Shown in pieces: positions 1-64,000 of a DNA stretch of 64,000 nt. The DNA is from Celeribacter naphthalenivorans (lineage in GTDB: Bacteria; Pseudomonadota; Alphaproteobacteria; Rhodobacterales; Rhodobacteraceae): positions 558,001 to 622,000 of the forward strand of contig NZ_JAIVLK010000001.1 of the NCBI RefSeq assembly GCF_020524585.1, written 5' to 3'. Position 1 is the first letter of the stretch; every line of letters begins with the position of its first letter. The position numbers were made by a program, and so were the translations under genes. The notes below the pieces were generated by a model that did not search any database, was not told where the DNA came from, and worked only from the letters and a program-made list of their open reading frames with translations.

Positions 1-1127
1 CGTTCGAACAGGTAGTAGCTGTCCATCGGACCCGGGGAGGCCTCGGGGTGGTATTGCACGGAGAACACCGGCTTGCCCTCGACCGCAATGCCACAGTTGG
101 AGCCGTCAAAGAGCGAGATATGCGTCTCTTTCACGCCCTGAGGCAGGCTCTGCGCGTCCACGGTGAAGCCGTGGTTCATCGAGGTGATTTCCACCTTTCC
201 GGTGTCGAGATCTTTCACCGGATGGTTGGCGCCGTGGTGGCCGTGGTTCATCTTGATGGTCTTGGCACCCAAGGCGAGGGCCAGCATCTGGTGACCGAGG
301 CAAATGCCGAAAACCGGCAGGTCTTTGTCCAAAACGCCTTTGATCATCGGTACGGCATATGTGCCGGTCGCAGCCGGATCGCCCGGACCGTTCGACAGGA
401 ACACACCGTCGGGATTATGGGCCAGAACCTCGTCGGCGGTGGCGGTGGCCGGAAGCACGGTCACGTCGCAACCGGCAGAGGCCAGACAGCGCAGGATGTT
501 GCGTTTCGCGCCAAAGTCCACGGCCACAACTTTAAAGCCCTTGCCCTCACGTTTCGGGTAGCCATCCGGCCAAGCCCACCGCATCTCGTCCCACTGGTAC
601 GATTGCGCACAGGTGACGTCTTTGGCCAAATCCAGCCCCACAAGACCGGAGAAGTCGCGCGCCTGTTTGACCAGAGCTTCGATGTCGAACTTGCCTTCCG
701 GGTCATGCGCGATGGCGACATGCGGCGCGCCCTGTTGGCGGATTGCGCGGGTCAGACGGCGGGTGTCGATGCCACCCATGCCGATGCGACCGCGTTTTTC
801 GAGCCAGGGACCAAGGTCTTCCTGCGCGCGCCAGTTCGACGGGTCGGTCGGGTCCCATTTGACCACCATACCGGCCGCGACCGGGTCCGTGGTCTCGTCA
901 TCCTCGGCGTTGACGCCGGTGTTGCCGATGTGCGGGAAGGTGAAGGTGACGATCTGTCCGGCGTAGGACGGATCGGTCATGATCTCCTGATAGCCGGTCA
1001 TGGCGGTGTTGAAACACAGTTCTGCGGTGGTGGTTCCGGTCGCACCGAAGCCTTTCCCGTAGAAGACAGTGCCATCGGCCAAAGCCAGACAAGCGGTTGG
1101 ATTTCCGGACTGTAGACCAGATGCCAT
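1..1127 (-). CDS. carA: Carbamoyl-phosphate synthase small subunit (partial, C-terminus cut by window edge)
   Basis: Glutaminase subunit of carbamoyl-phosphate synthase. It hydrolyses glutamine and passes ammonia to CarB for arginine and pyrimidine synthesis. About 375 codons are present, starting at the ATG at 1127 (MASGLQSG). The N-terminal CPSase small-chain domain comes first, followed by a class I glutamine amidotransferase domain. The nucleophile Cys lies in FGICLGHQ near residue 276, and the His/Glu pair is in HPEAS just before the edge. Only the last few residues are missing compared with the usual length of about 380-390. The frame stays open to base 1. Identity is secure; the true end lies outside the window. 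Confidence 0.96.
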   Translation of the reverse strand, partial: MASGLQSGNPTACLALADGTVFYGKGFGATGTTTAELCFNTAMTGYQEIMTDPSYAGQIVTFTFPHIGNTGVNAEDDETTDPVAAGMVVKWDPTDPSNWRAQEDLGPWLEKRGRIGMGGIDTRRLTRAIRQQGAPHVAIAHDPEGKFDIEALVKQARDFSGLVGLDLAKDVTCAQSYQWDEMRWAWPDGYPKREGKGFKVVAVDFGAKRNILRCLASAGCDVTVLPATATADEVLAHNPDGVFLSNGPGDPAATGTYAVPMIKGVLDKDLPVFGICLGHQMLALALGAKTIKMNHGHHGANHPVKDLDTGKVEITSMNHGFTVDAQSLPQGVKETHISLFDGSNCGIAVEGKPVFSVQYHPEASPGPMDSYYLFE

Positions 1128-1465
1128 GGCACGACTCTCCTATATGGGCAAAATTGGCCGGAACCTAAGGAAAGGGGCGGGCAGCGTCAAGCACTCGGGG
1201 GGCGATTTTGAGCTTAAATATAGAGTGTAATGATTTCAATTATTTATGGCATGTATTGCCGATTGTGAACGGTGCTTGAGCTTGGTCGCCTGTTTCGCTA
1301 TGTTGGCGTCTTGCGACTTCACTAAAGCGTTTTGCGTTTTGTCTGAGGCAGGTCAACTGAGGCAGGTAAAAGCGAAGCGCAGTGTTTGATATAACCGTAG
1401 TATGGCGTTTTCCGAAAATCTGTCACTCAGGTTCTTCGTCAAACGCTTTAGGGGATGAGGCCCAT
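1128..1465. other. Divergent intergenic region carA / gatB-yqeY with terminal inverted repeat
   Basis: No convincing gene is present. It holds the divergent promoters of carA (left) and the YqeY-like gene (right). An 11-bp perfect inverted repeat, CTAAAGCGTTT at 1322-1332 and AAACGCTTTAG at 1441-1451, brackets about 130 bp. Inside it a direct repeat CTGAGGCAGGT occurs twice near 1343-1367. Confidence 0.5.
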
Positions 1466-1927
1466 ATGGATATGCGAAGCCGGCTGAATGCCGCACTGAA
1501 AACGGCGATGAAGGAAAAGGACAGCGAACGTCTGGCGACGCTGCGCCTGATCAACGCCGCCATCAAGGACCGCGAGATTGCGGCCCGTGGCGAGGGCGAG
1601 GATGTGGTGGTCTCTGACGACGACGTGCTCGGCATCCTCGGCAAGATGGTCAAACAGCGTCAGGAAAGCGCAAAAGCCTTTGAAGAGGGCGCGCGTCTTG
1701 AGCTTGCGGAAAAAGAACGCGCCGAGATTACGATCATCGAAGAATTCCTGCCGCGTCAGTTGAATGCTGACGAGGTCACCAAAGCCGTCGAAGACGCCAT
1801 CGCCGAGACCGGTGCGGACAGCATCCGCGACATGGGCAAGGTGATGGGCGCTCTGAAGGCCAAATACACCGGCCAGATGGATTTCGGCGCTGCCGGGCCC
1901 ATGGTCAAGGCACAGCTCGGCTGCTGA
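1466..1927 (+). CDS. GatB/YqeY domain-containing protein
   Basis: A 153-residue stand-alone YqeY-type protein, the usual family length. It is related to the C-terminal tail domain of the GatB subunit of Glu-tRNA(Gln) amidotransferase, but the role of the free form is not well established. The alpha-helical sequence has the family's LRLINAAIKDREI, KMVKQRQESAKAF and GKVMGALK segments. I chose the ATG at 1466 (MDMRSRLN), which has purine-rich GGGGATGAGG upstream; an in-frame ATG at 1472 is also possible. The frame is open back to 1382, but that extension does not look like protein. A terminator follows. Confidence 0.93.
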   Translation: MDMRSRLNAALKTAMKEKDSERLATLRLINAAIKDREIAARGEGEDVVVSDDDVLGILGKMVKQRQESAKAFEEGARLELAEKERAEITIIEEFLPRQLNADEVTKAVEDAIAETGADSIRDMGKVMGALKAKYTGQMDFGAAGPMVKAQLGC

Positions 1928-1953
1928 GGCGGCCGAAGATTGCACATCATGAG

Positions 1954-1979
1954 AGGTCGCTTTCGGGCGGCCTTTTTTC
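1954..1979 (+). terminator. Rho-independent terminator after yqeY-like gene
   Basis: Stem AGGTCGC (1954-1960), loop TTTCGG, arm GCGGCCT (1967-1973) with one G-T wobble, followed by a T run to 1978. Confidence 0.7.
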
Positions 1980-2058
1980 ATGTCTTGGGCGTTTCGAGTT
2001 TCCTTTCGCGCGGAATCCGTATACCCCCGGCGACCCGTATCAAGTGAGGAGTTTTGCT

Positions 2059-2436
2059 ATGAAAATGAAGATGTTGTGCGGCGCGGTGGCCATGGGGGCT
2101 TTGGCAGGGTGCGATCCGTCAAGCGTCACGCAATCGATGCACCCGGACTATGTCCGCCATGAGATGACGTCGCAGGACGGCGAGAGCGATTACGCCTTTC
2201 TCTGTGCCCCGCAAGCGAGCGAGGCCGCGACCAAGGCCCAGCTCGCAAAAGCACGTCAGATGACGGATGCCCATCTCGAAGCCAGCGCTGAGAGCATGTT
2301 TGAGCAGATGATGAGTGACGACGATTTCACCACCTGGGACGCCTATAAGGTCACGCGCGACAGCCAGAAACAGGCGGATGTTTTCGTTAAGGCGCTGAAG
2401 GCCGAGACGGGCTGTGTCCTCGTTGAGGCGGAGTGA
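2059..2436 (+). CDS. Small putative lipoprotein
   Basis: A 125-residue protein not assigned to a known family. The N-terminus MKMKMLCGAVAMGALAGC is a short lipoprotein signal with lipobox LAGC, so Cys18 should be lipidated. The mature part is helical and acidic (SAESMFEQMMSDDDF) and ends in a GCVLVEAE segment with one more Cys. I chose the ATG at 2059 because GAGGAG stands just upstream; the GTG at 2044 would place extra residues before the signal. It stands alone between a terminator and convergent genes. Function unknown. Confidence 0.75.
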   Translation: MKMKMLCGAVAMGALAGCDPSSVTQSMHPDYVRHEMTSQDGESDYAFLCAPQASEAATKAQLAKARQMTDAHLEASAESMFEQMMSDDDFTTWDAYKVTRDSQKQADVFVKALKAETGCVLVEAE

Positions 2437-2456
2437 TCTCGGCGCAGCTCAGGCGT

Positions 2457-2993
2457 TTAATTCGACCGTTTCAACTCTGACAACATGGTCATGAGATCGT
2501 GATAAAGGCTTTGGCGCTCTTCCGGACTGAGAAAGGCGCCAAGCTCCACCTCGCGCGTTTGCGCCGGTCCGCCGCCTTTCATCGTCAGATAGTGCTCCAC
2601 CTTGCCCTCTTTCGGGTGGAGCGTCAGGCGCAGCCAATAGGGGTTGGCCTGCCATATCAAAGCGGCGCCCTTGGCGGGCCAATGGGTCAGTTCCACACGA
2701 TCGGGCCAGATCAGCATCTCTTCGCGCAGCCGGTCCCGGTCCGAACGCCTGAGCGCCACCCAAAGCGCCGCGAGTGCCGTCATCATGAAGATCAGCAGGA
2801 CCCAAAAGGCGATGGTTCCAATGAAAGGCACCACGGGGATCAACCCGCCGCAGAACATGATCCAGATGGTGGCGGAAAAGCCTTTGCCCTTGAGCGAGCG
2901 ATGCGGCCAGAGATCGAGCCGCAAGACAGGCGCGTCCTCCTCAGGAGGCCGGGGCAGGGGCGTGATCTGATTGGGCGTCCAGCGATAGGGCAT
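2457..2993 (-). CDS. DUF2244 family membrane protein
   Basis: About 178 residues if started at MPYRWTPNQ. After a short N-terminal region and the motif LDLWPHRSLKGKGF come two transmembrane segments (IWIMFCGGLIPVVPFIG and FWVLLIFMMTALAALWVAL). A cytoplasmic C-terminal domain with RREEMLIWPDRVELTHW-type strands follows, typical of DUF2244. Function unknown. The start is ambiguous. Homologues in this group usually begin shortly before the WP-RSL motif, which favours 2993. However, the upstream gene's stop forms an ATGA overlap with an in-frame ATG at 3098, which would add 35 residues. It is the second gene of a two-gene run. Confidence 0.8.
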   Translation of the reverse strand: MPYRWTPNQITPLPRPPEEDAPVLRLDLWPHRSLKGKGFSATIWIMFCGGLIPVVPFIGTIAFWVLLIFMMTALAALWVALRRSDRDRLREEMLIWPDRVELTHWPAKGAALIWQANPYWLRLTLHPKEGKVEHYLTMKGGGPAQTREVELGAFLSPEERQSLYHDLMTMLSELKRSN

Positions 2994-3094
2994 GGTGGGG
3001 ATCGGTGCGTTTCCCCTCACCTTAGGCGCTTCATGACCACAGGGAAAGCGATGTCTTTGCGCCGCTCTATGAGGGGGGCGTGCGGTGGCCTCTG

Positions 3095-3547
3095 TCATAA
3101 CGTCAAGCACCAGTCGCTATCCCCATCTTCGATCAGCATGCCGCGCGGTTCAAAGGCGCCGATCCGCTCGCCGTCGAAAGCATAATAGGCTTTGATGCGT
3201 TGCGCCTGCGTGGCGTAGGCACCGTTGCTGCCATGTTCGAGAATGGCCACGAAGCCCGTTGAAGGATGCGCGGGAAAGAGCGCGGCGGCGCTGGCGGCCT
3301 CCTGGCTGGTCCATTTGCAATGGGTGATGCGGTCGATTTCGGTGGCAAGCGCATCGATCTGACTGCGCACGTTCATCGCGTCGGGATTGAAGAGCGGTTC
3401 CGGCGAGGTGATCAACATGGCGACACGGGTTTTGCCGTCGCGCGGGTCGTAGATTTTCGAGAATTGTGGCGGATGCCAATGGTCAGACACGAAGGTCGCC
3501 ATGGGGGGCTCCCCGGTGTCTCGTGATTTGAAGAAAAACGCCAACAT
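3095..3547 (-). CDS. Hypothetical protein, 150 aa
   Basis: A 150-residue soluble protein that I do not recognise. It starts MLAFFFKSRDTGEPP, with AGGAG seven bases before the ATG at 3547. It shows no signal peptide or transmembrane segment beyond the hydrophobic first six residues. Segments such as DRITHCKWTSQEAASAAALFP and GFVAILEHGSNGAYATQAQRIKAYYAFDGE suggest a compact alpha/beta fold. Its stop overlaps a possible ATG of the DUF2244 gene (ATGA at 3095-3098), so the two are probably co-transcribed. Confidence 0.75.
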   Translation of the reverse strand: MLAFFFKSRDTGEPPMATFVSDHWHPPQFSKIYDPRDGKTRVAMLITSPEPLFNPDAMNVRSQIDALATEIDRITHCKWTSQEAASAAALFPAHPSTGFVAILEHGSNGAYATQAQRIKAYYAFDGERIGAFEPRGMLIEDGDSDWCLTL

Positions 3548-3669
3548 TCGTGTGCTCCTGACCGCTTGAGATCAAGGCTACTGAGGAAATCGGCGCAAAC
3601 CGTGGCCTGTTGAGGGCAAAAGATGCCCAATGTCTTAAACGGTTAACGGCGGATCAAACGGGCTGTATG

Positions 3670-3697
3670 AAAAAGGCCCCGCATTTCTGCGAGGCCT
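3670..3697 (-). terminator. Terminator of ctaD
   Basis: Read on the minus strand: stem GGCCTCGCA, loop GAAA, arm TGCGGGGCC (plus coordinates 3675-3696) followed by five T. It lies just past the ctaD stop. Confidence 0.75.
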
Positions 3698-3721
3698 CTC
3701 TTGATCCGGTGTGGCACTGGC

Positions 3722-5413
3722 TTAGTGCGAATGCTGGTGATCCCAGTCTTCGCGCTTCGGCAGCGTCTCGAACGTGTGCTCCGGCGGCGGGGAGGGCAGG
3801 GTCCACTCCAGCGTGTCGGCATATTCGTTCCAGTAGTTGTTCTCGGTCACGCGACGGCCCGCAAAGAGCGTGTAGAACACGATGCCGATGAACAGGACGA
3901 AAGAGGCGAAGGACAAAAGCGCACCGTAAGAGGAGACTTTGTTCCACATCGCGAAGGCTTCCGGGTAGTCGATGTAACGACGCGGCATGCCCTGACGGCC
4001 CAAAAAGTGCTGCGGGAAGAAGGTCAGGTTCACGCCGATGAAGAACAGCCAGAAGTGCAGCTTGCCCGCCCATTCCGGGTACTGACGGCCCGACATCTTG
4101 CCGATGTAGAAATAGATCCCGGCAAAGATGGTAAAGGCCGCCCCCATCGACATGGTGTAGTGGAAGTGAGCGACGACGTAATAAGTGTCGTGATAGGCCC
4201 GGTCCACACCCGCCTGAGACAGCACGATGCCGGTGACGCCACCGATGGTGAAGAGGATCAGGAAGCCGAACGCGAAGAGCATCGGCGTCTTGAACTCGAT
4301 GGAGCCGCCCCACATGGTGGCGATCCAGGAGAAGATTTTCACACCCGTCGGCACGGCGATGACCATGGTGGCCATCATGAAGTAGCTCTGCTGCGTCAGC
4401 GACAGGCCCACGGTGTACATGTGGTGCGCCCAGACGACAAAGCCCAGAACCCCGATCGCGATCAGCGCCCAGACCATCGGCAGGTAGCCGAAGACCGCTT
4501 TGCGCGAGAAGGTCGCGATGATGTGCGAGATCAGGCCAAAGCCGGGCAGAACCACGATGTAGACTTCCGGGTGGCCGAAGAACCACAGGATGTGCTGATA
4601 AAGGATCGGGTCACCACCGCCAGCGGGCTGGAAGAAGGAGGTGCCAAAGTTCCGGTCGGTCAACAGCATGGTGATTGCGCCCGCCAGAACCGGCAGGGAC
4701 AAAAGGATCAGCCAGGAGGTGACAAAGATCGACCAAGCGAAGAGCGGCACCTTGAACATGGTCATGCCCGGTGCGCGCATATTAAGCATCGTGGTGATCA
4801 TGTTGATCGCGCCCAGAATGGACGAGGCGCCCGAGACGTGCACCGCAAAGATCGCCAGATCCATGGAATAGCCGCCCTCGGCGGTCGACAGCGGCGGATA
4901 CAGCACCCAACCCACGCCGGAGCCGGACTGGTTGTTACCACCCGGCGCAAAGAGGGACGCGATGCCCAGAGCCACACCACAGACATAGAGCCAGTAGGAC
5001 AGGTTGTTCAGACGCGGGAACGCCATATCCGGCGCGCCGATTTGCAGCGGCATGAAATAGTTGCCGAAACCGCCGAACAGTGCCGGGATCACCACGAAGA
5101 ACATCATCAGAACGCCGTGATAGGTGATCATCACGTTCCAAAGATGCCCGTTCGGGTCACAGTTTTCGGCACCAAAGCCCGAAATCAGACGCGCGGCGGA
5201 TTCGCCCGCTTCATTGAGACACATGAACTGAACGCCGGGCTCCATGAGCTCGAGGCGCATGTAGACGGTGAAACAGACCGAGATAAACCCCACGACGGCC
5301 GCCGTGAAGAGATACAAAATCCCGATGTCTTTATGGTTGGTGGACAGGAACCAGCGGGTAAAGAACCCCCGGTTGTCCTCGTGTTCATGCCCGTGAACGG
5401 CTGCGTCTGCCAT
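3722..5413 (-). CDS. ctaD: Cytochrome c oxidase subunit I, aa3 type
   Basis: The 563-residue catalytic subunit of the aa3 cytochrome c oxidase, reducing O2 to water and pumping protons in the inner membrane. Twelve transmembrane helices are expected. Visible signature motifs are the low-spin heme ligand region [10 protein letters not shown], the CuB His and cross-linked Tyr in [17 protein letters not shown], the HHMY pair, and the heme a/a3 ligands in [17 protein letters not shown]. The ATG at 5413 has GGGAGGA upstream. Length is normal. The other subunits (ctaC, ctaE) are not adjacent here, as is common in Rhodobacterales. A c550-type cytochrome, a possible electron donor, is encoded at 7021-7497. 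Confidence 0.98.
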
Positions 5414-5701
5414 GCGGTCCTCCCGACTAATGCGTGGTCATGCGTACAGTTTATGCGCTTGAAAGCGATGTTTATGCGTCTCTCCGCCGCCCCCTTCTCG
5501 GGAGTCATATCGCGGAATTACCATTTGTCTTAGAGCTTCACGAAGACGAGAGCAATAATTTGGCGCATTTTGTCGCAATAAAAATGCAGCTTTGGGGCTT
5601 GAAACTTTTGTTTTGGCTCAGTTTGCCGGTCCGGAGGGTGTCTCGCTTGCGGTGGTTTCGGGCTTCGGCATAGGGTCTGGTTTTACCGGAAAGTTTATCA
5701 C

Positions 5702-6952
5702 ATGCCGCAAATTGCCTTTCGCCGTTTCGTTATCGCCAGCGGCTTGACCAATCTGGCGGATGGGGTGGCGGTGGTGGCCTGGGCCTGGCTCACCTCTTTG
5801 CTGACCCGTGATCCTCTGATCATCGCGCTGGTGCCGGTGGTGTTGCGCCTGCCGTGGTTTCTCTGTGCGATCCCTGCGGGGATCGTGACGGATCGGGTGG
5901 ACCGGCGGCGGTTGATCGTGGCGATGGATGTGCTGCGCGCCTTGGCTTTCGGCGGCACGGCTTTGGCGATTTTTTGGGCTCTGCCCTTGGCGGAGCCGCC
6001 CGATACAGGCCTTTCGTCACCTGCGTTGTTCACCGTGTTGATCCTCGCGGCCTCCCTCGTGGGTGTGGCCGAAGTCTTTCGCGACAATGCCGCCCAGACC
6101 ATGTTGCCAAGCCTCGTGGCGCAGGATGATCTGGAACGGGCCAATGGGCGGTTGTGGAGCGTCGAGATGGTCGGCAATGCCCTGATCGGCCCGGCCTTGG
6201 GCGCGTCTCTTTTGGCCTTCGCCCTGCCTTTGCCGTTTTTCGTCAATGCCTTGGCCTATCTGTCTGCGATTGTCCTCGTGGCAAGGCTCAAGGGCAATTT
6301 TCGCCCGAAATCCAACGGCCCCCGCAACTGGCGACGGGAGTTGAAAGAGGGGTTCGCCTTTCTCAGAGACGCACCACTTTTGCGCGCACTGGCTTGGATC
6401 ACCGGTTTTTGGAATCTGTTCTTTCACATGGTCCTGATCGCGCTGGTGCTGCATGTGCAGGAAAACCTCGGCGTCGAAGCGCAGGTCTACGGCCTGATCC
6501 TGACCGGCGGCGCCATCGGCGGCATTTTGGGCAGTTGGAGCGGCGGCTGGGTGGTCAAGCGGATCGGCGCGGCCAAAACGGCGCAAATCTCGCTCATGGC
6601 CTCGGTGCCTGCGTTTCTGGCGATCGCCTTTGTGCCGGGGCCGGTGTCTTTGGCGCTCACCCTCGGGGTGTTCGAATTCATGGGCATTCTGTGGAACACC
6701 GTCTCTGTGTCCTACCGCCAACGCACCATCCCCGACGCGCTTTTGGGCCGGGTCAACAGCCTCTATCGCCTCTTGGCCTGGGGCATGATGCCGGTCGGGC
6801 TGTTTTTGTCGGGCGTCATCGTGCGGCTGTTCGACGGCATCGTGCCGCGCGACACCGCCCTGATCCTGCCGTTTCTGGTGGCCGCTTTCGGGGCGCTTGT
6901 CCTCGGTCTTTTGGGCTGGCGGGTGTTGGGGCGCGGGTTTGCCGGATCGTAG
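5702..6952 (+). CDS. MFS transporter (EntS-like)
   Basis: A 416-residue major facilitator protein with about twelve transmembrane helices. It begins MPQIAFRRFVIASGLTNLADG, typical of the EntS / MFS_3 exporter branch. The conserved loop GIVTDRVDRRRLI between helices 2 and 3 matches the MFS motif G-x-x-x-D-R-x-x-R-R. Substrate unknown; siderophore or drug export is the usual role in this branch. It is monocistronic, convergent with the cytochrome gene that follows, and separated from it by a hairpin. Confidence 0.9.
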   Translation: MPQIAFRRFVIASGLTNLADGVAVVAWAWLTSLLTRDPLIIALVPVVLRLPWFLCAIPAGIVTDRVDRRRLIVAMDVLRALAFGGTALAIFWALPLAEPPDTGLSSPALFTVLILAASLVGVAEVFRDNAAQTMLPSLVAQDDLERANGRLWSVEMVGNALIGPALGASLLAFALPLPFFVNALAYLSAIVLVARLKGNFRPKSNGPRNWRRELKEGFAFLRDAPLLRALAWITGFWNLFFHMVLIALVLHVQENLGVEAQVYGLILTGGAIGGILGSWSGGWVVKRIGAAKTAQISLMASVPAFLAIAFVPGPVSLALTLGVFEFMGILWNTVSVSYRQRTIPDALLGRVNSLYRLLAWGMMPVGLFLSGVIVRLFDGIVPRDTALILPFLVAAFGALVLGLLGWRVLGRGFAGS

Positions 6953-6969
6953 ACCAGACCCTGGACATG

Positions 6970-7000
6970 AAAACGCCGCCCCCGAAGGTGCGGCGTCTTA
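6970..7000 (-). terminator. Terminator between MFS gene and cytochrome c gene
   Basis: Arms ACGCCGC (6973-6979) and GCGGCGT (6990-6996). On the minus strand it is followed by TTTT, so it best serves the cytochrome gene. On the plus strand it lacks a good T run. Confidence 0.65.
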
Positions 7001-7020
7001 AATGCTCTCGCAGCAGGCGC

Positions 7021-7497
7021 TTATTCGGAAGCGGCTTCTTCTGCGGGGGCGTCTTCCATCTCCGCCGGTGCCTCTTCGGTCATTTCAGGCGCCGGAGCCA
7101 CGGAGGCGAGGAAGGCCACGATGTTCGACGCATCCTTGATCTTAAAGGTCATTTTCGAGCGACCGGAGCCACCATGGGTGTCGATGAAGGCGGTCGGGTC
7201 CATGGCATATTCGACCAAGAGTTCCGGGGTCCAAACCATGCCGGTTTCGCCCACGGCGATGATGCCGTCGCCATAGTTAAAGCCTTCGACGGAGGCGACA
7301 GGACGGCCGACGATGCCGTAGAGGTTCGGGCCGGTCTTGCCACCGCGCACGATCGCTTCGCCCGCATCGTCCACAACCATGTGGCAGGCTTTGCATTTGT
7401 TGAATTCTTTCTCGCCCGCAGCAGCGTCGCCTTCGGCAAAAGCAGCGGTGGAGGTTGCCATCAGGGCGGCGGCTGTGAAGGCAAAAAACTTATTCAT
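7021..7497 (-). CDS. cycA: Periplasmic c-type cytochrome (c550/c2 type)
   Basis: A 158-residue cytochrome c with a clear signal peptide (MNKFFAFTAAALMATSTAAFA) and a single heme site CKACH in the N-terminal part. The likely Met axial ligand is in GRSKMTFKI. The layout matches the Paracoccus c550 / Rhodobacter c2 class, which carries electrons from the bc1 complex to cytochrome c oxidase. It ends in an Ala/Glu/Pro-rich acidic tail (EMTEEAPAEMEDAPAEE) that is probably disordered. The symbol is by class resemblance only; a soluble c552-like role is possible. Confidence 0.85.
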   Translation of the reverse strand: MNKFFAFTAAALMATSTAAFAEGDAAAGEKEFNKCKACHMVVDDAGEAIVRGGKTGPNLYGIVGRPVASVEGFNYGDGIIAVGETGMVWTPELLVEYAMDPTAFIDTHGGSGRSKMTFKIKDASNIVAFLASVAPAPEMTEEAPAEMEDAPAEEAASE

Positions 7498-7636
7498 AAG
7501 GCGGTGTCTCCCGATTCATGTGTCCCAACTCAGAATACCGAGTTTGACTGGTGTTACCAGCCCGGGCATCTCCTACTTTGATCTTACTCAAGTGCCGGGG
7601 CGCGTTTGGGCTTGATCGGGACGTTTGGCCGCAGGG

Positions 7637-8287
7637 TCACTCTGCGAAAACCGTCCCGAAGCTGCGTTTCAACGCCATATCGACGTCTTCCATCGTCACC
7701 GGCAGGCCGAGATTGACCAGAGATGTCACCCCATGCTCGCGAATGCCGCAGGGCACGATGCCCTCGAAATGCGAGAGATCCGGATCGACATTGATCGACA
7801 GCCCGTGAAACGACACCCATTTGCGGATGCGCAGCCCGATCGCGGCGACTTTATCTTCGGGTTTCTGACCCAGAGCGGTGAGCGGTTTGTCATCGCGCAC
7901 GACCCAAACGCCGACACGGCCCTCGCGGATCTCGCCCTTGATGTTGAACTCATCTAACGCGGCGATCACCCAGGCTTCCATATCCTGCACGAATTTGCGC
8001 ACGTCTTTCCCGCGTTTGCTCAGATCGAGCATCGCATAGGCCACGCGCTGGCCCGGACCGTGATAGGTGTATTGCCCGCCGCGCTTGCTCTCGTAGACCG
8101 GAAAGCGATCCGGATCGACAAGGTCTTCGCGCCGCGCAGACGTCCCGGCGGTATAGAGCGGCGGATGTTCCACAAGCCAGATCAACTCATCGGCCTCGCC
8201 CTTGGCAATGGCCTCCGCGCGCGCCTCCATTTCGGCCACGGCCATGTCGTAATCCGTCAACCCGTCAGAGATTCGCCACTCGACCAT
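7637..8287 (-). CDS. lipB: Octanoyl-[acyl carrier protein]:protein N-octanoyltransferase
   Basis: A 216-residue LipB, which transfers octanoyl from ACP to lipoyl domains, the first step of de novo lipoate synthesis. Motifs seen: [14 protein letters not shown], the [21 protein letters not shown] stretch, KPLTALGQK-type substrate loop, and the catalytic region [24 protein letters not shown] with the acyl-acceptor Cys followed by GVTSL. I chose the ATG at 8287 (MVEWRISDG) from family length. The frame is open much further upstream, to 9919, but that part is antisense to another gene. Confidence 0.95.
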
Positions 8288-8497
8288 TTGCGCCCGTCCT
8301 TGCCTGTGTCCCTTGCCTTGGCTCTGATTTAACGCGGCGAAGGCGCCGCGAAAAGGGGCAGGGGCTTTGCATTTTGAGAATTGAGGTCGGGTTTTCCATA
8401 CCCCGTTGAGAGTTTCTTTAGGATTTGGCCAAAAACCTCTCAGAAGATCACGATCCGGTGATAGGCTTGGACATCTGTGTAAAATGAGGGGGATCTC

Positions 8498-9853
8498 ATG
8501 CGTATCAAATATTTCATCTCCGCGGCTCTGGCCTCTGCCCTGATGCTCGGAACCACGTCTCGTGTTCAGGCCGATGGCGGCGATTTCATTGCGGGGGCCG
8601 TGATTGGTGGCCTTCTGGGCGCGGCCAGCCAGCAACCGAAAAAGAAAACCACCACCTCGACGCGCAGCTATCGCCCGCGTCTGCCCTCCACGCAGGAAGG
8701 CAAGGAAATTCAGGCCTCGCTCAATTACTTCGGGTTCAACGCCGGGTCCGTCGATGGCCAGTTGGGGCAAAAGACCCGCAACGCCGTGTCTTCTTATCAG
8801 GCCTATCTCGGCTATCCGGTGACCGGCCAGCTCTCGCCGTTTGAGCAGGAGCTGCTGATTTCGTCCTACAACCGTGCGCAGGCCGGGGGCATGCAAACGT
8901 CTCAGCTTGTGGCGGCCAGCCCCGATGGGACGCGCGGTCTTTTGAAACAATACCGCTCCGAGATGGCCTCTGGCGGCGCCACCATGGCGGGTGCGCCGAT
9001 GATGGCAGCCCCCGGCACGACTGTGGTCGTGAACCCGGTGATGCCGCAGGGACAGGGCACATTGACGGCTGCGGCACCTGCACCGACTGCACCTGCGGCC
9101 GGAGGCATGCCCGCTTTCGCCGCCGCCCAGCCGGAAGGCGCGATGCCAAGCTTCATGGGCAACGGCGCGACGGTGTCCCTGGCGTCGCATTGCAACAAGG
9201 TTTCCTTGATGACCAACACCAACGGCGGGTTCGTCACCGAGGCCTCGATGTCCGACCCGAACCAGGCGTTGAACGAACAATTCTGCCTCGCGCGCACCTA
9301 TGCGATCAGCACCGGCGAAGACATGATTTCCAAGGTTCAGGGCTTTACCCCCGAACAAATCGCCCAGCAATGTCAGGGCTTTGCTCCCACCATGTCGTCG
9401 CAAGTCGCCGCCCTGTCGATCCAGCCGCGTGATCAGGTTCTGACCGACACTTCGGCCTTTGTGCTGAACTCCGGCATGTCGCCGGCGCAACTGGCCTCGA
9501 CCGCGAAAATCTGTCTCTCCGTCGGCTATCGCACGGATGATATGGATGTGGCGTTGGCCTCGTCTCTGTTGCTCGTGGCCTTGGGCGAACGGGCGTACGG
9601 CGAGCTTTTGGGTCACCACCTGAGCCAAGGCGTCGGCGTCACCCGTCGCCCGGATCTGGCGCAGGCCTGGTATGGTGACAGCCTCTCTGCCATCGACGCC
9701 GGCATGCCCGCCGTCTTCGCGCCGGGTCAGCCCGAGCGTCAGGGCCTTTTGCGCAAGGCCTCCATGTCGTTGAGCGGCGCGGTGATCCCGCAACCGGCCC
9801 CCGTGGTGCCCACCTCCGCGCCCGCGCTGCCGAGCTTTGGCGTGACGGAATAA
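8498..9853 (+). CDS. Exported peptidoglycan-binding domain protein
   Basis: A 451-residue exported protein. It has a signal peptide ([25 protein letters not shown]) and a Gly-rich segment [19 protein letters not shown] peptidoglycan-binding-like domain (PG_binding_1) spans about residues 67-115 ([20 protein letters not shown]...[17 protein letters not shown]). After an Ala/Pro-rich linker with repeated [15 protein letters not shown] comes a helical C-terminal domain that I cannot name. The first domain suggests cell-wall association in the periplasm; the rest is unknown. GAGGGGGATCTC precedes the ATG. A strong hairpin follows. Confidence 0.82.
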
Positions 9854-9881
9854 GTCTGGAAGTCTCTCGGGTTTAACGTCT

Positions 9882-9917
9882 AAGGCCGCCACGGGTTCTC
9901 CCATGGCGGCCTTTCTC
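9882..9917 (+). terminator. Terminator after peptidoglycan-binding protein
   Basis: Arms AAGGCCGCCACGGG (9882-9895) and CCCATGGCGGCCTT (9900-9913), one mismatch, loop TTCT, short T run. Confidence 0.7.
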
Positions 9918-10036
9918 ATTTGCGCGCTTTAGACTGCGCTGCGAAGCCTGTAGAAAAAAATCTGTCCGAGGGTCAATTTTCCTCTTTCCTTCCCCGAACC
10001 GCTTCGCTACATAGCCCCTCACCAAGCCTAGACAGT

Positions 10037-10123
10037 GCGGTCGTGGCGGAATTGGTAGACGCGCAGCGTTGAGGTCGCTGTGGGGTAACTCCCGTGGAAG
10101 TTCGAGTCTTCTCGACCGCACCA
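10037..10123 (+). tRNA. tRNA-Leu (anticodon GAG)
   Basis: An 87-nt class II tRNA. The acceptor stem GCGGTCG pairs with CGACCGC, and the discriminator A and encoded CCA are present. The anticodon stem CAGCG/CGCTG carries loop TTGAGGT with anticodon GAG, and there is a long variable arm. The T loop is TTCGAGT. Confidence 0.96.
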
Positions 10124-10358
10124 TTGGCTCTTTGCAAAAGCAAAGATGCCGAAACCCTCCTAATGTTTTCATGCGGCAATCGTTTTCGGCACGAAAACGA
10201 TTAGAGCCTTTGCGCTCTTGATCCTTGCTCGCCTGCGCCCTCACCCCACCGCCATGCACCCAGCCCAATGCCGCATTGCGTGTTGGGGCAAAGGCTTGAG
10301 GCCTCGTCTCTGGCGTGCCATTTGAGACCCATAGATCACAAGACAATGGACTTTCAAA

Positions 10359-10760
10359 ATGTCAGACGCACATACACCCGAGGGCATGGAGCTCACGCTG
10401 CGCACGCTTGCGATGCCTGCCGACACCAATGCCGCGGGCGATATTTTCGGCGGATGGGTGATGAGCCAGATGGACCTCGCCGCCGCCATTCGCGCCAACG
10501 AGCGCTGCAACGGGCGCACGGTGACCATCGCGGCCAATGAAATCGTGTTCAAGAAACCGGTGAAAGTGGGTGATACGCTTTGCGTGTATACGGCCATTGA
10601 TCGCGTCGGGCGGACCTCCATGGTGATCCGGATCGAGGTTTGGGCGCGTCGCTGTTATTCGGCCTTGCGCGATCATGTGACCGAGGCGCGGTTCACCATG
10701 GTGGCCGTGGATGAGGACGGCAATCCGCGCGAAGTCGGCCCGGCGCCGGAGCACGTGTAA
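10359..10760 (+). CDS. yciA: Acyl-CoA thioesterase, hotdog fold (YciA-like)
   Basis: A 133-residue hotdog thioesterase. The sequence PADTNAAGDIFGGWVMSQMDLAA is the YciA/BACH active-site helix with the conserved Asp. It is followed by the strand NEIVFKKPVKVGDTLCVY and a short basic region. The family hydrolyses a broad range of acyl-CoAs in the cytosol. Length is typical. It is convergent with the FUSC gene, with only three bases between the stops and no room for a terminator. The symbol is by family resemblance. Confidence 0.88.
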   Translation: MSDAHTPEGMELTLRTLAMPADTNAAGDIFGGWVMSQMDLAAAIRANERCNGRTVTIAANEIVFKKPVKVGDTLCVYTAIDRVGRTSMVIRIEVWARRCYSALRDHVTEARFTMVAVDEDGNPREVGPAPEHV

Positions 10761-10763
10761 CTC

Positions 10764-12692
10764 TTAGTCCAACGTGGTGAGCAGGGGCGTCAACGTGTCG
10801 ATCCCGCTCACTGCCTCGCGCAACAACGCAGCTTCGGGGCCGGTGTGTCGGGCCTGAAGTTTGACGAGCGTGGCGCGGGCCCGGGCCGGGTCCTCACGCA
10901 GATAGGCCAGACGCATCAAAGCGGCCCGTGCGGCACGGCGATTGGAGTCGGAGATCGCCATTTCATGCGCTGCCATCCGGGTCTCGGCCTGATTTTCCGC
11001 CTCCCGATGGCACCACATCGCCGCATGACCAAGGTTCAACAGCGCCAAAGCCGCATCTTGCGCCTCGGTCTGGGCCCGCGCGGCGCGCTCGGAAAGGCGC
11101 ACCAGACGCAGCGTCCGGTGATAGAGCCGCGCCTGCCAATGGCTGCGGGTTTGCAGCGCCTTCGGATCGGCGGCCAGATCGCTCAGATCGTGCAGCATGG
11201 TCGTCATCAACGTGTCGAGGCGGCGTTTCAGGTTGGCCGGGTAGATGGTCAGATAGGCCCCCATCGCGGCCACAGGGGCGGCAATCACGGCAAGACCGGC
11301 GGCAACGGAGGTCTCGAAGGTGCCGGTCAGCGGCCAATGCGGCTGCGACATCAGCATCAGGACCATGTTGTAATCGAAACTCATCGCGACGGTTTTGTTA
11401 TGCGCGACAAACAGCGGCCCGATCAAAATGAGGGGCAGGGTGAAGAGGATCATCTGGGTCTCCGTCTCTGCCATCGGCCAGATCAGCCAGCGCAAGATCA
11501 AGGCACCGATGACGCCTGCGAGCTGACCCTGAAAGACGGATTTCATCATCTGCGCCGGGTTCTCGAAGGTCGAGAACAGCGAGATCATCACCGACAGGCC
11601 CAAAAGCATGAAGGCGCCCACCGACCAGCCGGTCACCAGCCACAAGACGCCAAAGAGCAAAAGCGCGCCAAAGGCCCGAAGCCCCGCTTCGCGCGCGCCG
11701 GTCCAATCGCGGTGCAAGACCACGGAGAGCGGCGCGAATGCGGCGGGGTAGGCAACGGAGCGGCGCTCATGCGGATCGGCATGCCAATTGGCCAGCGCCG
11801 CGCCCATGGTGTCGAGTGTCTCGCGCAGACGCGGCGACAGGCCGGGCGTCTCGGCGGAGGCTTTGAGGCCCGCGAGGGTCTCGGCGATGTCCTCATCCGC
11901 CAGCGCGAGACTGGCCGCGCTCAGATGGCTGCGAAAGCCTGCGGGTTGGCTGTCGCCATGTTTCCAAAGCAAAAGCGGGGTGGCGGCAATTAAGAGCGTG
12001 CGGGTGGCACGAATGCTTTGACGCGAACGGATGGAGCCTGCGCCATGCGGGTCCAAACCCTCTTCGATGGCCGCGAGATCCGACAAAAGCTGGCGGCGAC
12101 GCGTGTGTGACGGTGTGGCGGCGGCGGCCTCCGCCAGCATCTCGGTCAAAAGCGCGCGCACCTTTTGGCGCAGCTCGCCGGTGGCGGCCTTGGGCGCAAA
12201 GAGCGAGCCGATAAAGGTGGCGACGACGACGCCGGTCATGACGGTCGCCAGACGGTCGGCGCCGAGGCCCAGCACTTGATCCGGGTGGGCGGCGTCCAAA
12301 AGCGAGACCATGGCGGCGGTGTACCCCGCCAAGACGGTGCCATAGGCGACAAAACCGCGCTGAAGATTGCCGATGTAGGTACAGGCCCCGACCCAAAGCG
12401 CGAGACCGATGATTAGAAGCGAGGGGTGAAGCTGCATCGACAGAACCAAAACCACGCCCACGATGGTGCCGCTGATCGACCCCAGACCCCGAAACAGGCT
12501 TTTCTCCCAAAGCTGGCCACGGGTGGGCTGCGAGGCCGCCCAGACGGTCATCGCGGACCATTGCGGATGCTCCAGCCCGATGAGCCAAGCCAGCACAAAG
12601 GCGATACAGGCCGCAATCGCGGTACGGGTGGCAAAGCGCAGGCGGTTGGTGTCGAACCCATGGTTTGAAAGCCAGGAGAGGAGAGGGGTCAT
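10764..12692 (-). CDS. FUSC family inner-membrane protein (aromatic-acid/fusaric-acid exporter type)
   Basis: A 642-residue protein with two transmembrane bundles, at about residues 20-165 and 345-480, separated and followed by cytoplasmic helical domains. This is the FUSC / AaeB-like layout. The N-terminus RFATRTAIAACIAFVLAWLIGLEHPQWSAMTVWAASQPTRGQLWEKSLFRGLGS is characteristic, including the P-x-R-G motif. Such proteins usually export aromatic acids with a partner periplasmic adaptor, which is not present next to it. Its ATG overlaps the stop of the MarR gene (TGATG at 12690-12694), so the two form an operon. The MarR protein probably controls it. Confidence 0.86.
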   Translation of the reverse strand: MTPLLSWLSNHGFDTNRLRFATRTAIAACIAFVLAWLIGLEHPQWSAMTVWAASQPTRGQLWEKSLFRGLGSISGTIVGVVLVLSMQLHPSLLIIGLALWVGACTYIGNLQRGFVAYGTVLAGYTAAMVSLLDAAHPDQVLGLGADRLATVMTGVVVATFIGSLFAPKAATGELRQKVRALLTEMLAEAAAATPSHTRRRQLLSDLAAIEEGLDPHGAGSIRSRQSIRATRTLLIAATPLLLWKHGDSQPAGFRSHLSAASLALADEDIAETLAGLKASAETPGLSPRLRETLDTMGAALANWHADPHERRSVAYPAAFAPLSVVLHRDWTGAREAGLRAFGALLLFGVLWLVTGWSVGAFMLLGLSVMISLFSTFENPAQMMKSVFQGQLAGVIGALILRWLIWPMAETETQMILFTLPLILIGPLFVAHNKTVAMSFDYNMVLMLMSQPHWPLTGTFETSVAAGLAVIAAPVAAMGAYLTIYPANLKRRLDTLMTTMLHDLSDLAADPKALQTRSHWQARLYHRTLRLVRLSERAARAQTEAQDAALALLNLGHAAMWCHREAENQAETRMAAHEMAISDSNRRAARAALMRLAYLREDPARARATLVKLQARHTGPEAALLREAVSGIDTLTPLLTTLD

Positions 12693-13207
12693 CAGCTGTC
12701 TGCCTTCGTCGTTTGCGTGAGCGCGCGCTCGACTGTGATGTTGATCTTATCCATGGCACGGATCAGCGCGGCGACCTCTGTGTCGCTGAGATCGGTCAAA
12801 AGCGTGGCCTCGACGGCGTTCAAATGCGTCTTGATCCGGGCGACATCGGCATGGCCTTCGGACGTCAGATATAAGAGACGCGCGCGGCGGTCCTTCGGGG
12901 AGACCCGGCGTTCGATCAGCCCGCGCTCTGAGAGAATGTCCAACAGACGCACGAGGCTTGAGGTGTCGAGCGCCAGTTGATCCGCCAGCTCTGTCTGGCT
13001 GATCCCGTCACCCGCATCGAGATGCACCAAGGGCGCCCAGGTGGCATCGGTCAGCCCGGCCTTGGCCAGTTCGGCATGGATCACCTTGCGCCAGCGCCGC
13101 GAGAGCGTGACGAATTGAAACCCGAAGAGGGTTTTGGCGGGGTCAGATTGGGGCAGGGCGGCGGGTGTCTGTGTCATAGATTGCATGTGCGTCAAAATGA
13201 TTGGCAT
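12692..13207 (-). CDS. MarR family transcriptional regulator
   Basis: A 171-residue winged-helix regulator. The core is the MarR fold: helix WRKVIHAELAKAGLTDATWAPLVHL, recognition region GISQTELADQLALDTSSLVRLLDILSERGLIERR, and wing SPKDRRARLLYLTSEG. It overlaps the FUSC gene by one base, suggesting it represses its own operon in response to an aromatic ligand. Internal Met codons at residues 8 and 11 are alternative starts. A possible operator, TTGCA-N11-TGCAA, lies at 13207-13227 across the annotated start, which would favour a later start. Confidence 0.9.
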   Translation of the reverse strand: MPIILTHMQSMTQTPAALPQSDPAKTLFGFQFVTLSRRWRKVIHAELAKAGLTDATWAPLVHLDAGDGISQTELADQLALDTSSLVRLLDILSERGLIERRVSPKDRRARLLYLTSEGHADVARIKTHLNAVEATLLTDLSDTEVAALIRAMDKINITVERALTQTTKADS

Positions 13208-13306
13208 TGCAAACTATCTGCGTGCAAGTCGCCTGTGCATAGGATGCATGGCTCTTTTCGGGCGCGCCGGTTTCAAAGGCACCGGAAATCGCGTTACGCT
13301 GCGGTT

Positions 13307-14245
13307 ATGTCCAAAACCTCTGACAGTCTCTCCCCTGAAAATGTGCCGCTGGCCGTGGCGACGATTGTCGGGACCGTGTTTGCCCTGTCCTTGGGGGATG
13401 CCCTGATCAAGGCGCTTGGCGGCGCCGGAGGTATGGGGATATGGCAGCTGTTCGCCCTGCGGTCTCTTCTGGCCTTTCCGGTTCTGCTGATCGGGGCTTT
13501 GAGCATGTTCGGAGCCAGCCGCTTAAGACCGCGCGCGCTCTTCTGGATCGTGCTGCGCTCGCTGCTTTTGGTCGGCATGTGGATCGCCTATTACCTGTCG
13601 CTGCCGCTTTTGCCGCTGGCCGTTGCGGCGGCAGCTTATTACACCTTGCCGTTGTTCATCGTGGCCTTCGCGGCGCTCTTTGGCGGCGAAACGGTCGGGC
13701 GCCTGCAATGGGGCGGTGTCGCTTTGGGATTTTTAGGCATCTTGCTGGTGCTCAGACCCGGAGGAGAGGCGTTTTCATGGGCGGCGCTTTTGCCCATTCT
13801 CTCAGCGGTGCTTTATGCGGTTGCGATGATCCTGACGCGCACCAAATGCCGTTTTGAACATCCGGCCACGCTGGCCTTGGGCTTGAATGCTGTGTTCATT
13901 CTGGTGGGCGGGGCTGGGCTTTTGATCGGCAGCGGCATGACGGAGGATATTCCCGGGTTCCTGACGCCGAAATGGCAGGAGATGACCGGGGTGCAATGGC
14001 GCAATCTGGTGCTTTTGGCCGGGCTTATCCTTGTGGCTTCGGTGGGGACGGCGGTGGCCTATCAGGCGGCTTCGGCCTCGACTGTCGGCACTTTTGATTT
14101 TGCCTATGTCGGATTTGCCGTGATCTGGGGCGTGGTGATTTTCGACGAACGACCGCAGGGCGCGGCCCTGGCGGGCATCGCGCTGATTGTCGTTGCGGGG
14201 GTCTTGGCCGTGCAGAGGCCAAAACCCAATTTGTCGTCACGCTAG
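13307..14245 (+). CDS. EamA/DMT family transporter
   Basis: A 312-residue drug/metabolite transporter with ten predicted transmembrane helices in two EamA repeats (about residues 10-145 and 155-305). It starts MSKTSDSLSPENVPLAVATIVGTVFALSLGDALIKAL at 13307; the open frame extends upstream to 12977 but that part is antisense to the MarR gene. Conserved features include the WIAYYLSLPLLPLAVAAAAYYTLPLF helix pair. Substrate unknown. It is transcribed away from the MarR-FUSC operon and converges on the first RTX gene, 16 bp away. Confidence 0.9.
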   Translation: MSKTSDSLSPENVPLAVATIVGTVFALSLGDALIKALGGAGGMGIWQLFALRSLLAFPVLLIGALSMFGASRLRPRALFWIVLRSLLLVGMWIAYYLSLPLLPLAVAAAAYYTLPLFIVAFAALFGGETVGRLQWGGVALGFLGILLVLRPGGEAFSWAALLPILSAVLYAVAMILTRTKCRFEHPATLALGLNAVFILVGGAGLLIGSGMTEDIPGFLTPKWQEMTGVQWRNLVLLAGLILVASVGTAVAYQAASASTVGTFDFAYVGFAVIWGVVIFDERPQGAALAGIALIVVAGVLAVQRPKPNLSSR

Positions 14246-14261
14246 GCGCAGGGAGGCCGGA

Positions 14262-17042
14262 TTACGCCACCAAAAGCCCCGCCTCATGCGATTTGAGGCA
14301 TTTGCGGGCGGTGTCGCCGTGATGCGTCGGCATGGAGCGCAGCTCCGGGAAGAGCGCAAAGAGTTCTTCGCGCGCGGCATCCTCAACGCCGGTGAGCGAG
14401 TAATCCGAGACGTGGAAGCTTTCGGAGGGTGCCCCCTCGGCAAAGATCACCTCGTGGCGGTCGAACATCAGGTGGTAATAGGTCACCATGCCGCCTTGAG
14501 ATTCGCGGATCGTCGTGCCGTTGATCAGGTGCTTGGCGGCGGCGAAGACCTCGGAAGTGCCGAACAGCATTTCCGAACGCCAGCCGTTCAACAACATGCG
14601 GTGCTGTGGCGAAACGATCAGATCGCGGTCGTTGTTCAACGCGCCTGCCTTGATCTCGATGGGCGCGAACCGGCCCATCGCGGGCACCTCGCGCGCGCCG
14701 ACCCAACGCAGGGGCTGCACGCCGTTGTCCATGGTCAGCACCAGATCGCCGGGCTTCAAGTCCTCAACCGCGCGGGCGCCGTAGGGGGTCGCGATCCGTG
14801 TGCCCTTGCCGAAACAAATCACCGTTTCGATGTTGGTGAATGTGATGACCGTGCCGTCGGCCAGCGTCAGAGAGCCGCTTTCCGGGTTGTTTTCGTCATA
14901 GATGATCGGTTTTGTCGACCAGTCGATGTCGAGGCCGGAGAGATCGAGCACATCGTTGTCGCCATCGCCCGGGTCCTCGGCACCGTTGATGGTGATCGCA
15001 TTGCCGTCCAGCAGGGCAGGGTCGATGATGATCGTATCATTGCCGGTGCCGCCGTAGATCGTGTCGCCGCCGCCCGCGTAGATCGTGTCGTCGCCCGCAC
15101 CACCGTCGATGATGTCCGCCCCTTCGCCGCCGTAGATGGTGTCATCGCCATCCTCGCCGAAGAGAATGTCGTTGCCGGTTCCGCCCAGAATGGTGTCGTT
15201 ACCTGCGCCGCCATAGATCGTATCGTTGCCCGCGCCACCATCGAGGTAGTCGTCGAAATCGTTGACATTGGCGAGGTCGACATCGTCGATCAGATCGTCG
15301 CCGTCGCCCCCATAGACCGTGTCGCCTTCCCCGGTTTCTGCGTTGCCCGAGCCGTAGAAAATCGTGTCGTTGCCGTCGCCGCCATAGATGGTGTCTGCGC
15401 CGGAGCCGCCTTCGATGTAGTCATCGCCCGCGCCGCCGAGGATCGTGTCGTCGCCGTCCTCGCCGTAAAGCTCGTCATCGCCGCCCGCACCATCGAGGTA
15501 ATCGTTGCCCGCGCCGCCGTAGAAAATGTTGGTGTAGGAATTTTCGCCATCGGTGCTTTGCCCGTCGAAGCCGATGAGCGTGTCGTCGTAATCCGACCCG
15601 ATGAGGCCGTCGATGCCCGAACCGCTGTCGCCCTCGGCGTCGCCACCCGAGTATGTGCCAGTGCCGAGATTGACATTGACGCCTTCGGAGCTGTTGGAAT
15701 AGTCGATCGTGTCCTGACCTGCGCCACCATCCATGTAGTCGGCGCCTTCGCCTCCGATGAAGGTGTCATCGCCGGCTTCGCCATACATCGTATCATTGCC
15801 GACGCCGCCTTCGATGATGTCATCGCCTGCGCCACCATAGATCACATCGTCGCCAAGCCCTGCGTCGATGATGTCATCGCCGTCGCCTGCTTCGATGATG
15901 TCATCGTATTCGGTCTGGATCACATCGAAGTTGACGTCGGAGATATGGATCGCCTGTTGTTGCGTGCCATTGTTGCCGTAGTCGATGGTGATGCTGGAGA
16001 CGGGGCCGGGGATGGTCACGAGGATCGCGCCGGAGGCATCGTCGGGATTGACGTAATTCGCATCCGCCGTCCCCGTGGCGGTGTTGCCGGAGACGCTGAC
16101 CTCGCCCTCGGGCGTGATGGTCAGGGTGACGGTGTTGCCCTCGGCATCCACGGCGGTGATGGTGACGGTGTCGACAAAGGCGTAGACGTCGAGATCGGAA
16201 ATACGAAAGGTGACGTTTTCCACCTCGCCCAGAACATCGCTTTGGGTCGAGGAGAAATCGAGCGTGACCGACGAGGTGTCTCCACTGTTGCCGGAGCCCC
16301 AGAGGCGCAGCGAGCTGTTGTCGGAGAAATCCCCGTTCTCCGTGTAGATGGTCTCGTTGGAAATGGTGGCGGTGTTGTTGCCGTTGGTTTCCGTATAGCC
16401 GATGTTGACCTGCACACCATTGATGACGGTGGACATGCCCCCCTCGATCGAGGAGTTGTCAGCGGCCAGATCGTCCCAGCTTAGCGTGCTCTCCAAGGTG
16501 GTGGTGCCATCGACCATTTCGCCTTGCGGGTCGCCGGTGTAATTCGTGTCAATCGTGTCGTTGCCGTCCGTGCCGCTGACGACCCCGTCGGGCAACTCGG
16601 CGGTCGAGATGTAATCCGCATAGCTGAAACTCGGCGCCGTGCCGTTCGACGAGCCGGGATTGGAGTTGTAGTTGACGATCTGATATTGATGCCCGTCGAT
16701 CAGCGGTTGTTCGGAGACGGTGTAAAAGCCGCGCGCGTCGCCGTTCTCGACCTCGAATTGGATGACCTGAAAGGTTTCGCCGGTGGTCATGTCCGTCACG
16801 GTCCATGCCATTTCCGCATCGACATTCGAGCCCGTCGAGGTATTGCCGCCAATGCTGACATTCGCCGTGGCGGTTTCGCCATAGCTCCCGCCTGCGCTGT
16901 CGTCTGTCAAAATAGCGTTGTTGTCTGTGACAGCTGCCGTGCCGGTGGGGCCGCCTCCGGAATATGTAAAACGTGATCCCGTTGTCGTGCTGAACACGCC
17001 GCTCGGGTTGAAATTATACACTTCCAGTTCGTAAACGGGCAT
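14262..17042 (-). CDS. RTX (haemolysin-type Ca-binding) protein with C-terminal Hint domain
   Basis: About 926 residues. N-terminal beta-rich domain (residues 1-370) starts [18 protein letters not shown] nonapeptide repeats of the GGxGxDxIYG type follow at about residues 375-675. A C-terminal Hint_2 domain begins at the Cys near residue 742 ([13 protein letters not shown]) and contains [11 protein letters not shown] and VSPQHRMLL. Such proteins are secreted by type I systems without a signal peptide. The Hint part may self-cleave; the Cys and His motifs are present. I chose 17042 because homologous proteins start MP-x4-Y; the frame is open to 17177. It is divergent from a similar gene at 17600. 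Confidence 0.88.
15017..15912 (-). repeat. RTX nonapeptide-coding repeats
   Basis: Degenerate 27-bp periodic DNA coding for GGAGNDTIY-like nonapeptides, in two blocks separated by a short non-repeat segment (about 15540-15700). It explains the low-complexity DNA here. Confidence 0.85.
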
Positions 17043-17599
17043 CTGCTCACTCGTCTCAAATTGCTGGCCCGATTTCGTCAGGGACCGTCTCACCTGCGGC
17101 CGGGCGTCATGGTTAATGATTGCTTGAGGGACCAAGTGCCGCTTCTTTGTGGCACGATTGGGGCAAGCTTGGGTCAAAGCTATGAAATCACTGGGAGGCC
17201 AAGAAGAATTGTTTCTTCTCTGGCGACAATGGGCCGGGTGAGTTTCCAGACCTCTGTCTAGATCATTTTGGGGCCACTTTGCAAGTCACACATTGAGCCG
17301 TCGTGGTGGTTCGGGCGTGATTTTGAGGGCTTTTCGCCCCCGATTTTCGCCTCTGTTTTTTGCCCCAAATTGCTCTGCGCGAATTTGCCTCAAATGCGAA
17401 GTAAAAACGGCTTCCTCTTCAGGGAATGTAAGGGGTGCAGGGGTAAGATGCTCAAGACCTCTGAGGTTCGATACCCGGTGCAGGGCTGTGCAACAGGTGG
17501 CCCGTCGCAACCGCAGGTTTCGGCGCGACGGGACAAATCAGGACGCGTGCGTCCGAATGGGTGATTTACGGGTGACCGTGAATATTGGGGACTGCTTCT
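17043..17599. other. Divergent promoter region between the two RTX/Hint genes
   Basis: A 557-bp region with no convincing gene, although several short open frames exist. It should contain the promoters of both RTX genes. A small inverted repeat, AGAAGAA-TTGT-TTCTTCT (17202-17219), could be an operator. Nothing else is recognised. Confidence 0.4.
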
Positions 17600-20476
17600 A
17601 TGCCGACGAACACGCTTCAAGGCTATAATATTTATGATTTTTCGACCTCGACAGGGTCGATCTATGTCGGTCCCGGCGATACGATTGCGCTCAATCCGGG
17701 ATGGGATCCGTCCGTCAATTCTCTGTCTATCGCCGTCACCGATGACGATGCGGTCTTCAATGGCGACAAGTATGCTGATGAGACGGGCGATGATAGCTCG
17801 CAATCCGCCGTCATTCAGAACGCGTCTGGCACCACCCTGGCCTCCGGTCAGGCCTATCTGGACGAGCGCATCATCCTCTCGGATGGCGAGGGCAACGTCA
17901 TTCATGTCTACACGGTGGAAATCAACGGCACGCTTCAGGGGGTGATTTCAGACCCTGCGCTGGTGCCCGGCGTCACCTATACGGTCATCTCGATTGACAA
18001 CGTCGATGCCGCCTCAGGCACCGCGCCCGCCTACGCCGATATCGCCACCTCGCATTATGACCCGGATCAGGGCGTCTATTACGATGGCGGCGCCAATGAC
18101 GACAAGTTGACCACTGGCGCGGGCAACGACACGATCGAGGCGGGCGCGGGCGCCGACTGGGTCGAGGCGGGCGACGGCAACGACACCATCTACTATGGCG
18201 AAGGCGGCGCCACGCAGGCCGATGGCGACACGGTCTATGGTGGCGCGGGCGACGATATGATCGACGACGTGTCGGGCAGCGCCTACACCTATGACGACAC
18301 GCTCTATGGCGAGGCCGGGAACGACACGATCTACGCCGGCGGTGGCGACGACGAAGTCTACGGCGGCGATGACAATGACACCATTTACGGTGAGGACGGC
18401 GACGACGAACTGTACGGCGATGCGGGCGATGACGTCATCTATGGCGGTGACGGCTATGACCTGATCTGGGGCGGCGAGGGCAACGACTGGCTTTACGGCG
18501 GCAATCAGGACGACGTGCTTTACGGTGGCGCGGGCATCGACGTGCTGTTCGGCGATGCGGGAGACGACACGCTTTTGGGCGAGGCCGGGGACGATCACCT
18601 CTACGGTGGCTCTGGCACGGATACGCTGTCGGGCGGAGCAGGTAACGATACGTTTTATGTCACTGAGGCAAGTGAGTACGACTACCTCTACGGGGATGAC
18701 GACTGGGATACGGTCGACTTCACCTATGCGACCGGATCGACCGGCGTCACGCTCACCTTCTCTGGAGACAATGCCTTTGACTACACGCTCGATGGCACCA
18801 CGGCCGCCGGGTCGGGCAACTCGATGGAGCATTTCAATCTCACTGATCAGAGCGATGAGATCGATGCCTCTTTTGATACCACTGGCGCCTCCTATTCACT
18901 TTTGGGGGGCGATGACATCTTCAAGGGCGGTTCCGGCAACGATGCGGTCTATGGCGGGGAGGGCAACGACACCATCTCGACCGGCGATGGTGGAGACTAT
19001 GTCGACGGCGGCGCGGGCGATGACACCATTGACGGCGGTGCTGGCAATGACTGGCTGTCTGGCGGGGCGGGCAATGACACGATCTATGGTGGCACCGGGG
19101 ATGATACCCTTGAGGGCGGCGCGGGAAATGACGTGCTCTGGGGCGAAAGCGGTCAGGACACATTTCTCTTTTCGGACAATTGGGGCGCGGATACGGTCTA
19201 CGGCGGCGGGCTTGGCATTGATTTCGACACGCTCGATTTCTCCAATGTCACCGTCGATGTCACCGTCACCTTCTCCGGTTGGGAGGATGGCACCGCCACC
19301 GATGGCACCAACACCGTCACCTTCGACAATATCGAGGCCATCACCGGCGGCGCAGGCGATGACACGATCGATGCCTCCGCCGACGGCTCGGGGCTGACGC
19401 TTGATGGCGGCGCAGGGGCGGACACCATCACGGGCGGGACGGGCGACGATACCATCACCGGCGGCGCGGGTGACGATACGATCCTGCTCACCGACGGTTT
19501 CGGCAATGACACGATCACCGACTTCGACCTGTCCGATGGGGACGCGGACGGGTTCACGGCGGATCAGCTCGACGTCTCCGGCCTGACGGATGCAGAAGGG
19601 AACCCGATCAACGCCTGGGATGTCACGGTCTCCGACGATGGCTTTGGCAATGCGGTGCTGAGTTTTCCGAATGGTGAGAGCCTGACGCTCATGGGCGTGG
19701 CGCCCACACAGGTGGACAGCGCGCCGGAAATGTACGCTATGGGCATTCCCTGTTTCACCTCAGGCACGCGGATCATGACGCCCTCGGGCGAGCGCTTGGT
19801 CGAGGATCTGCGCGCGGGCGATCTGGTCTCCACCATAGAGGCCGGGCCGCAGCCGCTGTTATGGCATGGCCAAAGGCGGCTGGGGCAGAACATCCTCAAG
19901 GAGCGTCCCGAGCTTTTGCCGATTTTGATCCGCGATGGCACCTTTGGCAACCGGGGCGATCTTTTGGTCTCTCCGCAACATGGCATGGTGGTCCCTGATC
20001 CGCGCGCAGGCGCCGGTCGGGTCTTGGCGCGTGCCGTGCATCTGTCGCGTTTGGGCGAAGACCGTATCCGGCGCGCGACAGACCAGAAATATGTGATCTA
20101 TCACCACCTGCTGCTGCCGCAACACGCGACGATCCTTGCCAATGGGGCACTGACGGAAAGCCTCTATCCGGGACGCTTTGCACTCTCGGGCTTTGATCGT
20201 GCGGCAAAGGCCGAAGTGTTCGACCTTTTCCCGGCGCTCAAAGCTATTATGCACGCGCCTGACGCGGCGGAGCATCTCTACGGGCCAAGTGCTTTGCCCT
20301 ATCTGCGCGGGTCTGAAACGCGTCGCGTGTCTCTCTTGCGGCTGCTGACGGCTGACGGGGCTTACGGCAAGATCGCCAGCCAGCACCAGATGGTCAGGAT
20401 GGACCCCGCCGTCGCGATCAACACCGAAGACGCCGCCACGCGTTTCGCCACACCATACATATTGGCAAAGAGATAG
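17600..20476 (+). CDS. RTX (haemolysin-type Ca-binding) protein with C-terminal Hint domain, second copy
   Basis: About 958 residues. The start MPTNTLQGYNIYDF is chosen at the ATG at 17600 by analogy with the divergent paralogue. RTX repeats lie at about residues 167-353, 433-517 and 583-633, separated by beta-rich spacers. The Hint_2 domain starts at Cys717 (CFTSGTRIMTPSGERLVEDL) and has DLLVSPQHGMV. It is likely secreted by a type I system and folds on Ca2+ outside the cell. The last 37 residues are encoded antisense to the end of the AEC transporter gene and are unlikely to be a native part of the Hint fold. Confidence 0.88.
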   Translation: MPTNTLQGYNIYDFSTSTGSIYVGPGDTIALNPGWDPSVNSLSIAVTDDDAVFNGDKYADETGDDSSQSAVIQNASGTTLASGQAYLDERIILSDGEGNVIHVYTVEINGTLQGVISDPALVPGVTYTVISIDNVDAASGTAPAYADIATSHYDPDQGVYYDGGANDDKLTTGAGNDTIEAGAGADWVEAGDGNDTIYYGEGGATQADGDTVYGGAGDDMIDDVSGSAYTYDDTLYGEAGNDTIYAGGGDDEVYGGDDNDTIYGEDGDDELYGDAGDDVIYGGDGYDLIWGGEGNDWLYGGNQDDVLYGGAGIDVLFGDAGDDTLLGEAGDDHLYGGSGTDTLSGGAGNDTFYVTEASEYDYLYGDDDWDTVDFTYATGSTGVTLTFSGDNAFDYTLDGTTAAGSGNSMEHFNLTDQSDEIDASFDTTGASYSLLGGDDIFKGGSGNDAVYGGEGNDTISTGDGGDYVDGGAGDDTIDGGAGNDWLSGGAGNDTIYGGTGDDTLEGGAGNDVLWGESGQDTFLFSDNWGADTVYGGGLGIDFDTLDFSNVTVDVTVTFSGWEDGTATDGTNTVTFDNIEAITGGAGDDTIDASADGSGLTLDGGAGADTITGGTGDDTITGGAGDDTILLTDGFGNDTITDFDLSDGDADGFTADQLDVSGLTDAEGNPINAWDVTVSDDGFGNAVLSFPNGESLTLMGVAPTQVDSAPEMYAMGIPCFTSGTRIMTPSGERLVEDLRAGDLVSTIEAGPQPLLWHGQRRLGQNILKERPELLPILIRDGTFGNRGDLLVSPQHGMVVPDPRAGAGRVLARAVHLSRLGEDRIRRATDQKYVIYHHLLLPQHATILANGALTESLYPGRFALSGFDRAAKAEVFDLFPALKAIMHAPDAAEHLYGPSALPYLRGSETRRVSLLRLLTADGAYGKIASQHQMVRMDPAVAINTEDAATRFATPYILAKR
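18100..18660 (+). repeat. RTX nonapeptide-coding repeats, main block
   Basis: 27-bp periodic DNA coding for GGxGxD nonapeptides (for example YGGAGDDMI, YGEAGNDTI). Smaller blocks follow at about 18900-19150 and 19350-19500. Confidence 0.85.
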
Positions 20477-21300
20477 GCATTGATCCCCGGCGCCATGGCC
20501 GCGGTGATCGTGGCGGAGCGCAAGGAGGGCGTCGGCAGGTCAAAGACGAAATGCCCAAGCCCGTAGGCGATCATCGGATGCAGCACCAAGGAGGCGGCAA
20601 CTGCCCAAAGGATGATCCGCATATCGCCCTCAGGCTTATAGCGCAAAAGCACGCCACCCAGACCAAAGAGCGCCGCTGGGATCGCCGCACGGGTCATGAG
20701 ACCAACCGCATCCCACACGGGCGCGGGGAGGGGGATCTGCGCCAGATTGACGGTCCACCCCGCCGCGATGCCGAGGATCAGAGGGTTGCGCAACACAGAG
20801 CGCGCAATCTGCCGCATCAGGCCAAAGCCCGACAGGCCCAGCCCCCGCGTCCGGGCAATTTCCATCGCCGCAATGCCGATGCCGTAGAGCAGCGGAGAAT
20901 GGATCGAGATGATCGCAAAATTCCCCGCCAAGGCCGCCTCGCCATAGGCGCGTTCGGTGATCGGAATGCCCAAGAGAAGCGAGTTGGAGAACAAGCCGAT
21001 GAACCCAATCGCCACGGCGTCCGTCAGATCGCGTTTGAACAGGTAGCGCGCGCCCAGAAAGCAAAACAAACCGCCCGACAGAGCGCCTGCGTAGAATGAA
21101 ATCAGGATCGGTGGGTGGAAATCCGCCCCCAGATCCATCCTCGCGATGCCAGAGAACAGCAACAGCGGTACGGCGAAATTCTGGGCGAATTTCATCACGC
21201 TGTCGATCAACTCATCGCTGACCCAGTCGAACCTGCGCGCCAGATAGCCGTAGCCGATCACTAAAAAGACCGGAAGGATGACGGTGATCAGGTCCTGCAT
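20362..21300 (-). CDS. AEC (auxin efflux carrier) family transporter
   Basis: A 312-residue membrane protein with about ten transmembrane helices in two halves. It starts MQDLITVILPVFLVIGYGYLARRF and contains the family segment FAQNFAVPLLLFSGIARMDL. The bacterial AEC family exports or takes up organic acids (malate, malonate); the substrate here is unknown. One base separates its ATG from the stop of the MBL-fold gene, so it is translationally coupled as the last gene of the minus-strand run. Its 3' 115 bp overlap the convergent RTX/Hint gene. Confidence 0.9.
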   Translation of the reverse strand: MQDLITVILPVFLVIGYGYLARRFDWVSDELIDSVMKFAQNFAVPLLLFSGIARMDLGADFHPPILISFYAGALSGGLFCFLGARYLFKRDLTDAVAIGFIGLFSNSLLLGIPITERAYGEAALAGNFAIISIHSPLLYGIGIAAMEIARTRGLGLSGFGLMRQIARSVLRNPLILGIAAGWTVNLAQIPLPAPVWDAVGLMTRAAIPAALFGLGGVLLRYKPEGDMRIILWAVAASLVLHPMIAYGLGHFVFDLPTPSLRSATITAAMAPGINAYLFANMYGVAKRVAASSVLIATAGSILTIWCWLAILP

Positions 21301-21301
21301 G

Positions 21302-22102
21302 TCAGAGCGCTCCTGTGATCTCGATCACCATCCCGTCATGCGCGGGGGTGACGTGATCCGGGGTCTCCTCATCCACGGTCGCGTAGTCGATGTCGATGTG
21401 CATATTGGTCAGCACGGCTTGGCGCGGTTGGGCGCGGGCGATCCAGTCGAGCGCCAGCTCCAAATGCGCATGAGAGGGGTGTGGCGTGTACCGCAGCGCG
21501 TCGATCACAAAGGTATCAAGCCCCTGCATCGCGTCCCATGTCGCCTCATGAATCGCCAAGACATCGGGGATGTAGGCCAGATCACCGATACGGAACCCCT
21601 TGGCCTCGATCTGTCCGTGGTTGACCTGCAAAGGTGTCAGCGTCACGGGGCCGCCGGGGCCATCGATTGTGACCGGCCCGCGAATGGCATGAAGGTCCAG
21701 AATAGGCGGGTAATTCGAGCCCGCAGGCTGCACAAAAGCATAGCCGAACCGCGCGATCAGATCGTTTTCCGTCTCGCTGTCGGCATAGACTTTGACGCGT
21801 TCGCGCATGTTGAACACGATCTGGCGCAAATCATCGAGGCCATGCATGTGATCCGCGTGGGCATGGGTGAACACGACGCCATCGAGCCGCTCCACGCCTG
21901 CGTCGAGCAATTGCTGGCGCATGTCGGGGCCGGTGTCGATCAGCACGGTCGTGGTCCCGTCCGGGCCGTCGCGTTCGATCAGAGCCGAACAGCGCATCCG
22001 CCGGTTTTTCGGGTTCTGCGGATCGCAGGCGCCCCAATGGTTGCCGATCCGCGGCACGCCGCCTGAGGAGCCGCAGCCCAATATGGTGAAACGCGCGCTC
22101 AT
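21302..22102 (-). CDS. MBL-fold metallo-hydrolase (PhnP/RNase Z-like)
   Basis: A 266-residue metallo-beta-lactamase fold protein. It starts MSARFTILGCGSSGGVPRIGNHWG, a PhnP-like N-terminus. The metal-binding motif THAHADHMHGLDDLR (HxHxDH) is intact, with later His ligands in VNHGQIEAKG and NMHIDIDY. It could be a phosphodiesterase; the exact substrate is unknown and there are no phosphonate genes nearby. It overlaps the TatD-like gene by 4 bp (ATGA) and is coupled to the AEC gene. Confidence 0.9.
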   Translation of the reverse strand: MSARFTILGCGSSGGVPRIGNHWGACDPQNPKNRRMRCSALIERDGPDGTTTVLIDTGPDMRQQLLDAGVERLDGVVFTHAHADHMHGLDDLRQIVFNMRERVKVYADSETENDLIARFGYAFVQPAGSNYPPILDLHAIRGPVTIDGPGGPVTLTPLQVNHGQIEAKGFRIGDLAYIPDVLAIHEATWDAMQGLDTFVIDALRYTPHPSHAHLELALDWIARAQPRQAVLTNMHIDIDYATVDEETPDHVTPAHDGMVIEITGAL

Positions 22103-22890
22103 CGAATGGCTTTCGAGAACAGGCGTTCAAAATTGGCCTCGGTCAGCGCCGCGAACTCGGCAAAGTCCATCTCAAAGGTCTCGGCGGCGCGCTGGGCGGT
22201 GTGGGCGGTGTAAGCCGGTTCGTTGCGACGCCCGCGATGCGGCGGCGGCGCAAGATAGGGGCTGTCGGTTTCCACGAGGATACGATCACGCGGCACGGCA
22301 CGGAAAATCTCGCGCAGCTCTTCAGAGCGCGGAAAGGCCGTGATGCCGGACATCGAAATGTAAAAGCCCCAGTCCATCGCCGCCAGCGCGAACGCCTTCG
22401 AGGCGGTGAAGCAATGCAGCACGCAAGGGTAGGCACCTTTGCGGTATTCCTCGCCCAAAATCTCCATCGCATCGGCGTCGGCGTCGCGGGCGTGGATAAT
22501 CAGCGGCAGTTGCGTCTCACGCGACGCCTCGATGTGAATGCGCAGGCTCTCTTTTTGAATGTCGGCGCTCTCGGCGGTGTAGTGATAATCGAGACCGGTC
22601 TCGCCAATGCCCACGAACTTCGGATGCTCGGCCAGCGCGACAAGTTCGTCCACTGTCGCCAGAGGTTCCTCGGCCGCCGACATCGGATGCGTGCCCGCCG
22701 CCCAGAACACCGGATCGAAGCGTTCGGAAATGGCTTTGACCTGATCCACCTGCCGTAGCCGGGTGCAGATCGTCACCATACGGTGCACGCCAGCGTCCAC
22801 GGCGCGGGCGACAACCTCCGGCAATTCCTCGGAAAAATCCGGGAAGTCGAGGTGGCAATGGCTGTCTGTGATGCGGGCGGGAAGGCTCAT
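22099..22890 (-). CDS. TatD family metal-dependent hydrolase (DNase)
   Basis: A 263-residue TIM-barrel hydrolase. The N-terminal ITDSHCHLDFPDF carries the HxH metal motif. GETGLDYHY, HARDADADAM, LHCFTAS and ETDSPYLAPPPHRGRRNEP are all TatD signatures. The family has 3'-5' exonuclease or deoxyribonuclease activity. It sits directly after holB, a very common order tmk-holB-(metG)-tatD-MBL in alphaproteobacteria, here without metG. Confidence 0.94.
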   Translation of the reverse strand: MSLPARITDSHCHLDFPDFSEELPEVVARAVDAGVHRMVTICTRLRQVDQVKAISERFDPVFWAAGTHPMSAAEEPLATVDELVALAEHPKFVGIGETGLDYHYTAESADIQKESLRIHIEASRETQLPLIIHARDADADAMEILGEEYRKGAYPCVLHCFTASKAFALAAMDWGFYISMSGITAFPRSEELREIFRAVPRDRILVETDSPYLAPPPHRGRRNEPAYTAHTAQRAAETFEMDFAEFAALTEANFERLFSKAIR

Positions 22891-22921
22891 GCGGTCTGCT
22901 CGTTCTTCGGACCGCAGGACA

Positions 22922-24079
22922 TCATCGGCTGATGCGGGAGGCGGTGTCGTTGATCTTGAATACCATATCGAGGATCAGAGCGGCAGGGTCAAGGTTCACC
23001 GCCCTCGCATGTTGTGCGCGTGCGGAAAGCTCTTGCTGCAACACCGCCCAATCGCGGGCGGCAAAGCTGTCGGGCGCCAGTCGGGTCAAAAGCGCGGCTT
23101 CTCCCGGCGCGGCCTCGACAATCGGCGGACGCCCGGCGCCTGCGCGCGCAAGCCGGGTCAGAAACCGGTCGATGAGGCCCAGCGTCAGGTCATAGCGGTC
23201 GATGTTGGCGGCGCCCACGCACCCTTCGGCGAGTTTCAGCGCCCGCGCGCGGTCGAGCCGGGGCAGGGTGGAGAACAGTTCCACCAGATCGCGATACACA
23301 TCCAGCCCGCCCAAATTCGTCAACCTCAACGCCTCCCCCACAGAGCCGGCGGACAATTCCGCCAATGCGTCTGACTGCTCTGCGGCATCGAACCCCGCCG
23401 CGTCAAGGGCTTGGGCCAAATCGGCGGGCTGGAGTGGCCCGAGACGCAGCTCGCGGCAGCGGCTTCGGATCGTCGGCAAAAGCCGCGAGGGCTGGTGCGA
23501 GATCAAGAGTAGAAACGCGTCTTTCGGCGGTTCTTCGAGGGTTTTGAGCAAGGCGTTTGCGGCGGAGACGTTCATCTCATCGGCGCTGTCGACAATGACC
23601 ACGCGACGCCCGCCGTCGGCGGCGGACATATGAAAGAACGCGTTGAGCTTGCGCACCTCTTCGACGGTGATCACCGTGCCATGGCGCGATTTTTTGGCGT
23701 CCCATTCGCGGCGAATGAGGCAGAGACGGGGTTCTGCGAGCTGCGCGGAGCGGCGGTAGACCGGGTGGTCGTGACCCAAGTCGAGGCTGTCCGTCGGCGG
23801 TGGGGCCTCGCCAAACAGCCCACCTTCATCCTCCACCGGCTGCGCCAGCAAAAATCGCGCGATGCGCCAGGCCAGCGTGGCCTTGCCCACCCCGCGCGGG
23901 CCGGTGATCAGCCAGGCGTGATGCATCCGGTGCGAATTGAAGGCGTCTAGAAAGTTCTCTTCGGCATGTGCCTGACCGAACAGCGTCGAGGTCCGGCGCG
24001 GATGCGGGGCGCCCGGCGCGCAATCGGCCTCCGGCGCCATCTCCATTTCGCCGAGTGATTGTGAGGATCGGCTGCTCAT
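22922..24079 (-). CDS. holB: DNA polymerase III subunit delta-prime
   Basis: A 385-residue clamp-loader subunit. It has a short N-terminal extension rich in charged residues, then FGQAHAEENFLDAFNSHRMHHAWLITGPRGVGKATLAWRIARF with a Walker A-like loop, and later VVIVDSADEMNVSAANALLKTLEEPP. In delta-prime the ATP site is usually inactive and the protein acts as a stator for loading the beta clamp. It overlaps tmk by 4 bp (ATGA at 24076-24079). Confidence 0.95.
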   Translation of the reverse strand: MSSRSSQSLGEMEMAPEADCAPGAPHPRRTSTLFGQAHAEENFLDAFNSHRMHHAWLITGPRGVGKATLAWRIARFLLAQPVEDEGGLFGEAPPPTDSLDLGHDHPVYRRSAQLAEPRLCLIRREWDAKKSRHGTVITVEEVRKLNAFFHMSAADGGRRVVIVDSADEMNVSAANALLKTLEEPPKDAFLLLISHQPSRLLPTIRSRCRELRLGPLQPADLAQALDAAGFDAAEQSDALAELSAGSVGEALRLTNLGGLDVYRDLVELFSTLPRLDRARALKLAEGCVGAANIDRYDLTLGLIDRFLTRLARAGAGRPPIVEAAPGEAALLTRLAPDSFAARDWAVLQQELSARAQHARAVNLDPAALILDMVFKINDTASRISR

Positions 24080-24687
24080 GAGGACAATTGCCCCGCAACG
24101 AGGGTCAGCACCTCTTTGGCCACGACCTCGATCTCGCGCCCGGCGTCGATCACGGTGAAACGGTCATGTGCCTTGGCCAGATCGAGAAAGGCCGCGCGGC
24201 ATTTTTCCTGAAAATCCTGACCGAAATCTTCGAAACGTTCCTCGGAGGTCTGACGCCCCTTGGCGCGCGCCAGCCCGATCGCCGGGTCCATGTCGAACAA
24301 CAGCGTGAGGTCCGGCTCGATCCCGATCATCTCATTGTGCAGCCGGTTCACCTTGTCCTGTAGGTCGCCGCGCGTGACGCCCTGAAACACCCGCGTGCTG
24401 TCGGCGAAACGGTCGCAAATGACGACTTTGCCCGCAGCTATAGCGGGGCGGATGGTCTTTTCCAGATGATCGCGACGGGCGGCGGTAAAGAGCAAAATCT
24501 CGGTTTCCGCCGACCAGCGGTCCGGATCGCCTTCGAGCACGAGGGAGCGGATTTCCTCGGCGCCGGGCGAGCCGCCCGGTTCTCGGGTGTGCACGACCTC
24601 ATGACCCAAAGCCTGAAGCGCCTCGGCCAAAAGCCGTGCTTGTGTCGATTTGCCGGACCCGTCGATGCCCTCGAAGCTGATGAACAT
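24076..24687 (-). CDS. tmk: Thymidylate kinase
   Basis: A 203-residue dTMP kinase that makes dTDP. The P-loop FEGIDGSGKST is at residues 4-14, the DR motif CDRFADSTRVFQG lies mid-protein, and the LID region is ARAKGRQTSEERFE. Length is normal. It forms part of the dac-tmk-holB-tatD run and overlaps holB by 4 bp. Confidence 0.96.
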   Translation of the reverse strand: MFISFEGIDGSGKSTQARLLAEALQALGHEVVHTREPGGSPGAEEIRSLVLEGDPDRWSAETEILLFTAARRDHLEKTIRPAIAAGKVVICDRFADSTRVFQGVTRGDLQDKVNRLHNEMIGIEPDLTLLFDMDPAIGLARAKGRQTSEERFEDFGQDFQEKCRAAFLDLAKAHDRFTVIDAGREIEVVAKEVLTLVAGQLSS

Positions 24688-24713
24688 GGCGCACCCCGTG
24701 TTCGCGCAGTTGG

Positions 24714-25883
24714 TTATTCGGCTACGGCCAGACCCGTTTGCCCTTCCAACTTGTCCTTAAGCACCATGAAGGCCGTGCGCAACCTCGGAGCCAATCCGCC
24801 GCGCGCAATAGAGCGATCCGCGACCAAAGGGATACGCGCTTCGGGCAGGTCTTCGCGCGGGATCACCAGCTCGGCCAGCGTGTCGCCTTGGGTGATCGGG
24901 GCCTCAAAAGGGCCGGTGTAGATCACCTCTCCCGTCAGTTTTTCCAACTGGCTGCCGGGCAAAAGCACGGAAATATCCTCGGCGGCGACAAGCCCCACCT
25001 CGGTCTGATCACCCATCCAGACATTGGCACGGGCAAATTCATGGCCTTTTTCGGCGACGGATTTCTCGGCGAATTGGCGGAAGGCCCAGTTGACGATGCG
25101 TTCGCTTTCCTGCGCGCGGTCGGCCTCGGTCGCAAGGCCGGAGAGCACAAAGACCACCCGACGCGTGCCCTGGGTGGCGGACCCGACAAGACCATAACCC
25201 GCCTCTTCGGTGTGGCCGGTCTTGAGCCCGTCCGCGCCAATGCCGAGTTTCAACAAGGGGTTGCGGTTATAGCGGTTCTGCGGCGCACGGTTGTCGTAGG
25301 GAAACTCATGCTGGCCAAAATAGCCGTAATATTCCGGGAATTCGGTGATGAACCGGATTGCCAATTTGCCCAGATCCTCGACCGACATGCGTTGGTTGGG
25401 GTTGGGCCAGCCGGAGGCATTGGCGAAGGTCGAATTTTCCAGACCCAGAACCCGCGCACGGTCGTTCATCAGGCGCGCGAAATTGTCCTCGGTGCCCGCC
25501 AGCCCTTCGGCGACGACGACACATGCGTCATTGCCGGAGAGGACGATGATGCCCTGAATGAGTTCTTCGACGGACGGACGGTCGGTCTCGTTGAGGAACA
25601 TGGTCGAACCGCCCATGTTTTTCGCCCGCGTCGAGACCGAAAACCGCGTGTCGAGCGTCACACGCCCATCGCGCAGCGCCTCGAACAGCATGTTGAGCGT
25701 CATCAGTTTCGACATGGAGGCGGGCGGCAGAGGTGTCTGAGCCTCTTTGTTCATCAAAACGGTTTCGGTCGTCAGATCATAGACCCAGGCGGCGCGGGCA
25801 CGCGTTTCAAACGCGGCGGCGGGCAGGGTGAGGGTCAGGGTCAGAAAACCGGCTGTGAGGCTTTTGGCGATGAGGCGCAACAT
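24714..25883 (-). CDS. D-alanyl-D-alanine carboxypeptidase (PBP5/6 type)
   Basis: A 389-residue periplasmic penicillin-binding protein that trims the terminal D-Ala of peptidoglycan stem peptides. Signal peptide MLRLIAKSLTAGFLTLTLTLPAAAFETRA. All three active-site motifs are present: SMSK (PPASMSKLMT), SGN (LSGNDACVV) and KTG (LKTGHTEEAGY). A C-terminal PBP5_C-like beta domain ends with a helix LRTAFMVLKDKLEGQTG that could bind the membrane. It lies between the SPOR lipoprotein and tmk. Confidence 0.95.
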   Translation of the reverse strand: MLRLIAKSLTAGFLTLTLTLPAAAFETRARAAWVYDLTTETVLMNKEAQTPLPPASMSKLMTLNMLFEALRDGRVTLDTRFSVSTRAKNMGGSTMFLNETDRPSVEELIQGIIVLSGNDACVVVAEGLAGTEDNFARLMNDRARVLGLENSTFANASGWPNPNQRMSVEDLGKLAIRFITEFPEYYGYFGQHEFPYDNRAPQNRYNRNPLLKLGIGADGLKTGHTEEAGYGLVGSATQGTRRVVFVLSGLATEADRAQESERIVNWAFRQFAEKSVAEKGHEFARANVWMGDQTEVGLVAAEDISVLLPGSQLEKLTGEVIYTGPFEAPITQGDTLAELVIPREDLPEARIPLVADRSIARGGLAPRLRTAFMVLKDKLEGQTGLAVAE

Positions 25884-25956
25884 GGGGGCGGGGCGTCCTT
25901 TCGGGCGGGCGTCTAGGTTTGGGCAGGCCTCTTTGAGGCCCGCCCGGCTTTGTCTC

Positions 25957-26829
25957 TTAATGCGTTACGGCATAGGCGTCCGTGAAGCCCGCCTTTTTCA
26001 CTTTTTCGAGAAGTGCCGCGCGTTCAGACGCGGTGGCGGCGGGGCCGACGACGACACGCCAGAAGTCTTTGCCGTTCGAGCTGCCGGATTTTGTCGTCGC
26101 AACGATGCCTTGCGAGCCCAACATATCGACCGTGCGTTTGGCATTGGCCTCGACTGAGAAAATCCCGATTTGCAAATAGGCTTTCGAAAGACCAGAGGAC
26201 GCGGGTTTCAGCGCCGCCGGTTTTGGGGCGCTCGCTGCCGGTGCCGCTGTCGCTGTCGGGGTGGCTGGTTTCACCGCAGGCGCAGCGAGTGTGTCGAGCG
26301 TGGCCGCCGCATCGGCGATCGGATCGTCGAGCGAAGTCGCCGCGATTGTTTCCGTTTCTGCGAGGGTCTCGACGGTTTCCGGCTCTTGCGCGACTTCTTC
26401 GCGTCTGAGCGCGGTGATGTTCAGCTCGGCCGGAGAGCCTGCCAGCATGCCAAGGGCTTCGGCGGCGTCAGAGGACACCTGAATGCCCGGCCCGGGCGAG
26501 GTGGCTTCGCGTTTGAACAGCGCGCCGATGACGAATTTGCCGTTTTTCTCGTTGCGGATGATGACGCGCTCGGGATCGGTCACCTCGGAATGCGCCACCC
26601 AGACACCGCCCAAAGACGGACGCCCGTCCCAAAGGCCCGTGTCCGTCACCTGAAACACATCCGGCGCCTCGACATCGCGTTCCACCAGTTTCGTGGAGGT
26701 CGAAGCCGCCTGCGCCCCTGCCGGCGCTTTCATCTTGTCGAAAAAGGATTGTCCGTCCTCGCACGCTGTCAGCGCGAGTGTGACCCCCACAAAGAGCGCA
26801 ACGCGCGTCCCTTTACCCGTCATTCGCAT
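25957..26829 (-). CDS. SPOR domain lipoprotein
   Basis: A 290-residue protein. The N-terminal segment MRMTGKGTRVALFVGVTLALTAC is a lipoprotein signal with the lipobox Cys at about residue 23. A central domain (GLWDGRPSLGGVWVAHSEVTDPERVIIRNEKNG, residues about 65-145) is RlpA-like in shape. An Ala/Pro/Thr-rich linker leads to a SPOR domain at residues 215-290 (AYLQIGIFSVEANAKRTVDML...RVVVGPA), which binds denuded peptidoglycan at the septum. Placement before the D,D-carboxypeptidase fits a cell-division or wall role. It is the first gene of the minus-strand run. Confidence 0.88.
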   Translation of the reverse strand: MRMTGKGTRVALFVGVTLALTACEDGQSFFDKMKAPAGAQAASTSTKLVERDVEAPDVFQVTDTGLWDGRPSLGGVWVAHSEVTDPERVIIRNEKNGKFVIGALFKREATSPGPGIQVSSDAAEALGMLAGSPAELNITALRREEVAQEPETVETLAETETIAATSLDDPIADAAATLDTLAAPAVKPATPTATAAPAASAPKPAALKPASSGLSKAYLQIGIFSVEANAKRTVDMLGSQGIVATTKSGSSNGKDFWRVVVGPAATASERAALLEKVKKAGFTDAYAVTH

Positions 26830-27159
26830 GAGTATGCCCCTATATCACCCCTGATTTTCCCGGCATTTTTCTGTCGGGCTCAGGTTACTCTGTCTGCTCA
26901 TTTTATCTTTTGCCGTTTCGAGAGGGGAACCCCCCCTGTCGTCCCGAACGGATTTGGCGACAGTCTAACGGTTCGCCCCCAAGCTGGAAAGCCCCGCATT
27001 GCGCAAGTGGCGGAAAATAGCACGGCTCGCGCGCGGGGAGTTCATGGGGAGAGCAGGGAGGTGCGCGAGGGTGTTGGGCAAAACAGGATGCATAAGATGG
27101 GTTTTAGAATCAAACCGAGGACGCTAATCCTGTCCGAACCCGCTCGGGGCATGCGCGTA
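26830..27159. other. Intergenic region between SPOR lipoprotein and tRNA-Ser
   Basis: A 330-bp region with no gene that I can support. It must include the promoter of the minus-strand SPOR-to-AEC run and the promoter of the plus-strand tRNA. Confidence 0.4.
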
Positions 27160-27249
27160 GGAGGCTTGGCAGAGTGGTTGAATGCACCGGTCTTGAAAAC
27201 CGACGGGCGTGAAAGCGTCCCCAGGGTTCGAATCCCTGAGCCTCCGCCA
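27160..27249 (+). tRNA. tRNA-Ser (anticodon TGA)
   Basis: A 90-nt class II tRNA. The acceptor GGAGGCT pairs with AGCCTCC, followed by G and encoded CCA. Anticodon loop CTTGAAA gives TGA. There is a long variable arm, and the T loop is TTCGAAT. Confidence 0.96.
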
Positions 27250-27393
27250 GCGTCTCTTTTGCAAGGCAGTTAAGAGATCAACGACCACAGAGCCGATATG
27301 CCTGAGATCTTCTCTCGTCCTTCGAAGGTGGATTTGCTCCCTTTTTGAACCTGAAAAAGTGATACGGAAGCTTGAGGATTGGGGTGTAAGGAC

Positions 27394-27750
27394 TTACTTT
27401 CGCAAGGCTTTACCGGCTTGAAGTCCTTCGGAAAAGGCGATGGCGATGCGGGCGAAGAGATCGTCTTCGGGGGTGCAGGCCGCGCGTCTGTAGGCCTCTT
27501 CGGCGCGTTGATTTTCGAGCGTGGAGGCGCGTGTGCCTTGCGTGTTCAGCGCGATGATCACCAGTCCTGCGCCGACATAGACCAGACCGATCACCAGCGC
27601 CGCAAACTGCGCATCACGCAGGGTGCTGAGCATGATCCAGGCGGCGACGGTCAAAAAGCCGATGCCCACCGCCATGAGGATGCCCCCCGCAGAAACCCAG
27701 GCCGCACGACGTGCGCCCCGGGTCAACTGATGTTGCAATGCCGTCAGCAT
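27394..27750 (-). CDS. Phage-holin-family-like membrane protein
   Basis: A 118-residue protein with two transmembrane helices (AAWVSAGGILMAVGIGFLTVAAWIML and FAALVIGLVYVGAGLVIIALN) and a charged C-terminal tail. It resembles the small proteins annotated as phage holin family (Holin-X) that accompany DUF883 genes in alphaproteobacteria; no phage context is present. I chose 27750 because AAGGAG stands nine bases before this ATG; the frame extends to 27933. It is probably co-transcribed with the DUF883 gene and so under the stress sigma factor. Confidence 0.75.
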   Translation of the reverse strand: MLTALQHQLTRGARRAAWVSAGGILMAVGIGFLTVAAWIMLSTLRDAQFAALVIGLVYVGAGLVIIALNTQGTRASTLENQRAEEAYRRAACTPEDDLFARIAIAFSEGLQAGKALRK

Positions 27751-27763
27751 GAACAAACGCTCC

Positions 27764-28093
27764 TTACGAGCGGCGGCTGGCCAGAAGGCCGACCAGAAAC
27801 CCCACACCTGCGGCGATGCCAACGGAGGCGGCGGGGTTGGCGCGGACGGTTTTCTCCGCACCGGCATAGGCGTCACGCGCCTGCTTGCGGGCATATTCGG
27901 CGGTCTCGGCGCCTTTCTGTTTCGCAGATTCAAAGCTCTCTTCGGCGGCGGAGCCGAGCTGGGCTTTCTGCGCGCGACCGTAATCGCCCATCACTTTGGT
28001 GAGCTCGGCCACATCCGCTTTCAGCGTTTCGATTTGAGCCGAGAGATCAGCAGACGTTTGTTCGACGGCGCCATTGGTTTGAGCACGTGCCAT
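27764..28093 (-). CDS. DUF883 (ElaB/YqjD-like) family protein
   Basis: A 109-residue protein. It has a long amphipathic helix (LSAQIETLKADVAELTKVMGDYGRAQKAQL, then AEYARKQARDAYAGAEKTVRANP) and one C-terminal transmembrane segment (SVGIAAGVGFLVGLLASRRS), the ElaB/YqjD arrangement. The E. coli relatives are stationary-phase inner-membrane proteins that bind ribosomes. The start at 28093 is supported by AAGGAG upstream. A GGAAC-N17-CGTT motif lies 35-60 bases upstream on this strand. Confidence 0.85.
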   Translation of the reverse strand: MARAQTNGAVEQTSADLSAQIETLKADVAELTKVMGDYGRAQKAQLGSAAEESFESAKQKGAETAEYARKQARDAYAGAEKTVRANPAASVGIAAGVGFLVGLLASRRS

Positions 28094-28127
28094 GATCTTT
28101 CTCCTTTCGAATTTCAGTTGCCCCATC

Positions 28128-28153
28128 AACGCCTGAGCGCCGCGCAAAGTTCC
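28128..28153 (-). promoter_or_regulatory. EcfG-type promoter before DUF883 gene
   Basis: On the minus strand, GGAAC (plus 28149-28153), 17-bp spacer, CGTT (plus 28128-28131). This matches the known alphaproteobacterial EcfG consensus GGAAC-N16/17-CGTT exactly. The gene starts about 35 bases downstream. Confidence 0.85.
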
Positions 28154-28166
28154 GAAAAATATCTTT

Positions 28167-28192
28167 GGAACTTCGGGCCGGGGCGGGCCGTT
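28167..28192 (+). promoter_or_regulatory. EcfG-type promoter before DUF1328 gene
   Basis: GGAAC at 28167-28171, 17-bp spacer, CGTT at 28189-28192. It is back-to-back with the promoter at 28128-28153. The DUF1328 start lies 58 bases downstream. Confidence 0.85.
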
Positions 28193-28250
28193 ATCCTCTC
28201 AGACCGCGCTTGATGAGCGCATGTATGAAATCGCTAATAAGGAGGCTCCC

Positions 28251-28424
28251 ATGCTTGGTTGGGCACTTACTTTTCTTATCGTTGCGATTGTCGCCGGGGT
28301 TTTCGGTTTCGGTGGCATCGCGAGCGCTTCCGCCGGGATCGCGCAAATCCTGTTCTTCATCTTCATCGTCCTGTTTTTGCTGGCGATGGTCGCTCGTGCT
28401 GTTCGGGGTAAGCCGCCGGTTTAA
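28251..28424 (+). CDS. DUF1328 (YtjA-like) small membrane protein
   Basis: A 57-residue, almost wholly hydrophobic protein: [25 protein letters not shown], then a second helix and the short basic end VRGKPPV. This is the DUF1328/YtjA family, commonly stress-induced, with unknown function. GGAGG stands six bases before the ATG at 28251. The EcfG-type promoter upstream and the Dps gene 54 bp downstream suggest a two-gene stress operon. Confidence 0.9.
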
Positions 28425-28478
28425 CACCGGCGCAGCCCCCAACATCACGCGAAAAATTTTATGAGAAAGGAGTACATT

Positions 28479-28976
28479 ATGAAGGATGGTCTCGACACCA
28501 CTCCCGAAGCCACCGACGTCAACACCGGGGTGAAATCCCCGAAAGCTGTCGCGGACGGGCTCTCGCAGGTTCTGACCGACACCTATACGCTTCTTCTAAA
28601 GACGCATATCTATCATTGGAACGTCGAAGGCCCGCTGTTCTACAGCGTCCACAATCTGACCGAAGAACAATATGGCGCGCTGTTCGAGGCGACCGACGAG
28701 TTGGCCGAACGCATTCGTGCGCTGGGGCAACTGGCGCCCATGTCCATCGGCGACATTCTGGCGGGCACCAAGGTGCAGGACACGCCGAAATCGCCGAGTG
28801 CCACAGAGATGGTGGCCGATCTGGCGCAGGACCACGAACAGCTGGCCTCCCAGATGCACAAGCTGATCAAATTGGCGGAAGAGCACGATGACGATGTCAC
28901 CGCCGATATGGCGACCGCGCGTGCGGCCTTTCATGAAAAGGCGGCTTGGATGCTTCGGGCGATTGCAAAGTCCTAA
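28479..28976 (+). CDS. dps: Dps family DNA-protection / ferritin-like protein
   Basis: A 165-residue Dps-like ferritin. The ferroxidase segment LLLKTHIYHWNVEGPLFYSVHNLTEEQYGALFEATDELAERIRALG carries the inter-subunit His and the Asp/Glu ligands. Dodecamers bind DNA and oxidise Fe2+ with H2O2. I chose 28479 because AAAGGAG stands six bases upstream; the ATG at 28461 is just before that site. It follows DUF1328 and is likely driven from the same EcfG-type promoter. A perfect 15-bp stem terminator follows. Confidence 0.93.
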   Translation: MKDGLDTTPEATDVNTGVKSPKAVADGLSQVLTDTYTLLLKTHIYHWNVEGPLFYSVHNLTEEQYGALFEATDELAERIRALGQLAPMSIGDILAGTKVQDTPKSPSATEMVADLAQDHEQLASQMHKLIKLAEEHDDDVTADMATARAAFHEKAAWMLRAIAKS

Positions 28977-28996
28977 TCTCTTGAAGATCTTAACAA

Positions 28997-29030
28997 AAAG
29001 CGCCCCGCCGATCTCTCGGCGGGGCGCTTT
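28997..29030. terminator. Bidirectional terminator between dps and phyR
   Basis: Perfect 15-bp arms (28997-29011 and 29016-29030), loop TCTC, GC-rich stem flanked by AAA and TTT, so it can serve both convergent genes. Confidence 0.85.
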
Positions 29031-29049
29031 ATTTGGTTTGATCTCAAGC

Positions 29050-29862
29050 TCAGGACACGAGCGTTTCCGTGCTGGCAAAGAACATCGCCTGCGACACGGC
29101 AGAGCGCACCTGATCTTCGCTGTAGGGTTTGGTGATCACGAAGGCCGGTTCCGGGCGGTCGCCGGTCAAAAGGCGCTCGGGGAAGGCAGTGATGAAGATC
29201 ACCGGCACATCGCCCGAGGCGCGCAGAATGTCGTTCACAGCGTCGATGCCAGACGAGCCATCGGCCAGTTGGATGTCCGAGAGGATCAGATCCGGCTGGG
29301 TCTCTTTCGCCAGTTTCACCGCTTCGCTGGCGATGCTGGCAACACCGGTGATCTGGTGCCCCATGTCGGCCACGATGCCTTGAAGATCGAGCGCGATGAT
29401 CGCCTCGTCTTCGATCACCATGACACGGCCATTGATGCTTTCGGTCATTTCATTTTGCGCAACGTTCAGAAGGTGCTCGACCTCATCGACATCGGTGCCC
29501 ATGATTTCGGCCACCTCGTCGAGGGTGAATTCCTCGATGGTGTGAAGCAGCAAAGCCTCGCGGGTGTTCGGCGTCAGGCGACGCAAATGCGCCTGGGCAC
29601 GCTTTGCGAGACCCGTCTCATCCTCGCCCGTCGGCGCGCCGGCACTGGCCCAGATCAGGTGGAAAGCATGGAACAAAGCCACTTTCGGGCTTTCTATCTC
29701 ATCAAAGACGGAGCGGTCGCTCAAAAGCGCCTCAAGAGTCGTCGCCGCATATTTGTCCCCGGTCTGTTGATCCCCGGTCAACGCCCGCGCGTAACGACGC
29801 AGGTAGGGCAGAAGGCTGGCCACAATGAGGGACAGTTTCTTCTCTGTCGGAGCTGTCGACAT
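29050..29862 (-). CDS. phyR: General stress response regulator PhyR
   Basis: A 270-residue PhyR. The N-terminal sigma-like domain (residues 1-140; LSLIVASLLPYLRRYARALTGDQQTGDKYA and TREALLLHTIEEFTLDEVAEIMG) mimics EcfG. The receiver domain (146-260; MVIEDEAIIALDLQGIV, LILSDIQLADGSSG with the phospho-acceptor Asp, FITAF, ITKPYSED) follows. When phosphorylated, PhyR binds NepR and frees EcfG. AAAGGACG lies upstream of the ATG at 29862. It is divergent from nepR-ecfG and shares with them a palindromic promoter. Confidence 0.97.
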   Translation of the reverse strand: MSTAPTEKKLSLIVASLLPYLRRYARALTGDQQTGDKYAATTLEALLSDRSVFDEIESPKVALFHAFHLIWASAGAPTGEDETGLAKRAQAHLRRLTPNTREALLLHTIEEFTLDEVAEIMGTDVDEVEHLLNVAQNEMTESINGRVMVIEDEAIIALDLQGIVADMGHQITGVASIASEAVKLAKETQPDLILSDIQLADGSSGIDAVNDILRASGDVPVIFITAFPERLLTGDRPEPAFVITKPYSEDQVRSAVSQAMFFASTETLVS

Positions 29863-29888
29863 ATATTTTCGTCCTTTTTTTCGATTTC

Positions 29889-29927
29889 TCGGGAACCAAA
29901 CGCGGCCGGAATGCGTTTGGTTCCCGA
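29889..29927. promoter_or_regulatory. Palindromic divergent EcfG promoter phyR / nepR-ecfG
   Basis: A 15-bp inverted repeat (29889-29903 and 29913-29927) with a 9-bp centre. It carries GGAAC (29892-29896), 17 bp, CGTT (29914-29917) on the plus strand. The mirror image on the minus strand has GGAAC at 29924-29920 and CGTT at 29902-29899. Both promoters occupy the same DNA. Confidence 0.88.
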
Positions 29928-29993
29928 AAACGGTATAAAATTTTCAGAAAGCCCACGGAAAATCCGGGAGATGGGCCTGAGATGGGAAAGATA

Positions 29994-30146
29994 ATGGCGC
30001 AACAGAAACCAAAACATAATCTCGATGAGCAGATCGAGATGAATTTGAAAAAAGTCTATCAGAAAACCCTCGACGAAGAGGTGCCTGACCGCTTCCTGGA
30101 ACTGCTTGAGCAGCTTAAGGAACAGGATGCGCGCAATGACCAGTAA
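29994..30146 (+). CDS. nepR: Anti-sigma factor NepR
   Basis: A 50-residue protein that reads MAQQKPKHNLDEQIEMNLKK and continues VYQKTLDEEVPDRFLELLEQL. This matches the NepR family, including the VPDRF-LLEQL core. NepR holds EcfG inactive and is sequestered by phosphorylated PhyR. It is short enough to be missed by length cut-offs. The start at 29994 has GGGAAAG upstream; an in-frame ATG at 29982 is an alternative. Its end overlaps ecfG by 11 bp, so the two are translationally coupled. Confidence 0.95.
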   Translation: MAQQKPKHNLDEQIEMNLKKVYQKTLDEEVPDRFLELLEQLKEQDARNDQ

Positions 30147-30732
30147 CGCAAGCCTGGCGCAAGACGCCCCGCCGCTCGATCCGCGCGAAGAGATCGTCAC
30201 GCATTTGCCTGCGATGCGGGCCTTTGCTCTCAGTCTGACGCGCAACCCGTCGCAGGCCGACGATCTGGTGCAGGACGCGGTGATCAAGGCGTGGAAAAAT
30301 CTCGCCTCTTTTCAGGTTGGCACGAACATGCGGGCCTGGCTGTTTACGATCCTGCGCAACACGTTTTATTCCGACCGTCGCAAAAGCAAACGCGAGGTGC
30401 AGGACACGGATGGCGCCTTTGCTGCCACTTTGGCGAACAAGCCGGACCATGACGGTCGCCTCGCCATGGCGGATTTCGAAGCGGCCTTTGTGCAGCTCAA
30501 ATCCGAACAGCGCGAGGCCCTGATGCTCGTGGGTGCCATGGGGTTTTCCTATGAAGAGGCCGCCGAGACCTGTGAAGTGGCGGTGGGCACGATCAAGAGC
30601 CGGGTCAACCGTGCGCGTCAGGCGCTGAGCGAGTTGATGAACCTCGAAGAGGGTGAGCCGCTGGAGCTGACCGATCAACAGACATTGGCGGTGATGAGCA
30701 CCAATATGCCGGGACGGGGGGATGCTGCGTGA
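30136..30732 (+). CDS. ecfG: ECF sigma factor EcfG (general stress response)
   Basis: A 198-residue ECF sigma factor of the EcfG group. Region 2 is LPAMRAFALSLTRNPSQADDLVQDAVIKAWKNLASFQVGTNMRAWLFTILRNTFYSDRRK. Region 4 is LKSEQREALMLVGAMGFSYEEAAETCEVAVGTIKSRVNRARQAL. A C-terminal tail LELTDQQTLAVMSTNMPGRGDAA follows. The start at 30136 lies inside the end of nepR. It recognises GGAAC-N16/17-CGTT promoters, several of which occur around this locus. Its stop overlaps the GTG of the kinase gene. Confidence 0.97.
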   Translation: MTSNASLAQDAPPLDPREEIVTHLPAMRAFALSLTRNPSQADDLVQDAVIKAWKNLASFQVGTNMRAWLFTILRNTFYSDRRKSKREVQDTDGAFAATLANKPDHDGRLAMADFEAAFVQLKSEQREALMLVGAMGFSYEEAAETCEVAVGTIKSRVNRARQALSELMNLEEGEPLELTDQQTLAVMSTNMPGRGDAA

Positions 30733-32480
30733 TCTGGCGCATTGTGCGTGCCCGCGTGGACGGGCTTGGCGTGCGTATTGCGGTTCTTCTGTCGATTGCG
30801 CTGTTTCCCATCGGCCTGATCGCTGTCTCCCTCACCCATCAATTCGCCAAAGCCGCGGATGAGCGCGCGCAGAGCAATCTGCTCGCGCTCACCGCGCAGG
30901 CGGCGGCGGGCGAAGAGGCTCTGATCCGCACGGGCTTTGGCACGGCGGAGGCGCTGGCCGCCGTCATGCCCTTTGTTGTCGCGGATGAAGCCGCCTGTGA
31001 CGGGGTGTTTTCGGGGTTCATTGAGAGCAATCCGTCATTTATCTTTGCAGGCTATATCAGTGCTGATGGGATTTTGGTCTGTGGGTCTGCGGAAACCGGG
31101 CAAGATTTCAAAAATCGCAGTGTTTACAAAAGTATGATCGAGGTGCCTGAGCTCAGAAGCGATCTCGTTCTGGACGGTCAGGTCAGTCACCGGCAAGTGA
31201 TCGTGCTCTCCGCGCCGGTCTTTAAGAATGGCCTGTTCGATGGCTATATCAGCGTCTCCCTGCCGCATGAGGACACCCGCATCAATCTCGAAAACGCGCC
31301 GGTCGACCGGCCTGTCGAACTGATCACCTTTAACGCAGAAGGCGAGGTTCTAAGTGCGTCTGGCGGGCTGGAAAACGTCGATGCGCGCTTGCCTGAGGGG
31401 CGTCCTCTGGCCCATCTCACCGGACAGTATCGCAGCTCTTTTTCGGGCGTGACCAATGATGGCGAGGAGCGTGTCTTTGCCGTGGTGCCGATCCTCAATG
31501 AAAAGGTCTACGCCATCGGGAGCTGGCCGCGCGAGCGCCTTTCGGTGGCGCCGGGCTTTGCGATTGCGACGCCGATGATCTTTCCCATCGCGATGTGGAT
31601 CACCAGCCTCGGCGTGGCTTATTTCGCGGTGCACCGCCTTGCGATCAAACACATACGTCACCTGAGCCGGGACATGCGCACCTTTGCGTCGACCCGACGC
31701 CACAATCCGCGCCGTAAGGACTTCGGACTGCCGCGCGAGCTGCGCGACATCGAAGGGGCGTGGCTTGATCTGGCGGAAACCGTGATCCGCGATGAGGCCG
31801 AACTTGAGGACACGATCCATGACAAATCGGTGCTCCTGAAAGAGGTGCATCATCGCGTCAAAAACAACCTGCAACTCATTGCTTCTATTGTGAATATGAA
31901 GGTCCGAAAGGCGAAGACGCCGGAGGCGCGCTTTGCGCTCAAAGAGGTGCAGGGCCGTGTGATGAGCATCGCCACCGTGCATCGCAGCCTCTATGAAACG
32001 ACCACAGAGGGCCGCGTGCGTGCCGATCAACTGTTGCGCAGCACGGTCGGCAAGCTGGTCGATGCGGGCGTCGGCAATGAGATCAAACTGGAGAACACCC
32101 AGAGCTACGAGCCGATCACGCTTTACCCGGATCAGGCCGTGCCCTTGTCGCTGTTGGCCACGGAGGCCACGACCAATGCCCTGAAATATGTGGGGCGGCC
32201 GAACGAAGGGTTGCCCTGTGTGGAGGTTAGCCTCACCCGGTTGGAACCTGAGATCGCCCGACTTTCCATTTCCAACAGCAAAGGCGCGCCGCTTTTGCCG
32301 CCGGAACAGATCAGTGGCACGGGGCTTGGCACCAGCCTGATTCAGGCTTTCGCACAGCAGCTCGGTGGTCAGCTCAAAGTCGAGGACGAAGAGGGCCGTT
32401 ACAGTGTTGTGATCGACTTCCCGATTGCCTCTTTCGATGAGGCCTCCGACGGCGGGTTCACGGAGGTGGAAGGCGACTGA
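30729..32480 (+). CDS. Membrane sensor histidine kinase (HisKA_2/HWE type), probable PhyK-like
   Basis: A 583-residue sensor kinase. TM1 at about residues 17-38, then a periplasmic sensor domain (about 40-280, CACHE/CHASE-like), TM2 at about 282-303, then a linker. The HisKA_2 segment LLKEVHHRVKNNLQLIASIVNMKVRK has the phospho-acceptor His. The ATPase domain contains SLLATEATTNALKY (N box) and SGTGLGTSLIQAFAQQLGG (G box). It starts at a GTG that overlaps the ecfG stop by 4 bp. Context suggests it phosphorylates PhyR. The ligand is unknown. Confidence 0.92.
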   Translation: MIWRIVRARVDGLGVRIAVLLSIALFPIGLIAVSLTHQFAKAADERAQSNLLALTAQAAAGEEALIRTGFGTAEALAAVMPFVVADEAACDGVFSGFIESNPSFIFAGYISADGILVCGSAETGQDFKNRSVYKSMIEVPELRSDLVLDGQVSHRQVIVLSAPVFKNGLFDGYISVSLPHEDTRINLENAPVDRPVELITFNAEGEVLSASGGLENVDARLPEGRPLAHLTGQYRSSFSGVTNDGEERVFAVVPILNEKVYAIGSWPRERLSVAPGFAIATPMIFPIAMWITSLGVAYFAVHRLAIKHIRHLSRDMRTFASTRRHNPRRKDFGLPRELRDIEGAWLDLAETVIRDEAELEDTIHDKSVLLKEVHHRVKNNLQLIASIVNMKVRKAKTPEARFALKEVQGRVMSIATVHRSLYETTTEGRVRADQLLRSTVGKLVDAGVGNEIKLENTQSYEPITLYPDQAVPLSLLATEATTNALKYVGRPNEGLPCVEVSLTRLEPEIARLSISNSKGAPLLPPEQISGTGLGTSLIQAFAQQLGGQLKVEDEEGRYSVVIDFPIASFDEASDGGFTEVEGD

Positions 32481-32513
32481 AGGGTCGCCTTTCCCCATTC
32501 TTTTCCAAATGTT

Positions 32514-33557
32514 TTAATCCATGAGAGGGGCCGACTGGCAGTGCTTAGACGGACCCAATCCGTCAAACACTGCCAGCCCCCAGACCAGAAGCGGAATGGC
32601 GATAAAGCCCCCCACAGGTCCCCAAAGCCAAAGCCAGAAACACAGCGACAGGAACACCAGAAGCGGATTGACCTGCATGTGGCGGCCCACGAGGGTCGGC
32701 GTGATGAACTGGCCCTCCAACATGTTGAGCGTGATAAATGTCGCGGCAGGCGCCAGAGACATTGCGCCGTCAAAAGCGATGGTCCCGGCGACAACCAAAG
32801 ACACGGCTACGGTCGCAGGGCCGATGTAGAGCAGAAAATTCATCACGGCGGCAATCGTTCCCCAAATCACCGGACCGGGCAGGCCAAGCGCCCAAAAAGC
32901 GCCGGCGACGATGGCGCCGAAACAGGTGTTGATCAGGGTGATCGTCAGGAAATAACGCGACACCCGCGCATCCGCGTCGCGCAAACAGGCGGCGGAGGGG
33001 CCTTCGGGATGCAGTTTGGTGAGCCACTCATACATCTCGTCGCGCGACAAAAGGATAAAGAACATGGCGGCCGCGAAAAGCAGGATCTGCGCGATCAGCG
33101 AGGGCGCGGCGAACAGAGCGTCGCCCAGCGACGGCAGATCGACAGTATCGCCTTCATCGCCGCCGCCATCGGGTGAGATTGTGTCCTGAACCTCTTTCGT
33201 CACATCGCTGATGCCACGAAACATGTCTTGCACCTGACTGATGGTCGCGCTCAATTCGTTTTTGATTTCAGGGATTTGAAGATAGGCGCGCTCGACCACG
33301 GGTTCGGCGATGAACACCAGAATGGCCAGAAGGCTCAGCACCGTGCCGAGGCTCAAAAGCGCACCGATCGCAGGCGGAAGGCCAAAGCGTTTCCAGAAGT
33401 TCGACAGCGGAGACAGCACCACCGCACAGACAAAGGCCAAGACAAAGGGCGCGAGCAGCGCATGAGCCAGATTAAGTGCCATCACCCCGGCAATCAGCGC
33501 CAGGACCACCAAGGCCCAAGTCGCTGTCTCCGGGCGTCCCCGTTCGGTTTGCATCAT
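32514..33557 (-). CDS. AI-2E family membrane transporter (PerM-like)
   Basis: A 347-residue protein with the AI-2E/PerM layout. N-terminal helices (TWALVVLALIAGVMALNLAHALLAPFVLAFVCAVVL) are followed by an amphipathic extracytoplasmic region (about 80-150) and a C-terminal bundle containing LPGPVIWGTIAAVMNFLLYIGPATV. Relatives export AI-2 or act as Na+/H+ antiporters; the substrate here is unknown. I chose 33557 (MMQTERGRPET) because AAGGAG lies six bases upstream and because an EcfG-type promoter ends at 33581, too close for the ATG at 33575. Confidence 0.88.
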   Translation of the reverse strand: MMQTERGRPETATWALVVLALIAGVMALNLAHALLAPFVLAFVCAVVLSPLSNFWKRFGLPPAIGALLSLGTVLSLLAILVFIAEPVVERAYLQIPEIKNELSATISQVQDMFRGISDVTKEVQDTISPDGGGDEGDTVDLPSLGDALFAAPSLIAQILLFAAAMFFILLSRDEMYEWLTKLHPEGPSAACLRDADARVSRYFLTITLINTCFGAIVAGAFWALGLPGPVIWGTIAAVMNFLLYIGPATVAVSLVVAGTIAFDGAMSLAPAATFITLNMLEGQFITPTLVGRHMQVNPLLVFLSLCFWLWLWGPVGGFIAIPLLVWGLAVFDGLGPSKHCQSAPLMD

Positions 33558-33580
33558 GCTGTTCTCCTTATTCATGAGGG

Positions 33581-33606
33581 AACGCTCAAGTCTCTGTTCC
33601 GGTTCC
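33581..33606 (-). promoter_or_regulatory. EcfG-type promoter before AI-2E family gene
   Basis: Minus strand GGAAC (plus 33602-33606), 17-bp spacer, CGTT (plus 33581-33584). It is an exact match to the EcfG consensus, 24 bp before the chosen start. Confidence 0.8.
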
Positions 33607-33671
33607 GGTCGCGGGGAATTTGAACCGCCTCAAAAGACAGTTTTTTTGCTTTATCATCGTGTCGTCGGATC

Positions 33672-33681
33672 TATCATGATA
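33672..33681. promoter_or_regulatory. Candidate GntR operator (TATCATGATA), regulator promoter
   Basis: A perfect 10-bp palindrome TATCATGATA 42 bp before the GntR regulator start, with a half-site TTTATCAT at about 33649-33656. The same core appears twice before the substrate-binding protein gene. Confidence 0.7.
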
Positions 33682-33722
33682 AATATCGGGACGCCCCAAT
33701 TCGCCAGATCGAGACCTCGCAG

Positions 33723-34502
33723 ATGACCACTCCCTCCGTGCCGCAAAATGGCACAGAAAACAGACCTCAGCCCCGTCGCTCGCGCCCTGTCAGGGTGGCC
33801 GAGGAGATCAAGGATTGGGTGGTGAAACGCGGTTTGCAGCCCGGCGATCGTCTGCCGGGCGAGGCGGAGTTGATCGCGCGTTTTGGCATGTCCAAGGGCA
33901 CGATCCGCGAGGCCATGCGGCTGTTGCAGGCGCAGGGGCTCATCGAGACCAAAACGGGGCCGGGCGGTGGCAGTTTCGTGGGCGAAGTGTCCCGCGACCG
34001 GGCCAGCGCGCTCTTGGCGAATTACTTCTATTTCCGCGATGTGACGGTGGCCGACATCTATCAGGTCCGCATCGCTTTGGAGCCGGAGCTCGTCGCCAGT
34101 CTTGCCGGGCGTTTGAGCCCTGAGCAACTGGCCGAGCTCGAAGAGATCATGCAAGACTACGCTGGTCCCGCCGCCGATGCCGAGGAAGAGCGCCGCCAAC
34201 ATGTCGCGTCTTTGCGATTTCACGCTCGCCTGTCGGACTTCGGCCAGAACGCGCTTTTGGGCTTTTTCATCGGCTTTATGGCCCAGATTTTGACCGATCT
34301 GACGGTCTATAAAAAGCTCTACGCGACGCCGAACGAAGACCTCTGGCGGCAAGGGCGTGATCACCAGCTTGGTCTCATTCGCGCGCTGAGAGACGGCGAC
34401 TCGGAGGCCGCGCGGCAGATCATGAAAAGCCACATGGAGATGGCGAAAACCCGGATGGAGGCGCAGGAGGCCGAGGTGATGAAAGGCTTTATCGCCGAGT
34501 AG
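33723..34502 (+). CDS. GntR family regulator, FCD (FadR-type) subfamily
   Basis: A 259-residue regulator. The winged-helix domain spans about residues 22-90 (VAEEIKDWVVKRGLQPGDRLPGEAELIARFGMSKGTIREAMRLLQAQGLIETKTGPGGGSFV). The C-terminal FCD helical ligand-binding domain (about 105-250) includes VRIALEPELVASLAGRL and metal-type His residues (FHARL, DHQLGLIRAL, SHMEM). It probably controls the adjacent peptide-type ABC transporter. TATCATGATA palindromes lie before this gene and before the binding-protein gene. Confidence 0.92.
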   Translation: MTTPSVPQNGTENRPQPRRSRPVRVAEEIKDWVVKRGLQPGDRLPGEAELIARFGMSKGTIREAMRLLQAQGLIETKTGPGGGSFVGEVSRDRASALLANYFYFRDVTVADIYQVRIALEPELVASLAGRLSPEQLAELEEIMQDYAGPAADAEEERRQHVASLRFHARLSDFGQNALLGFFIGFMAQILTDLTVYKKLYATPNEDLWRQGRDHQLGLIRALRDGDSEAARQIMKSHMEMAKTRMEAQEAEVMKGFIAE

Positions 34503-34504
34503 GG

Positions 34505-35176
34505 TTAGTCCGGGAAAGGAATGCCGCGCTCGCGGTCGTTCAGGGTCGGCACATAGGTCGTCCAGCGGGCATAAGCGCCGCTTGTGGCGCGCGTATAAAG
34601 TGCTGCGAGCGCTTCAAGCGGGGTGTCCGAATAATCGATGCGCAGGCTCATGGGCGGATGATCCCGGCTGACCACCAAAAGGGCGGCGGAGAGCAATCCG
34701 CGACTGTCGCCGCCTGCGCGGGACGCGGCCGTGAGCGCCGCCATGAGACGCTGGGCGAGGGGGGCTTCGGTGGTTTCGAAACCGGTGAGACAGGCGTCCA
34801 GCACCGCCTCCGAGGACAAGAGATTTCCCGCGACGATCACATGGCGCCCCTGACGCGCGCCTGCGGTGGCGATGCTTTGGGCGCCGGTGAAAGAGGCCGT
34901 GCCCCCCATGGGATCGAGCGCGGACAATTGACGCTCATTGCGGCCCGTATCGGCCTGCGTCACAGCCTGCACAGCCTCTGTCGCCGTCTTGCCATTGCGC
35001 ATCAGCGTGAGGACATCGGTGCCCCAGAACGTGCTGGGCAGGGAGCCTTGCGAGGCCGAAAGCCCCGATTCGGCATCGCCCCGCAGCACCCAGCCGCCGA
35101 CACAGAGGCTGCCCGTGGTCGCGGCTCCGCCATAAGCGCCCGTTTTTTCGTCAAAAGCCAGGATCGAGATTGTCAT
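34505..35176 (-). CDS. DUF1028 family protein (Ntn-hydrolase-like)
   Basis: A 223-residue DUF1028 protein that starts MTISILAFDEKTGAYGGAATTG; GGAG before the ATG at 35176 supports this start over 35188. Conserved family features include SQGSLPSTFWGTDVL and DTGRNERQLSALDP, then AGNLLS. The family is predicted to have an Ntn-hydrolase fold, so an amidohydrolase or peptidase role is possible but not shown. It is often found beside peptide ABC transporters, as here, and is divergent from the binding-protein gene across the palindromic operators. Confidence 0.88.
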   Translation of the reverse strand: MTISILAFDEKTGAYGGAATTGSLCVGGWVLRGDAESGLSASQGSLPSTFWGTDVLTLMRNGKTATEAVQAVTQADTGRNERQLSALDPMGGTASFTGAQSIATAGARQGRHVIVAGNLLSSEAVLDACLTGFETTEAPLAQRLMAALTAASRAGGDSRGLLSAALLVVSRDHPPMSLRIDYSDTPLEALAALYTRATSGAYARWTTYVPTLNDRERGIPFPD

Positions 35177-35203
35177 TCGGGTCTCCATGAAAAGGGAGGC
35201 TTG

Positions 35204-35248
35204 AATTTATCATGAAAATTTGGCCTCATCAATTTATCATGATAAATT
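35204..35248. promoter_or_regulatory. Pair of candidate GntR operators before binding-protein gene
   Basis: Perfect 18-bp palindrome AATTTATCATGATAAATT at 35231-35248. A degraded copy AATTTATCATGAAAATT lies at 35204-35220. The spacing is about 27 bp. Both share the core seen before the GntR regulator gene, and they lie between DUF1028 and the substrate-binding protein. Confidence 0.78.
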
Positions 35249-35291
35249 ATCCATTGCGCAAAACCGGGCGCATAACAAGAGAGGAAACCCC

Positions 35292-36905
35292 ATGTCACTC
35301 TTTCACGTTCCCCGCCGCCTGAACCGTCATGTCACCCGCCGCGCCGTTTTGGGGGCGGGCACCGCGCTGGCCCTGACGCTCAGCCTGACCATGGGGATCG
35401 CCGGTGACGCGCAGGCGCAAACCCCGCCCGGAGTGCTCATCGTCGGCCAGATCGCCGAGCCCAAGGCGCTCGACCCGGCCGCTGTCACCGCCGTCAATGA
35501 TTTCCGCATTCTGATGAACGTCTACGACGGTCTCGTGCGCTATAAAGACGGCACGTTGGAGGTCGAACCGGCGCTGGCGACCGCTTGGGAGATCAGCGAG
35601 GACGGCACAGAGTACACCTTCAACTTGCGCGAGGGCGTGACATTTCACGACGGCACGCCGTTTAATGCCGAGGCTGTGAAGTTCAATTTTGAGCGCATGC
35701 TCAATGAGGATCACCCCTATCACAACACCGGGCCGTTCCCCTTGGCCTTCTTCTTTTCCTCCGTAGACAGCGTTGAGGTGGTGGACGATCTGACGGTGAA
35801 ATTCACCCTGAACGCGCCCTACGCGCCGTTCCTGTCCAATCTGGCCTATCCCACCGGCCTCATCGTCTCGCCCGCCGCTGTCGAACAATACGGTGCCGAG
35901 TTTGGCCGCAATCCGTCCGGCACCGGGCCGTTCAAATTCGCCGAATGGCGGTCGAACGAGGCGGTGGTGATCGAGGCCAACCCCGACTATTGGGATGGCG
36001 CGCCGGAGCTTCAGGCCGTGGTGTTCCGCCCGATCACCGACGCCAACACCCGCACCGCGGAGATGCTGGCGGGCGGCATCGATTTGATGGTCGAAGTGCC
36101 GCCCGTGGCGCTCTCAGAGTTCCAAAGTGACGCCTATCAGGTCTATGAACAGGCCGGCCCGCATGTCTGGTTCCTGATCCTGAACACCAAGGAAGGCCCC
36201 TTTGCCGACGTCCGCGTGCGTCAGGCCGCCAACTATGCGGTGAACAAGGAGGCTTTGGTCAATGAGGTGCTCGAAGGCACGGCAGATGTCGCCGCTGGCC
36301 CGACGCCGCCCGCTTTTGCATGGGCCTATAACGATGAGCTGTCGCCCTATCCCTATGATCCTGAGAAGGCCAAGTCCTTGCTGGCCGAGGCGGGCGCTGA
36401 GGGGGCCGAGCTGACGTTTTATGTGACCGAAGGCGGTTCGGGGATGCTCGATCCCATCGCCATGGGCACCGCCATTCAGGCCGATCTCGAGGCCGTGGGG
36501 TTCGATGTGAAAATCGAGACCTACGAGTGGAACACCTTCCTGGGCGAGGTGAACCCCGGTCTTGAGGGCAAGGCGGATATGGCCGAAATGGCCTGGATGA
36601 CCAACGATCCGGATACGCTGCCGTTCCTCGCTTTGCGCACGGAGGCCTGGCCCGAGGCGGGCGGGTTCAACTCCGGCTATTACTCCAACCCGAAGGTCGA
36701 CGAGTTGCTGGAAGCCGCGCGGGTTGCCACGGATCAGGGCGAACGTGCCGCGCTCTACAAAGAGATGCAGGCGATCGTGCAAGAGGACGCGCCTTGGGTC
36801 TTTGTCGCCAACTGGAAGCAGAATGCGGTCACCAGCGACAAGGTCGAAGGCTTTGCCTTGCAACCGTCCTTCTTCCTGCTGCTTGATGACGTCGTGAAGA
36901 ACTGA
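35292..36905 (+). CDS. ABC transporter substrate-binding protein, family 5 (peptide/nickel type)
   Basis: A 537-residue periplasmic binding protein. N-terminal signal with a twin-arginine-like motif (VTRRAVLGAG, residues 14-23) and cleavage around AQA. The mature part shows SBP_bac_5 features: LDPAAVTAVNDFRILMNVYDGLVRY, WEISEDGTEYTFNLREGVTFHDGTPFNAEAVKFNFERML, GTGPFKFAEW. It delivers peptides or similar ligands to the permease pair downstream. The start at 35292 has GAGGAAA upstream; the frame opens earlier at 35220. A hairpin separates it from the permease gene. Confidence 0.94.
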   Translation: MSLFHVPRRLNRHVTRRAVLGAGTALALTLSLTMGIAGDAQAQTPPGVLIVGQIAEPKALDPAAVTAVNDFRILMNVYDGLVRYKDGTLEVEPALATAWEISEDGTEYTFNLREGVTFHDGTPFNAEAVKFNFERMLNEDHPYHNTGPFPLAFFFSSVDSVEVVDDLTVKFTLNAPYAPFLSNLAYPTGLIVSPAAVEQYGAEFGRNPSGTGPFKFAEWRSNEAVVIEANPDYWDGAPELQAVVFRPITDANTRTAEMLAGGIDLMVEVPPVALSEFQSDAYQVYEQAGPHVWFLILNTKEGPFADVRVRQAANYAVNKEALVNEVLEGTADVAAGPTPPAFAWAYNDELSPYPYDPEKAKSLLAEAGAEGAELTFYVTEGGSGMLDPIAMGTAIQADLEAVGFDVKIETYEWNTFLGEVNPGLEGKADMAEMAWMTNDPDTLPFLALRTEAWPEAGGFNSGYYSNPKVDELLEAARVATDQGERAALYKEMQAIVQEDAPWVFVANWKQNAVTSDKVEGFALQPSFFLLLDDVVKN

Positions 36906-36917
36906 CGCGCTATGACA

Positions 36918-36948
36918 CCCGCGGGCAGCCCACGCCCGCAGGGTTTTA
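36918..36948 (+). terminator. Possible attenuator between binding protein and permease genes
   Basis: Stem GCGGGC (36921-36926), loop AGCCCAC, GCCCGC (36934-36939), with extra outer pairs and TTTT at 36944-36947. Such hairpins often raise binding-protein over permease expression. Moderate strength. Confidence 0.5.
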
Positions 36949-36987
36949 TGATCATTCACACAGCAAGCCGCCCAACCGGAGCCGCGT

Positions 36988-37935
36988 ATGACAGGCTATA
37001 TTCTGAAACGACTTCTCTCGGCGATCCCGGTGCTCTTCGGCATCACGGTCATCGTCTTTTTGATCATGGCGCTCATCCCCGGCGACCCGGCCACCGCCAT
37101 TTTGGGAAGCTACGCCACACCCGAGAATGTCGAAAAACTGAACCGCGATCTGGGCCTCGATAAGCCTTTGGTGCAGCAGTATTTCATCTGGCTAAGCAAT
37201 ATGGTGCAGGGCGACTTTGGCACCTCTTTCGCACTCAACCGCCCGGTGATCGACGAGGTTTTGGAGCGTTTCAACGGCACTCTGGTGCTGGCGGGCACGG
37301 CCTTTGTCCTTTGTTCCGTGTTTGGTGTCGTGGCGGGCGTCATTTCGGCGGCCAATCAATACGGGCTGGCGGATAAGGCGATCACATTCGTCGTACTTTT
37401 GGGCATTTCGATCCCGTCGTTTTTCCTCGGCATGATGATGATCCTGTTTTTCGCCGTGAACCTGCGCTGGTTTCCGGTTTCCGGCATGTGGCCCATTTAC
37501 GGCGACCGGACTTTGCCCGTGCTTCTGACCCATCTCGCCATGCCCGCCTTTGCCTTGGCCGTTGTCGCCACCGGTGTCGTCGCGCGGCTCTCGCGTTCGG
37601 CCATGCTCGAAGTGCTGCGCCAAGATTTCATCCGCACCGCGCGGGCCAAGGGCGTGCATGAGCGCGGCGTGATCTGGCGCCATGCTTTGAAAGCCGCGAT
37701 GGTTTCGATCATCCCGGTCTTGGGCATTCAGGCTGGTTTCGTGCTCTCCGGCGCGGTCTATATCGAGATCGTGTTCCAATGGCCGGGCGTCGGGCGGATG
37801 CTGGTCGATGCGATCCTCAAGCGTGACATTTTGCTGGTGCAGGGCGGGGTGGTCTTTGTCGCCGCCTGCTATGTGCTGTTCAACATCATGGTGGATGTGG
37901 CGCAGAGCCTGCTCGACCCGAGGATCAAGACATGA
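36988..37935 (+). CDS. ABC transporter permease, DppB/OppB family
   Basis: A 315-residue inner-membrane permease with six transmembrane helices. It starts MTGYILKRLLSAIPVLFGITVIVFLIMALIPGDPA, the standard DppB N-terminus. The EAA-like loop FIRTARAKGVHERGVIWRHALKAAM contacts the ATPase. It overlaps the next gene by 4 bp (ATGA at 37932-37935). Confidence 0.95.
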   Translation: MTGYILKRLLSAIPVLFGITVIVFLIMALIPGDPATAILGSYATPENVEKLNRDLGLDKPLVQQYFIWLSNMVQGDFGTSFALNRPVIDEVLERFNGTLVLAGTAFVLCSVFGVVAGVISAANQYGLADKAITFVVLLGISIPSFFLGMMMILFFAVNLRWFPVSGMWPIYGDRTLPVLLTHLAMPAFALAVVATGVVARLSRSAMLEVLRQDFIRTARAKGVHERGVIWRHALKAAMVSIIPVLGIQAGFVLSGAVYIEIVFQWPGVGRMLVDAILKRDILLVQGGVVFVAACYVLFNIMVDVAQSLLDPRIKT

Positions 37936-39809
37936 AGAGTTTCCTCACCCTTCTGGTCCGCAACCGTCTGGCTTTGGCGGGGGGCATTGTCTTGCTGCTC
38001 GTCGTCCTGCTGGCGATCCTGACACCAGTTTTGCCGCTCGCGGACCCGGATGTGACGAACACGTCGAACCGGTTCCAACCGATCTTTTCCGAGGGTGCGC
38101 TTTTGGGCACCGATCATCTCGGCCGCGATCTCTTGTCCCGGCTGATGTGGGGCACGCGGCTGTCGCTCGCGGTGGGCGTTGCCGCCGCCATTGTCGCCGC
38201 CACGATTGGCGCCGGGATCGGCATCGTCGCGGGCTACTATGGCGGGCGGATCGACAATATCATCATGCGCGGCGTCGATATGTTGATGGCCTTTCCCTAT
38301 ATCCTCTTGGCGCTGGCCATCGTGGCCGCCCTCGGGCCGGGATTGTTCAATGCGCTGATCGCGGTATCCGCCGTCAACGTGCCCTTTTTTGCCCGCAACA
38401 TTCGCGGCATCACGGTGGGCCTCGCACATAAGGAATTCGTGGACGCCGCCCGTCTTGCGGGCCTGTCCAATACCCGGATCATCCTGTCGGAAATTCTGCC
38501 CAATGTGATCCCGGTGATCGTCATCGCCATGTCCACCACCATCGGCTGGATGATCCTCGAAACCGCGGGCCTGTCGTTCCTCGGCCTCGGAAGCCAACCG
38601 CCGCAGGCCGATCTTGGCTCCATGCTGGGGGAGGCACGATCCGCGCTTATCACCAATCCGCACACCTCCATCGTGCCGGGTGTGATGATCCTGATCATCG
38701 TCATGTCGATCAACCTCTTGGGCGATGGGGTGCGCGATGCTTTGGACCCGCGTCTGAAATCCGGTGCCCTGTCGCGTCCGATGGCCGCCACGCGTGTGGA
38801 GCGCGCAGAGCAACCGCCCGCGTCCGAGGGCCAAGGCCTGTTGGAGGTCAAAGCTCTCGAGACACAGTTCCACATCAAGGACCGTATCTATCGTGCCGTG
38901 GGCGGCGTGGATCTGTCGGTCGAGAAAGGCGAATGCCTCGGTATCATCGGCGAAAGCGGCTCCGGAAAATCCGTGACAGCGCTCTCCATCATGGGTCTCG
39001 TCGCCTCTCCGCCCGGCGTGATCACCGGGGGCGCGGCCTATTATGAGGGCGTTGACCTGATCGGCGCGCCCTACAAGCGCCTGCGCGACATGCGGGGGCG
39101 CAATGTGTCCTATATTTTCCAAGACCCTCTGGCGACGCTGCACCCTCTGTACCGTGTCGGTGATCAGCTGATCGAAGCGATCCGTGCGCATCGGCCCATC
39201 GGGCGCGAAGAGGGCCGCGCCAAGGCGATCGAATTGCTCAACGCCGTGCGCATCCCCAATGCCGAGAAACGCATCTCCGATTACCCGCATGAAATGTCGG
39301 GCGGGATGCGCCAACGTGTTGGCATCGCCATGGCTTTGGCCAATGACCCGGACATCATCATCGCCGACGAGCCGACCACCGCGCTCGACGTCACGGTGCA
39401 GGCGCAGGTGCTGACCATTCTTGATGATCTCAGGCGCTCGCGCGGCCTCGCCATTGTGTTCATCACGCATGATTTTGGCGTCGTGGCGCAGCTCTGCGAT
39501 CGGGTCGCGGTGATGTATGCGGGCCGCGTGGTCGAGACGGGGCGCACAAGCGACATTCTGGACGCGCCGCGTCATCCCTATACCGCGCGGCTCATGGCCT
39601 GTGTGCCGGAGCTTGGCGGCGGCAAACGGCGGCTGGAGGCCATTCCCGGCCTGCCGCCCGTGGTCGACAAGCTGCCCGTGGGGTGCGCCTTTGCCGACCG
39701 TTGCGACCGGGCGCAGGACGCCTGTCGCAATGGGGACATTGCACTGGCGCAGACCGGTCATCACGCCGTTCGCTGCCTCTATCCCGTGGCACAGGAGGAG
39801 ATCGCATGA
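37932..39809 (+). CDS. ABC transporter permease-ATPase fusion (DppC + DppD)
   Basis: A 625-residue fusion. Residues 1-280 form a DppC-type permease (NRLALAGGIVLLLVVLLAILTPVLPLADP; EAA loop EFVDAARLAGLSNTRIILSEILPNV). After a short linker near residue 285-300, an ABC ATPase follows with Walker A GESGSGKS, signature MSGGMRQR, Walker B DIIIADEPTTALD and a C-terminal Cys-rich oligopeptide tail (GCAFADRCDRAQDAC). In most systems these are separate genes; fusions of this order are known in proteobacteria. It overlaps the following ATPase gene by 4 bp. Confidence 0.94.
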   Translation: MKSFLTLLVRNRLALAGGIVLLLVVLLAILTPVLPLADPDVTNTSNRFQPIFSEGALLGTDHLGRDLLSRLMWGTRLSLAVGVAAAIVAATIGAGIGIVAGYYGGRIDNIIMRGVDMLMAFPYILLALAIVAALGPGLFNALIAVSAVNVPFFARNIRGITVGLAHKEFVDAARLAGLSNTRIILSEILPNVIPVIVIAMSTTIGWMILETAGLSFLGLGSQPPQADLGSMLGEARSALITNPHTSIVPGVMILIIVMSINLLGDGVRDALDPRLKSGALSRPMAATRVERAEQPPASEGQGLLEVKALETQFHIKDRIYRAVGGVDLSVEKGECLGIIGESGSGKSVTALSIMGLVASPPGVITGGAAYYEGVDLIGAPYKRLRDMRGRNVSYIFQDPLATLHPLYRVGDQLIEAIRAHRPIGREEGRAKAIELLNAVRIPNAEKRISDYPHEMSGGMRQRVGIAMALANDPDIIIADEPTTALDVTVQAQVLTILDDLRRSRGLAIVFITHDFGVVAQLCDRVAVMYAGRVVETGRTSDILDAPRHPYTARLMACVPELGGGKRRLEAIPGLPPVVDKLPVGCAFADRCDRAQDACRNGDIALAQTGHHAVRCLYPVAQEEIA

Positions 39810-40765
39810 CCAACGCGCTCAAACTCACAGACCTGTCGAAAACCTTCCCGGTCGGGCGGTCGCTTTTTGGCAAACCCACCGGCTCGGTCAAAGCCGTGCA
39901 TCCGCTGAGCCTCACGGTGGAGCAGGGCGAAACGCTGGGCATCGTCGGGGAATCCGGTTGCGGAAAATCCACGCTGGCCCGCATGCTCGTGGGGCTTTTG
40001 CCGCCCACGACGGGCCAGATCGAGATTGAAGGTGCCGCACTCGATACCGCCGATCCGGCGGCCTTCGGCAAGCGCATTCAATATGTGTTTCAGGACCCGA
40101 TTTCGTCGCTGAACCCGCGCAAGACCATTCGCCAGATTATGGAGGCGCCGCTCAAGCGCCTGCACCACATGCCGGCGGAGGCGCGGCGCCAACGGATTTC
40201 CGAGATTTTCGAAAGCGTCAATCTGCGCGAAGAGTTCCTCGACCGTTACCCGCATGAATTCTCCGGCGGGCAGGCGCAGCGCATCGGCATCGCCCGCGCT
40301 TTGGCGGCAAACGCCCGCATTCTGATCCTCGATGAGCCGGTCTCCGCGCTGGATGTCTCGGTGCAGGCGCAGGTGCTGAACCTCTTGGCCGATCTTCGCC
40401 GGAGCTTTGATCTGACGTACCTGTTCATCAGCCACGATCTGGCCGTGGTCGAAGCGGTCAGCGACCGGATCGCGGTGCTGTATTTCGGCTCTGTCGTGGA
40501 GGTTGGCCCCGCCGAAGAGGTCTTCGCCGCGCCCAAACATCCCTACACCAAATTGCTCGCCGACAGCGCGCCGGTGGTGGGGCGGGCTTTGACGCCGCCT
40601 GAGGCAGAGGGCACGGAATTGCCAGACCCGCTGAACCCGCCGCCGGGCTGTGCCTTTGCCGCACGTTGCCCGCGCGCCAGCGAGACATGCCGCAGAGAGG
40701 CACCTCGGCTCACCCCGGTCGGGGCAAGCTCAGAAGTGGCGTGTTTTCATCCGCTCTCAGTGTGA
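39806..40765 (+). CDS. ABC transporter ATP-binding protein, DppF/OppF family
   Basis: A 319-residue ATPase that works with the ATPase half of the upstream fusion. Walker A GESGCGKST, signature FSGGQAQR, Walker B ILILDEPVSALD, and the oligopeptide C-terminal motif GCAFAARCPRASETC. It starts at the ATG of GCATGA, overlapping the previous stop. The operon ends in a convergent junction with the metH part-2 gene. Confidence 0.95.
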   Translation: MTNALKLTDLSKTFPVGRSLFGKPTGSVKAVHPLSLTVEQGETLGIVGESGCGKSTLARMLVGLLPPTTGQIEIEGAALDTADPAAFGKRIQYVFQDPISSLNPRKTIRQIMEAPLKRLHHMPAEARRQRISEIFESVNLREEFLDRYPHEFSGGQAQRIGIARALAANARILILDEPVSALDVSVQAQVLNLLADLRRSFDLTYLFISHDLAVVEAVSDRIAVLYFGSVVEVGPAEEVFAAPKHPYTKLLADSAPVVGRALTPPEAEGTELPDPLNPPPGCAFAARCPRASETCRREAPRLTPVGASSEVACFHPLSV

Positions 40766-40787
40766 CGTCGCCCTCTCAGGTCCTCTC

Positions 40788-43520
40788 TCAGGCAACTTCA
40801 CCTTTCGGCGCGGCGACGCCCGCAGGCGTGTAGTTGAGGATCGGGGCGAGCCAGCGTTCGGCCTCCTCGATCTCCATGCCTTTGCGCGCGGCGTAATCGG
40901 CGACCTGATCGCGTTCGACCTTGGCGACGCCGAAATAGTAAGACTCCGGGTGGCCCAGATAGAGACCCGACACCGACGAGCCGGGCCACATCGCCATGCT
41001 TTCGGTCAGCTCGACCCCGGTGGCCGCTTCGGCGTCCAAGAGCTTGAACAGCGTGACTTTTTCCGTGTGATCCGGCTGCGCAGGGTAGCCCGGCGCCGGG
41101 CGGATGCCACGATATGGCTCGCCGATCAGCTCTTCGGGGCTGAAGGTCTCATCCGCCCCGTAGCCCCAATAGTCACGCCGCACACGTTCGTGCAGCATCT
41201 CGGCCATGGCTTCGGCGTAGCGGTCGGCCAGCGCTTTGACGAGGATCGACGAATAGTTGTCGTGTTCGCGGTCGAAGCGGTTGGCGATCTCCACCTCTTC
41301 GGGGCCCGCCGTGACGACAAAGCCGCCGACGTAATCTGCGGGGCCACCCTCGGGCGCCACGAAATCCGACAGGGCGACGTTCGGTTTACCCGCACGTTTG
41401 GCGTGTTGCTGGCGCAGGGTGTGGAGCATGGCAAGCTCTTCGCGGCGGTCCTCGCCGGTGTAGAGCCGGATGTCGTCGCCCGTGGCATTGGCGGGCCAGA
41501 ATCCCACAACAGCGCGCGGCCCGAACCATTTTTCCTCGATGATGCGTTTGAGCATGGCTTGCGCATCGGCGAACAACGCCCGCGCCGCTTCGCCCTGTTT
41601 CGGGTCGTCGAGGATTTTCGGATAGACGCCCTTAAGCTCCCATGTGCGGAAGAACGGCGTCCAGTCGATGTACTCGGCAATCTCCGCGAGATCCCAATCC
41701 TCGATCACCTTCGCGCCAAAGAATTTCGGCGCTTCGACCTTATAGTCGCTCCAGTCGATGGCAAAGGCATTGCCGCGCGCGGTGGCCAGAGGCACGCGCT
41801 GTTTTTCGCGCTCGGACCGTTCGTGGCGTTCGGCGACCTTGGCATATTCTTCCCGAATATCCGTGACATAGGAGGATTTGTTCGCAGCCGACAAGAGGTT
41901 GCCCACGACACCCACCGCACGGCTGGCGTCCAGCACATAGACCGCCGGGCCCGAGTAGCGCGGGGCGATTTTCACCGCCGTGTGGACCTTTGACGTGGTG
42001 GCGCCACCGATCAGCAGCGGAATGTGGAAATCCTCGCGCTCCATCTCGGCGGCGAGATGCACCATCTCGTCGAGGCTCGGCGTGATGAGACCCGACAGGC
42101 CGATCACATCGACATTCTCTTCGCGTGCCACTTGCAGGATTTTCTGCGGCGGCACCATGACGCCGAGATCGACAATTTCATAGTTGTTGCAGGCCAGAAC
42201 GACGCCCACGATGTTCTTGCCGATGTCATGCACATCGCCTTTCACCGTCGCCATCAGGACCTTGCCCGCCGACTGACGGCCATCGCCCCCGGTGAGGCGT
42301 TTTTCCTCTTCCATATAAGGCAGGAGCACCGCAACGGCCTGTTTCATCACGCGGGCGGATTTCACCACCTGCGGCAGGAACATTTTGCCGGAGCCAAAGA
42401 GATCGCCGACGACATTCATGCCGTCCATCAGCGGGCCTTCGATCACATGGAGCGGACGTTCGGCGGCCTGACGGGCCTCTTCGGTGTCGGCCTCGATGAA
42501 TTCGGTGATGCCATTGACCAGCGCATGTTCGAGACGCTTCTCGACCGGCCAGTCGCGCCAGGCCAGATCGCGGACTTTCTCTTCGCGCTTGTCGCCGCGG
42601 AAGCGGTCGGCGATGTCCAAAAGCCGCTCGGTCGCCGTGCCGCCGGCTTTCGGCATACGGTTCAGCACCACGTCTTCGCAGGCTTCGCGCAACTCCGGGT
42701 CGATCTGGTCGTAGACCGCCAGCTGACCGGCGTTGACGATGCCCATGTCCATCCCCGCCTTGATGGCGTGATAGAGGAAGACCGCATGCATCGCCTCGCG
42801 CACCGGCTCGTTGCCGCGGAAGCTGAAGGACAGGTTCGAAACGCCGCCGGAGATGTGACAATAGGGCAGGTTTTCCCGGATCCAACGCGTGGCTTCAATG
42901 AAATCGACGCCGTAATTGTCGTGCTCTTCAATGCCGGTGGCGACGGCAAAGACGTTCGGGTCGAAAATGATGTCCTCGGGCGGGAAACCCATTTCGTCCA
43001 CCAGAATACGGTAGGCGCGGGCGCAAATCTCGGTCTTGCGCTCAAACGTGTCGGCTTGGCCCTGTTCGTCAAAAGCCATGACCACGACCGCCGCGCCATA
43101 GGCGAGACATAGCCCCGCGTGATGGCGGAACAACTCTTCGCCCTCTTTCAGAGAGATCGAGTTGACGACGGATTTGCCCTGAACGCATTGCAGACCGGCC
43201 TCGATCACCTCCCATTTTGAGCTGTCGATCATGATCGGCACGCGGGCGATGTCGGGCTCAGAGGCGATAAGGTTCAGAAACTCGATCATCGCCTGTTTTG
43301 AATCGATCAGACCCTCATCCATGTTGATGTCGATGATCTGGGCGCCGTTCTCGACCTGATCGCGGGCCACATCGAGGGCGGTGGCGAAATCGCGGTTGAC
43401 GATCAGCTTTTTGAACTTTGCAGAGCCCGTCACATTGGTGCGCTCGCCGACGTTCACAAACGGAATATCGGGTGTCAAAACAAAGGGTTCGAGACCGGAA
43501 AGACGCAGATAATGGCTCAT
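40788..43520 (-). CDS. metH: Methionine synthase, cobalamin-binding/folate/activation part (split MetH)
   Basis: A 910-residue protein equal to the C-terminal three-quarters of MetH. Pterin-binding domain (residues 20-280; [32 protein letters not shown]). B12-binding module (about 330-580) with the cap region, [27 protein letters not shown] (DxHxxG lower-ligand His) and [19 protein letters not shown]-adenosylmethionine-dependent reactivation domain (about 590-900; [18 protein letters not shown]). With the N-terminal protein it makes a complete enzyme of about 1250 residues. Its start overlaps the partner's stop (ATGA). Confidence 0.95.
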
Positions 43521-44548
43521 GCGGAAATCTCCCGAGGGGCAAAAGAGGCGACGGCATCGGCGATGGCGGCAATGTGTTCGGGCGTGGTGCCACAGCAGCC
43601 GCCGACCACATTGACGAGGCCCTCGCGGGCGAACTCGCCGACCTGTGCGGCGGTTTGTTCAGGCGTTTCGTCATATTGGCCGAAGGCATTGGGAAGGCCT
43701 GCGTTCGGATAGGCGCAGATCAAGGACGAGCTGACACTGGCCAATTCGGCGATATGAGGCCGCATGGCCGCAGCACCCAAGGCGCAGTTGAGGCCGACGG
43801 AGAAGGGGCGCGCGTGCATCACGGAATGCCAGAATGCGGTGGGGGTCTGACCCGAAAGCGTGCGTCCCGAAGCATCGGTGATCGTGCCGGAAATCATGAC
43901 CGGAAGGCGCACGCCCGCCTCGGCGAAGGCCTCGAAACTGGCGAAAATGGCGGCTTTTGCATTGAGCGTGTCAAAGATCGTCTCGATCAGGATCAGGTCA
44001 GAGCCGCCGTCAATGAGGCCCTTGATCTGTTCGCCGTAAGCCACACGCAGGTCGTTGAAACTCACCGCGCGGTAGCCCGGATCGTTCACATCGGGGCTGA
44101 TCGAGGCGGTGCGGTTCGTTGGTCCCACGGCGCCCGCGACATAGCGTTTGCGACCGTCCTCGGCCTCGGCGCGCTCAGCGGCGCGGCGCGCAACCTGGGC
44201 GCCTGCGACGTTGAGATCATAGACCGCATGCTCAAGGCCATAGTCGGCCTGCGCGATGGTGGTCGAGGAGAAGGTGTTGGTCTCCATGATGTCCGCGCCC
44301 GCCTTGGCGAAACGGTAATGAATTTCCTCGATCACAGAGGGCTGGGTCAGGGACAACAGATCGTTGTTGCCCTGCTGCGGGTGATTGGATTTCAGATCAT
44401 AGGACCCGTCGCCTTGAAAATCGTCCTCTGTGAGGCCAAAGGTTTGCACCTGCGTGCCCATGGCGCCGTCGAGAATGATGATCCGCTCTGCGGCGAGTTT
44501 GCGCAGGGCGGTGAGGCTGGGGGCATCTGGGAGAGAGAAATTGATCAT
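43517..44548 (-). CDS. metH: Methionine synthase, homocysteine-binding part (split MetH)
   Basis: A 343-residue homocysteine S-methyltransferase domain. It starts [35 protein letters not shown]. Zn ligands are visible as GLNC and [10 protein letters not shown]. It lacks any folate or B12 module; these are on the next gene, which it overlaps by 4 bp. Split methionine synthases are known in Rhodobacterales. The break coincides with a natural domain boundary, so it is not a frameshift. GAGGAG precedes the ATG. Confidence 0.94.
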
Positions 44549-44686
44549 GGCGCTCCTCGGGAACTGGGTGCGTTTGGCGTGCGTATGCCCGCAAGCGCCG
44601 GATGCGCAAAAGGGGCGTTGGGGGGATATAGTCTCAGTTGAACATGAGCGGTAGCGAATAATTCTTAAGATAATGATGAGCGAAAT

Positions 44687-45772
44687 TCATCTGGACGGCA
44701 TGAGAGGAAGGCCCGCGTGGCCGATCCGCGCGAACTGCGCCTGAAGCGAAGGCGCGTCGAGATGCGTGCCGATCAGCACCAGCCGGGCGCTGGCCTGACC
44801 ATTGGGCCAGGCGTCCAGACGGTGCAGCGGGTAAAGCCGGTGGCCGACGGCATGGACCAGCGCCGGGGTGGTGGGATCGTCGCTCAATGCCACGAGACCC
44901 TTGATGCGTAAGAGACCGTTTTCGGGTTTGCGGCACAGGGCACCCAGAAAGGCCAGAAGGGCGGCTTCGGGCAGCGGCGCCTCTGCCGTGAGGGTCAGCG
45001 CCGTGACATCGCCGTGCCGGTTCAAATCGTGAAACGCTCCGCAGGCGTGATCGTGATCGGTGGCGAGCCATTGGGCGACATCCTCGCCCTTGCCAAAGGC
45101 GGAATAGCTTCCGGCCTTGAGCAACATTCCGGGGTCAAAAGTCGTGTCAGCCGCCCGATGCACCTGTGCGGTGGCGTTCAGGGTGCGGAGCCGCTCTGTC
45201 ACCGCCGCCAGCCTCTCCGGCGTGACCTCATCGACATGGGTCAGCACGAGATGATCGGCAAAGGCGATCTGGCGCAGGCTTTCGGGATGCTGGGCAAGCG
45301 CGGCCTCAAGCCCCGCGACATCGACCACGGTGGTGACCGACGAGAGCCGAAACATGCGGGCGACCATGTGGTCGCGCAAGCCCATGGCCGGAAGCCCGCC
45401 GGGGATGAGGCTGTTGAGGATCGGCGCGGGGTCCGCGAGCCCTGTGGTCTCGACAATGACGCGCGAAAAGGCGGGCAGGCTGCCGTTTTGCCGCCCGACC
45501 ATGAGCCGTTCGAGAGAGGACCGCAGGTCGCTCCCGGCGGTGCAACAGATACAGCCCGAGGTGGTCACCATCACCCGCTCGGAGCCTTCGCCGACCAAAT
45601 CCTTCGCGATCAGGTCCTGATCGATCGGCACGAGACCGAATTCATTGATGATCAGCGCGGTGTCCTGAAAGCGCGGGTCCTGCAAGAGCCGGTTCAAAAG
45701 CGTGGTTTTGCCCGCGCCGAGAAAGCCGGTCAGGAGGTGGACGGGAAGCTGATCAGAGGAGGGACGTGCCAT
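44687..45772 (-). CDS. CobW/YjiA-family GTPase (metallochaperone)
   Basis: A 361-residue COG0523-type GTPase. Walker A GFLGAGKTTLLN, the NEFG motif, and the metal-binding CxCC in TTSGCICCTAG. NKxD-like VLTHVDEV lies in the G domain, and the C-terminal CobW_C domain includes His-rich DHDHACGAFHDLNRHGD. Such proteins insert Zn, Co or other metals into client proteins. It lies directly upstream of metH on the same strand, 138 bp away, so a role in cobalamin or zinc supply to MetH is plausible but unproven. Confidence 0.88.
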   Translation of the reverse strand: MARPSSDQLPVHLLTGFLGAGKTTLLNRLLQDPRFQDTALIINEFGLVPIDQDLIAKDLVGEGSERVMVTTSGCICCTAGSDLRSSLERLMVGRQNGSLPAFSRVIVETTGLADPAPILNSLIPGGLPAMGLRDHMVARMFRLSSVTTVVDVAGLEAALAQHPESLRQIAFADHLVLTHVDEVTPERLAAVTERLRTLNATAQVHRAADTTFDPGMLLKAGSYSAFGKGEDVAQWLATDHDHACGAFHDLNRHGDVTALTLTAEAPLPEAALLAFLGALCRKPENGLLRIKGLVALSDDPTTPALVHAVGHRLYPLHRLDAWPNGQASARLVLIGTHLDAPSLQAQFARIGHAGLPLMPSR

Positions 45773-46088
45773 GCGCCTACTGTCTCACGACGGTGGCTTA
45801 GGGGCAAGCGGCGGCGGATCCCCAAAAGGATCACCGGGCGGGCCAACACGTGAGTCTCAAACCCGCGCAAGCCGGACCAAACAGGCCCAAGACGTTCGCG
45901 TTGCGCTGGAAAAGCAAGCATCAGCCCCCTCAAGGCGCGCAAAATAAGGCGGTTTGGCGCGTTTTTAGGCACAAAAGCCTCAAGAAAAGAGTGGGTCGGG
46001 CGGGAAACCTGCATGTAATGTCATAGAAGCATGCTTTTGTGATCGGGTGTCAGGCCCGCGTTCGGCGTGTAAGAAGAGTGATCTGAGT
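45773..46088. other. Divergent intergenic region cobW-like / exopolysaccharide cluster
   Basis: A 316-bp region with no supportable gene. Promoters of the CobW-like gene (minus) and the ligase-like gene (plus) must lie here. The AT-rich stretch at about 45945-46045 is the likely start of the cluster's first transcript. Confidence 0.4.
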
Positions 46089-47387
46089 ATGATGACGCCA
46101 GAGGGGACAATCTATCCCACCGCCCCCCGTCCGCCTCTGCGGGCAGGTCGGGGGCAGGCGCGCTCTGATCAAGGCCGGGATAAAAGCTGGTTCGGGCTCA
46201 GTGCCAAGCTGCGCGATCATCTTTTGCTGACGCTCTGGCTGGTGGTGACCTTCAAACAATTCCCGATGGACGAGCTGATCCTCTATCCGTTGTCTCTCTA
46301 TTTCGGCTACGCCTTTGTACGCGACATCGACGAGCTTTTCCCGATTGTCGCGAAATCCTGGGTGCTGTTCCTGTTTCCGATCTGGTGCACGATGTCGGTG
46401 CTTTGGGGCGTCAACCCGAGCACCATCATCAAATCCGCCGCGCAGGGCTTTCTGACCGTGATGATTTGCTACTGCGTGGCGCTCAGGCTCGAGCGGCGTG
46501 ATGTGCTTGTCTCGCTGGTCTTTGCGGCGGGGATCTTCGCCATCGCCTCGCTCATTTTGCCCGCGACCGGCGGCAAGGCCTCGCGCGGGGTCTTTGCCTC
46601 AAAGAACTCCATGGGGCTCAATATGGTGATCCTCTGGACGGCGGCGCTCTGTGTGATGCTTGACTATGGTCAACGCCGGGCCTTTCGCCTCATCGCGGGG
46701 GGGCTGGCCGCCTGTGCGCTGGCGCTGGTGTTCATTTCCAACTCCGCCACCGCCGTGCTTTTGGCCTTTGCGCTGATGTTGGTGATCCTTCTGTCCAAAA
46801 TCCTCGAAGGCCGGGGGCTGTTTCATCCCGCTATTCTGGTGATCCTGACCTTGGGACTGAGCGTCTTGTTGATCGGCGCTTCTTTGGTGTTCTCCGCCGC
46901 CAATGTCGATGTGATCGGCCTTGTCCTTGATGAATTCGGCAAGGACGCGACGCTGACCGGGCGCACCGTGCTTTGGGGCTATGCCTTTGAGCAGATCAAG
47001 GAGCATCCGCTTTTGGGTGTCGGCCATGGCGGGTTCTGGAACCCGCGCGACTGGACCCATGTGTCGCGCAAGATTTTCATCGACTTCCACAAGGACTTCA
47101 ACGCCTCCTTCACCTTTCACAACGCCTATCTCCAGACCGCCGTGCACCAAGGCCTGATCGGGCTGGGCATTGCGATCACGGCGTTTTCCTTTTCGATCTG
47201 GCAGGTCTTCGCCGCGATGATCCGCAAATGCGAGATGCCGCAGGCGTTTTTCGTCGCCATCGCCCTGATGATCCTGGCGCGCAACATGACGGAGCCGGGG
47301 CTGATGACCCCCTTCGCGCTGATGACGATGGTGCTCTACATGGGGGCGCTGATCGGGGTGCGGGAGCGGGTTTATGGCCCATCCTGA
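46089..47387 (+). CDS. O-antigen ligase / polysaccharide polymerase family membrane protein
   Basis: A 432-residue multi-pass protein (about ten helices) with the Wzy_C/O-antigen ligase layout. The large periplasmic loop follows GRTVLWGYAFEQIKEHPLLGVGHGGFW and has the conserved HNAYLQTAVHQGLIGLG motif. It probably polymerises or ligates repeat units of the exopolysaccharide. I chose 46089 (MMTPEGTIYP); 46047 is an alternative GTG with an unlikely N-terminus. It is the first gene of the plus-strand part of the cluster. Confidence 0.85.
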   Translation: MMTPEGTIYPTAPRPPLRAGRGQARSDQGRDKSWFGLSAKLRDHLLLTLWLVVTFKQFPMDELILYPLSLYFGYAFVRDIDELFPIVAKSWVLFLFPIWCTMSVLWGVNPSTIIKSAAQGFLTVMICYCVALRLERRDVLVSLVFAAGIFAIASLILPATGGKASRGVFASKNSMGLNMVILWTAALCVMLDYGQRRAFRLIAGGLAACALALVFISNSATAVLLAFALMLVILLSKILEGRGLFHPAILVILTLGLSVLLIGASLVFSAANVDVIGLVLDEFGKDATLTGRTVLWGYAFEQIKEHPLLGVGHGGFWNPRDWTHVSRKIFIDFHKDFNASFTFHNAYLQTAVHQGLIGLGIAITAFSFSIWQVFAAMIRKCEMPQAFFVAIALMILARNMTEPGLMTPFALMTMVLYMGALIGVRERVYGPS

Positions 47388-47656
47388 CCGGGGTTTCGAG
47401 TGTGTTAAGATGGTAAACAAATCCCTGTTACAGTCAGGTTTGTATGGTGCGCAGAGGAAAATCGCCGCTCAAAAAATGAGCGTCACGGGATTTACCGGCC
47501 TTTGGGCGGGAAATGCCTTGATTGCGCAACGACGGTTGAGAAAGCTGAAGGTGAGGCCGGGGCGCATGTGGCGTGTCCGGCCTGGGGGTTGAGACATTGC
47601 GATGAGGCCAGCATCTGTGCGCTGGCCAGTGCAAGGGGCTTAGAGAGGGTGTGAGT

Positions 47657-49873
47657 ATGAATCAGTATAGCGGTGTGCCGGCATTGTCGAAAAAAGACTA
47701 TGAGCCACAAGACCACGCGTCGTCTCCACCGGAGGTCGAAGCCCCGAGAATGCGCCTGAGCGATCTCATTCAACTGATCAAGGACGGGCGCAAGACCATT
47801 GCGATTTTTGCGGGCACGGCCATCGTTCTGACCGGCCTGCTGCTGTTGAATGCGACGCCGCGCTACGAGGCCGTCTCACAGATGCTCTTGGGCGAACAGG
47901 GGTTGAGCGCGCAGAACAGTTTCGATCTGGTCGAGGAACAGAACCTCACCAGCTCGGTGATCGAGGGCGAGCTGGCCGTGCTGCGCTCGAACGTCTTGCT
48001 GCACCGGGTCGCGGAGCGGCTCGAGCTTGAGACCGTGCCGGAATTCAACCCCGCCGCTTTGGATGGCGACGGCCCGTCTTTCATCGGCGGGCTCAAATCC
48101 TGGCTGAAATCTCTGGTTCCCGATTTCGACGCGGATCGCGGGGCTGAGATCGCAGAGGTTGAGAGCCAGATCTCCGTGGCGGCTTCGGCGAGTGCCACGC
48201 AGTTGGGCGAATATCGTGACATCGTCGGCAAGCTGCGCCGGTCTTTCTCGGTCCGTCAACAGGGCACATCCTATGTGGTGCAGGTGACGGCGGAATCCGA
48301 GGACCCTGATCTGGCCGCCGCTTTGTCCAACACTTTGATGGACGAATATGTGAAATTCCTGACCGACAAACGCTTTGATGCGGCGCAGGAATTCACCCAT
48401 TGGCTGGAGGTTCGGGTGAACGATCTGGCCGTGACGCTCGAAGAGTCCGAGCGCGCTGTGGTTGACTATCGCGCCCGGATGGAGGCCGATGCCGACAACC
48501 GCTCGCGTCTTGACCAACAGATGACCGAATTGACCACGCGTCTCGTGCAACAGCGCGCCGAACTGGCCCAGATCAACGCGCTGCGCGACAAGATGAACGA
48601 GATGCTGGAAAACGACGGCCCGCTGGCGGCGCAGCTTTTGTCCTCTTCTGAGGAGATGGTCGAATATCGCAGCCAGATGTCGAGCCTGCGCCAGCGCGAG
48701 GCCAATGCGGTCGGTCGCTTTGGCGAGGACTCCGCACAGGTCGCCTCGATCCGTCGCACCATTGAACAGCTCGAAGACGCCATCGAAACCGAGGTGCGGC
48801 GCGAGTTGGACCGGCTGGAAAACCAGCGCGAGGTTCTGACCGTGGTGGTCGGTTCGATGGACAATTCGCTCTCGGAGCTGTCGCGGCTTATGCTCAATCA
48901 GTCGGGCGAAGAAATCCAACTGAGCCAGCTGCGCCGCGTCGCCGATGCCAACCGTCAGGTGTATCAACAATTCCTCGGCCGCTTCAAAGAGCTGAGCGAA
49001 TTGCAGAGCCTGCAAAGCCCGGATGCCGAGGTGATCTCCTACGCCAACCCGCCAAGTTCGCCGGTCTATCCGCGCCGCAAACTGTCGTTGATCCTCGCGG
49101 CCATCGGCGGTGTGTTTCTGGGCGTCGCCTATCTTTTGATCCGCAACATGTTGCCGCAGAAACTGGGCTCGGAACAGCAATTGGCGCAGGGCACGGGCGT
49201 CGGCGTTTACGGCACGGTGAGTGGTATCAGCGACGATTTGTTGCTCTATGATCTGTGCAGCAAGCTGAACAGCAAACCCGACAGCGATCTGGCGAAACAG
49301 GCGATGCGTCTGGCCAATAACGTCGATATGCGGGCAGGGGGCGCGGCGCGCACGATCCTCGTGAACACGGACAGCGACCGCATCGACCGGCTCCATACGG
49401 TGGTGATGCTGGCCTGGGCGCAGGCGCGCAAGGGCCGCAATTGCGTCTTCCTCGATGCCGACATCCGGGGCGCACAGCTGTCATCCAAACTGGAATATCT
49501 CAAACCGAAAGCGACCCTCGCGGACGTGCTCTACGGCAATGGCGCGGTCGAGGATGCGCTGACCCGGATGCCGCGGGTGGGGGCGTTTTTCATGCCGACC
49601 GAAACCATGACCGGCGCCAATCCCGCCGTTGTCTTCGACACGGAGAAATACCACGAGGTGATGCAGGCGCTTCTGGCCGAGGCCGACACGGTGATCATAG
49701 CGCCCCCCCCCGCCACGAGCTTTACCGAAGCCTACACCGCGACGGATGCGGTGGACGCGAACCTCTTTGTCGTCCGCGCGGGAACTTTGACGGCGGCAGA
49801 CCTGAGCGAGCCGCTGGCCATCGCGCAATCCGCCAAGGCGCAGAACTTCGGGTTGATCATGACCTCGGCGTGA
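47657..49873 (+). CDS. Polysaccharide chain-length determinant (Wzz/GumC type) with degenerate tyrosine-kinase domain
   Basis: A 738-residue ExoP-like protein. TM1 (TIAIFAGTAIVLTGLLLL, about 48-65), a periplasmic Wzz domain with long coiled coils (about 70-470), TM2 (LSLILAAIGGVFLGVAYLLI, about 478-497), then a cytoplasmic BY-kinase-like domain (about 530-738). The second Walker motif CVFLDADIRGAQL is kept. The Walker A region reads ILVNTDSDRIDRLHTVVM instead of a GKS/GKT loop, and there is no C-terminal Tyr cluster. It probably controls chain length without kinase activity. The start at 47657 follows GAGAGGG. Confidence 0.87.
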   Translation: MNQYSGVPALSKKDYEPQDHASSPPEVEAPRMRLSDLIQLIKDGRKTIAIFAGTAIVLTGLLLLNATPRYEAVSQMLLGEQGLSAQNSFDLVEEQNLTSSVIEGELAVLRSNVLLHRVAERLELETVPEFNPAALDGDGPSFIGGLKSWLKSLVPDFDADRGAEIAEVESQISVAASASATQLGEYRDIVGKLRRSFSVRQQGTSYVVQVTAESEDPDLAAALSNTLMDEYVKFLTDKRFDAAQEFTHWLEVRVNDLAVTLEESERAVVDYRARMEADADNRSRLDQQMTELTTRLVQQRAELAQINALRDKMNEMLENDGPLAAQLLSSSEEMVEYRSQMSSLRQREANAVGRFGEDSAQVASIRRTIEQLEDAIETEVRRELDRLENQREVLTVVVGSMDNSLSELSRLMLNQSGEEIQLSQLRRVADANRQVYQQFLGRFKELSELQSLQSPDAEVISYANPPSSPVYPRRKLSLILAAIGGVFLGVAYLLIRNMLPQKLGSEQQLAQGTGVGVYGTVSGISDDLLLYDLCSKLNSKPDSDLAKQAMRLANNVDMRAGGAARTILVNTDSDRIDRLHTVVMLAWAQARKGRNCVFLDADIRGAQLSSKLEYLKPKATLADVLYGNGAVEDALTRMPRVGAFFMPTETMTGANPAVVFDTEKYHEVMQALLAEADTVIIAPPPATSFTEAYTATDAVDANLFVVRAGTLTAADLSEPLAIAQSAKAQNFGLIMTSA

Positions 49874-49927
49874 GGGAGAATATCTGACCTTTTTAGACCT
49901 ATGAAATGATAGCCCGAGGAGATGATA

Positions 49928-50137
49928 ATGACTGCGCAAAATCTTGGAGCAAACTATGTTCTGACGGCGCTCTTGCCGCGTTTGGAAAAACTCATGCCGG
50001 GTTTGTGCGATGAGCTTTTGGCGGGCATCAGGGCAGACAAAGAGGCTATCAACATGAGCGGAAAACTGACCGCTGACGTTGAAGAAATCTTTTGCTCCGC
50101 AGAGAAAATCCTTGCGCATTCAGGGCATGAGACGTGA
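49928..50137 (+). CDS. Small uncharacterised protein, 69 aa
   Basis: A 69-residue soluble helical protein that I do not recognise. It starts MTAQNLGANYVLTALLPRLEKLM and ends FCSAEKILAHSGHET, with Cys near residues 26 and 56. GAGGAG six bases before the ATG at 49928 is a strong ribosome-binding site, so the gene is likely real. It follows the chain-length gene by 54 bp and may be co-transcribed with it. A terminator lies downstream. Confidence 0.65.
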   Translation: MTAQNLGANYVLTALLPRLEKLMPGLCDELLAGIRADKEAINMSGKLTADVEEIFCSAEKILAHSGHET

Positions 50138-50163
50138 GTGCCGAATTACAGCAAACCTAAAGT

Positions 50164-50266
50164 GTTTTTCGTTTAATCTGAATTAGATTGAGCGAAAAAC
50201 GTTGCCACACTGAATTGATATTGCTGCGTTTCTCAAAAATTGAGTGCCTCAAGTTTTGCGAAACGC
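50164..50266. repeat. Two imperfect inverted repeats in tandem
   Basis: First: 16-nt arms at 50164-50179 and 50185-50200, two mismatches, loop GAATT. Second: 19-nt arms at 50226-50244 and 50248-50266, two mismatches, loop TGC. Both lie in noncoding DNA between convergent genes and carry short AT-rich flanks. They could be extragenic palindromes or remnants of a small mobile element. Confidence 0.6.
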
Positions 50267-50287
50267 TTTATTCACCTCTCTTTTATG

Positions 50288-50315
50288 AAAAAGACCACCG
50301 CGCGGTGGTCTTTTG
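50288..50315. terminator. Bidirectional terminator between small gene and sugar-dehydrogenase-like gene
   Basis: Arms AAAAGACCACC (50289-50299) and GGTGGTCTTTT (50304-50314), loop GCGC. A runs on one side and T runs on the other allow use from both strands. Confidence 0.85.
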
Positions 50316-50350
50316 AGTCTCATAGTGGCCGCCTCAAACCCTGAGGCGTC

Positions 50351-52051
50351 TCACAGCTCACACAGGGCCTTCGAAATCGCCAGCGAGACATTCTCATTCT
50401 CGATGCCTTCCCAGCCCATGCTGGTGTCCGGCAACATGCCGAAGGGATCGGAGATATAGGCCTGAAGCGTCTGTTCAGTCCAGACCCCGCCCAGTTTGTC
50501 CAAGGCGCCGGAGTAGCCTTCGAAGGGGCTGTTGCCCGGCTCGCGGCTACAGATGTTATGCAGCGAGGGCCCCGCGCCATTGTCGACGCCTTCGAGCAGG
50601 CTATGGCATTGCAGACAGGCCGCCATGGTCCCATCCGCCGCCGCCAGCACATCGGCGTCCGCGGCGTAAGTCGTCAAAAGCTCGTCAAAGCGTGCCATCG
50701 GATCGGGGCCGGTGTCGGCGGTCAGGAATGACAGGCGGCGGTCGTCGGTGTAGAGCACGATGGTCTTGCCGCCGTGGATCGCGTCCATGTCACGGATGCG
50801 CATCTCGACGTTGATCGGCTCGACATAGATGCCCCGGCCATCCTCGACATGCACCCGGTGCACCGACCCGCTCAAAGCGCCAACAAGCACGTCTCCGTCC
50901 CAGGCGTAATGGAAATTCTGCACCGCCAGCGCCGAGGAGGGCGCAATCGAGGGCACAAAGGCGATCACCGGTTTGTCGTAGCCGTCATGATTGGCGTGGC
51001 GGTCGCCGTTGCCCGCAGGCTGGCGGTTGTATTTCGTGCCAAAACTCACCGCAGGGAAGCCGAAATTTGCGCCATCGAATACGAGGTTCAGCTCGTCACC
51101 GCCCTGCATCCCGTGATCGGAGACCCAGATACGCCCCTCTGCATCGACGCTCACGCCTTGCGGGTTGCGCAGGCCCTTGGCCACGGGCGTCTTGTCGCCA
51201 CTCTCGATGTTGACCAAAAGGACTTTGCCATAATCCATGTCGTCCGACTGGCCGATGGCATGGGTGAAATCGCGCTCTGCAAAGCGGTCGGCGCGCTCAT
51301 AGGCGCCGGAGGACCAGGCGATGCGCCCGTCGGGCATCCGGTCCATCCGACCGCCCGCTTCCAGGCCGAACATGCCCTTGCCGGTGGTGAACAGCTCAAG
51401 GCAGGGCTCGGTGCGCGCGATCACGATCCAATCATCGGCCTCGGCGCTCCATGTGGTCGGGTCCATGCCCTGAACGGCCAGACGTGCCATGGCGCTTCCA
51501 AAGCATTTCTGCTCCGGCAGCCATTCCGTGTAGGACAGCAAGAGATAGCCCGCGCCCTCTTGCGCACGGGCGTAGTAAAAGATGTCGTTAAATCGCATCC
51601 AGTTGAAGTTGATCTCGATCTGGCCCAATTCGCCCGCGTCCACTTGCGACTGAAGCGCCGCGCGGTGGTCATCGGGGGGCGCAACATTCAGCTCATGGAC
51701 CACGGCGTCGGTGACCGAATACATCTTGCCGACACGGTCGGTGACCAGAACTGTGTCCTCACCGATGGTGCCAATGCCGCCCGCGAAATCCTTGGCCGAG
51801 GCGGGCAGGAAGATGGTCTCCTGCGACAGGATCGCCCGGTTGGTGACCAGTCGCTCGGGCTCGGGTTCTGCGCCCGCGTTGAAGTAGGAATTGTACATCC
51901 CGTTCAACTTGTAATGGATTTGCGCCGGAAAGCTGAACCGGTTCTGCATTTCCGTGTTGAGCGCATATCCCGCCCAAATCCCACCGCCGAACAGTCCGGC
52001 CAGACAGACAATGACCACAAGGGCCAGCGCCAAGATACGCTTTCGTGACAT
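50351..52051 (-). CDS. Membrane-anchored sugar-dehydrogenase-like beta-propeller with C-terminal cytochrome c domain
   Basis: A 566-residue protein. N-terminal anchor helix (ILALALVVIVCLAGLFGGGIWAGYAL, about residues 5-30), then a six-bladed propeller of the PQQ-dependent glucose/sorbosone dehydrogenase type (GLRNPQGVSVDAEGRIWVSDHGMQGGDELNLV, residues about 295-325; HANHDGYDKPVIAF). A short cytochrome c domain follows with a CLQCH heme site near residue 480. It faces the periplasm and could oxidise sugar residues, passing electrons to the respiratory chain. Whether PQQ is bound is unproven. Confidence 0.75.
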   Translation of the reverse strand: MSRKRILALALVVIVCLAGLFGGGIWAGYALNTEMQNRFSFPAQIHYKLNGMYNSYFNAGAEPEPERLVTNRAILSQETIFLPASAKDFAGGIGTIGEDTVLVTDRVGKMYSVTDAVVHELNVAPPDDHRAALQSQVDAGELGQIEINFNWMRFNDIFYYARAQEGAGYLLLSYTEWLPEQKCFGSAMARLAVQGMDPTTWSAEADDWIVIARTEPCLELFTTGKGMFGLEAGGRMDRMPDGRIAWSSGAYERADRFAERDFTHAIGQSDDMDYGKVLLVNIESGDKTPVAKGLRNPQGVSVDAEGRIWVSDHGMQGGDELNLVFDGANFGFPAVSFGTKYNRQPAGNGDRHANHDGYDKPVIAFVPSIAPSSALAVQNFHYAWDGDVLVGALSGSVHRVHVEDGRGIYVEPINVEMRIRDMDAIHGGKTIVLYTDDRRLSFLTADTGPDPMARFDELLTTYAADADVLAAADGTMAACLQCHSLLEGVDNGAGPSLHNICSREPGNSPFEGYSGALDKLGGVWTEQTLQAYISDPFGMLPDTSMGWEGIENENVSLAISKALCEL

Positions 52052-52494
52052 GTTTAATCCCCCGCCAAGATACTCATCACTCTACCACACCACAGGTACT
52101 CTGACTGTACGACGGATTGGTAACGAGGTGAACGCTCGTGAAATGCCGCCGGGGGTGCAGCGTGAGTCGCCCGCATCAGAGCCACACTCCTGTGACAATT
52201 TTGGGCGCTCCTTGAGCAAGTGGTCAAAAAGAAATCGCTTGGAGAAAGCCGTGAGCGCCAACAGTCCGTGCCGAAGGCGCGCGAGTCCTCGTGAAACTGG
52301 ACGGAAAGGGGCGCTCTGCGTAGGCTTTTTCTGACGACAAGGGTCAAGACGCAAACAAGACGCAAGATCGTTACGATCACTGTGACATGTTGGGCCTAAG
52401 ACATGTTGGACCTGTCGTCTGTCGATGCACCGGAGTGGGGCGCATCGATGGGGTTCAGAGTGAATAGAGTGAGTGTATCAGTGGGGGATTACAT
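52052..52494. other. Divergent intergenic region in exopolysaccharide cluster with direct repeats
   Basis: A 443-bp region. Open frames here do not look like protein. Direct repeats GACATGTTGGGCCT (52384-52397) and GACATGTTGGACCT (52400-52413), 16 bp apart centre to centre, could bind a regulator of the downstream oxidoreductase gene. Confidence 0.5.
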
Positions 52495-53712
52495 ATGAAT
52501 GTCGCGAGCAATCTGTCGGAGTCCGTCTCCGAAGCCTCGGTGGATGTCACTGCAAAGGCCGGGACAAAGGTGGGGGCCAAAACCGGCATCGCCTTTCTCG
52601 GCTGCGGCTATGTCGCGGATTTTTACCAACAGACCTATGCCAATCACAAAGACAGCCTGACGCTGCACGGCATCTGGGATCACGACGCGGCACGGCTTGA
52701 GAAATTCGCCGCGTTTTACAAGCTTGAGCACTACGCCAGTTTCGAAGAGATGCTTGCGGACCCGGAGGTCGAGATCATCGTGAACCTCACCAACCCGCAC
52801 GCGCATTATGCGACGAGCAAACGCATTCTGGAGGCCGGGAAACACGTTTATTCCGAAAAACCTCTTGCGATGGAGATCGACCAAGCCCGCGAATTGGTGG
52901 CGCTGGCCGAGGAAAAAGGGCTTCAGATCGTCTCTGCGCCTTCATCCGTTCTGGGCCCGGCCGCGCAAAGGCTCTGGCAGGCGGTGCGCGAGCGCGAATT
53001 GGGCACGCCGCGTCTGGTCTATGCCGAGATCGACGACGGGATGATCCACAAGATGGGCTATGCGGGCTGGCTCAGCTCGTCGGGCACGCCTTGGCCCGCG
53101 AAGGATGAATTCTACACCGGCTGCACGCTGGAACATGCGGGGTACATGCTGACTTGGCTGGTGGCGATGTTCGGGCCGGTGACCGAGGTCCTCAGCATGG
53201 CGAGCCTCTGCATCCCGGACAAGGGCGGCGACACGCCCGAGGATTACACCACGGCGGATTTCTCCTGCGCGCTTTTGCGGTTCGAGGCGGGGGTGACCGC
53301 GCGTCTGACCAATTCGATCATCGCGCCGCATGATCATCGCTTGCGGATTTTCTGCGACGGGGGCGAGCTTTGCGCCCATGAGGTTTGGAACTTCCACACA
53401 CATGTGGACGCCTATCCTCTGCCGCAAAACAAAATCCAGCGCGGGATGGAGAAATACCTGCACATGCGTTCCAAACGCAAACTGGCGGTGGCGAAGAACC
53501 CGGAGACGAAATTCGCCGAGGGCGGTCACCCGATGGATTTCGTGCGCGGCGTGGCCGATATGGCCGCCGCTCTGCGGGCGGGCCGTCCGGCGCGGCTCGG
53601 CGGGGCGTTCTCGCTGCATATCACTGAGGTGACGCTGGCGATTCAATATCCGGAGATTTACGGCACGCCCTATGTGCCGCAAAGCCGACCGGCGCCGATT
53701 GAGCCCGTGTGA
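52495..53712 (+). CDS. Gfo/Idh/MocA family oxidoreductase
   Basis: A 405-residue NAD(P)-dependent sugar oxidoreductase. After a 25-residue N-terminal extension, the Rossmann fold starts GIAFLGCGYVADFYQQTY. The second motif is KHVYSEKPLAMEIDQARELV with the catalytic-type EKP. The C-terminal GFO_IDH_MocA_C domain includes TPEDYTTADFSCALLRFEAGVTARLTNS. It probably modifies a nucleotide-sugar or sugar precursor for the polysaccharide. Monocistronic and convergent with the sulfotransferase. Confidence 0.9.
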   Translation: MNVASNLSESVSEASVDVTAKAGTKVGAKTGIAFLGCGYVADFYQQTYANHKDSLTLHGIWDHDAARLEKFAAFYKLEHYASFEEMLADPEVEIIVNLTNPHAHYATSKRILEAGKHVYSEKPLAMEIDQARELVALAEEKGLQIVSAPSSVLGPAAQRLWQAVRERELGTPRLVYAEIDDGMIHKMGYAGWLSSSGTPWPAKDEFYTGCTLEHAGYMLTWLVAMFGPVTEVLSMASLCIPDKGGDTPEDYTTADFSCALLRFEAGVTARLTNSIIAPHDHRLRIFCDGGELCAHEVWNFHTHVDAYPLPQNKIQRGMEKYLHMRSKRKLAVAKNPETKFAEGGHPMDFVRGVADMAAALRAGRPARLGGAFSLHITEVTLAIQYPEIYGTPYVPQSRPAPIEPV

Positions 53713-53739
53713 TATAATCTGCTGTGAGCGGGGGCGCCC

Positions 53740-54576
53740 CTACCGAAACTCGCTCTGAAACTCCGCCCATTTCGGCGCGAAATCCGCCTCCAAACGCGCC
53801 CGTGTCTTGGGGGGCAGTTCGGACGGCACTTTGAGCGGCTTGCGCAGCAGTTTTTTGCCCATGGCGATCACGCCCTTGGGCATCATCATGTTCAAGCGGT
53901 CGTAATATTTCCACCGTCGGAGCCGCGCCAAAAGTGCGCCGTCCATGCCTTGGTTCTCGCGTTTGTGCAGCGCCTGTTGTTCCGAGAGCGCCGCCAAGGC
54001 AGTCTCCGACGCATCGACATCCAGAAACTCAAGCACCTGCGCGTGGACCGCATCCTTGTCGGCCTTGTAGTCGTCCAGAAACAGCACCAAAATCTGATCG
54101 TCGGGGAAATGCTGGCGCAGGGTCTCGACCGTGGCGCCATAGTCGCTTGTGCCGACAATCTCCGGCCATTTGTCCAGAGCCTCATCGATGGGAACCACCT
54201 CGCGGGCGTTGGATAGCATCTGGACGTAATGGCTTTCGATCCGCTCAATCGGGTTGCGCACCATCATGATGAGTTTGGCATCGGGGATCGTGTCGGCGAT
54301 CCGCTCCGCCGTGCGTTCGACACAATGGGACATCGCGTAATCCGGCGTGCCCTCCATCAAAAGCGCACCGTCCGGGGCGGGGTCGAACAGGCTTTTGTAC
54401 CACTCCATGCCCCGCTTGGTGAACAGGTCGTTGAAGAAATGCGTTTCCTTCTTTGGATACATGTAGATGTCGGGGTGTCGCATCAAAGCACCGCAGAGCG
54501 TGGTGGTGCCGGATTTTGGGGTGCCGATCACGATGGCATGCGGAAGGTCGCGGGGAAGGTCGCATTTCTTGTCCAT
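53740..54576 (-). CDS. Sulfotransferase family protein
   Basis: A 278-residue sulfotransferase. The PAPS-binding 5'-loop is VIGTPKSGTTTLCGALMRHPDI, and the 3'-phosphate-binding motif is KLIMMVRNPIERIESHYVQM. These match enzymes that sulfate carbohydrates. It indicates a sulfated polysaccharide. I chose 54576 (MDKKCDLP) because AGGAG lies nine bases before it; the ATG at 54585 sits directly on that site. First gene downstream of three glycosyltransferase genes on the minus strand. Confidence 0.92.
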   Translation of the reverse strand: MDKKCDLPRDLPHAIVIGTPKSGTTTLCGALMRHPDIYMYPKKETHFFNDLFTKRGMEWYKSLFDPAPDGALLMEGTPDYAMSHCVERTAERIADTIPDAKLIMMVRNPIERIESHYVQMLSNAREVVPIDEALDKWPEIVGTSDYGATVETLRQHFPDDQILVLFLDDYKADKDAVHAQVLEFLDVDASETALAALSEQQALHKRENQGMDGALLARLRRWKYYDRLNMMMPKGVIAMGKKLLRKPLKVPSELPPKTRARLEADFAPKWAEFQSEFR

Positions 54577-54622
54577 AGGTTGCATCTCCTAGGGGGTTAA
54601 CTCCTGAACAGAGGATTGAGGA

Positions 54623-55801
54623 TTAGGCATAGGTTTGGTCTTTCCGAGAGGCGTCACCACGATGAGCGACCAGCGCGCGCTGGGCCATCTCATGCATGAC
54701 GGCGGGCGGTTCAACGAAGGTGTCGCGGGGCAGGGCGGCCAGCGACCGGCGCAGCTCCAGCATGGGGGAGGGATCGTTCAACAGGTGCTGGACCAGCGGG
54801 ATAAAATGCGTTTCCACCGGATCGCCAACAATCAGCCCGATGCCATGATCATGCAGCCATTTGGCGGTCTCTGTGCCCTCGGGCGCAAAGGCCGGCACGC
54901 CGAAATAGCCGCCCTCATAGACCCGGTTGGGCAAAAGCCACAATGAGTTGAACCCCGCCTCATACCAATCCCCCGCCCAGACCAGATCGACCTCGCCGTA
55001 AATCTGGTTCAAATCCTCGGGCGCCTTATAGCGACCGTGATAGGTGATGTTGGGGAAGCCTTTGATTTCGCCTTCGAGATCGGGAATGACCGACAGCGCC
55101 GGATAGCCGCGCAGCACGATCTCGACCGCATGGGGGAAATGCCGGGCGAGGTCCTTGAGCAACTCCAGAGAGCGCCGACAGCGCAGATTGCCGAACCAGC
55201 CAAGTCTAAGCCGCCCCGGAATATGCGGCAGGGCATGTTCGGGGCGGGGCCCAAAAGCGTCGCCCTCGATCAGCCGGTTCTCGATCAGCATGTGCTGATA
55301 CCGCCCCGGATAATAACGCCGGAAATGTTCCTCTTCGAAGCGCGGAGAGGACACGACGACAAGATCGCTGGCCTCCACCAGCCTCTTCTCGAACTGCCGA
55401 AACGCCTTCGCGGACAGAGCATCCCCCGCCAGCCGGTGGTGAATATCAAGGCATTCGTAGACCACCGGCACGGAAGATTTCATCAAGCGACGCACCCGCA
55501 AAGCGGTCGCCAGCATGTCGAGATTGCGGGCGTAGAACAGATCGGCGCGGTCCAAAGTGGCGCGCTGGGCGAGCGCGGTTTTGGCGCCGGTAAAGATGGA
55601 TTTGACCCTATGCACATAGTCATTGTCGTGGGTTTCGCCCAGATCGACCCAGTCGAAGGGCACGGGCGTCGCCTCACCGCGTCGGGGCATGAAGCCCGTG
55701 ACCTCAAAGCCCGCGCGCTGCATCGCAATGGCGCGGCGGCGCACGGCGGAATCCTTGGCGTTATGGCCGAAAAAGGCGATATGTTTGATCTCACCAGACA
55801 T
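54623..55801 (-). CDS. Glycosyltransferase (GT4-like)
   Basis: A 392-residue GT-B-type glycosyltransferase. It starts MSGEIKHIAFFGHNAKDSAVRRRAIAMQRAGFEVTGFM. DIHHRLAGDALS and later RLRLGWFGNLRCRRSLELLKDLA introduce the sugar-nucleotide domain. A C-terminal motif near NRVYEGGYFGVPAFAPEGTETAKWL matches the E-x7-E region of GT4 enzymes. It adds a sugar to the lipid-linked repeat unit. Start at 55801, one base after the upstream stop; the frame is open further upstream. Confidence 0.85.
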   Translation of the reverse strand: MSGEIKHIAFFGHNAKDSAVRRRAIAMQRAGFEVTGFMPRRGEATPVPFDWVDLGETHDNDYVHRVKSIFTGAKTALAQRATLDRADLFYARNLDMLATALRVRRLMKSSVPVVYECLDIHHRLAGDALSAKAFRQFEKRLVEASDLVVVSSPRFEEEHFRRYYPGRYQHMLIENRLIEGDAFGPRPEHALPHIPGRLRLGWFGNLRCRRSLELLKDLARHFPHAVEIVLRGYPALSVIPDLEGEIKGFPNITYHGRYKAPEDLNQIYGEVDLVWAGDWYEAGFNSLWLLPNRVYEGGYFGVPAFAPEGTETAKWLHDHGIGLIVGDPVETHFIPLVQHLLNDPSPMLELRRSLAALPRDTFVEPPAVMHEMAQRALVAHRGDASRKDQTYA

Positions 55802-55802
55802 C

Positions 55803-56801
55803 TCAGCGCCCCGCCTTGCGCGCCTGAGCGAGGCCGACCAAAAAGCCAATCCCCCAAGACGTGTGCATCGCCGCCAGCGCGGGAAGCGCCACAAGGCCAC
55901 ACAGCGCCTGATGCTTTTGCGCCATGAGGATCGCAACCCCGCTCAGCAGCAGCAGGTAGAAAACCGGCCAGATCAGCCCCAAAAGGCTAAACGGCAGGAT
56001 CAAAAGCGACAGCACCAGCAACAGCACATGCACCACAGGGATCATCTGACGCGGCGCGGGAATATCGCCATGTTTCATACAGTTGCGCGCCCGCCCGACA
56101 CCGTATTTGTAATATTGCCGCCATAGCCCGCGCAGGCTGTCGCGCGGAGAATAACCGATGCGAATACTGGCATCGAGCCAGATCTTGCGCCGGGATGCGA
56201 TGAGGCGGCGGTCGAACTCGGCGTCCTCATTGGCGATGAAGCTGGTGTCATAGCCCTCCATCGCGCGAAAGGCATCGAGGCGAAAGGCGGCGTGGTGGCC
56301 GTGCTCGACATAGCCCGATTTGACGCCGCCGCGATGCGGTGAGCCGCCCGCGCCCAGCTTGCTGTCGGCGACAAAGGCCAGACCGCGACGAAAACAATTC
56401 CCTTCCGCGACCGCATCCATCGGGATCACGATAGAGGCAATATCGGGTTGCCGGTCCAACTCGGCGCACAGGCGCGAGATGAAATCAGACGGGTAGGCGG
56501 CATGCGCGTCGCAGCGGATCGCAATGTCATAGCCGTCGAACTCCGGCGCCAAAAGCATGTTCATGGCATGGGCCTGGGTGCGTTTCGGGTTGTGTCGCAA
56601 TTCGACATTGGGAAAGCGGGTGGTGAGGCCTTCGACGATCGCTCGCGTGCCGTCGGTGGAGCCGCCATCGGCCACGATCACGCGAGCCTGTCCCGCCACC
56701 GCGTCCTGCGCCAAAAGTTGCGTGAGAACGGCCTCAATGTGCTGCGCCTCATTGAGGGTCGGGATCAGCACGATGATGCGGTCGGGCGGGGTTTTTACCA
56801 T
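55803..56801 (-). CDS. Glycosyltransferase family 2 (ExoA-like)
   Basis: A 332-residue GT2. VLIPTLNEAQHIEAVLTQLLAQ and VIVADGGSTDGT form the nucleotide-binding part; EDAEFDRR and GYSPRDSLRGLWRQYYKYGVGR match the ExoA branch. Two C-terminal membrane helices (MIPVVHVLLLVLSLLILPFSLLGLIWPVFYLLLLSG) anchor it. In succinoglycan synthesis ExoA adds a glucose by a beta-1,3 link; the sugar here is unknown. Its start overlaps the upstream gene by 7 bp. Confidence 0.9.
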   Translation of the reverse strand: MVKTPPDRIIVLIPTLNEAQHIEAVLTQLLAQDAVAGQARVIVADGGSTDGTRAIVEGLTTRFPNVELRHNPKRTQAHAMNMLLAPEFDGYDIAIRCDAHAAYPSDFISRLCAELDRQPDIASIVIPMDAVAEGNCFRRGLAFVADSKLGAGGSPHRGGVKSGYVEHGHHAAFRLDAFRAMEGYDTSFIANEDAEFDRRLIASRRKIWLDASIRIGYSPRDSLRGLWRQYYKYGVGRARNCMKHGDIPAPRQMIPVVHVLLLVLSLLILPFSLLGLIWPVFYLLLLSGVAILMAQKHQALCGLVALPALAAMHTSWGIGFLVGLAQARKAGR

Positions 56802-58009
56802 GCGTAGGCCTCCAACGGCAGCCGGTCGCGTTCGCTCAAGGCCCGCCCCGTGGCGGTCGGGATCGACCAAGGCGGCAGGGCGGCCAAAAGGGCGGTGATC
56901 GCCAGCACCTCGGTGGGTTTTTTGCCCTTGATCGCCTCGCGCAGCCGCCAAACCGCCCCACGCGACAGCGCCCGAGCCAAGGATTTGCCCGCCGCCGCAC
57001 GTTTCGAGATGTCGAGAATGCGCTTGCGCGTGGGGGGCTCAAACAGCTCCTGCGCGCCATGTTTGCCCGCCACGGCCCGGATCGCGATCCGGCATTCCTC
57101 GGGGCTTAAGGCCAATTCGGGACGGATCAGAACAGCCGCTTCGAAATCTTCGAGGGCCTGGTTCCAATCGCGCCGCCGGGCATAGACCGCGCCGCGCTGC
57201 AACAGGGCCGCGCGGGTGCAAAGTTCCGGCGTGTCGCATTCGAACATCGCCTCGTAGAGAGACAAAGGAATGCGGTCGCGCAGCCGTTCGAACACGACTT
57301 TGTCGGCGTTGCGCCACACATCGTCCGAGGATTTCGCCGCATGACGTTGCCAGGCGGGGCCGCGCTCGCCGTCGTGTTTGCGTTGCAAAAACACCGTGTC
57401 CTCGATCACCTCCGCCGGGTAGCGCGCCATCAGCCGCACCGTCATGTCGTAATCGATTGAGCGCGCCAGATCGACGGAGAAGGGCCCGACCTTGTCATAG
57501 CAGGCGTGGCGCACCAGCGTGGCGTTTTGAAAAAAGAAGATGTCTTCAAGCACATGACGCAGCGGGCTACCGGAGGTGAGGTTCGGCCAGTACCCCGCGT
57601 CGCTCAGCTCTTTTGTGCCACTTTCAGGCGCGGTGGAAAACCGAGTGTGCGCGCCTGCGGCCAAGCCAACTTCGGGCTTTTCATCCAGAATGGCGGCCAG
57701 TTTTTGTGTCGCATCCGGCAGTGCGATATCATCATCGTCACAAATCCAGATATAATCCCCCTGAGCCAGCTCCATGGCCTGATTCAATGCGGCGGACTTT
57801 CCGGCATTCTCTGCGCGCCGATAGTCGATCCTCGCGCCCTCATTGCGCAGATAGGGGGCTATGATGTCGGAAGTGTTGTCTGTTGAGCCGTCATCCCAGA
57901 CGATGATCTGCGAGACTGCCCGTTTTTGCAGCAAAATCGCCTCGATCGCCTCGGCAAGAAGGGCCCCGCGATTAAAAGTTGGCACAAGCGCGGTAATTTG
58001 CGCAACCAT
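56795..58009 (-). CDS. Glycosyltransferase family 2 with TPR-like C-terminal segment
   Basis: A 404-residue GT2. The N-terminal domain starts MVAQITALVPTFNRGALLAEAIEAILLQ and carries IIVWDDGSTDNT and YIWICDDDD (the DxD metal motif). After about residue 265 comes a TPR-like motif (ALLQRGAVYARRRDWNQALEDFEAAVLIRPE) and further helices. The helical tail is not a usual part of GT2 enzymes and may bind a partner. First gene of the minus-strand group, divergent from the export gene with 71 bp between. Confidence 0.88.
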   Translation of the reverse strand: MVAQITALVPTFNRGALLAEAIEAILLQKRAVSQIIVWDDGSTDNTSDIIAPYLRNEGARIDYRRAENAGKSAALNQAMELAQGDYIWICDDDDIALPDATQKLAAILDEKPEVGLAAGAHTRFSTAPESGTKELSDAGYWPNLTSGSPLRHVLEDIFFFQNATLVRHACYDKVGPFSVDLARSIDYDMTVRLMARYPAEVIEDTVFLQRKHDGERGPAWQRHAAKSSDDVWRNADKVVFERLRDRIPLSLYEAMFECDTPELCTRAALLQRGAVYARRRDWNQALEDFEAAVLIRPELALSPEECRIAIRAVAGKHGAQELFEPPTRKRILDISKRAAAGKSLARALSRGAVWRLREAIKGKKPTEVLAITALLAALPPWSIPTATGRALSERDRLPLEAYAW

Positions 58010-58080
58010 AACAGTGTTCCCCCGTACAACATGGCCAGATGGTGTCTGGCTCTAGGTACTATGCTTAAAAGGTGACAAAG

Positions 58081-59649
58081 ATGCATCTGCTTGCTCCTAC
58101 GATAGATCGTCAGACGCACAGGGGGGCCGTTCCAACGGTGTCGTTGGGCATTTTCTGTGCGTTTTTGATGTCTTTGCCCGCAATAAAGCCGCTTTCGGCC
58201 CAATCCGTGGGCGTTTGGACGGCGGCACAAGAGGACGTGACGGGCGATATGGCCCTCTCGGAGGTGCCGAATCCTGCGGGTCTTTCGCTGGCGTCCTCCT
58301 TGCGTGAGGCTCAGAAAGGGTTTCTGGGCGTCGGCGATCAGGTCGCGCTCAGCATCGTCATTTGGGAAGACGCGGAGTTGGAATATCGCCAATGGGAACC
58401 GGTCTCCGGCATCTATACGGTCTCGGCGGAGGGCACGCTGACTCTGCCGCTGGTGGGCTCTCTCCCGGCGGTGAATGTGTCCCGCGAGGAACTGAGCCTT
58501 GAGATCGCCGGGATTTTGCAGAACCGCGCGCAGATGGTGGAAACCCCCGTCGTCACCCTCAACATCGCCGCCTATGCGCCATTTTTCGTGCTGGGCGATG
58601 TGGCGCGTCCCGGCGAATTCGAGGCCCGGCCCGACCGCACCGTCTATCAGGCCTTCGCCATGGCCGGCGGTGCGCCGCGTCTGGCGGGGGGGCTTGATAG
58701 CAATGTGCGCAGCCTGATGATCGACAGTGGCACGCTGTCGCAACTGCGCCGCGAGATCCTGCGCGCGGAGGTCTCCGCCGCCCGCTACCGCGCCATGCGC
58801 GACGACGCCGAGAGGATCACCTTGCCCGAAGACCTCACCCATCCCGACGGCGCCGCCGCGCTGCAACGGGTGATCGAGGGCGAGCAACAACAGCTGGACG
58901 CACGGCGCGAAGCCAAGGCGCTGGAGGTCGAAAACCTCGAGGGACTGAAAGAGTTGTTGAACACCGAGATCGCGAGCCTCGAAGAAAAGCTCGACGGGCT
59001 CTCGACCCAGATCGATCTGGCACAGGAGAACCTCGACAATATGCTGTCTCTGAAAGAAAGCGGGCTGGCGCGGTCGGTGCAAATCCGCGACGCGCAGGAA
59101 TCGCTTTTTGACGTGGAAAGCCAGCAGATTGACATCGAAACCGCGATTTTTCGCGCCCGCCAACGGCATCAGGAGGCTGAACGCGATATTCTGGCGCTGC
59201 GCTCGCGCGACAAGGTCGAAGCCGCGCGCGAGCTTCAGGTCCTGCAAGGTGAGATCGAAGAGCTGCGTCTGCGCCGCGAAACCTACGGCGCGCTTGTGGA
59301 GGCGGCGGGGGGCGAATCCTCGACGCTGATGGATCAGGTCGCGACCTTTTATTTCCTGACCCGAAATGGCGATGCCGCAGGCGAAAAGCGCGTCGAGCCG
59401 GACACGTTGATCGGACGCGGCGACGTGCTGCGCATTGAACGCGTGGTGCTGGAAGGCGACGATCTGCCGGAGGTTCTGTCTGAGGCCGCGCCTACGATCC
59501 GCTCGGAGGTGCAGGAAGAGGTTCAGCCTGAGGTTCAGCCCGAAACACAGGTCGTGACACAGCCCGAAACACAGGTCGTGACATCAGAGCATGATGTGAG
59601 CCTCAAAGGGCCGGGCGAGGGCATCAGGCCGCTGTTGCGGCAGGAATAA
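58081..59649 (+). CDS. Polysaccharide export protein (ExoF/Wza-like periplasmic)
   Basis: A 522-residue exported protein. Signal peptide MHLLAPTIDRQTHRG..SLGIFCAFLMSLPAIKPLSAQS. A Poly_export domain is at about 75-170 (GVGDQVALSIVIWEDAELEYR; VSAEGTLTLPLVGSLPAVNVSREELSLEIA) and an SLBB-like segment at 170-215 (VLGDVARPGEFEARPDRTVYQAFAMAGG). A long coiled coil follows at about 275-415. The C-terminal tail repeats Q-P-E-(V/T)-Q-V units. Layout resembles ExoF rather than outer-membrane Wza. The start at 58081 is supported by AAAGGTGA upstream. Confidence 0.87.
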   Translation: MHLLAPTIDRQTHRGAVPTVSLGIFCAFLMSLPAIKPLSAQSVGVWTAAQEDVTGDMALSEVPNPAGLSLASSLREAQKGFLGVGDQVALSIVIWEDAELEYRQWEPVSGIYTVSAEGTLTLPLVGSLPAVNVSREELSLEIAGILQNRAQMVETPVVTLNIAAYAPFFVLGDVARPGEFEARPDRTVYQAFAMAGGAPRLAGGLDSNVRSLMIDSGTLSQLRREILRAEVSAARYRAMRDDAERITLPEDLTHPDGAAALQRVIEGEQQQLDARREAKALEVENLEGLKELLNTEIASLEEKLDGLSTQIDLAQENLDNMLSLKESGLARSVQIRDAQESLFDVESQQIDIETAIFRARQRHQEAERDILALRSRDKVEAARELQVLQGEIEELRLRRETYGALVEAAGGESSTLMDQVATFYFLTRNGDAAGEKRVEPDTLIGRGDVLRIERVVLEGDDLPEVLSEAAPTIRSEVQEEVQPEVQPETQVVTQPETQVVTSEHDVSLKGPGEGIRPLLRQE

Positions 59650-59659
59650 TTGACCCGAC

Positions 59660-60610
59660 TTATCCGCCCGGCAGCCGTTTTCGAACGGCTTCCGAGAGTT
59701 TCGTCATCACCAGTTTGCGCGCTCTGGGGTTCGTGGCGCAGAGCTTTCCGGCGGCGATAATCTGGCGGTTTTTCAACTGGGTCATCACCACCTCCGCCGC
59801 CATCAGCGTCTCAAGATGCGTGCGGCGGATGTCGATCATCTGGGCCAGACGCTCCGTGCGGGTCTCGGCGCCGGGCGCCAGAACCTTGGCCGCAAACTCC
59901 GCGTCGGCGGCCAAAAGCGCCTCGATATATTTCGGCGGCACGGTGGCGGAGAGCGACCCTTCGGCCTGTTGATAGAGGTAGTCCGGCTCGGGCGCGATGA
60001 TCACCTTGGCGCCTTCGGCAATCGCGGCGGCGATGATGTGATAGTCCTCACTGTTGCGCAGCGCCGGGTCATACCGTAGCCCGGTTTCCATAAGATATTC
60101 GCGCCGGAACATCGGTTTGAGATAGCCCAGACATTTCTCGCCCGCCGTCATCTGGTTGCCGGAAAGGTAATCTTCGAGCGTCAGATGATGCAGCGGGTCC
60201 ACCTCGGAAGGCGTCAAAAACACGCCGCCATTCACCGGCGCGCCGTGGATGTCGACACGGGTGAAATTGCCCAAGACAATATCCGCATCCGCCGCCACCG
60301 CATGTCCCAGCATTGTGGACAAACGCCCCGGCACCATGTCGTCGTCGGCGTCTAAAACGGCGATCCAGTCGCCGGTCGCCGCCTCGATCGCCCGGTTGCG
60401 CGCCACGGAGGGGCCGCCGTTTTGTGGCATTTGGATATATCGAACATCCGGGAAATCCCGCATGATTTGAGGGGTTTCGTCCGAGGACGCATCGTCGACG
60501 ACAAGGATTTCCGGCGTCAAACCGGATTGTTCCCGCGCAGATGCTATAGACTTGGGCAAAAAACGCGCTGCGTTATATGCCGCGATCATTATTGTGGTCT
60601 GCAGGTTCAT
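59660..60610 (-). CDS. Glycosyltransferase family 2
   Basis: A 316-residue GT2. TIMIAAYNAARFLPKSIASAREQSG and LVVDDASSDETPQIM form the Rossmann part. WIAVLDADDDMVPGRL carries the DxD metal motif and the region MFRREYLMETGLRYDPALRNSEDYHI the acceptor part. It is convergent with the export gene, ten bases apart, and divergent from the GH16 gene. It shares its layout with the GT2 at 61579 (both ExoW/ExoU-like). Confidence 0.9.
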   Translation of the reverse strand: MNLQTTIMIAAYNAARFLPKSIASAREQSGLTPEILVVDDASSDETPQIMRDFPDVRYIQMPQNGGPSVARNRAIEAATGDWIAVLDADDDMVPGRLSTMLGHAVAADADIVLGNFTRVDIHGAPVNGGVFLTPSEVDPLHHLTLEDYLSGNQMTAGEKCLGYLKPMFRREYLMETGLRYDPALRNSEDYHIIAAAIAEGAKVIIAPEPDYLYQQAEGSLSATVPPKYIEALLAADAEFAAKVLAPGAETRTERLAQMIDIRRTHLETLMAAEVVMTQLKNRQIIAAGKLCATNPRARKLVMTKLSEAVRKRLPGG

Positions 60611-60678
60611 GAACGCTTCCCTGCCTGAACAGCTGTGTTAACCTCTTACTTGTGTGTTCATTGTTAGGGTTCCCCCGT

Positions 60679-61575
60679 ATGTCAGACAATCTGTACTTTC
60701 ATTCTGACCGTAAAATCTTGCGCTCCTGCCTTATAATGTCGCTTTTCGCAGGCGCCGCATTGGTGTCGCAAAGCGCAGCGGCGCAGGAGGCGCCCGAATT
60801 GCAGGGGGAGCTTCCTCCGATCAGCGGATTCTTTCAGCTGTTTGAGACCGAGGCCGATCTCGGGGGATTCTATCAGTCGGATTTCGATTTCGGTGGCGAC
60901 ACCATGGTCACCGGCTATCGCCGCGACCGGATCGCCTATGACGCCGAGGCCAAGGAAGTCATCCTGAGCCTCTCGCCCGCGCCCGAAGGGTCGGAGAAAG
61001 CCTTTTGGGGCGCCGAGCTTCAGCGCGACGGCGGGCATGGCTATGGCGACTATGAGGTGGTGATGCAGCCCGCCAAAGCCGATGGCGTGGTCTCGTCGTT
61101 CTTCACCTATACCGGCGGCACATTCGGCGATCCGCACCACGAGATCGACATCGAATTTCTGGGCAAGGACACGACGGGGCTCTATGCCAATATTTTCGTC
61201 GATGGCGAACAAATGCCGGGGCGGCATATTCCGCTGGGCTTTGACGCCTCCGAGGGCATGCATCTGTACCGCTTTGAGTGGCGGCCCGAGGGCGTGCGCT
61301 GGTTTGCGGATGGCAAAGAGATTTTCTATGCCGCCGCGTCCGAGACCGCGATGCCCCTGTTTCGCGGCAAGCTTTTCGCCAATATCTGGGCGGTGACCGG
61401 CCCGCAGGAGCCCTGGGCCGGGGTCGTCGATCCCACAACCGATGTTCAGGCGCGCTATGGCTGCATGTCCTATGTGCCTTTAGGGCGGGGCGGGTTGCAA
61501 TGTCAGGACTTCGGGCCCTGGACGACGGAGGCGAGCGCGCCGGAGACGGCCTCCGAGGGGCACGAGGAGGGCTGA
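60679..61575 (+). CDS. Glycoside hydrolase family 16 (ExoK-like beta-glucanase)
   Basis: A 298-residue secreted GH16 enzyme. Signal peptide ending at QSAAAQ. The catalytic motif EIDIEF has the nucleophile Glu155 and acid/base Glu159. WGAELQRDGGHGYGDYEVVMQPAKADGVVSSFFTYTG is typical of licheninase/ExoK proteins. It probably trims the polymer outside the cell and sets its length, as ExoK does for succinoglycan. Start at the ATG at 60679 (MSDNLYFHSD). The GT2 gene begins three bases after its stop. Confidence 0.93.
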   Translation: MSDNLYFHSDRKILRSCLIMSLFAGAALVSQSAAAQEAPELQGELPPISGFFQLFETEADLGGFYQSDFDFGGDTMVTGYRRDRIAYDAEAKEVILSLSPAPEGSEKAFWGAELQRDGGHGYGDYEVVMQPAKADGVVSSFFTYTGGTFGDPHHEIDIEFLGKDTTGLYANIFVDGEQMPGRHIPLGFDASEGMHLYRFEWRPEGVRWFADGKEIFYAAASETAMPLFRGKLFANIWAVTGPQEPWAGVVDPTTDVQARYGCMSYVPLGRGGLQCQDFGPWTTEASAPETASEGHEEG

Positions 61576-61578
61576 CCC

Positions 61579-62568
61579 GTGGTCGAGACAGTGCAGGTCG
61601 AGACAGTGCAGATCGACGTCTCCGTCATTGTGGCCGCCTATAAATGTGTCGCGACGCTGGAACGTGCGGTGCACTCCTGTCTCGATCAGCCCGGTGTTGC
61701 GGTCGAGGTGATCATCGTCGATGATGCCTCGCCGGATGACACGCTGGATTTGGCGCGACAATTGGCGGAGGCGCATGACACTGTGATCGCCCTGACCACT
61801 GGCGTGAACAAAGGCCCCTCGGGCGCGCGGAACATGGCGCTGGAGATTGCAAAAGGCACCTATGTCACCGTGCTCGACAGCGACGATTTCATGGAGCCGG
61901 GGCGTCTGGCGCGGATGTTGGCGCAGGCCCGTGTGTTGCAGGCCACCATTCTGGCCGACGATCTCTATAAGGTGATGGAGGGCGACGAAGAGGGCCCGCG
62001 CACGCGCTTGTTGGATCTCCCGAAACCCGGTTCGGATTGTTTTGCTGTCGATTTGGCGGAATTCACGCGCGGCAATATGACGACCTACAATGGCGCGCGT
62101 GGCGAGATGGGGTTTCTCAAGCCTTTGATTTTGCGTGGATTCCTTGAGGAGCATGGCCTGCGCTACCACGAGGACATGCGGCTGGGCGAGGATTTCGCGC
62201 TTTATGCCGAGGCGCTCGCGGCAGGGGCTGCGTTTCAGATCGTGCCGCCCGCCGGATATTTCGCCGTGGTGCGCCCGGACTCGTTGAGCGGCTCGCATGG
62301 CGCCAAGGATCTGGGCGCTCTGGCACGTCGGATCAAGGCCCTGCGCGATGCGGCGACCGGACCGGCGCGCGACGCGCTTCAGGCGCTCTGGATTGATACG
62401 ATGAAACGCTACAACTGGGTGCGGTTGATCGATGCGGTCAAGGCACGTGATCTGGCCGAGATCGCAGCCTGTTTCAAAGCGCCCCCAAGCGTTTCAGTTC
62501 ATTTGATAAACTGTCTTGGTGAACAATTTGTTTTGCGCACCGGTAGATTACTTGGTCGGAGTACCTAA
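61579..62568 (+). CDS. Glycosyltransferase family 2
   Basis: A 329-residue GT2 that starts at a GTG three bases after the GH16 stop. The N-terminus has a short repeat (VETVQVETVQ) before the fold VSVIVAAYKCVATLERAV. VIIVDDASPDDT and TVLDSDDFMEP (DxD motif) are intact. The later region NGARGEMGFLKPLILRGFLEEHGLRYHEDMRLGEDFALY matches ExoU/ExoW-type enzymes. It is co-transcribed with GH16 and the oxidoreductase that follows. Confidence 0.9.
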   Translation: MVETVQVETVQIDVSVIVAAYKCVATLERAVHSCLDQPGVAVEVIIVDDASPDDTLDLARQLAEAHDTVIALTTGVNKGPSGARNMALEIAKGTYVTVLDSDDFMEPGRLARMLAQARVLQATILADDLYKVMEGDEEGPRTRLLDLPKPGSDCFAVDLAEFTRGNMTTYNGARGEMGFLKPLILRGFLEEHGLRYHEDMRLGEDFALYAEALAAGAAFQIVPPAGYFAVVRPDSLSGSHGAKDLGALARRIKALRDAATGPARDALQALWIDTMKRYNWVRLIDAVKARDLAEIAACFKAPPSVSVHLINCLGEQFVLRTGRLLGRST

Positions 62569-62608
62569 ATAAATTTGTGGGTTGGTGGTGAAGTGATGGA
62601 GGTTCTGC

Positions 62609-63811
62609 GTGGTGAGCGCTGAAATTCGATGGGGTATCGTGGGCGCGGGCATGATCGCGCGGCGTTTCGTGACGGATATTGCCTTGTGCCGCGACAGCCG
62701 TCTGGCGGGCATCGCCTCGCGCGCTTTGGATCGCGCCGAAGCGCTAAGGGATTTCGCCGGTGTCGCGCCTGAGGCGTGCCTCTGTTTTCAGGGCTACGAC
62801 GACATGCTGGCCTCGCCCGAGATCGACGCGATCTACATTGCGCTGCCCACCGCCCTGCATGCCGAGGCCACATTGGCGGCAATTGCCCATGGCAAACCGG
62901 TGCTCTGTGAAAAGCCGCTGGCGATGAACGCAAGCCAGGTCGACGCCATCGCCAAAGCCGCGAAAGAGGCGGGCGTGCCGGTGATGGAGGCGGTCTGGAC
63001 GCGTACCCTGCCGAATGTGCTCGAACTGCGTCGTCGTCTCGATGCGGGCGAGATCGGCATGCCTTTGCACCTGAATGCCACGCTGGGATTTCCGGTCGAC
63101 GACAGCCCCCACAAAAGCGTCGCCGAGCCGTCTCTGGGCGGCGGCGTGATCCGCGATTTGGGGGTCTATCCTATTTCTCTGGCTCAGTTTTTCTTGGGCG
63201 ATTTGAGCTATTGCGCCTCCGAGGTCCGCTATTCCGCGCGCGGCACGGATCGCGATATGTCGGCGGTGCTGCGCGGCGGCGCGCAGGGGAGCTGTCTTGT
63301 GACCCTCTCGGCCTCGCACAGCGGGCAATTGCCCAACCGGTTGGAGATCACCGGCACCAAGGGGCGGTTGTCTTTGGATGCGCCGTTCCTTTGTGGGCTG
63401 GGCGGTCGGATCACGCATTTTCCGGAGGTGAAGGAAAGCGCGGAGGCGCCGGTCACGGCAGAGCCCGCGACCAGCACGCCGAGCCCCGCGCCGCCCCGCA
63501 CACGCGGCCTCAAGGACAAGCTGAAGCAATCCTCTGTGGGACGTGTGCTGCGCCGGTTTTTCCTTGACCGCCTGCGTCTCGATGGCACACAGATCGGCTC
63601 GGTCTATGAAGGCTCGGGCCTGCAATTCCAGATCGACGAATTCTCCCGCATGCTGCACCGGGGTGAGAGGGAATGTCAGCTGATGCGCCTGTCGGACAGC
63701 CTCGCGGCGGCGCAGCTTTTGGACCGGATTTCGGAGGGGAAAACGCTGGGCTCCCTCCACGGGCTCAATGGCGCACAGGCCCCGACGCTTACGGCCATGC
63801 CCTCCGAATAA
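62609..63811 (+). CDS. Gfo/Idh/MocA family oxidoreductase with Pro-rich insert
   Basis: A 400-residue NAD(P)-dependent oxidoreductase. Rossmann fold IRWGIVGAGMIARRFVTDIAL, catalytic motif HGKPVLCEKPLAMNASQVD, and the C-terminal part GGGVIRDLGVYPISLAQF. Residues about 278-315 form an unusual insert with a Pro/Ala/Thr-rich stretch (AEPATSTPSPAPPRTRG) and a basic helix. The start is a GTG at 62609 with GGAGG six bases upstream. It may make a sugar precursor for the polysaccharide. Followed by a tandem copy of the stop region (CCTCCGAATAAG twice, near 63800-63825). Confidence 0.88.
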   Translation: MVSAEIRWGIVGAGMIARRFVTDIALCRDSRLAGIASRALDRAEALRDFAGVAPEACLCFQGYDDMLASPEIDAIYIALPTALHAEATLAAIAHGKPVLCEKPLAMNASQVDAIAKAAKEAGVPVMEAVWTRTLPNVLELRRRLDAGEIGMPLHLNATLGFPVDDSPHKSVAEPSLGGGVIRDLGVYPISLAQFFLGDLSYCASEVRYSARGTDRDMSAVLRGGAQGSCLVTLSASHSGQLPNRLEITGTKGRLSLDAPFLCGLGGRITHFPEVKESAEAPVTAEPATSTPSPAPPRTRGLKDKLKQSSVGRVLRRFFLDRLRLDGTQIGSVYEGSGLQFQIDEFSRMLHRGERECQLMRLSDSLAAAQLLDRISEGKTLGSLHGLNGAQAPTLTAMPSE

Positions 63812-64000
63812 GTCCTCCGAATAAGCCCTCGCATGTCCCACAGAGACTTGGCCGTGTGTGGTTTAACTGTGGTATTTTTGCGTTTTGTGACGTGCGTTTG
63901 GTCGCGGATTGGTCGGGCGAGGCCGGTTTGCGCCCAATTTATGTGCTTTGAGAGGCCTGCAGAGAGCCGGTTTCGATCTCCGTTAGGGTGGGGCTCAAAA
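63812..64000. other. Noncoding end of window
   Basis: No gene is visible in the last 189 bases. The next gene of the cluster, if any, begins beyond the window. Confidence 0.4.

Follow-up and report, generated by a model that had tools for sequence, protein, structure and literature searches.

A conserved palindrome between phyR and nepR-ecfG as a predicted pair of interlocked EcfG promoters in Rhodobacteraceae

Why should a perfect palindrome lie between the genes for an activator and for the anti-sigma and sigma factors of the same stress switch? In the window (the whole 64,000-nucleotide stretch of Celeribacter naphthalenivorans DNA that we analyzed), a site without strand at 29889..29927 consists of a perfect 15-bp inverted repeat around a 9-bp centre. 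The left arm (29889-29903) is TCGGGAACCAAACGC and the right arm (29913-29927) is GCGTTTGGTTCCCGA. The arms pair perfectly, and the site reads TCGGGAACCAAACGC-GGCCGGAAT-GCGTTTGGTTCCCGA, with GGCCGGAAT as the centre. An inverted-repeat tool lengthens the arms to 18 nt at 94% match. The palindrome is flanked by phyR on the minus strand and by nepR, ecfG and a kinase gene on the plus strand (29982-32480).

The phyR gene (29050..29862, minus strand) encodes an anti-anti-sigma response regulator of 270 aa, which matches NF006623 at 355 bits (cutoff, 240) as well as PF22029 and PF22233. The protein is identical to PhyR of Celeribacter sp. PS-C1. The nepR gene (29982..30146, plus strand) encodes a 54-aa anti-sigma factor that matches PF18557 at 50.4 bits (cutoff, 25.7); an NCBIfam search with this product gave no match. 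We use the nepR start at 29982, and there is an alternative in-frame start at 29994. The next gene (30136..30732, plus strand) encodes an ECF sigma factor of 198 aa that matches NF009198 at 310 bits (cutoff, 270). That model is named only "RNA polymerase sigma factor," and we call the protein EcfG because of its neighbours. The last gene (30729..32480, plus strand) was assigned by domain models to an HWE/HisKA_2 sensor histidine kinase, and its score against the PhyK model, 186 bits, is far under the 750-bit cutoff.

Each strand of the palindrome carries GGAAC-N17-CGTT. The predicted EcfG promoter for nepR-ecfG (29892..29917, plus strand) has GGAAC at 29892-29896 and CGTT at 29914-29917, and the predicted EcfG promoter for phyR (29899..29924, minus strand) has GGAAC at 29924-29920 and CGTT at 29902-29899. 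The inverted repeats, their centre and the motif on both strands are thus as the first-pass annotation had described them. Its further claim, that the -35 of one promoter overlaps the -10 of the other, was wrong, because GGAAC at 29892-29896 and the opposing AACG at 29899-29902 lie 2 bp apart. The cores are GGAAC-2 bp-AACG on the left side and CGTT-2 bp-GTTCC on the right side, and no core overlaps another. In each arm, GGAAC would serve as the -35 of one promoter and AACG/CGTT, 2 bp nearer the centre, as the -10 of its partner. The two promoters interleave over 19 bp (29899-29917) that are common to both, and their -10s are 11 bp apart in the window and mostly 10 or 11 bp apart across the Rhodobacteraceae sites. 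ECF promoters usually start transcription about 6 to 8 bp past CGTT. Because of this distance, starts would be expected at about 29923-29925 on the plus strand and about 29891-29893 on the minus strand.

The EcfG (ECF15) consensus is given, in excerpts of PMC12148442, as GGAAC-N16-17-C/GGTT. Both strands match it exactly, with C at the -10 and a spacer of 17 on both sides. Both sites also lie upstream of GSR genes in the proper orientation, and the neighbouring genes encode an ECF sigma factor, NepR and PhyR. The motif GGAAC-N16/17-CGTT occurs six times in the window, versus a shuffle mean of 1.07 (largest value, 4 in 100 shuffles), and five of these matches are within 4 kb of phyR; the sixth, from the motif search, is at 36603-36627 on the minus strand. 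Across the whole genome, GGAAC-N17-CGTT shows no enrichment (30 matches, versus 42 for the pattern read backwards). Therefore, a lone match means little, and we put the weight on position and conservation.

Three further exact sites in the window, a divergent pair and a single site, precede correctly oriented genes. The pair (28128-28192) has GGAAC-N17-CGTT both ways, back to back, with 13 bp between the -35s. It lies between a DUF883 gene (minus strand) and a DUF1328 gene (plus strand), and a Dps-like ferritin gene follows the latter. The single site (33581-33606) precedes an AI-2E-type transporter gene and lies so near its first ATG that the gene probably begins further in.

Conservation of the symmetrical arrangement in relatives had been proposed as a check by the first-pass annotation, and the arrangement passed it. 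We sampled 394 Rhodobacteraceae genomes from 393 genera, and 189 of them, selected by eye from the search table, had PhyR at E < 1e-40; the relatives were found by similarity to one PhyR, which under-samples divergent copies of the protein. A total of 195 phyR 5' regions came from 186 of these 189 genomes, with G031, G114 and G220 left out (G114 was seen separately, as L388). An opposed pair was defined as EcfG-type sites at an offset of 6 to 8 bp with at most 2 mismatches each. Such a pair was present in 172 of the 195 regions, versus 4 of 1950 shuffled regions, and, counted by genome, the interlocked pair was present in 169 of 186. The offset was 7 in 142 regions, 6 in 26 and 8 in 4, with ties resolved towards offset 7 in regions and shuffles likewise; tie-breaking shifts 2 of 150 regions. 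In 143 of the 172 paired regions the total mismatch was at most 1. The remaining 23 regions comprised 12 with a pair at another offset and 11 with none. When strict -35s and a -10 beginning with C or G were required, 101 of 195 regions still matched, versus 0 of 9750 shuffles. A nepR or ecfG match was divergent to phyR in 189 of 195 regions.

The strict pattern GGAACNNAACGN9-12CGTTN1-3GTTCC occurred in 83 of the 394 genomes, all of them among the 189 with PhyR, and the reversed pattern gave one match in total. The pattern was at the sampled phyR 5' regions in 82 of the 83 genomes, and the G114 site (L388) and a second G360 site (L389) also adjoin phyR. Strict palindromes were found at 25 of 49 named loci (L061-L109, some shared with the unnamed set), including five of five from Celeribacter. 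Cereibacter johrii, which we take to be a relative of Rhodobacter sphaeroides, also carries the palindrome (L083). The interlocked layout is a family trait of Rhodobacteraceae. Together with the exact motif and the gene context, this conservation bears out the first-pass reading of the palindrome as two opposed putative EcfG promoters that would serve phyR and nepR-ecfG, respectively.

What could such an interlock do? Once EcfG is free, its holoenzyme might bind the site in either orientation, which would place both halves of the partner switch under autoregulation from one site. Opening in one direction would melt or cover the -35 of the opposing promoter. The predicted melted region runs through the other promoter's -35, and we reasonably infer that two holoenzymes would not use the site at once. 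At low activity, the two promoters would be independent. At high activity, the shared site would cap total output, and the ratio of PhyR to NepR/EcfG transcripts would be fixed by the relative promoter strengths. We consider it quite likely that the palindrome acts as a bidirectional promoter of ECF type for autoregulated, mutually exclusive transcription of phyR and nepR-ecfG, with the ratio set by promoter strengths. Both halves of the stress switch probably draw on a single DNA site.

The first-pass annotation had proposed a stochastic ratio and an intrinsic feedback balance. We compared shared with separate sites in a toy simulation in which rates were equal and each firing caused a 5 s block. 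At 0.002 per s, the correlation at the shared site was 0.03, and there was no coupling. At 0.5 per s, the correlation was -0.30 and the output was about 10, versus 17 for separate sites. At this rate the Fano factor was 0.75 for the shared site versus 0.57, and the spread of the fraction was 0.112 versus 0.066. Within this model, the greater noise at the shared site leans towards the stochastic-ratio idea. According to excerpts of PMC12825309, competition at bidirectional sigma70 promoters is absent when activity is basal and arises only when it is high; however, their interference lowers noise, opposite to our simulation. Because coupling or competition appears only at high activity in both the simulation and the sigma70 experiments, a feedback balance may be possible only at strong induction. 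We favour a ratio lock with an output cap. The available text of PMC5830050 reports that, in R. sphaeroides, ecfG mRNA increased under membrane stress, depending on PhyR, but phyR mRNA did not, and that three oxidants raised phyR mRNA 2-3 fold. This unequal response, from a species whose own site lies outside our sample, is a poor fit to simple co-output.

The architecture might also be a frozen accident, in which two ordinary EcfG promoters interlocked by chance in the family's ancestor and exclusion plays no role. We give this reading substantial weight, somewhat short of an even chance. Because bases are shared, neither promoter could move without harming the other, and selection on each promoter alone would keep the register. 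This would fit the architecture and not the ratio lock. It agrees with the drift of the register by 1 bp with a spacer of 16 versus 17, as seen in the offsets above (the two spacers stand at about 58:42 among the 172 family sites), and with the finding of no clear shared constraint outside the promoter elements. However, promoter positions in other families argue against it.

We examined 66 phyR 5' regions from 33 families outside Rhodobacteraceae (one region had only 62 bases), allowing 1 mismatch per site. A nepR or ecfG match was divergent in 33 of them. The interlock was found at +6 or +7 in four regions, three of family f42 and one of f149. Back-to-back promoters at -32 to -34 were found in 12 regions of nine families (among L281-L306), other spacings of -43 to -66 in six, and +2 as the best pair in four; 40 of the 66 had no opposed pair of either layout. 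A further set of 30 loci (L391-L420; 28 from family f5 and 2 from f107), in which 28 of 68 listed places are covered, had back-to-back promoters at -31 to -35 in 23. This corresponds to 5-10 bp between the -35s, with no bases shared, and 0 of 600 shuffles of these loci gave a pair at -32 to -34. Near-fixed spacing is thus often found without shared bases (23 of 30 loci; 12 of 66 regions), which suggests that the spacing may matter in itself. In an order-level sample around G499, PhyR was present in 3 of 36 genomes.

We also searched a class sample of 385 genomes with the strict pattern, its centre widened to 8-13. Two genomes matched, the window genome and G596, and the reversed control gave one match. 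The strict interlock in G596 (L275, about 1501-1532) was not counted, because it is not at phyR and not divergent. It belongs to another family, and its neighbours, as judged by reading the ORFs, are an orphan response-regulator gene and the final part of a lactonase-like gene.

A compressed form, GGAAC(C/G)-N15/16-(C/G)GTTCC, is present at phyR in Rhodobacteraceae (L185, L189, L361, L365 and L377) and in family f37 (L313, L317 and L321). We initially set pairs at offset +2 aside as free matches, since 6 of their 9 letters match automatically. A more stringent +2 form was found in 5 of 195 Rhodobacteraceae regions and 3 of 66 other-family regions, versus 2 of 9750 and 0 of 3300 shuffles. In the compressed form, a GGAACC/GGTTCC box could act as a -35 one way and as a -10 the other.

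Judged by motif positions, a coupled promoter position recurs at the phyR locus, and the interlock is mostly its Rhodobacteraceae version. A wider proposal, which we hold tentatively and rate as rather improbable, is that selection acts on how the phyR and nepR-ecfG promoters are placed relative to each other, and that there are a few discrete geometries, in each of which one polymerase event would influence the other and so lock the ratio of activator to inhibitor and sigma factor over the whole stress range. The candidate geometries would be the interlocked one at +6 to +8 (Rhodobacteraceae, f42 and f149), the back-to-back one at -31 to -35 (at least nine families) and, perhaps as a third, the compressed GGAACC/GGTTCC box (f37 and a few Rhodobacteraceae).

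It is unlikely that only one promoter is used and that the opposite match is a by-product of symmetry. Three Roseovarius loci (L092, L094 and L096) do retain a single strict site, on the phyR side, and the differing responses of the R. sphaeroides phyR and ecfG mRNAs described above (PMC5830050) would also suit a single promoter. However, the two sides look alike in the family. Positions 2-5 of GGAAC are intact in 172 of 172 sites and position 1 in 171 of 172, on both sides, and C begins the -10 in 136 of 172 on the phyR side versus 116 of 172 on the nepR side, a conservation that is partly built in because the sites were chosen for matching. The counts for this first -10 letter are in line with the C/GGTT of the consensus, as excerpted from PMC12148442. 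Moreover, excerpts of PMC3616915 describe RpoE2-dependent starts in Sinorhizobium for rsiB1 (phyR-type) as well as for rsiA1 (nepR-type).

The perfect 15-bp dyad of the Celeribacter genome would also suit an operator bound by a dimeric regulator that perhaps controls both genes. We looked for symmetry beyond the promoter letters in 92 sites, the window's included, drawn from the first 150 regions only (2-bp gaps; at most 2 mismatches in 18 letters). In the flanks and centre of these sites, arm symmetry was no better than for dealt-out arms. One spacer base next to the -35 matched in 50 of 92 sites versus 38.6 expected (0 of 1000 permutations), and the first -10 letter matched between arms in 62 of 92 versus 56.6 expected (30 of 1000). 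This slight excess is what an operator would have in its favour. However, the spacer-base excess shrank within GC bins to 50 versus 43.8, with 184 of 5000 permutations as high. Elsewhere, the symmetry comprises EcfG letters only, and dyad symmetry conserved beyond the promoter elements was not found across the 92 sites. Because the symmetry is nearly confined to promoter letters, interlocked promoters explain the palindrome, and neither an operator nor an RNA hairpin is needed; we regard an operator as very improbable. There is only a slim chance that the repeat acts as an RNA hairpin or terminator, since a stem of 13-15 bp could form if transcribed but the flanking genes point outwards and the predicted starts are at the outer arm ends, so that neither mRNA should contain the stem, and changes that keep the stem are barely above chance. 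Stem keeping had been a candidate from the covariation beside the -35 (0 of 1000 permutations at first), and we dropped it once GC binning gave 184 of 5000.

The preferred reading, two interlocked promoters, has parallels in known systems. The alphaproteobacterial GSR locus has divergent phyR and nepR-ecfG units with EcfG/RpoE2-dependent, autoregulated promoters (PMC8103513 and PMC3616915), and excerpts of a review state that both transcription units run from GSR-dependent promoters (PMC8103513). In the available parts of these two sources, there is no description of both GSR promoters as one interlocked palindrome. Nor did we find the interlock described in the literature searched, in which subscription papers were mostly outside the scope.

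The site also resembles the bacterial bidirectional promoters of Warman et al. (PMC12825309), in which, according to the accessible text, pseudo-symmetric DNA engages RNA polymerase either way to yield two divergent RNAs. As in a bidirectional promoter, the two strands carry overlapping promoter sequences, here over 19 bp and in a conserved arrangement. In the sigma70 type, starts lie beside or within a shared -10 (excerpts of PMC12825309). In contrast, the window site has no shared symmetric -10; the -10s are separate, two full ECF-type promoters interleave with each -35 by the opposing -10, and the predicted starts are about 30 bp apart. The interlock also differs in being one locus that is present in most Rhodobacteraceae members with PhyR. 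The back-to-back layout of some other families is its non-overlapping counterpart, and near-fixed spacing without overlap there raises the question of why spacing matters. We file the site as a variant of the bidirectional promoter, formed by two interlocking alternative-sigma promoters and conserved at the locus of a switch. It would be a natural, conserved example of such a promoter read by an alternative sigma factor, at the very place from which a stress switch expresses both activator and inhibitor. Should the exclusion prove important, a single DNA element, instead of separate promoters, would determine the ratio of these components.
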